The translations under genes were made by a program, and so were the position numbers. The notes under the pieces were generated by a model that saw only the letters and a list, made by a program, of their open reading frames with translations, had not been told where the DNA came from and searched no databases. From Gammaproteobacteria bacterium (GTDB lineage: Bacteria > Pseudomonadota > Gammaproteobacteria > SG8-11), in contig JAADIM010000080.1 of NCBI GenBank assembly GCA_013151345.1, forward strand, positions 1 to 38,773: a stretch of 38,773 nt of DNA, in the 5' to 3' direction. Shown piece by piece: positions 1 through 38,773 of the stretch (position 1 is the stretch's first letter; the number at the start of each line of letters is the position of its first letter).

Positions 1-83
1 TTGGTCCGAACCTCAATGCCCAATGGTTTTAGTTTGGTATCTAAACTTATCGTTATGAGCTTTTCTTTTGCCTTTTTTTGACA

Positions 84-111
84 GAGTGCAAAATACAAGA
101 CCTGGCCCCAT
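84..111. repeat. Half-site of a RAYT/REP-type repeat (gagtgcaaaatacaagacctggcccc)
   Basis: Same 'acaagac(c/t)tg(a/g)cccc' core as the palindrome at 3882-3958; lies at the truncated end of the GNAT ORF. Confidence 0.5.
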
Positions 112-400
112 CACTTCCTTCTTGGGAGTATTTCCTTTTTTATAGAGTCATTTGATAAACTAATAAATGCGATCTCTTCACTTTCTTCGCCTAAAACTAA
201 ATACGTTACCGATAGAAGCTGGCTATCACTTTCAATGGAATCGATAGAGAAATATTCATTTAAGTCAGCATCTCCACAATCAAAATCGGGGCGAGCTTCA
301 TAAAAACCTAGCCGACGAAGGGAGCTAAATTTAGGCAGTTTTTGAAGATGGCGATTTTGATACGCGCTCGAAAATAGATTTAGCGCGTTCATACTCCGAC
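111..400 (-). pseudogene. C-terminally truncated GNAT-family acetyltransferase (toxin-like)
   Basis: ORF contains LRRLGFYEARPDFDCGDADLNEYFSIDSIESDSQLLSVTYLVLGEESEEIAFISLSNDSI, typical of the N-terminal half of TA-type GNAT proteins; ends abruptly at the repeat. Start not resolved. Confidence 0.55.
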
Positions 401-498
401 TGATCGACTTTTTTAGTTTTATTATCTTTAATGGCGCGATCAAACCGCACTGCATCTTTACCGTTCAGCATAGGAGTTTCTTTTATTTTGCGTGCCAT
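331..498 (-). CDS. Small antitoxin-like protein (55 aa) upstream of and overlapping the GNAT ORF
   Basis: Manual translation MARKIKETPMLNGKDAVRFDRAIKDNKTKKVDQSEYERAKSIFERVSKSPSSKTA*; absent from the supplied ORF track; resembles short proteins paired with GNAT toxins. Confidence 0.6.
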   Translation of the reverse strand: MARKIKETPMLNGKDAVRFDRAIKDNKTKKVDQSEYERAKSIFERVSKSPSSKTA

Positions 499-947
499 TT
501 TAAATTATCCATCAATTGTTATTAAACTAAATATCGTCTCGATAGAGCATATATTTAATGCATCTGTCGTTATTATAGCAGAGTATTTTTCTAACCATCA
601 ATATACCGACAATAATCAAATTATTAGAACATACTCAATCGATACCACTCCTTTTCAAACAACCCGCAACACGCATTTAGAGACTGCATAGCAAGAGTAT
701 TAATGTTTGCCAATTTTTTTTTCGATACAAGGTTATTATTTGCACCACATCTGAGGCCAATAGTACCAGTATTGAATTTAATCAGCGTGGACACCTGAAT
801 CCTAACTACGAAGTACCACGCTTGGCGACAAAAAGGAACTGTGCGCTTTTTAATATAAAAGGGAGTCGTCACCTATTTGATTTTAAATATAATTTGCGGG
901 AAATGGGAGACCTGACACTCGGATTTTTTTCTCAGATTCTCGCAACA

Positions 948-1073
948 GTTCAACTGATTTTTTTAGGTTAAAACTGTCTTTTTGTGTACATCAATTCTAA
1001 TGTCAGTGTTGCCATTGTGGCTGGCAATACGCTAGGTTTTATGCAAATATAATCCTAAATAAATCAGTTGAAC
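948..1073. repeat. MITE-like element bounded by 20-bp inverted repeats
   Basis: gttcaactgatttttttagg (948-967) versus cctaaataaatcagttgaac (1054-1073): 19/20 inverted match, 86-bp interior containing a further ttgcca...tggcaa hairpin. Confidence 0.5.
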
Positions 1074-1236
1074 CTACTGCGGACGGCCTAATGCATAAAA
1101 AGAGGTGGGGACCGGAGAGGAAAGGCCGCCATTACTTTCGGTTGGAACACAGAGGGACATATCGAAGCCTGATTTTTCGCTTCGATTTTATAAGCACGAT
1201 TTTTTTATTCACAACGTAATCTATCAGGAGGATACA

Positions 1237-1920
1237 ATGGCGTCAGTCAGAGATCTCGCTAAATTTTCGGCCATGGCATACGGTTCAAACAAAATTGATT
1301 ATGGCGATTGGGAAAGAATAAGAGATTTCGGTGATGAATCGGGCCGTGGGTTTCATGCGGTACTCTTCATCAACAAAACAGTAAATGAAGCCGCCTTTGC
1401 GATCAGGGGAACCGATGATAAACATGATCTGTACGATATTGCGCAAATTCGCTTGAGTATACGGCCAGCTCAACTCAGACTCGCGAAAATAGCTTATCAA
1501 GCAGCAGTAAGCTTCTGTAAGGATGAATTAAAACCAGGCTACACACTGTACCTCACCGGCCATTCCCTGGGCGGCGCATTGGCATCGCTGCTCTCCGCTG
1601 ATCATGACGGCCTGCCGACGGTGACGTTTAATTCACCGGGCATGAGAAACACCTACACACTTAACGTCGTGGTGCTTTTAACAATAAAAAATATGTTTGA
1701 TTTGTTGTCAGTGAAAAAAGAAAAAATGCTGCATGTCAGATCCACAGGGGATGTGGTCAGCAAATTGACCGGCGACCATATTGGCAAAGAAATAGATATT
1801 TACGTGAATCATTGGGGCGGCGGCTCCATCGCCGCACGCATTCGTGAGCAGCATGATATCAGCAAGATGTATAACGCTATGGCGAATATGCCGTGGACGA
1901 TGGATGCTTTAGACTGGTAA
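1237..1920 (+). CDS. Class 3 lipase-like protein (alpha/beta hydrolase), candidate lipase effector
   Basis: LTGHSLGGALAS nucleophile elbow (GxSxG); RBS 'aggagg' before ATG at 1237 (ORF track start 1105 is probably too long). Confidence 0.75.
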   Translation: MASVRDLAKFSAMAYGSNKIDYGDWERIRDFGDESGRGFHAVLFINKTVNEAAFAIRGTDDKHDLYDIAQIRLSIRPAQLRLAKIAYQAAVSFCKDELKPGYTLYLTGHSLGGALASLLSADHDGLPTVTFNSPGMRNTYTLNVVVLLTIKNMFDLLSVKKEKMLHVRSTGDVVSKLTGDHIGKEIDIYVNHWGGGSIAARIREQHDISKMYNAMANMPWTMDALDW

Positions 1921-1941
1921 ACTCAACAGGAGTTGATCTTT

Positions 1942-2730
1942 ATGACTACGTACCCACCACGCGCCACTGCGCTATTGGTTGTTTTATGGGTTATCGCCGG
2001 TTGCGATAATTTACCCTTCACAAACCCCAGCCAGCAACCGCTGCCCAATGATCAATTGGTGGGCGGCCTGCATCGCGATGCGCCCTTGTTTGTATTCAGT
2101 TATGACAAGGCGTTTGCTCAACGGTTTTCCATGCCCATGGATAAGGCCATTGCATTAAACCCTGGCCTGAAAGCCATCGCTATCGAGTTGCGGCCTGAAA
2201 TAGGGCAAATTGATTGTTATCTCCACCTGTACCTGGATGAGTCGGTCAAGCTGTTTATGCCGGCCAATAGAGTGGATTACACTCGGCAACAAGAGGCCGA
2301 AAGAGTATTCGCCTACGATTTCACCAAGGAAGATTCTGAATGGCGTGGGTCATTTAGTAATCGCGTCATCTACCGAGCAAAATCAGCTGGTCTGCGCTTG
2401 CCAGGTTTTAAGACGATACAGGGTTACGAGCAGTATAAAGAGAATTTTTTGCCCAGACTGAACCTAGTGACTCTTGATATGTTTTGTACTGAGTTGGATA
2501 ACATAGATGGGCCATCCGAGGTTATTTTGCAAAAAGCGGACACGGAGGATTATCTCTTGGGGCATGATGAGATTAAAGAGGTCTATAAAAACGCCTATCA
2601 TTTTGATATTCCCCCCAAATTACGGCAACACTTACAACAAAAATACGCGAATTATGTGCGTGATTTTAATGATTTAGAAAACTCGCGTCTTAATTCTCCC
2701 CATAGAGACCCCACAGTCGAAATTCCCTGA
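1942..2730 (+). CDS. Putative lipoprotein, copy 1 of tandem pair, candidate lipase immunity protein
   Basis: Signal peptide with lipobox (VIAGC); close paralogue of the next ORF; stop/start overlap TGATG at 2728-2732. Confidence 0.7.
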   Translation: MTTYPPRATALLVVLWVIAGCDNLPFTNPSQQPLPNDQLVGGLHRDAPLFVFSYDKAFAQRFSMPMDKAIALNPGLKAIAIELRPEIGQIDCYLHLYLDESVKLFMPANRVDYTRQQEAERVFAYDFTKEDSEWRGSFSNRVIYRAKSAGLRLPGFKTIQGYEQYKENFLPRLNLVTLDMFCTELDNIDGPSEVILQKADTEDYLLGHDEIKEVYKNAYHFDIPPKLRQHLQQKYANYVRDFNDLENSRLNSPHRDPTVEIP

Positions 2731-3521
2731 TGAAAACGCCCACACGCGCTACGGCGCTGTTATTTATTTTATTGTTTACTGCGGGTTGCGATAATTTACC
2801 CTTCACAAACCCCAGCCAGCAACCGATGCCCAATGATCTCTTGATCGGTGGCCTGCATCGCGATGCCCCCTTGTTCGTATTCAGTTATGACAAGGCATTC
2901 GCCCAGCGGTTTTCTATGCCCATTGACAAGGCCATTGAGTTAGACCCCGGCCTGAAAGCCATCGCAATCGAAGTGCGGCCTAAAGTGGGGAAAATCGATT
3001 GTTATCTCCACCTGTATCTGGATGAATCAATTAAGGTCTTTGTTCCGGGAAATAGAAAGGATTACACCAAACGACAAAAGGCCGAAAGAATATTCGCCTA
3101 TGACTTCACCGAGGAAGATTCTGAATGGCGTTGGTCATCATCGAGTCACAATCGCGTCATCTACCAAGCAAAAACAGCCGGTTTGGGCTTATCAGGTTTT
3201 GTGAGGACACAGGGTTACGAGCAGTACAAAGAGGATTTTTTGCCGAGACTGAATTTGGTCACTCTTCATAAGCATTGTAGTGAGCTGGGCAGTGAAAATG
3301 CTCCGTCTGAGGTTATTTTTCAAAAATCGGGCACGGAGGATTATATTTTGGGGCATGAAAAGCCGAAAAAATTATATAACGAAAACACCTATCATTTCGA
3401 TATCCCTCCCAAATTACAACAACATGTTCAGCAATACGTGCGTTATGTGAATCATTTTAATGCGTTAAAAAACTCGACCCTTAACACCCCGCAGAGAAAG
3501 CCGACAATCGAATTCCCTTGA
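2730..3521 (+). CDS. Putative lipoprotein, copy 2 of tandem pair
   Basis: Lipobox (FTAGC); shares CDNLPFTNPSQQP and long collinear similarity with copy 1. Confidence 0.7.
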   Translation: MKTPTRATALLFILLFTAGCDNLPFTNPSQQPMPNDLLIGGLHRDAPLFVFSYDKAFAQRFSMPIDKAIELDPGLKAIAIEVRPKVGKIDCYLHLYLDESIKVFVPGNRKDYTKRQKAERIFAYDFTEEDSEWRWSSSSHNRVIYQAKTAGLGLSGFVRTQGYEQYKEDFLPRLNLVTLHKHCSELGSENAPSEVIFQKSGTEDYILGHEKPKKLYNENTYHFDIPPKLQQHVQQYVRYVNHFNALKNSTLNTPQRKPTIEFP

Positions 3522-3578
3522 ATGACAACCTACCCACGCACCACTGTGCTATTATTTGCGATGATATTACTTGGCTAG
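3522..3578 (+). pseudogene. Third lipoprotein copy, truncated in its signal peptide
   Basis: MTTYPRTTVLLFAMILLG* matches the start of copy 1 (MTTYPPRATALLVVL...) immediately after the stop of copy 2. Confidence 0.6.
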
Positions 3579-3865
3579 ATCAACACAAACAAGGGTGCAG
3601 TTTGAAGAGCATCGGATTAGCAGAATCAGAGCGACACATTAATGATAAGATAACCATTAAACGACGTTACTTTATTTCAAGTCTTAAAACGGATGCTCAA
3701 CAATTTAGAAAGGCTGCCAGAAAACATGGCCGTACTACGTCATATTGCACTAAATCTACTTAAACATGAAACAACAAAAAAACGTGGAATAAAAACAAAG
3801 CGACTTAAATCGGACTGAGACCAAGCATATTTATTCAAGGTTTTAGGATTTACAAGCTAATTTAT
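3560..3865 (+). pseudogene. Decayed ISAs1-family transposase remnant
   Basis: ITWLDQHK...LKSIGLAESERHINDKITIKRRYFISSLKTDAQQF, then frameshift/deletion, then ENMAVLRHIALNLLKHETTKKRGIKTKRLKSD*DQAYLFKVLGF. Confidence 0.75.
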
Positions 3866-3881
3866 ATGCGATTGCCCTGAA

Positions 3882-3958
3882 AAGGAAGCACGGGGTCGAG
3901 TCTTGTTATTTGCCTTACAATCGAAAAGGCAAGAAACAAGACTTGACCCCGTGTCCTT
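3882..3958. repeat. Imperfect palindrome of RAYT/REP type
   Basis: aaggaagcacggggtcgagtcttgttatttgcct ... aggcaagaaacaagacttgaccccgtgtcctt; about 32-bp arms. Confidence 0.7.
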
Positions 3959-4108
3959 CACAAGTAACCGATGATTTTACCGGCCGGGAAACTGATAACG
4001 ATAAATTTGAAAAGCAATTTAAATTATTGGTTAAAGCATTAAGAACGGGCGACGGCGGTAGAAAAGTGCCACCGGAATCTAAGTTATAGAATGGATAAAT
4101 GCTGCTGA

Positions 4109-4498
4109 TTAAGAAGATTCAAAAAATTCTGCGTTAGCTGCTAGGTCTTGGGCTGCGGACATCCATTCTTGTTTCTCATCCGGCCAATCTACTACGTTAG
4201 CATGGCGGGGAGGGTTATTATCAGGATCGAAATCCAAGTTATTGTCGTAAAAATGTTCGGCAATAATATCAATCCGCCCTAACAGAGGCTTTCCCCTTAC
4301 TTCTGCAAATTCGTATCCAATATCCCAAATCCGATTGTCATCCAACTCAATAACTCTAGAGACGGACAAAGTGGCATACCTATCTGGGTAAAACGCTTTA
4401 GGTTTAGGAGTTAAGTCACCTTTTCTAAAATAGGATTTCTCAACAACAAATCTAGTTATTGGTTCATCCGACCCAACAATTGAAGTAAAATCCACCAT
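4109..4498 (-). CDS. Hypothetical protein, third gene of TIGR04255-type cassette
   Basis: Intact 129-aa ORF, co-directional and 5 bp from upstream gene; HANVVDWPDEKQEW motif. Confidence 0.65.
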   Translation of the reverse strand: MVDFTSIVGSDEPITRFVVEKSYFRKGDLTPKPKAFYPDRYATLSVSRVIELDDNRIWDIGYEFAEVRGKPLLGRIDIIAEHFYDNNLDFDPDNNPPRHANVVDWPDEKQEWMSAAQDLAANAEFFESS

Positions 4499-4503
4499 GC
4501 TTT

Positions 4504-5010
4504 TTATTTATAAACATCTTCAATTAATTGTGCCAGTAACGGTGTTATTTTTCCTTTAAACACACCAGAACCTTTTGCTTTTTGATAGTCACCTTCCCCA
4601 AATAATCCTGCAAAATAATACTTACCACCTTTTCCAATATTGACTGTAAACAGGTGCCTTTTATCTACATACCATTCGAAATCTATACTATCGTCTGCGT
4701 CTGCCTCTACACTCGGGACTTTTGTAGATAATGGTAAAGCCTGAAGAAAAGAAAGCGCATATTCTAACGTTTCTTTAGATATAGCTTCGGCACCATCAAC
4801 ACCCCAATATTCTTCCTCGAATTCATCCGCAATAATCTGAAGATCTAGTAGGGCTAATAATTTTCCAGAGCTAACTTCGGTTATATTATCAATAGCAGTC
4901 GTTACCATTTCCAGTATCTTACCTGAATCTTCTCCAACACCTGTTCTAACTTCATCTTTCTCAAAGTTAAAGCTTTCATATTGATTTGTCGTAAATGCCA
5001 ATGCGCTCAT
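4504..5010 (-). CDS. Hypothetical protein, second gene of cassette
   Basis: 168-aa ORF; start overlaps stop of upstream gene by 4 nt. Confidence 0.65.
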   Translation of the reverse strand: MSALAFTTNQYESFNFEKDEVRTGVGEDSGKILEMVTTAIDNITEVSSGKLLALLDLQIIADEFEEEYWGVDGAEAISKETLEYALSFLQALPLSTKVPSVEADADDSIDFEWYVDKRHLFTVNIGKGGKYYFAGLFGEGDYQKAKGSGVFKGKITPLLAQLIEDVYK

Positions 5011-5753
5011 AAATAAGATTCCAAAGTTTTGTCAGTCACACTATTAAAAAATATATTGTTTTTAAAATCGTGAAATTCTTCAAATTTGTCCCATAAAAAT
5101 CCATCTTCTTTAACATCCAACTTTAAAACTTCATATACGTCAATATCCAATAGTATCGACGCTTTCTCAGATTTATTTACACCCTCATAGGCAAGAGTTA
5201 TGTTTGCAGACGAGTCGATGTCGCTGTTTTTTACAGTGGTGCGAGTGATAAACTTCTCGATGCTTGCTGGTATTCCCGCAGGAATAACCGGAGCTCCATT
5301 AAAATACTCTGACAGCTCAGCCCCTAATGGAATATCAATCCTATTGATATACCTTATAGCAATTCGTTTTATGACTTTTGGACTGATGGTATTTTTATAA
5401 ATTGACCAAAACTCTTTTGCCTCGCTACAAACTGACTCCCAGTTATCATAAGGGTGTAATTTGTTAAATGTAAAGCCGTCCTTCCTAAACTGTACAAGCT
5501 TACCCCCTTCCTGATTAAAAAAATGATAACCAACAAAACCTTTATCTAAGGTATCAGAACTTGGGCCCTTATCTACATCCAATGTAAAAATTAGTTCTCC
5601 GCTTCTTAACGGGCGTTTTTCTGGAAAGTTTTTACTAAACGTAGAATATGCTCGTTCAACTAGTTCTTTGTTTAGCGTAGTTACTGGCTCAACCTGAATA
5701 TCAATTAATGCTTCAGTAATTGGAGGATTACTTAATTTTCGTGATTCTGCCAT
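5007..5753 (-). CDS. TIGR04255-family-like protein
   Basis: N-terminal LSNPPITEALIDIQVEP and about 250-aa length recall the family. Confidence 0.6.
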   Translation of the reverse strand: MAESRKLSNPPITEALIDIQVEPVTTLNKELVERAYSTFSKNFPEKRPLRSGELIFTLDVDKGPSSDTLDKGFVGYHFFNQEGGKLVQFRKDGFTFNKLHPYDNWESVCSEAKEFWSIYKNTISPKVIKRIAIRYINRIDIPLGAELSEYFNGAPVIPAGIPASIEKFITRTTVKNSDIDSSANITLAYEGVNKSEKASILLDIDVYEVLKLDVKEDGFLWDKFEEFHDFKNNIFFNSVTDKTLESYL

Positions 5754-6008
5754 TAAATATTTGTCCGTAATTTATCTATCCTAGTCTTTTTTAATTATAT
5801 CACGCACGCGAAGCGTAACTGTGAAGTACCACCAAACTTGAATGGATTTAGTATAGCTTAAGTGATTGATTATAAACATTCTTAGAATCGACTACAAAAC
5901 AGACCGCCGTCCAATTTTAAATTAGCTATCAAAATGTTGTCAAAACAGCGTTTAAAAAAGAGTACAACAGCTTGGGGGTTTTGTAACCTGTTGAAATGGC
6001 AGGTGAAT

Positions 6009-6084
<76 letters not shown>

Positions 6085-6277
6085 ACACTTAAACTTTACT
6101 GAAGTTCGGCAGGATTATAACCTATTGTTCTTGCTATGAAAATAGCTGATATTCCCTTACTTTTACTTCTATATCACTTTTTAGGTTCGCTGGGGGTATT
6201 CAACAGCGGCAAAGGTAACACCTTGTTCAATAGAGAGATTTTTGACAAACATAGCTCCTTTTTAAGAAAAGAACTGA

Positions 6278-7012
6278 TTAATTGCATGGTTCTTCTTGTT
6301 TTTTTATGTCCTCGAACCCACCTATAATGTCCTCCCATGCTGAGTTTGTTAGGGGGCTACGAATGGTTTCTTTAATGGTTAGCCAAAATTCGTTTCTAAT
6401 TTTGTAGTGTTTTTCAACGGTGGGGTTAAATCCAAGCTTTTTAAGGTTCAGAATTCGTTTTTGTGCGGTTGATCTTGCTCTGAAAATGCCTAGGGAAATA
6501 TCACCTTTCTTTTTACCTTCACGGATCAGGTATACATCTTCAACTCCCTTTTCCTTAAATTTCTTTATTTTTTTTATTGCCGCCTGTTTATTGCTAGTTG
6601 GTATAAGCACCCAGTATCTGAAACGTTCTTTTTTTTCTTCTAAGTATATATTGGCTAAGGCGCCATAGCTTTTTATTCTGTCTAAAGATCGCGTTGCATT
6701 TAATTTCACGCTATATGGCCCTAGTTTGAAACAATTTGTAATTTCATTTTTTGCCAAATTTTCTACTTCTAATTTTGCTTCATCAACGCGTGTTGTGATC
6801 GATTTTTCTTTCAAAGAAGTAGTTCCAGGGATCGTTTCGTTTTTTGATAAATTGGATTGGTCCGTTTCATGCAATAAGGCAATAGTTTTATAACGCGAGT
6901 TTCCATTTGTGTCGTTTGATTTTGGTATAAGCGCTGGGCTATCTGATTGGCTAAACTGCCAACCAAAGAAGACAATATTCAACAACAACATAAAAATGAA
7001 CGCAAGTTTCAT
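6278..7012 (-). CDS. SPOR-domain-like membrane-anchored protein
   Basis: Short N-terminal TM segment and SPOR-like C-terminal region; conserved position after coaX. Confidence 0.65.
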   Translation of the reverse strand: MKLAFIFMLLLNIVFFGWQFSQSDSPALIPKSNDTNGNSRYKTIALLHETDQSNLSKNETIPGTTSLKEKSITTRVDEAKLEVENLAKNEITNCFKLGPYSVKLNATRSLDRIKSYGALANIYLEEKKERFRYWVLIPTSNKQAAIKKIKKFKEKGVEDVYLIREGKKKGDISLGIFRARSTAQKRILNLKKLGFNPTVEKHYKIRNEFWLTIKETIRSPLTNSAWEDIIGGFEDIKKQEEPCN

Positions 7013-7836
7013 TCTATCCTGTCCAATATGATAGCTAATCCCTCAAGTACTAATTGAGGCCTATGCAAAAATGATTTTTCAAGGAATGGAAGCAAGGTGT
7101 CCGCATCGCCGCCCGTTATAATATTTGCTATTTGCACATTATTGCTTTGGTTTGTCGATGATTGTTTGCGTGAGGGCTGAGCAGGTAGTGTGGGTTTACT
7201 TAATGTAGAATGAATGTATTCTACCGCACTACAAATAAATGAAACTACTGCGGTGTGCACGCCATTTCTTATGCCGTCAATAGTATTACTGGCAAGTGAC
7301 GGCAGTAGTAGTTCTTTACTATTAACAATGTTATGACCAAAAACGGTTTCGATTTTGTGTGTTCCTTTCAGTAGGGAATCTTGCATTAATTGTAGGCCTG
7401 GCAATATGAGGCCTCCTTGATGAACCCCTGTATCGGTAATTGCATCGATTGTAATCGCAGTACCACAATCTACTATTATAGCGGCTTGTTTTATATTGTT
7501 TTTAACTGCGACTAAGGCTGCCCAACGATCTGAGCCCAATTGCAATGGGTTTTCATATGCATTTTTAACACCATATGCCTGATCTTTGGGGGTAATAATA
7601 TGCACCCGCATCCCCCAATGAGCATCAATCCACTGTATTAGTTGATTGGCAAGATGGAAATCAACATCGCTTGATACACAAATTTTGTCAGGTTTTGCAA
7701 TATTGCCCCATTCTCTGGAAAAAGACGCGAGCATTTGATCGGTATTATATTTATACCCACCCGTCGTGACCATTTGCATATTATGGTAAGATGCCCACTT
7801 TAGACGGGTATTACCCAGGTCAATTAGCAAATTCAT
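7009..7836 (-). CDS. coaX: Type III pantothenate kinase
   Basis: MNLLIDLGNTRLKWA, IVDCGTAITIDAI, GGLILPGLQLMQDSL motifs. Confidence 0.93.
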   Translation of the reverse strand: MNLLIDLGNTRLKWASYHNMQMVTTGGYKYNTDQMLASFSREWGNIAKPDKICVSSDVDFHLANQLIQWIDAHWGMRVHIITPKDQAYGVKNAYENPLQLGSDRWAALVAVKNNIKQAAIIVDCGTAITIDAITDTGVHQGGLILPGLQLMQDSLLKGTHKIETVFGHNIVNSKELLLPSLASNTIDGIRNGVHTAVVSFICSAVEYIHSTLSKPTLPAQPSRKQSSTNQSNNVQIANIITGGDADTLLPFLEKSFLHRPQLVLEGLAIILDRIE

Positions 7837-7859
7837 TCGTCATCACCACAGTTTTCGCG

Positions 7860-8834
7860 TTAGCCACGCAAACTAATTTCACCGCTGGTGAACTTCTGTA
7901 TCTGTCCGTCAGCGACACGTACCAGCAGCGCACCCATGTTATCGATGCCTTCGCAAATGCCACTTATTTTGTCTTTAGGTAAAAGAAGGCTCACATGATT
8001 ACCAGAATATGCATCGTAACGTCGCCATTCTTCTGCAAACATACTTAGTCCACTTTGTTCGAATTGGGTAATCGCATTAAATAATTGTTGCAGTAACTTA
8101 CCGGCTAGCTGGTTGCGCGAGGGCACTTCACCTAAAATTGTTTTAAGGTCAACCCAGGGTTGATCAATTTGATGTGACACGCTATTGCTTAAGTCTGCAT
8201 TGAACCCAATGCCCATCACAACACGGCATGGGCCGGTTGATTCAGCTACCATTTCAACTAACGTGCCAGCAAGTTTACGTTTTTGCCATATCACGTCATT
8301 TGGCCACTTTAGCTTTACATCGTTTATGCCAAAGTCTTGTAGTGTTCTGATAATAGCGACTGACAATGCCAAACCTAGCCCACCCAGCATTTGCGGGTCT
8401 GAAGAAAAGTGCCGTAATATAGACATATAAATGTTGCCACCAAAGGGGGATATCCATTTTCGACCGCGTCTTCCTCGCCCCGCTGTTTGCATTTCGGCAA
8501 AACACACATTTGCTTTATCGATATCGGAATTTACTTTGCCCATCAAGTAAGCATTTGTCGATTCAAGTTGAAGGAATACATCGAGGTTTGATATTTTATT
8601 TCGCGTTGATGCCTCAATGCTTCTTAAAATTTTAGTTGAATCCAGCAATTCGACTGCATGCGCAAATCGATAGCCCTTGCCCCGTACTGAATGCAAATCA
8701 AGACCATATGTTGACAATTTTTTGATTGCCATCCATATGCCTGTTCGACTGATCCCGAGTGTTTTCCCCAGCTCTTCCCCGGAATGAAATGCACCGTCCG
8801 ATAGAATGGAAATTATTCTGGTTTGATTATTCAT
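7860..8834 (-). CDS. birA: Bifunctional biotin ligase / biotin operon repressor
   Basis: N-terminal HTH, GRGRRGRKWISP and KLKWPNDV motifs. Confidence 0.94.
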   Translation of the reverse strand: MNNQTRIISILSDGAFHSGEELGKTLGISRTGIWMAIKKLSTYGLDLHSVRGKGYRFAHAVELLDSTKILRSIEASTRNKISNLDVFLQLESTNAYLMGKVNSDIDKANVCFAEMQTAGRGRRGRKWISPFGGNIYMSILRHFSSDPQMLGGLGLALSVAIIRTLQDFGINDVKLKWPNDVIWQKRKLAGTLVEMVAESTGPCRVVMGIGFNADLSNSVSHQIDQPWVDLKTILGEVPSRNQLAGKLLQQLFNAITQFEQSGLSMFAEEWRRYDAYSGNHVSLLLPKDKISGICEGIDNMGALLVRVADGQIQKFTSGEISLRG

Positions 8835-8908
8835 AATTACTTAACTAATTACAACTTCATTACATTATGGCTTGGTAAGGCTGCCTCTGATTGAGTCAGG
8901 GCGAATAA

Positions 8909-10498
8909 CTATATCAACAATTCCCTATCCAGGTAATCCAATAAATTTTTTCTAATTTTTTCTCTGAGAACGATATCATAAAAATCTATTGGGTTAAAAT
9001 CATCAGTTAATACAATAGCCGGCTGATTTTCATCAAACTTGTATTGTTGCCCTATATTTTTGATGATATTGCTTTGCAATTCTGGGTGAATCATAGCTAC
9101 ATTGATTTTTCTATAATCGAAATGTAATTTTTCTCCCTGATAGGCCACAACTGCAAAATTTCCGACACCGCCCTTTCCTTCTAACCCAGTATCGAGATCA
9201 AATGCGGGGTATATCTCAACATGGTCGAATACGGCTTGAAGTGTTTTTATAATCGACGCGGTCATGTAGTTATTTTTTTTAATGCTGCCTATCAAATTCA
9301 TTGCAAGTATGCCATTCGCGTTTAGACGCTGTGACATTAATTCAAATGCTTCACGACTAACAAGATGTCCCGGTGTCAAGTCACCACTAAATACATCAAG
9401 AATTAGATAGTCATATTGCTGTTGAATATTGCTTAAGTAATACCTTGCATCAGATACAATGGCATCACCGGTTAATTCAAAATCAAAATAATTTTTTGCA
9501 ATATCAAAAATAAGCGGATCGATATCAACTACGTCGGTAATTACGCCCTGTTTCTCATACCATCGAGGAATTAAACCAGCGCCCAAACCGATAACCAAAC
9601 ATCGTTTTCCATTTGGATTAAGTTGTGCAGGAATAAACTGTAAAAAATAGTGATAGCGATTGATAGACATCATGTTCGTCATATCAATTCCACCTTGAAT
9701 TAAGCCATCTATCATTAATTCACGAATGTGTTTTTCGCTGTGTTTATAATCGACGACATTGAGTTGCCCATAAAAACTATCTTTCACAAAAATGCGGTCT
9801 ATATTTGTACCATCTGACGCTTGCAAAGATAACGTCCGTTCAGTGGGTGACAACAACATGGGGACCACCAAACAAACTGCCACTGCCCATTTCTTTTTGA
9901 AGATAATAAAGTAACAGACAGAAAGCAATATCAAGAGTATGCCTGTCGCCCAGAATATTTTATCGACGCCGAGATAAGCAATTAGAAAAAACCCGGTTAG
10001 AAAAGTACCTATGACACTGCCAAACGTAGAAAGCGCATAAAAACCACCGACGGTGCGTCCTATGTTTTTCAGTTCGCTTGCGGCTATCTTTATTAAAAAA
10101 GGCGACACGCATCCTAGCAGAAACAATGATGGTCCAAATATAATCAAGGTACTGCTAAACGCACCCGCTCTTAAGCCTAAGGGCATCGTAAGTACAAGAA
10201 TCGCACCTTTGATCAAAGGAATGAACAATACGGCAACACCGCTTAACAAAATAATAATGAATAATGGATCTGCATTTTTGCTACGGTCGGCGTATATCCC
10301 TCCCAGCGCATAACCCAACGACAGCGCGATGAGTGTGACAGTAATCAATGATGTCCAGACGTATAAACTCACGCCGAAAAAAGGCCCTATCACTCTTGAA
10401 CCCAATACTTGGATCACCATGACCAGCGCGCCACTAATCACAGCCGTTAACATGAGATAACTTATAAATAACCTTGGTGAATGTATTGTTGAATCCAT
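8909..10498 (-). CDS. Membrane-fused spermidine synthase-like protein (MFS plus SpeE-type domain)
   Basis: N-terminal multi-TM region, then VIGLGAGLIPRWYEKQ...VVDIDPLIFDIAKNYF methyltransferase-like fold. Confidence 0.8.
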   Translation of the reverse strand: MDSTIHSPRLFISYLMLTAVISGALVMVIQVLGSRVIGPFFGVSLYVWTSLITVTLIALSLGYALGGIYADRSKNADPLFIIILLSGVAVLFIPLIKGAILVLTMPLGLRAGAFSSTLIIFGPSLFLLGCVSPFLIKIAASELKNIGRTVGGFYALSTFGSVIGTFLTGFFLIAYLGVDKIFWATGILLILLSVCYFIIFKKKWAVAVCLVVPMLLSPTERTLSLQASDGTNIDRIFVKDSFYGQLNVVDYKHSEKHIRELMIDGLIQGGIDMTNMMSINRYHYFLQFIPAQLNPNGKRCLVIGLGAGLIPRWYEKQGVITDVVDIDPLIFDIAKNYFDFELTGDAIVSDARYYLSNIQQQYDYLILDVFSGDLTPGHLVSREAFELMSQRLNANGILAMNLIGSIKKNNYMTASIIKTLQAVFDHVEIYPAFDLDTGLEGKGGVGNFAVVAYQGEKLHFDYRKINVAMIHPELQSNIIKNIGQQYKFDENQPAIVLTDDFNPIDFYDIVLREKIRKNLLDYLDRELLI

Positions 10499-10689
10499 AA
10501 ATGTTGCTAAGTTGATCGTTTAGTAGGTGAAATGTGGATTATTAAGGCATTTTATAGGCCACTCGGTTGGTCCTAGACGTCACCTCTGCCTGTTATTTGA
10601 CCAACTGTAATTATAAAAACCTAAAGTGTAACACGCTATAGCCGATAGTCGCTTACGCACACCGATTAAACAACTGGACTATATACCTT

Positions 10690-11211
10690 ATGTCAATTGC
10701 CGTTACAGTCAAATATTTTTTATCTCTGCTGGAAGTAAAATACCAGGTTTTGATACATCCCCGTGTGGGCACACCGCTGCAAACCGCTTTATCTGCAAAC
10801 ATCGAACCGAAACAACTCGCTTATGCTATTTTACTCAAAGACAGAGAAAAGTTCCTTATTGCTATCCTGCCTGCCAGTAACATTTTAGACATTCAGGATA
10901 TGAATAATCAATTACATCGCAAATTCATACCCGCCACATTGTCGGAAGAGAAACACGTGTTTAAAGACTGCACTCTGGGTATGGTGCCACCATTAGGAGA
11001 AGCGTATGGTATTGATGCGATTGTAGATAAATCATTAGATAATTTGCCAACCATTTATATGCCTACAGGTAATAATTCAACATTAATTTGTTTAAGCAAT
11101 GATGACTTTCAACTCGCTCAAGTCAATGCAATGCACGGTATGACAATATCTAAAAACAATTATCAATTTAACGATGAGCCATCTGCTCACCCTCATCTTT
11201 ATGCCGGTTAG
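10690..11211 (+). CDS. YbaK/aminoacyl-tRNA deacylase-domain protein
   Basis: KTAL-like N-terminus, LGMVPPLGEAYGIDAIVD region. Confidence 0.7.
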   Translation: MSIAVTVKYFLSLLEVKYQVLIHPRVGTPLQTALSANIEPKQLAYAILLKDREKFLIAILPASNILDIQDMNNQLHRKFIPATLSEEKHVFKDCTLGMVPPLGEAYGIDAIVDKSLDNLPTIYMPTGNNSTLICLSNDDFQLAQVNAMHGMTISKNNYQFNDEPSAHPHLYAG

Positions 11212-11316
11212 TTATTTTCTCAGAATAAATTCTTCGCTACAAAGACGCAAATGCCAAAACATTATTTCGTACAAAATAACTTTGCGCCCTTTGCATCTTT
11301 GCGGTGAATACTTCGC

Positions 11317-12840
11317 TTAACTAATCGAATACACTCGCACCAACTGCTCACGACCTTTTACTTTGTGTACATCCCTGTCTACGATGTCTGGTTCCAGTTC
11401 TTCCGGTAAATGTGCATACACATCCGCACTGATCAATATATCAGTACCCAATTCTTTGTTTAGTGCTTCCAACCTTGCAGCAACGTTGACGGTATCGCCA
11501 ATAACGGCGTACTTCATGCGTGTGCGACTTCCCAGATTACCGGCAACAACGGGCCCGGTATGAATTCCAATCCTTGCGCCCAATTCCTGCATACCACAGT
11601 TTTTCCAGTAACGAGACAATCCGGATTTTTCCCATTCCTTATTTAACTCTACCAGCCTTTTGCGCATCTCTATCGCACAACATACTGCTTTTTCTGAATG
11701 GTCAGGTACGGTGTTCGGCGCACCAAACACGGCTAGAATTGCATCACCTATAAATTCGATTACACAACCACTATGTGTGTCAATCAATACGTTCATTGCA
11801 CCCAGATATCGATTTAGCATATCTACGACTTGTACCGGTGGTAACTGTTCGCTAATAGTGGAATAACCACGTAAATCTGAAAACAGCACGGTAACAACTC
11901 TTTCCTCTCCTCCAAGTTCTAACTGCTCGCGGTGATCTAATAACGTTTTTGCTACCCCTTCACTGACATAACGTCCAAATGTCTCTCGGATAAAATCTCG
12001 TTCCTGTAATCCTTCAGCCATATTATCAAAATGGCGGCTCATGAGACCAAACTCATCGGCTCTATCCATACCTATACGCGTTTCAAGCTCACCCCGCGCA
12101 ATCATTCCAGCAGCATCAATAATTTGATTCAGGGGCTGGCGTACGCTTCTCGCAACGACATATGAAACTACGGCAATCACAAATGCTGCAACACCAAATA
12201 CACTTAGCGTTGTCCACAATATGTCGGATTGGATCTGTGATATACGTGAAACATCCACATCGACGCCAACAAGCGCAATACTTTTTCCTTGTTTTGTTAA
12301 AACAGGCGCATAACCCGATAAGGTTGTACCAAATTCATCTACGTAGGGCTTCTCTTCCACCGATGGCTTTGTAAATCCTCTTAGCATCACAGGTAAGCTC
12401 GTCGCGTCATAAAGCTCGCCGGGGTTTCCTGTTGGACCTGTTTTTACATAGTCTACAAAAAAACGTAATTTGGTTGGTTCGAGGGTCGGGCGAAACACGT
12501 AGATCGTTTTAATATCGGGGTCTTGATTTGCTATATAATCAAAGCGTTTTACCAACTTCTTGTGAAAAGTAGTTATTTCAGCTGAATCGACCGGGATCGC
12601 GGTAATCTCTTTGTCATCAATCGATGCGGCAAGGCTAGAGGCAACCGCTAACAATCTTTTTTGCAAAGCATGTAATTCGTTATCTACACCGGTTTTGTAA
12701 AATACGGCACCTAACATAGCAAGTGATAAAAATACAGCACCTCCATAAATTAACGTAAGGCGGAAATGAAAACGTTGCCATGCATGAAGACTATCGAGTG
12801 AGTTTAAGACAGGTTTTTCTAACGGTCCGTGTGCGCCCAT
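11317..12840 (-). CDS. Adenylate/guanylate cyclase with sensor and HAMP domains
   Basis: TM, periplasmic region, HAMP, FSDLRGYSTISE, GDAILAVFGAP, ARIGIHTGPVVAGNLGS, IGDTVNVAARLE. Confidence 0.93.
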   Translation of the reverse strand: MGAHGPLEKPVLNSLDSLHAWQRFHFRLTLIYGGAVFLSLAMLGAVFYKTGVDNELHALQKRLLAVASSLAASIDDKEITAIPVDSAEITTFHKKLVKRFDYIANQDPDIKTIYVFRPTLEPTKLRFFVDYVKTGPTGNPGELYDATSLPVMLRGFTKPSVEEKPYVDEFGTTLSGYAPVLTKQGKSIALVGVDVDVSRISQIQSDILWTTLSVFGVAAFVIAVVSYVVARSVRQPLNQIIDAAGMIARGELETRIGMDRADEFGLMSRHFDNMAEGLQERDFIRETFGRYVSEGVAKTLLDHREQLELGGEERVVTVLFSDLRGYSTISEQLPPVQVVDMLNRYLGAMNVLIDTHSGCVIEFIGDAILAVFGAPNTVPDHSEKAVCCAIEMRKRLVELNKEWEKSGLSRYWKNCGMQELGARIGIHTGPVVAGNLGSRTRMKYAVIGDTVNVAARLEALNKELGTDILISADVYAHLPEELEPDIVDRDVHKVKGREQLVRVYSIS

Positions 12841-12902
12841 TATTACAATACCTCTGTTCGTTACTGAAGTGTCTCGCAGGTACTCTTCGCTGAAAAGTAA
12901 TT

Positions 12903-13283
12903 CTATTTAACAAGCTTCAGTTTTGTTTTCGATTTATCGGTATTACTTGGATCCGGTGGTTGTGTTTCGTCGTCTTCACTAAAGACCATCCCACGACCGT
13001 TTTCTTTGGAATAAATGGCGAGCACTGCACTGATTGGAATCACTATATTCTGAGGTTTACCTGAGAACCTTGCACTAAATGTGATTGATTCATTACCCAA
13101 GTTCAAATCTTTAACTGCCTGCGGACTCAAGTTAAACACAATTTTTTGGTTAACACTGAATTCTGCAGGTGCTTGTACACCCCTAATCTTTGCGTCTACA
13201 AGTAAATAAGGTGATAAATCGTTTACGACAATCCATTCATATAAGGCCCTGACGAGATAAGGGCGACTGGAAGTCATGGACAT
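12903..13283 (-). CDS. sspB: ClpXP adaptor / stringent starvation protein B
   Basis: SRPYLVRALYEWIVVNDLSPYLLVDA; downstream of sspA. Confidence 0.9.
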   Translation of the reverse strand: MSMTSSRPYLVRALYEWIVVNDLSPYLLVDAKIRGVQAPAEFSVNQKIVFNLSPQAVKDLNLGNESITFSARFSGKPQNIVIPISAVLAIYSKENGRGMVFSEDDETQPPDPSNTDKSKTKLKLVK

Positions 13284-13312
13284 TTATAGCATCCTTACAA
13301 AGCGAATTCTTT

Positions 13313-13425
13313 CTTATAAACGTAAGTACTTAGAAACGTGAGTACTTATAAACAATAAGTACGTATAAATCTAAGGACTTATAAACCTAAGTACTTATAA
13401 ATATAAGCACCAATGAACGTGGGTT
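13313..13425. repeat. Seven 16-17 bp degenerate tandem repeats (consensus about cttataaacstaagta)
   Basis: cttataaacgtaagta/cttagaaacgtgagta/cttataaacaataagta/cgtataaatctaagga/cttataaacctaagta/cttataaatataagca/ccaatgaacgtgggtt. Confidence 0.85.
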
Positions 13426-13427
13426 GA

Positions 13428-14063
13428 TTATCTCAGTTCTTGCTCTGCTTCTGACAAACTTGAAACAAAGGTCTCGCGTTCGAAAAGTCGCTCTGAGTAA
13501 TTATAAACAGCTTTTGCTTGTGGAGGTAATTGTATATCAAACGAACTTAAACGCCAAAGAATAGGCGCGATAGCACAATCTATGACGGAAAATTCATCCG
13601 ACATAAAATATTCTTTTTGTTCGAAAATAGGCGCAACAGTCGATAACGCATCGCGCAATGCAACGCGTGCTTCCGGTTTTCCGGACTCATCCTGACCTGA
13701 TAACGTATCTACATGTCCGTACCAATCACGCTGTATGCGATACAGCATTTGCCGACTACGAGCACGGGAAACAGGATCTACCGGCATCAAAGGAGGATGG
13801 GGAAAACGTTCATCCAGATATTCCATGATGACTTGTGAATCAAAAAGAACGAGTTCTCGATCGACAAGTGTTGGTACAGAATTGTAGGGATTGAGGTCTA
13901 TTAAATCTTCTGGTTTATTATCACTATCTACATAATGATACTCAACATTGATACCTTTTTCAGCCAACACAATTCTTACGCGGTGGCTATAAATATCCGT
14001 GAGACCGGAAAACAATGTCATGACTGATTTTCTATTAGCGATCAAGGCCATCGCGACATCCAA
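13428..14063 (-). CDS. sspA: Stringent starvation protein A (GST-fold)
   Basis: MTLFSGLTDIYSHRVRIVLAEKGINVEY...LNPYNSVPTLVDRELVLFDSQVIMEYLDERFPHPPLMP. Confidence 0.92.
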   Translation of the reverse strand: MDVAMALIANRKSVMTLFSGLTDIYSHRVRIVLAEKGINVEYHYVDSDNKPEDLIDLNPYNSVPTLVDRELVLFDSQVIMEYLDERFPHPPLMPVDPVSRARSRQMLYRIQRDWYGHVDTLSGQDESGKPEARVALRDALSTVAPIFEQKEYFMSDEFSVIDCAIAPILWRLSSFDIQLPPQAKAVYNYSERLFERETFVSSLSEAEQELR

Positions 14064-14379
14064 TTATTTGTTGCAAGGTTGAGTTAAATTCCTATATGCG
14101 AAATGAGAAAAGACGACATTATATAGAAAAAGTGCCATTTCGTCCTGTTCTAAAAATTTTTTTTTAAACAAAAGTGGGCAAGCAATAACCCATTGATTAG
14201 CATCATAAAATTAATTGCTGTCGTTGAGAAGTTCACTGATCAGAGCAATCCGGAGAAAAATCATACCAAGTCCATCTCTGAACCGGCATCATTCTTACTC
14301 AGAAAACTGTCAGAACTAGGAACTGTTAAAACTAGCACGGGCATCGGTAAACACCCGCGTCTATATAACACGGTATAAG

Positions 14380-15417
14380 TTACGATGCTTTCACCAACCC
14401 GTACTTATTTAATGACCATTTAACGGCAAACCACGATGCGGCCAATACAATGGCAGTAACAATAAAGTCAAAAGCAGCCGTCATCGGTATGTGATACTGC
14501 TCTGTTATAATTGAACCAGAAATCCAGGTGAAACGTTCAAGCCAGGTGCCGACAACGATACAAGAAGCAACCATAATAATAACAATGGGATTATGACGAT
14601 TCGGTGTATAAACAGCAAAGGTCACAAATGGAATAATAAATTTGAGCGCAAGGAAGGTCCACCAAATAGGCGCCAAATCAAATTGCATCATTTGGTTAAA
14701 ACGGTCGAATTCTTCAGGCAATCGTCCATACCACATAATCAGATATTGTGTGAAATAGAAATAGGTCCACAAAATAGTAAAAGCTAACATAAATTGAGCC
14801 ATGTAATTAAATACAAACGGTTTAAAAGGATTTTTCAATTTACCTGAGCGATGAAGGAAAAACAGGAGCAGGGTAAAAAATGCCAAAAAACAATGAAAAT
14901 TACTGACAAAGTGGTAAACACCATAACTGGCACTGTGCCAGCTGGGCATCATTGTCATTTCAAAATCCCAGGCGATCATCGTGCCATACATCACATAGAC
15001 ACCTGGAATCAATAATGCAATGTTGCGGAATTTCCGATGCGCGGCTGGTGAGCTGTCAATCGATGTTTGATACTGCAGTTTAATAAATAATAGAAACATG
15101 CCAAACACAAGCAGAAAACCAATTATTTGCCTGGCTACCAGAAAAGTATAGTTGTGCCATCCCGGTAAGTGCTGATCTCCTTCATGCGCAGTGGCTAACC
15201 ATTGAAACGTAGACTCACCATTAATAAGTAATATTAATAAAAGTACAAAAGCGACCGGAAACAATGCAGCAAGCGAACACGCAATATATCGCACTTGAAA
15301 GCGCCATTTGCCGTTGACCAGATGCAGGATGGCTGAAAAAGTCACACCTGCGAGTGCCATAAAAAGCACGATTAAGAAATTCGTTGTTAAGACTGACCAG
15401 CTTCCAAAATTTTCCAT
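14380..15417 (-). CDS. actF: Alternative complex III subunit ActF (NrfD-like membrane protein)
   Basis: Multi-TM ORF, last in operon after ActE. Confidence 0.8.
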   Translation of the reverse strand: MENFGSWSVLTTNFLIVLFMALAGVTFSAILHLVNGKWRFQVRYIACSLAALFPVAFVLLLILLINGESTFQWLATAHEGDQHLPGWHNYTFLVARQIIGFLLVFGMFLLFIKLQYQTSIDSSPAAHRKFRNIALLIPGVYVMYGTMIAWDFEMTMMPSWHSASYGVYHFVSNFHCFLAFFTLLLFFLHRSGKLKNPFKPFVFNYMAQFMLAFTILWTYFYFTQYLIMWYGRLPEEFDRFNQMMQFDLAPIWWTFLALKFIIPFVTFAVYTPNRHNPIVIIMVASCIVVGTWLERFTWISGSIITEQYHIPMTAAFDFIVTAIVLAASWFAVKWSLNKYGLVKAS

Positions 15418-15467
15418 CGAGTTAACCCTTTACCTTTAATTACAAGAACACTGTAATAAATAAATAA

Positions 15468-16028
15468 TTATTTGTCCGCCTTGCTAGCTACAACAGGTTG
15501 CTTGGCCAACTGATTACGAACGTAATTCACTACATGCCAGCGCTCTTCTACTGAAAGATCGTTCGACCCACCACCTTCACCAGATATGCCGTACGCAGGC
15601 ATAATGGCACCACCGAATGTAATCGTGCCAAAAAGCCAACCTTCGGTTAAATCTTTTTGCACATATTCGGTTGTTAGATCAATCGCACCAATTTTCGGAC
15701 TAACTGGCGAGTCTGCTTTACCCGATAAGCCATGACATGCTGAACAATATATAATAAATAAACGTTTACCGATTTTTATCGAACCTTCAGTAACAGCTAT
15801 TGGATTTTGCAAGCTTTTGGCTTCGTCTCTATTCGCGACTGTTGTTAACACGCCGATAGTCGGTATTGAACGTGCCGGGAAAGAAAATATTTTTCCTTTA
15901 TACGTTTCTTGCGGCTTAACACTGGGCTGGTTCATCATATCTGTTGACCAGGGCCAGGCGAATACAACCGTCGGCACAAGCAATGATAATACAAACAGGG
16001 CAGGAATTAGCCTTCCATTAAACCTCAT
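15468..16028 (-). CDS. actE: Alternative complex III monoheme cytochrome c subunit ActE
   Basis: One CxxCH (CSACHGLSG), signal/anchor N-terminus. Confidence 0.85.
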   Translation of the reverse strand: MRFNGRLIPALFVLSLLVPTVVFAWPWSTDMMNQPSVKPQETYKGKIFSFPARSIPTIGVLTTVANRDEAKSLQNPIAVTEGSIKIGKRLFIIYCSACHGLSGKADSPVSPKIGAIDLTTEYVQKDLTEGWLFGTITFGGAIMPAYGISGEGGGSNDLSVEERWHVVNYVRNQLAKQPVVASKADK

Positions 16029-16552
16029 CGTATATCCTCTTCACGAATTTCTAACACTTTGTGTTGTTTAAATAAATCTTTTAGTGAATCGAGTTTGCTT
16101 TTATCCAATTCAACGATGACACCAATCTGATCAAGACTTACTTTTTCACTGTAGAGATTATGACGTTTTCTAAACAGCCTTGATAAAAACAAAAATGCAA
16201 AGAAGGTTGCCCACACGCCAAAGAAAATTATCATTTCATAAACCAAAACAAAATTTGATGGCAAAGGAATAACGGGTTTGCCACCTTGCGGCTGTACCAA
16301 AAACGTCGCTTGCGCACTGGCGAGAAACAAAAAGCCAAAGACCAAACCAAACATTGCGCCAGCCAATGTGAACTTTGGAAGATGGCAGGGACGATCACCC
16401 AGTACTTCTTCAATTTCTGGATGCTCAATGGGTGAATTCAATGTCACATCATCAATAGTTACACCCGGCACCTTTGAAGCACGAATATCATGTAAAGCAG
16501 AAAAAGCTTCTTCAAAATTATTAAACAAACCGAGAATTCGATAATTTTTCAT
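16025..16552 (-). CDS. actD: Alternative complex III subunit ActD (DUF3341-like)
   Basis: 175 aa, YRILGLFNNFEEAFSALHDIR plus two TM segments; operon position. Confidence 0.83.
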   Translation of the reverse strand: MKNYRILGLFNNFEEAFSALHDIRASKVPGVTIDDVTLNSPIEHPEIEEVLGDRPCHLPKFTLAGAMFGLVFGFLFLASAQATFLVQPQGGKPVIPLPSNFVLVYEMIIFFGVWATFFAFLFLSRLFRKRHNLYSEKVSLDQIGVIVELDKSKLDSLKDLFKQHKVLEIREEDIR

Positions 16553-16554
16553 TA

Positions 16555-17946
16555 TTAAGATGCTCCTTCCAGATTTGGCTTATTTGTTGCCGCACTGGCA
16601 CCCTCTAATTCAGCTTCACGTTTACGATGATAAACCATCTCTTTAACTTCATACATGGAAATGGAAGGAAAGACTTTTACAAATATCAAAAACAAGATAC
16701 CAAACCAACCAAAGCTACCAAATACAATTGCCCACTGTACAATACTTGGCCACATCACATCCCATTGATGTGACTGATGCGACATCGACAATGTCGGTGC
16801 AACAATCATCCAGCGTTCAAAATACATGGAAAGATTTAAAAATAACGAAACAACAAACATGGTCGGCATATGTCGCCTGAATTTCTGCACCGCAAGTGCA
16901 AACGGTACCACCATGCCACAGAAAATCATGGTCCAGAATACCCAGGCATAAGGCCCTGTCGCTTTGGCGATTAACAGTTCCTTGTCATACATATTATGGC
17001 CATACCAAGTAGCACCAAATTCAATCAAGTTCAGGTAAGTCCACACCATGGCAATTGCGAATGTAAGCTTGGCGGTTTTTTCCATAATAGCGGTTGTCAT
17101 ATATTCTTCGAATCGGAAGAAATAACGTAACAACACGAACAGCGTAATAATTGCCGCACAACCGGAATACAACGCACCTGCAACAAAATACGGCGGGAAT
17201 GAGGTGATATGCCAACCGGGCATAATCGACACAGCAAAATCAGACGATACGATAGAGTGTACAGAAACGGCCAACGGAATTAAGAAACAGGCCATTAACA
17301 AATAGGTTTTACGGAAAGTACGCCATTGACGGTCATTACCCGTCCAGCCCAGGGAAATCGCCGTATATAATTTTTTACGCCAGCCGGTCGTGTTATCTCG
17401 ACAGATAGCCAAATCGGGAATCATGCCTATAAAGAGGAAAAGCATTGATGCAGAAAGATAGGTGCTGATTGCAAAAGCGTCCCACGCCAGGGGTGATCTG
17501 AAGTTTGGCCAATGCCCACGATCACTCACATAAGGAAGTACCCAATACAGGTTCCAGACACGGCCCAAGTGAATCATTGGAAAAAAACCTGCCGTTAGTA
17601 GCGAAAACGTAGTCATCGCTTCAGCAAAACGGTAAATAGGTTTACGCCAGTCGGCATGAATAATATGCAAAATAGCTGAAAGTAATGTGCCTGAGTGGCT
17701 CATGCCGATCCAGAATACAAATGTAGCAATATACATATCCCACATATGTGGGTTATTCAAATTGGTTGGACCCAAACCTACTTGATACTGGTATACCTCG
17801 GCAACAACGGCACAACTGAACATGGCAAAACAGATAAAGAGTGCGACCCAATATGCCTTACGTGGATTCTCTAAACTGCGCAAAACATCAGTATTGATCT
17901 GTGCCCACTTTATTTGTTCGTTAATATCTTTTTCGCTTACTATCAT
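16555..17946 (-). CDS. actC: Alternative complex III NrfD-like subunit ActC
   Basis: 463-aa polytopic protein with FWIGMSHSGTLLSAILH and related NrfD motifs. Confidence 0.87.
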   Translation of the reverse strand: MIVSEKDINEQIKWAQINTDVLRSLENPRKAYWVALFICFAMFSCAVVAEVYQYQVGLGPTNLNNPHMWDMYIATFVFWIGMSHSGTLLSAILHIIHADWRKPIYRFAEAMTTFSLLTAGFFPMIHLGRVWNLYWVLPYVSDRGHWPNFRSPLAWDAFAISTYLSASMLFLFIGMIPDLAICRDNTTGWRKKLYTAISLGWTGNDRQWRTFRKTYLLMACFLIPLAVSVHSIVSSDFAVSIMPGWHITSFPPYFVAGALYSGCAAIITLFVLLRYFFRFEEYMTTAIMEKTAKLTFAIAMVWTYLNLIEFGATWYGHNMYDKELLIAKATGPYAWVFWTMIFCGMVVPFALAVQKFRRHMPTMFVVSLFLNLSMYFERWMIVAPTLSMSHQSHQWDVMWPSIVQWAIVFGSFGWFGILFLIFVKVFPSISMYEVKEMVYHRKREAELEGASAATNKPNLEGAS

Positions 17947-17994
17947 ATTACTGACTCTTCCGTTCTAAGATTTTAGGTTGTGGGATGAGAATAG

Positions 17995-18831
17995 TTATAT
18001 CTCTGTGTCTCGAACCCGTTCCATATACATAACAGATGGATCAACATTAAGTTCTTCAAAAATACGATAACCGCGCAATTCTGAATTACTTTTATTTTGT
18101 TTGGTTACTACTCGTTCTACTTGTTGTTTTTTCCAAAGCTTGGCGACCTGACTATCCTTATCCATGGTATCACCAAATACAATTGCCGATGTTGGACAAA
18201 CTTGGGCACATGCGGTGGTGAATTCACCATCTATCACTCTGCGATCCGCCATTTTGGCCTTGTCTTTTGCGACGCGGATACGTTGAACACAAAAAGTGCA
18301 TTTTTCCATAACCCCCTTGTCACGTACTGTTATATCAGGGTTTAACTGTAAATTTAGTGGTTCAGGCCAGGATGATTCGTAATAAGAGTAAAAGTTGAAG
18401 TAACGCACACGAAAAGGACAGTTATTGGAACAATAACGTGAACCAATACAACGGTTATAAACTTGTGCATTTAGACCATCAGGAGTGTGATAGGTAGCCG
18501 CAACAGGACAAACCGGTTCACAGGTGGCTGCTCCACATTGCTGACACATCATTGGCAAAAAGCTGGCACCACTGTCAGGGAATTCTTTCTCAGACTCATC
18601 AAAATAACGCTCGATGCGCATCCAGTGCATCGCCTGACCTTTATCAAATTTAGCCTTGCCTACAACGGCCAAATTATTTTCACTGTAGCACGCAACTGAA
18701 CATGCGTTACAACCTATGCACTTATCAAGGTTAATTGCCATGGTCCAGCGATGCTCGTAGTCATGATGACCACCTTCTTCAGCGCCACGACGATAATGGG
18801 ACCAATTATTAAGAATATTACTTAGTGACAT
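17995..18831 (-). CDS. actB: Alternative complex III iron-sulfur subunit (ActB2 as a separate gene)
   Basis: Ferredoxin-type Cys clusters CIGCNACSVAC, CQQCGAATCEPVCPVAAT, CIGSRYCSNNCPF, CTFCVQR. Confidence 0.87.
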   Translation of the reverse strand: MSLSNILNNWSHYRRGAEEGGHHDYEHRWTMAINLDKCIGCNACSVACYSENNLAVVGKAKFDKGQAMHWMRIERYFDESEKEFPDSGASFLPMMCQQCGAATCEPVCPVAATYHTPDGLNAQVYNRCIGSRYCSNNCPFRVRYFNFYSYYESSWPEPLNLQLNPDITVRDKGVMEKCTFCVQRIRVAKDKAKMADRRVIDGEFTTACAQVCPTSAIVFGDTMDKDSQVAKLWKKQQVERVVTKQNKSNSELRGYRIFEELNVDPSVMYMERVRDTEI

Positions 18832-18834
18832 TAT

Positions 18835-21072
18835 TTATGCTCCTTCTGTGCGCTTGAGCACTTCTACGGGAATCGTTCGAACAAACTTACGACCGACCTG
18901 TGTATCATTGCCCCCCAATCTGACAAACACATCTTCTTTACCTAAGGCCGTGACTTTCACCCGGGTAGCATACATAGCCAGCTCACCCGTTTTGCTATCT
19001 GTTCTCGCTGTAAGAATCTTCAACGGATTAACGCCAAGACCTTTTGCATAACGCCCAAACTCTTCATGGCCCTGCCCCAATGGGATAGCAATGGTATCCG
19101 GATGAACACCTTTAATTATATAAGCCTTCAGCTTTATCGATCCGTTTTCAGACGCAACTTCAATTAGATCGCCATGACTAACACCAATTTTCTTCGCGGT
19201 GTTTGGGTGCATCTCTGCCCATGAATCCCAAACCACTTTTGAAATTTGGTCCGGTGATTCTTGTAACCATGGCAGATTAGCGTGGCGACCATCATATAGG
19301 CCCAATCTTGCGACGGGTGCTAGCTGATAGGGGTAAGCGGAATCAGTCTTCTCTTCCGGTAATTTAATAGTCACATTTTCTGTTGATATGGTCGATGCAA
19401 ACGTATTTTTTTGATCCGCAACATCAATCAACCCCGTCTTTAATGTCTTGTTCCAGAATTGTAGATCTCCGGCTTCAGGTTCTTTAATTGAAGATGAGCC
19501 TCGCAGGGTTTTGATCGCATCCTGCAAATATGCATAATAATCTTTATATGAACCGTACTCGTCAGGTTTTTTGTCTTTTAATAAATCGAGCAATATATCA
19601 CCCAAACCTTTGGTATCACTGTATAAGTTATTCATCAAGGGCTGTTGCACGGCGACTATATTTCGATCTTCTTGATATGCAGGGACATGCGTTCCCCAGT
19701 CTTCTGCATAGGAAGAAAGAGGTAGAACCAGATCGGCCTGCATTGTGGTTTCATCAGGAAACGTCGACACGGCCACCTTAAAACCAACATTGCCTAGCGC
19801 GTCTTTCAGGCCCAGAGAGTCAGGCGCCGTAAATACAGGATTGCTGCCGCTAAAGAAAACCACATCAAACTTTTTAGATTTAGCCGCATTAGTAAATTCA
19901 ATTAAATCACGTGTGTTACCTGGTTTTGCTTGTAACTGCGGAAAAGGAGTGGCATTGGAAGGTTGAATCGTTTTACCGACATTGCCGAGAACAATATTTA
20001 ACAGCATTATCGCTGCAACAGCGTCATAGCCATGTTCATGCCCTTCAACTGACGCACCGGCCAATACTAGGCTCGGAGAGCGTTTAATTAACGCATCACC
20101 AATTCGTTTAATATAGTCCTGAGATGTACCAGCAATTTGAGCAACTTTCTCCAGACTATATGAAGATATTAAATTTTGTTGCTCGCTCGATATATTATTT
20201 CCCGCATTCGGTGAATTCTTTATTACATAATTCACCAAACCTAACGCAATCGCCCCTTCGGAGCCGGATTTAGCAGGCACCCACAGATCGGCGTTACCAC
20301 CAGTTAACGTCATTTTACTTTCTACTTGAATGAGCGTACCGCGACCCGCACCTGCTTCTGCTGATCTAAACTCCCCCCATTTGCCGGCAAAATGAACAGG
20401 TGATACCCAAGTGCCCAGAAAATCAGCGCCGAAAGATAAAATGAGCGCCGCTTTGTCCATATGCAATTCTGGCATGGAGTCGCCCAGCATGTCTTTATTC
20501 ACTGCCTGCCAAACCGCAGCGTTAACTACATCATGTGTAAAATGGCTTTCAGTTGATGCATCGACAGCATCCAGGTAGTTAGTAATTAATGCTGATTGAT
20601 GCCCACTGATCGTACCGGTAAACCAGCCAATTTTTTTGCCTGCATTGCTTAGTTTTTGTTTTAGCGCGCTATTGGCCTGCTCCCAAGAGACAGCTATTAA
20701 TTTGCCGCCTTCACGCATCATCGGCTGGGTAATTCTATCCGGATTATAGTGGCTTTGTACGCCAGCCTGGCCCATTTGGCATGTTTTGCCTTTATTAATG
20801 GGTGAATCAGGATTTCCTTCGACCTTTAGAAAACGTCCTTCGCGTACCCGTCCATGTATGCCGCAACCTGCATCACATTGTAAACAAGTCGATGCAAACC
20901 AGACACCCACACCTGGAATGACGTACTCTTCCGGCATAAAATAGGAAACAACATCTTCCTTACCTTCTTCCAATGTGACGGTTGACGGCAAGTCGCAACC
21001 CGCAAGCGTGCCACCGACACCACTGACGCCCATCATTTTAAGAAAGTCTCTACGTTTTACTGGTCCATTCAT
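18835..21072 (-). CDS. actB: Alternative complex III molybdopterin-oxidoreductase-like subunit (ActB1)
   Basis: Tat-like motif RRDFLKMMG, lipobox-like LAGC, CLQCDAGCGIHG...KGKTCQMGQ, oxidoreductase-like body. Confidence 0.87.
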   Translation of the reverse strand: MNGPVKRRDFLKMMGVSGVGGTLAGCDLPSTVTLEEGKEDVVSYFMPEEYVIPGVGVWFASTCLQCDAGCGIHGRVREGRFLKVEGNPDSPINKGKTCQMGQAGVQSHYNPDRITQPMMREGGKLIAVSWEQANSALKQKLSNAGKKIGWFTGTISGHQSALITNYLDAVDASTESHFTHDVVNAAVWQAVNKDMLGDSMPELHMDKAALILSFGADFLGTWVSPVHFAGKWGEFRSAEAGAGRGTLIQVESKMTLTGGNADLWVPAKSGSEGAIALGLVNYVIKNSPNAGNNISSEQQNLISSYSLEKVAQIAGTSQDYIKRIGDALIKRSPSLVLAGASVEGHEHGYDAVAAIMLLNIVLGNVGKTIQPSNATPFPQLQAKPGNTRDLIEFTNAAKSKKFDVVFFSGSNPVFTAPDSLGLKDALGNVGFKVAVSTFPDETTMQADLVLPLSSYAEDWGTHVPAYQEDRNIVAVQQPLMNNLYSDTKGLGDILLDLLKDKKPDEYGSYKDYYAYLQDAIKTLRGSSSIKEPEAGDLQFWNKTLKTGLIDVADQKNTFASTISTENVTIKLPEEKTDSAYPYQLAPVARLGLYDGRHANLPWLQESPDQISKVVWDSWAEMHPNTAKKIGVSHGDLIEVASENGSIKLKAYIIKGVHPDTIAIPLGQGHEEFGRYAKGLGVNPLKILTARTDSKTGELAMYATRVKVTALGKEDVFVRLGGNDTQVGRKFVRTIPVEVLKRTEGA

Positions 21073-21158
21073 AGTTTGAATCTCTTCGTTGTTTACGCGT
21101 TAATCGCTTACTCGTTAGTCACTGGATATTATGCTGGGCAATAGAATAGACTGCCGAA

Positions 21159-21731
21159 TTACTTATGGCACTTCCAACAGTCACCAGGGCCACCATTAGC
21201 TTCGTGGCAGCTGACACACCAGCCCATATTTAGCGGCTTAACCTTGTGGGCCACGGTCATGTTTTTAACCTGGCCATGACAAAATGCACACACTTCTTTG
21301 ACATCTTCAACGGGGAAATCCTGATCAAACACGAACCGTTTTATGTGACGTTCATGCGTGAAGTGAACAAAATCGGGTAAGTCATGTACCTTTTTCCACT
21401 TGGGAGATTCACCTTTTGTCCAGTACTCGGTTAATTTTTGAATTCGAGGCTTATCAGTCGCTATTATTTTGTGACAACCCATACATTTGCTTGTCGGTGG
21501 AATGCCAGCCACCTTGCTGCGGCGCGCATAGGTATGACAATACATACAATTTATTTTATTTACTTCCACGTGAATGTCGTGCGGAAATTCAATGGGCTGT
21601 GGCACATCGACACCGTCGTGACTACCGCCCGGTGGTATCGCATCGACCGCTAAAGCGGGACTTTGGCCTGGTCCAGCAATGTAAATCACTGCAACTAATG
21701 TTGAAGCTAAAAGGTACTTCAGTGCCTTCAT
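21159..21731 (-). CDS. actA: Alternative complex III pentaheme cytochrome c subunit ActA
   Basis: Five CxxCH motifs: CMYCH, CMGCH, CAFCH, CVSCH, CWKCH; signal peptide. Confidence 0.9.
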   Translation of the reverse strand: MKALKYLLASTLVAVIYIAGPGQSPALAVDAIPPGGSHDGVDVPQPIEFPHDIHVEVNKINCMYCHTYARRSKVAGIPPTSKCMGCHKIIATDKPRIQKLTEYWTKGESPKWKKVHDLPDFVHFTHERHIKRFVFDQDFPVEDVKEVCAFCHGQVKNMTVAHKVKPLNMGWCVSCHEANGGPGDCWKCHK

Positions 21732-22050
21732 ATTAATTTATCCTGGTTCTTTACTTTAAAATAAATACTGTCATCGGGTGATACCTGAGTTAGTTGTAAG
21801 AAAAAAGTAACTAAGCGCTGGTTCTTACAAAAAACGCAAACAATAAAAATACGCCCACCTGTAACAGTGCTTTTATAATTTCTTTAACTTCTATCTAACT
21901 TATTTCAAATTTATGTCTGTCTAAATACATACGCCTTAATACTCACGTCATAATACTTAGTTAGGATTCGGATGCGCCATCAATAATAGTGACAAATGCG
22001 TAAGCACTCACTATAGGCTATAGGCACATAGTTACTGCGAGGAACGGTAC

Positions 22051-22109
22051 GGCAGGGCTCTATTCAACGCCTCTGCACGTTTACCTATGAAAAAAGAGGG
22101 GCACCTGCC
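22051..22109. other. Candidate structured RNA/DNA element in long intergenic region
   Basis: Nested pairings ggcagg(22051-22056)/cctgcc(22104-22109) and cctct(22070-22074)/agagg(22095-22099). Confidence 0.25.
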
Positions 22110-22722
22110 ATTTCCGGCCAAGCTCCCTACAAATAACACACTCCCCTTACTTAAACTAATCCTTCAATTCTATTTTTTAATTTTTATTACCTTATCGTTG
22201 TAACTTAATGTATTCAAATACAGTTTTTATTTAAATACATTCTTTTGAACTACTATTTCTAACTAATAGTTTTCAAGTACAGCTTTCAAATACGGTCGTT
22301 TAAATATCAGTATATTCCGATATTATATTCTTCTTACAAAATTAGTCTGTTAGCAACGCGTCAGCGATCCTAGAACAATCGAATGCAAGGTGTCAACACT
22401 CTAGTTAACGAAAATCAACTTGAATATCAAAAAGCATATAAGGAGAGTATGAGGATGATGAAAATATAAACTAAGAACAAAACTGTGCAACAACTGAGGA
22501 TTAAGCCATACACTAAACGATGTAACTATGGATTAAACCATACATTCAAAAACAAAATGAAAAACCTAGAAATGGATTGTTAGACAACAAAACGATAAAG
22601 CCCGGAGTCCATCTTTTAGCGGCACATTTTATTACACTACTATTGTTTTTGTTGCAAGGAAAAAGTAAGCATCATCGCTAACTCACCATCGCCAGACAAG
22701 CGATTTTTCGCATATTGCGTTT

Positions 22723-25700
22723 TTACCCTTCTTTTGAGTCACTCTCCTTTAGTCTTAGCGTATCAATTTTTTCTTTTAGATCAGTTATAGTCTTCGCTTG
22801 TGAATGCAATCTCTCCATTTTATGTAAAATAGACTGAGCCCATTTCAGATTTCCCTCTTCCATAGCGGCTTCTGCAAACTCCGATAATTGTTTTGTCTGC
22901 TTTTGTATTGCCTCCACCAACTGCCTTGCCGCATTATCCATTTTTGAGGCTTGCCCAAGCATCGCAAAATATTTCACCAACACCCTGAGTTGCGGTATTT
23001 CCGTCGAATCATCTGCTATAAGCTTCTCTAGTTGGGCACCTGCACTTTTCAGGTCTTGCTGTGCTAAACCGATTAACTGCCACTTTTTCTCATAATCGGT
23101 GAGTGGTTTTACATTGGCCAGAGCTTGCCAGTCTCTCTTGGCGTACATTAAATAAGCTGCCGCCAGGCGACGTTGATCTTTTTCCTTAATTTTAGAGACA
23201 ATTTGCTCAGCTTTTCTAATACGCCCCAAATCTGCCAACACTACAATTTGAGATTTACGGGTGCCGTCCAACCATTCATCATGCTGATCGTAAAACTCAA
23301 TCGCCGCCTCCAGATTGCCCGTTTGCCATAATATTTCATATTCAAGCCCCCTGCCCCATTGCTCATTGATTTTGGTAATTTGTTTGGCCAGCAGTTTCGC
23401 AATATCCAGGCTATTCCAATGCATCAAATATTGCCCCAATTTAAAGAGTCGCGGCGGCGCCTGTTCTTCTTTCAAATACGGCAACACATCGAAAGTAAAG
23501 TGACTAACGAGAAATTTATAGGGGTCTTCATCACCTGTTGGTCGCCTGATTATTCTTGACAAGCGCACTTCGGAGAGAATATTGGTATCTGTGTTTAAAG
23601 GACTCTGCCCAATGGCTTTTACCATTTCTTCACGCGATAAACCGAAATACCACAACAAGTGTTCCGGCTGATAAAGGTTATGTTTAGCAAGCAGCTTGGC
23701 TATATTTTCTCTTTGGGTTCGCTTAGACACACGATCAAAATCAAAAACCAGTTTATTTTGTGAACCAAATATTAAAAAATCGCCGGTTTTAATATCTGCA
23801 AAACTGACAGCTTCAGGAAATACCGTGACAAACGAATTGAGCAACGCGCGCAGTGTTGTAACATCCATGTTAAAAAGATTAATCCACTGTCCATAAATAC
23901 CATCAGGGTTCAAGCGCGATTTAACAACATTAAAAAACTCTTTAGTAAAAACGTTCGCGGCACCAGCGCGCCAGGGATGTGAAGGTTGTGCCACTATAAT
24001 ATCGTAAGTATCCTTTTCGACGAGCAACGTATTTCGAGCATCATTAAAATTTAATTGTACTCGAGGATCTTTTAACGCAGCTATTTCACCACCCATGATA
24101 GCGCGCCCAGCGTCCACAACTGAAGGCTCTAGTTCAACAACCCGAATTGATTGCAAATCCGTGTACGTTAATGCTTTGGTGGTAATACCACCACCAAAGC
24201 CAACAACAAACGCTTTTTTAGGATCTTCATGGAGAAAATAAGGCATTAGACCTAACAAGGATTCGACAATCAACGAGTTATATTCATCTTCCATATCAAT
24301 GAATGATTCGTTTAATCCATTGTTTTGCAATTTTACGTGCACACCGTCAAAAGTAATCATACTAACTACTCCGGCTTTGCCTTCTTTCAGATACAAAAAC
24401 TCGGGTTTCTTTCCCTCACGTAGATCCCTATCATAACCTACGGACGCAATGAGCTGCTTATAATCCAAGTGTGGGAATATCCAATTACTTGTAACCGCGA
24501 TAAACGTAAAAACGACTACGGCTACACGGATTTTCGTCGACACTATTGATCGAATAAAAAAGAACGGCAAAATCAATATGAGCGCCGCCATCGCAGTTAA
24601 TAACCAATCCGTACCCAGTTCAGGAATAATCCAAAATCCGGCTAAAATTGAGCCAAAAATGCTGGCCAAGGTATTCACCGCATACGCTTTTCCAATGCGC
24701 GATCGAACACCACTCAAGTTGCCGCAATACAATCGAAGATTAATCGGGAATAGTGCGCCAAACAAAAAAGTCGGTATGAACAGCAACAAAAATATAAAAC
24801 TATACTTTACGCTATGCACAATAAAATCTGGCGCCGGAAAATGATTAATCGCCTGATAAATATTCGGAACAAAACTCAAGCCGGCACGTGTCATTAACAG
24901 ACTTGCGCCCAGTAAAACTAAACCAACCGCCATCCAGGTTTGCGGCGACGACATCGTCTCAATGCGTGATTTAATCGCCCACGAACCCGCTGCAATCCCG
25001 GTTAAAAAAATAGTCAATATCGCTGCGAAACCATAAATTGTGGTACCAGCAAAAATTACCAAAAATTTAGTCCAACCGACTTCGGTCGCAATCGCAACAA
25101 AGCCGGTAAAAAATAAAACGACCAAAGCTTGTAAACGTAATGGCGCCTGTTCCTTGGTGTTTACGTTAGCAGACGCACTAGCTATCACAACCTTAGTATC
25201 AGACACGGGTTCGATAGCCGGAAGTGTTAAATTACGATTGATATACAACGCCACCAAGACGATGCCGATATTGATAGTGAAAGCAATAAAGATAGAACCA
25301 TCTAACCCCCAGTTAGGAATAAACACAAAACCGGACAAACACGCGCCGGCAACAGCACCCGCAGTATTTAAACTATACAACTGACTCATGCGCAAACCCA
25401 TCTGCGCCTCGCGACGAATCATGATGGACGCCATCACGGGAAAGGTCGCACCCATACAAAGCGTTGGCAAGATAAGCAGCGCCATTGTAATAACAAACTT
25501 CATGGGTAACGTGGAACCCAGTTCAGGCATCAATGCCATAACTGCATCCAGATTCAATAAGACAGGCAATAAGGCTAATCCCGATATGCCAATAATGATT
25601 TCGAGAAAAATATAAGGACGAAAATTATCAATACGGTTACGAGTTATGCGTTCAGCAAGATAACTGCCAAGCGCAAGCCCCATAAAGAACGCAGCCAGCA

Positions 25701-25860
25701 CTGTACTAATGGCAGCACTTGTTGATCCCATGCTTAAACCTAACAGACGCACCCACGTCACTTGATAAGTCAAGCTGGCAATCCCTGATAACAATAAAAA
25801 TGCCGCAGACAAATAAAATAAATTTACATCTTTTATTTGTCTGTTTTGGTTGCTACTCAC
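22723..25860 (-). CDS. Large fused MFS / spermidine synthase-like protein with C-terminal helical (TPR-like) region
   Basis: 1045 aa; multi-TM N-terminal region, AFVVGFGGGITTKALTYTD...RVVELEPSVVDAGRAI, helical C-terminus. Confidence 0.8.
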   Translation of the reverse strand: MSSNQNRQIKDVNLFYLSAAFLLLSGIASLTYQVTWVRLLGLSMGSTSAAISTVLAAFFMGLALGSYLAERITRNRIDNFRPYIFLEIIIGISGLALLPVLLNLDAVMALMPELGSTLPMKFVITMALLILPTLCMGATFPVMASIMIRREAQMGLRMSQLYSLNTAGAVAGACLSGFVFIPNWGLDGSIFIAFTINIGIVLVALYINRNLTLPAIEPVSDTKVVIASASANVNTKEQAPLRLQALVVLFFTGFVAIATEVGWTKFLVIFAGTTIYGFAAILTIFLTGIAAGSWAIKSRIETMSSPQTWMAVGLVLLGASLLMTRAGLSFVPNIYQAINHFPAPDFIVHSVKYSFIFLLLFIPTFLFGALFPINLRLYCGNLSGVRSRIGKAYAVNTLASIFGSILAGFWIIPELGTDWLLTAMAALILILPFFFIRSIVSTKIRVAVVVFTFIAVTSNWIFPHLDYKQLIASVGYDRDLREGKKPEFLYLKEGKAGVVSMITFDGVHVKLQNNGLNESFIDMEDEYNSLIVESLLGLMPYFLHEDPKKAFVVGFGGGITTKALTYTDLQSIRVVELEPSVVDAGRAIMGGEIAALKDPRVQLNFNDARNTLLVEKDTYDIIVAQPSHPWRAGAANVFTKEFFNVVKSRLNPDGIYGQWINLFNMDVTTLRALLNSFVTVFPEAVSFADIKTGDFLIFGSQNKLVFDFDRVSKRTQRENIAKLLAKHNLYQPEHLLWYFGLSREEMVKAIGQSPLNTDTNILSEVRLSRIIRRPTGDEDPYKFLVSHFTFDVLPYLKEEQAPPRLFKLGQYLMHWNSLDIAKLLAKQITKINEQWGRGLEYEILWQTGNLEAAIEFYDQHDEWLDGTRKSQIVVLADLGRIRKAEQIVSKIKEKDQRRLAAAYLMYAKRDWQALANVKPLTDYEKKWQLIGLAQQDLKSAGAQLEKLIADDSTEIPQLRVLVKYFAMLGQASKMDNAARQLVEAIQKQTKQLSEFAEAAMEEGNLKWAQSILHKMERLHSQAKTITDLKEKIDTLRLKESDSKEG

Positions 25861-26362
25861 ACACTACTCCCTGTCCCAGCATTTGGTCTCGATGACGGCG
25901 CTGACGCGTATTAATTTGTATAAGATAAAGTTTAAGTAGAGAAAGACACAAGTGTTTATAAAGAAAATTTTTTATTTATAAAACAGTAAGGTCTATAACA
26001 CAGCCATCCCTGCATTTAGAATTAATATAAAAATGCGGGACTGACTGGTATTCTCCTAAGCCTAACTTCGCGAAAATAATTTGAAATTCACTCAGTTTTA
26101 TTTTACCCCCCCCCCTCCTCATCCCGAAACAAGCTTTAAATCATCAATACTATCAAAATGTTACAGCGATAACTGCAAAAAAATTATAAGCTTATAACTT
26201 TTTGACATGAGCTTATAGATTTGGTACGTTAAGACATCACAGCTACCTAGGGGAAGTGGGATTTTATTCGACATTAGTTAATTCCGCTAGTTAAACGTGA
26301 CGTTAGTCTGACGTATACCGGGTTGGGTACTTTCGGTTTAGTGTTTCACATATAGCATGCTT

Positions 26363-26381
26363 TATAACATCGCGTGTTATA
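26363..26381. promoter_or_regulatory. Perfect inverted repeat upstream of Gly/Met microgene 1
   Basis: tataaca-tcgcg-tgttata. Confidence 0.35.
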
Positions 26382-26482
26382 TAAATCGTAAGTAACAACG
26401 CCGTACCAAGTTAGCCTAACACTTAACGCTAGCAGCAATGCTGGTCACTTTGTCATAATCACTTAAACTCAGGAGAAATACT

Positions 26483-26572
26483 ATGGGTGGAATGGGTGGC
26501 GGTGGCGGTGGCATGGGCGGCGGTATGGGCGGTGGTATGGGCGGTGGTGGAGGAATGGGCGGCGGAATGTAA
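26483..26572 (+). CDS. 29-aa peptide composed only of Gly and Met
   Basis: MGGMGGGGGGMGGGMGGGMGGGGGMGGGM*; RBS aggaga 6 nt upstream of ATG; missing from ORF track on this strand. Confidence 0.7.
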   Translation: MGGMGGGGGGMGGGMGGGMGGGGGMGGGM

Positions 26573-26704
26573 TTCGCTGAACACTCTCTATTACTGAACA
26601 TAGTTACCAAACTACATAACGCTAAAGTCTATGTACACTCGTTACTACATAAAAACGTAAGATGTAAATATGTATATTATTTATTAGCAATAAAACAAGG
26701 GGAT

Positions 26705-26732
26705 AAGGGGATGTCGCTGTTTGACTCCCCTT
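26705..26732. terminator. Possible stem-loop terminator downstream of microgene 1
   Basis: aagggga ... tcccctt followed by T-rich tract. Confidence 0.4.
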
Positions 26733-26863
26733 TCTATATTTGTACTTTTGATCTTTCTACTTTTACTTTCCGCTTTATAAAAGATGCTTAACACAGAGTA
26801 CAACATTCCTTCCTGCCTAACTCAATGTTATACAAAAATATACTGATAACCCCTGATTTAATT

Positions 26864-26941
26864 GTGGGGCGATACATCGTGGAGCTATGCATTTGTGGAG
26901 CTATGCATTTGTGGAGCCATGCATTGTGAGACTATGACTTA
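26864..26941. repeat. About 16-bp tandem repeats (gtggagctatgcattt), 5 units, outer ones degenerate
   Basis: Units at 26864, 26879, 26895, 26911, 26926. Confidence 0.8.
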
Positions 26942-27213
26942 AGATGCGACTATGTCTATTGTTTTGACTATCGGTAGTAGGCCTGCTACACTTTTTTTGA
27001 GTCATAGAGAGTTTCATGAATTAAACAATTTAAAAAATAGAAACAAAAAATTATTCGTTATCTATGGGGAAGTACGGGCGGGGGGTAGCAACGTTCACAT
27101 TTGAAGTCTGTTCTGTATGACAATTCGCTGCATCATAAGATGAATTAATATTAGAATAAGAACTGCATAGTGTTACGTATAACCATCACAAGTTAATCGT
27201 ATAACAAACGTAT

Positions 27214-27324
27214 CAATTAAGATTACAGTTAAGAATACAGTTAAGAATACAATTAGCGATGTGTGAAGCACTATTAGAAACTTGATAGTGAAATACTTGA
27301 TAGTGAAATACTTAATAGTAAAAC
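27214..27324. repeat. Two short tandem arrays: 12 bp (cagttaagaata) x3 and 15 bp (acttgatagtgaaat) x3
   Basis: Read directly at 27214-27249 and 27280-27324. Confidence 0.8.
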
Positions 27325-27350
27325 AAGGGCCACGTAAAGTGGCCCTTGTT
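27322..27350. terminator. Bidirectional rho-independent terminator
   Basis: aacaagggccac gtaaa gtggcccttgtt between convergent genes. Confidence 0.85.
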
Positions 27351-27415
27351 TATTCTTCGACATGCTTCTGCCTAATCGAGACGCCTTTTCATCACCCCTA
27401 AGTTTACGCTTATGT

Positions 27416-28246
27416 TTATAATTCTAGGCGGAAATACAACAAACTGACCAACCCGTCTGCAGCGGCGACGATCATTTCTGAGTTAGTTTTGTGAACGACC
27501 GTACCAATTTCGTAATTGTGTGATTGCGTCCACGCGTTAAGTCCATAGACCGACCAATTTTTGTTATCAAATCGAGCAAAGCACCCCGTTTTTCCAAATG
27601 CACGGCAGATACGCTCTAATTCTTCAACTGGTTTATGCCAGTCGAGGCTGCGCTGGTCTTTATCAGGTCTTGGCCAGTAGCTTGCGTCATCGCCTTGCGG
27701 CGTTGCATTATCCCAAAACCGATCAATTTCAGTGACTACTTCCAACAGCAAATCTTTTGCTAATAGCTGCAATCTAGCCGACAATGATTCGAAAGTTTCA
27801 TGCTCGGTTATCGGAAAGGACTGCTGGCGCAAAATATCGCCCGCGTCGTATTCCTGGGTCAATTTATGTATCGTCACACCGCATTGCTTGAGGTTTTTGA
27901 GAATAATCCATGGCAAAGGCATCACACCTCGTCCAATCGGTAATAAGGTAGGATGAATATTAATACCTTTTATCGTCGTCGAAGACAAATCAGGGATCTT
28001 GTAATAATACGCTGCAGTAACTAATAACTCACACCCTTCGTTGTGTAGCTGGTTGATAATTTGTGCATCAACACGCTCCTGCGTGACAGGTATTTTATGT
28101 TCGCGACACATTTCAAAAATATACTGATTATGATCAACCTGATTATCGCACGGCACGGTATAGACACGATAAACATCCTGCCCATCCGCAAGCAGCGCCG
28201 CAAGTGCGGCGCTAAAAAAATCATAACCAAAATAAGCAATTTTCAT
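27416..28246 (-). CDS. Formyltransferase-family protein (methionyl-tRNA/ArnA-like fold)
   Basis: GINIHPTLLPIGRG and VTIHKLTQEYDAGDIL carry the expected N-H-D catalytic residues. Confidence 0.82.
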   Translation of the reverse strand: MKIAYFGYDFFSAALAALLADGQDVYRVYTVPCDNQVDHNQYIFEMCREHKIPVTQERVDAQIINQLHNEGCELLVTAAYYYKIPDLSSTTIKGINIHPTLLPIGRGVMPLPWIILKNLKQCGVTIHKLTQEYDAGDILRQQSFPITEHETFESLSARLQLLAKDLLLEVVTEIDRFWDNATPQGDDASYWPRPDKDQRSLDWHKPVEELERICRAFGKTGCFARFDNKNWSVYGLNAWTQSHNYEIGTVVHKTNSEMIVAAADGLVSLLYFRLEL

Positions 28247-28368
28247 TGACTTAGTTTACTCTTTTTTTGGGCCAGAGGCTTTGTTCTTTGCTTGCCAGAC
28301 CACATAATATACATTCTGAAAATAACCCTGGCAATTTAAAACCTGGATCAACAAAAAGACACCGAATC

Positions 28369-38773: not shown

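Follow-up and report, generated by a model that had tools for sequence, protein, structure and literature searches.

A family of glycine/methionine-only microprotein genes in Gammaproteobacteria, found beside ABC exporter genes and recurring as a tail on secreted redox proteins

Can a chain built from two amino acids be the product of a real gene, and what might such a product do? The question is raised by a 29-codon open reading frame (peptide A, positions 26483-26572) on a gammaproteobacterial contig of 38,773 nucleotides, the whole of which is referred to here as the window. Translation of the plus strand gave MGGMGGGGGGMGGGMGGGMGGGGGMGGGM followed by a stop codon, and the AGGAGA motif was found 6 nt before the ATG, confirming an earlier note on this DNA that had described a 29-residue ORF of 22 Gly and 7 Met with a nearby ribosome-binding site. 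The glycine codons were 9 GGT, 9 GGC and 4 GGA, and the chance of a 28-codon run of GGN and ATG at approximately 40% G+C was estimated to be of the order of 1e-35. Peptide A has its own Shine-Dalgarno (SD) site and ATG, is preceded by an in-frame stop 9 codons upstream, and stands alone in the intergenic stretch between two minus-strand genes, those encoding the SpdSyn-like protein and the formyltransferase (Table 1). A second Gly/Met gene, that of peptide B, lies further along the contig at 30904-31080; the earlier note on peptide A does not name it. An attenuator or leader peptide was ruled out, as there is no plus-strand gene within 1.7 kb downstream. A scan for consensus promoters and terminators gave no signal above background; the hairpin downstream of the gene was absent from its terminator list and is thus only suggestive. 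Rfam covariance models gave no match at the peptide A locus and a single tRNA elsewhere in the window. At the curated NCBIfam cut-offs, peptide A belonged to no family, and peptide B and the other members had no credible match.

Table 1. Positions of the features discussed, in window coordinates
Feature	Position	Strand	Remarks
Module 1 membrane protein with a fused spermidine-synthase-like domain (MFS_SpdSyn, NF037959), 1045 aa	22723..25860	-	Divergent from peptide A
SD site AGGAGA of peptide A	26471..26476	+	6 nt before ATG
Gly/Met microprotein A, 29 aa	26483..26572	+	Intact in relatives; change at third positions only; GGGM-stop end
Possible 3' hairpin of peptide A transcript, weak T run	26690..26744	+	-18.3 kcal/mol, z -2.8
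Module 2 formyltransferase, Fmt/ArnA type, below equivalog cut-offs	27416..28246	-	In 3/4 module 2 genomes
Module 2 SEC-C motif protein	28369..29562	+	Assigned by its motif
Module 2 2OG-Fe(II) oxygenase with SEC-C-like motif	29600..30442	-	Conserved residues fit facial triad H180/D182/H243, with R253
SD site AAGGAGG of peptide B	30892..30898	+	
Gly/Met microprotein B, 58 aa: 27-residue Gly/Met block and Pro/Ala/Thr/Val tail	30904..31080	+	Own SD; counterparts in relatives
Module 2 MsbA-like ABC exporter (ABC1)	31237..33012	-	Convergent with peptide B
Module 1 MsbA-like ABC exporter (ABC2)	33091..34851	-	Orthologs adjoin peptide in relatives
GroEL, itself with GGM tail	35196..36851	-	Frequent module 1 neighbour; also near peptide in G001, G004, G374, HyVt-444

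Comparison with relatives, all of them MAG-like drafts, bore directly on the coding status of the locus. In 22 complete micro-ORFs, orthologous or paralogous, the 792 codons comprised 613 for Gly, 161 for Met and 18 for other residues; the Gly third positions were C (323), T (222), A (65) or G (3), and no frameshift or stop was seen. Changes fell on third codon positions in 290 of 308 cases, a split of 290 versus 18 that has P ~1e-113 under equal rates per codon position, to be taken as a guide only because the changes are not independent. When synonymous and nonsynonymous changes were compared with the same-genus relative, as the earlier note had proposed, all seven substitutions in the CDS were at third positions and synonymous, and the three CDS indels were 6, 3 and 3 nt, all multiples of three. 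Identity to this relative was 92% in the CDS, 82.5% over the 60 bp upstream, 75 to 77% over the 160 bp downstream and, beyond these flanks, 58 to 68%. The antisense frames of the micro-ORFs had no conserved extent or coherent limits and almost no SD, by which an antisense gene was ruled out. Because of the third-position changes, the in-frame indels, a CDS identity above that of its flanks and the incoherent antisense frames, the sequence comparison establishes 26483-26572 as a genuine protein-coding microgene under protein-level constraint. The selection on the protein that the earlier note had suggested is strongly supported by the free Gly third positions and the lack of frameshifts and stops in the 22 micro-ORFs; neither of the contrary signs it had named, frameshifts or stops in orthologues and a conserved antisense frame, appeared.

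A G-rich repeat, sRNA, leader or other DNA or RNA element, or an antisense gene, could account for a G-rich and repetitive sequence with a possible 3' hairpin and with untranslated regions conserved in the sister genome for ~60 to 160 nt on each side. Such an origin is scarcely credible, however, for a locus at which the third positions vary freely and the first and second are fixed, the indels are in frame only, no coherent antisense frame or Rfam match occurs, and each ORF examined has an SD with a precise start and stop. Chance or a repeat artefact was ruled out by third-position variation, in-frame indels and lineage restriction.

DNA searches of related genomes found a peptide A/B pair at equal spacing in the same-genus relative; other families yielded additional short Gly/Met ORFs, with several copies per genome. 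Approximately 30 stand-alone Gly/Met micro-ORFs were collected from Gammaproteobacteria, each one examined having a strong SD; relatives carry GGAG(G) at a similar distance from the start. The products are 18 to about 70 aa long, usually end in GGGM-stop, and include MGGMGGGGMGGGMGGGGMGGGMGGGGMGGGM (G001), MGGGMGGGGMGGGMGGGGGMGGGGGMGGGM (G040) and MGGGMGGGMGGGMGGGMGGGMGGGGMGGGM (G242) as well as members of 52 to 60 aa in HyVt-444, NORP100 and ALJrbin.2. No stand-alone member has a signal sequence. When distribution was scored as an SD, an ATG and Gly/Met codons, the pattern was present in 5/5 genomes of the window's order, in 10/24 of a second order and in 1/399 drawn across the phylum, the one being the window's own. 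A collection of 84,980 species gave at least 118 matching stretches, at least 12 of them with a stand-alone ORF and at least 11 of these Gly/Met; among the matches listed, these 11 or more came from records labelled Gammaproteobacteria, Ectothiorhodospiraceae or Proteobacteria, one further stand-alone ORF was a 17-residue polyglycine from Poribacteria, and most of the rest were Gly/Met runs inside longer ORFs. The Gly/Met runs of Planctomycetes, Nitrospira and other bacteria are likewise found within longer ORFs or at their ends, unlike the stand-alone genes described here. In open-access literature, a search for such peptides, motifs and tails yielded papers on GroEL tails, silk, silver-binding model peptides and microproteins in general, and nothing else. 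We could thus find no described family, in that literature, NCBIfam or Rfam, that matches these Gly/Met-only microproteins, and a description elsewhere is possible. One Gly/Met peptide (G384, L298:1342-1533) is interrupted by a GDIDMGDIDF repeat.

The partners of these genes fall into two modules. Module 1, consisting of the MFS/SpdSyn-like protein, a Gly/Met peptide and an MsbA-like ABC exporter, was found in 11 genomes from five families (G000, G001, G002 at a contig edge, G003 with an assembly gap, G037, G040, G242, G304, G378, G381 and G391), a tally that includes some genomes with only one of both partners on the contig. Orthologs of MFS_SpdSyn (E below 1e-100) occurred in 9 of 369 genomes of the class, and eight of the nine have a Gly/Met gene adjoining the ortholog. 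In seven of the nine the adjoining gene was a stand-alone one, although among these seven it was cut by a contig edge (G002) or an assembly gap (G003, G037) or lay near an edge (G304). In the other two genomes, multicopper-oxidase-like genes with Gly/Met segments took the place of the peptide (G162), or the ortholog had no Gly/Met gene beside it (G131). The linkage was kept despite rearranged order and different flanks (G242 L246, G040 L031), and the differing gene order in G242 indicates that it is not mere frozen synteny. Module 1 often lies near groEL or an alternative-complex-III-like cluster; in the window such a cluster, with cytochrome c, molybdopterin-like and NrfD-like subunits, occupies positions 14380-21731.

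Module 2 consists of an ABC exporter, a Pro/Ala-rich Gly/Met peptide (peptide B), a 2OG-Fe(II) oxygenase and a SEC-C protein, whose fold prediction was poor (pLDDT 38.6 from three sequences). The two modules are interleaved in the window and lie on separate contigs in G391. Counterparts of peptide B were found in G001 (L036:12998-13183), G391 (L243), G040 (L285) and probably G004 (L051), and an ABC1-type exporter adjoins the Pro-rich peptide in G391 and G040. The oxygenase was present in 4 of 26 screened genomes, in all four with a Pro-rich Gly/Met peptide and an exporter of the ABC1 type as neighbours. The G040 peptide of this module reads MGGHGGGMGHGAAPAPAPG...PAGGHGGGM and has His where the others have Met (MGGHGGGMGHG...GGHGGGM).

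A precursor-size peptide, candidate modifying enzymes and an ABC exporter in each module bring to mind clusters of a RiPP precursor, an ABC exporter and a 2OG oxygenase. The Gly/Met chain would then be a precursor or core, which the SpdSyn-like protein (module 1) or the 2OG oxygenase, formyltransferase and SEC-C protein (module 2) would modify before its export as a bioactive compound. That the oxygenase residues fit an Fe-binding triad, and that the gene tracks the Pro-rich peptide in 4/4 cases, is consistent with this. Nevertheless, we consider a RiPP-like role quite unlikely, since the chains begin with the repeat and have no separate leader, typical core residues (Cys, Ser, Thr) are missing, no known RiPP enzyme is among the neighbours, the SpdSyn-like protein is the sole candidate enzyme in module 1, and the genes, in convergent or divergent order, do not form an operon. 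The transporters also differ from double-glycine bacteriocin exporters: only the ABC_membrane and ABC_tran domains reached cut-offs, no C39 peptidase domain was found, and the models matched were generic MsbA-like ones, below equivalog cut-offs. The peptide and ABC transporter genes are convergent and do not form one operon. Because the transporters have no C39 domain, the peptides have neither leader nor signal, and the convergent genes are not an operon, export of the peptides by their neighbours is something we only infer.

The residues themselves bear on whether methionine or glycine matters more. Among 131 intervals between Met residues, ranging from 1 to 15, M-G3-M was the commonest (54); spacings of 4 and 2 were counted 24 and 21 times. 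This preferred spacing, the His in Met positions of the G040 member of the B type and the Cys in some members would suit a Met-rich microprotein binding Cu(I) or Ag(I), either as a sponge or as a shuttle, in the cytoplasm or exported. Multicopper-oxidase-like pairs with Gly/Met segments at the ABC/SpdSyn locus (G162) or near it (G242) point the same way, as do two peptide loci divergent from CpxRA-like genes (L032:8387-10813 and L238:2907-5476), a place which we take to be the cpxP position of E. coli. Cpx and copper stress are linked in that species, according to one report (PMC11005409). SilE-type Met/His-rich proteins are comparable in their repeated Met, here as M-X3-M potentially binding Cu(I)/Ag(I), and in the His of one member; the peptides differ from them in that they lack a signal peptide and sil/cus/pco neighbours, contain hardly any other residue and do not conserve Met. 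Nearly pure polyglycine occurs in the module 1 gene of G003 and in G004_A, the C-terminal part of which is almost free of Met, and a Gly/Arg member (MGGGRGGRGGGMGGGGRGG...), in which Arg takes up most Met positions, lies at the ABC locus of G374 (L234:7221-7325), a locus with no SpdSyn-like gene. On the sequences compared, then, glycine is the more conserved residue, and Met-poor and Arg members exist. Genes for a copper efflux pump, CueR or a copper chaperone were recognized beside none of the copies, and we know of no metal role for the main partners, the SpdSyn-like and MsbA-like ABC proteins. Metal binding is the main rival reading; because of the Met-poor and Arg variants it is doubtful, though to be taken seriously.

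The flexible tail to which the earlier note likened the composition comes close to what is known of the Gly/Met tails of GroEL, which adopt polyproline-II (PPII) structure and resemble the elastic protein abductin (PMC12571646). These tails are functionally important (PMC11978752). The GroEL/Hsp60 tail likewise contains only Gly and Met, several genomes have groEL nearby, and elsewhere copies are flanked by HSP20/DegP or Usp genes, so that a cytoplasmic partner or mimic of the GGM tails, serving as a chaperone or stress accessory, may be imagined. Many copies are far from groEL, however, which has its own tail, and the same block on secreted cytochromes (see below) would be left unexplained. 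Unlike the GroEL tail, peptide A does not follow a Cpn60 domain in the same ORF and stands alone with its own SD, start and stop; the peptides are tied to ABC/SpdSyn genes, and their spacing is mostly GGG or GGGG and not a (GGM)n repeat. We therefore regard a GroEL-related role as very unlikely. Abductin and the glycine-rich PPII-bundle proteins named in the same tail study (PMC12571646) are also Gly/Met-rich and PPII, but they are animal or large structural proteins, whereas the peptides are bacterial and short, and the likeness is one without shown homology.

The GGGM-stop end was also found on larger proteins. As a C-terminal pattern it occurred in 10 of 369 genomes of the class, 0 times in the reversed control, and in 11 of 25 chosen relatives. 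Contig-end-cut matches aside, the proteins were either Gly/Met microproteins or secreted proteins, the latter mostly multihaem cytochromes; these have between 10 and 129 CXXCH motifs, and in several of them a Pro/Ala linker precedes the tail. The other secreted ones were a PKD-repeat-like protein, in which 4 CXXCH motifs were counted, and one further protein. In the window's own genome, which is 68% complete, no secreted Gly/Met-tailed protein was found. In G005, G162 and G242, a multicopper-oxidase-like protein has a Gly/Met block near the N-terminus. Such proteins occur as pairs (L246:12489-14694, L053:1895-4111, L263:5466-7687), in each of which one partner has a twin-arginine-like signal and the other has no signal and carries Gly/Met blocks near its N-terminus. 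The ORF with 129 CXXCH haem motifs (L301+L040; G002:C131:13983-23807) is complete, encodes 3274 aa and has a Pro/Ala and Gly/Met tail; its sister proteins have 79 (L043) and 43 motifs (L042, L046).

Segments rich in Pro and Ala, such as the tail of peptide B, are PPII-prone as well. Because glycine is the more conserved residue, GroEL tails adopt PPII and Pro/Ala segments tend to do so, we tentatively favour a microprotein of the PPII/polyglycine-II type, exported by the neighbouring ABC transporter and acting as a matrix or adaptor common to the tagged surface redox proteins. Function would reside in glycine, with methionine contributing a modulating side chain; the peptides would fold into PPII/polyglycine-II helices like the GGM tails of GroEL, self-associate, and leave the cytoplasm through the neighbouring transporter. 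The Pro-rich segment of the module 2 peptide may be hydroxylated by the 2OG oxygenase of that module. Outside the cell, the Gly/Met chains could form a matrix or adaptor onto which proteins with the same tail dock. Against this reading, GroEL tails did not form bundles spontaneously in solution (PMC12571646), the window's own genome yielded no secreted protein with the tail, and some copies of the peptide gene have other surroundings, namely the cpxP position, HSP20/DegP or QmcA/NfeD. In its fullest form, which we hold to be unlikely, this would amount to an undescribed secretion-and-assembly system, in which exported Gly/Met microproteins, prolyl-hydroxylated in one module, build a PPII/polyglycine-II matrix on which tagged multihaem cytochromes and multicopper oxidases dock through a C- or N-terminal Gly/Met tag.

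Should the peptides serve surface redox proteins as a structural or docking material, uncultured Gammaproteobacteria would be building their electron-transfer surface on a new principle; should the peptides bind metal, they would approach a minimal two-residue metal-binding protein. In both cases it becomes testable whether a protein of two amino acids can be conserved and have a function. Genes this short and of such low complexity escape standard gene calling and BLAST, and trypsin finds no Lys or Arg in the 29-residue peptide, so such genes are easily missed by both annotation and proteomics.

Two minor observations were made alongside. Gly/Met(-Tyr) repeat proteins that are secreted and bear signal peptides (L033:8971-9321, L058:1276-1723), perhaps sulfur-globule-protein-like, were kept apart from the family. 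The window also contains a 16-bp tandem repeat, CTTATAAACCTAAGTA, in 5.5 copies between two genes (13313-13401), and further short tandem repeats at 26861-26936, 27217-27255 and 27280-27323.
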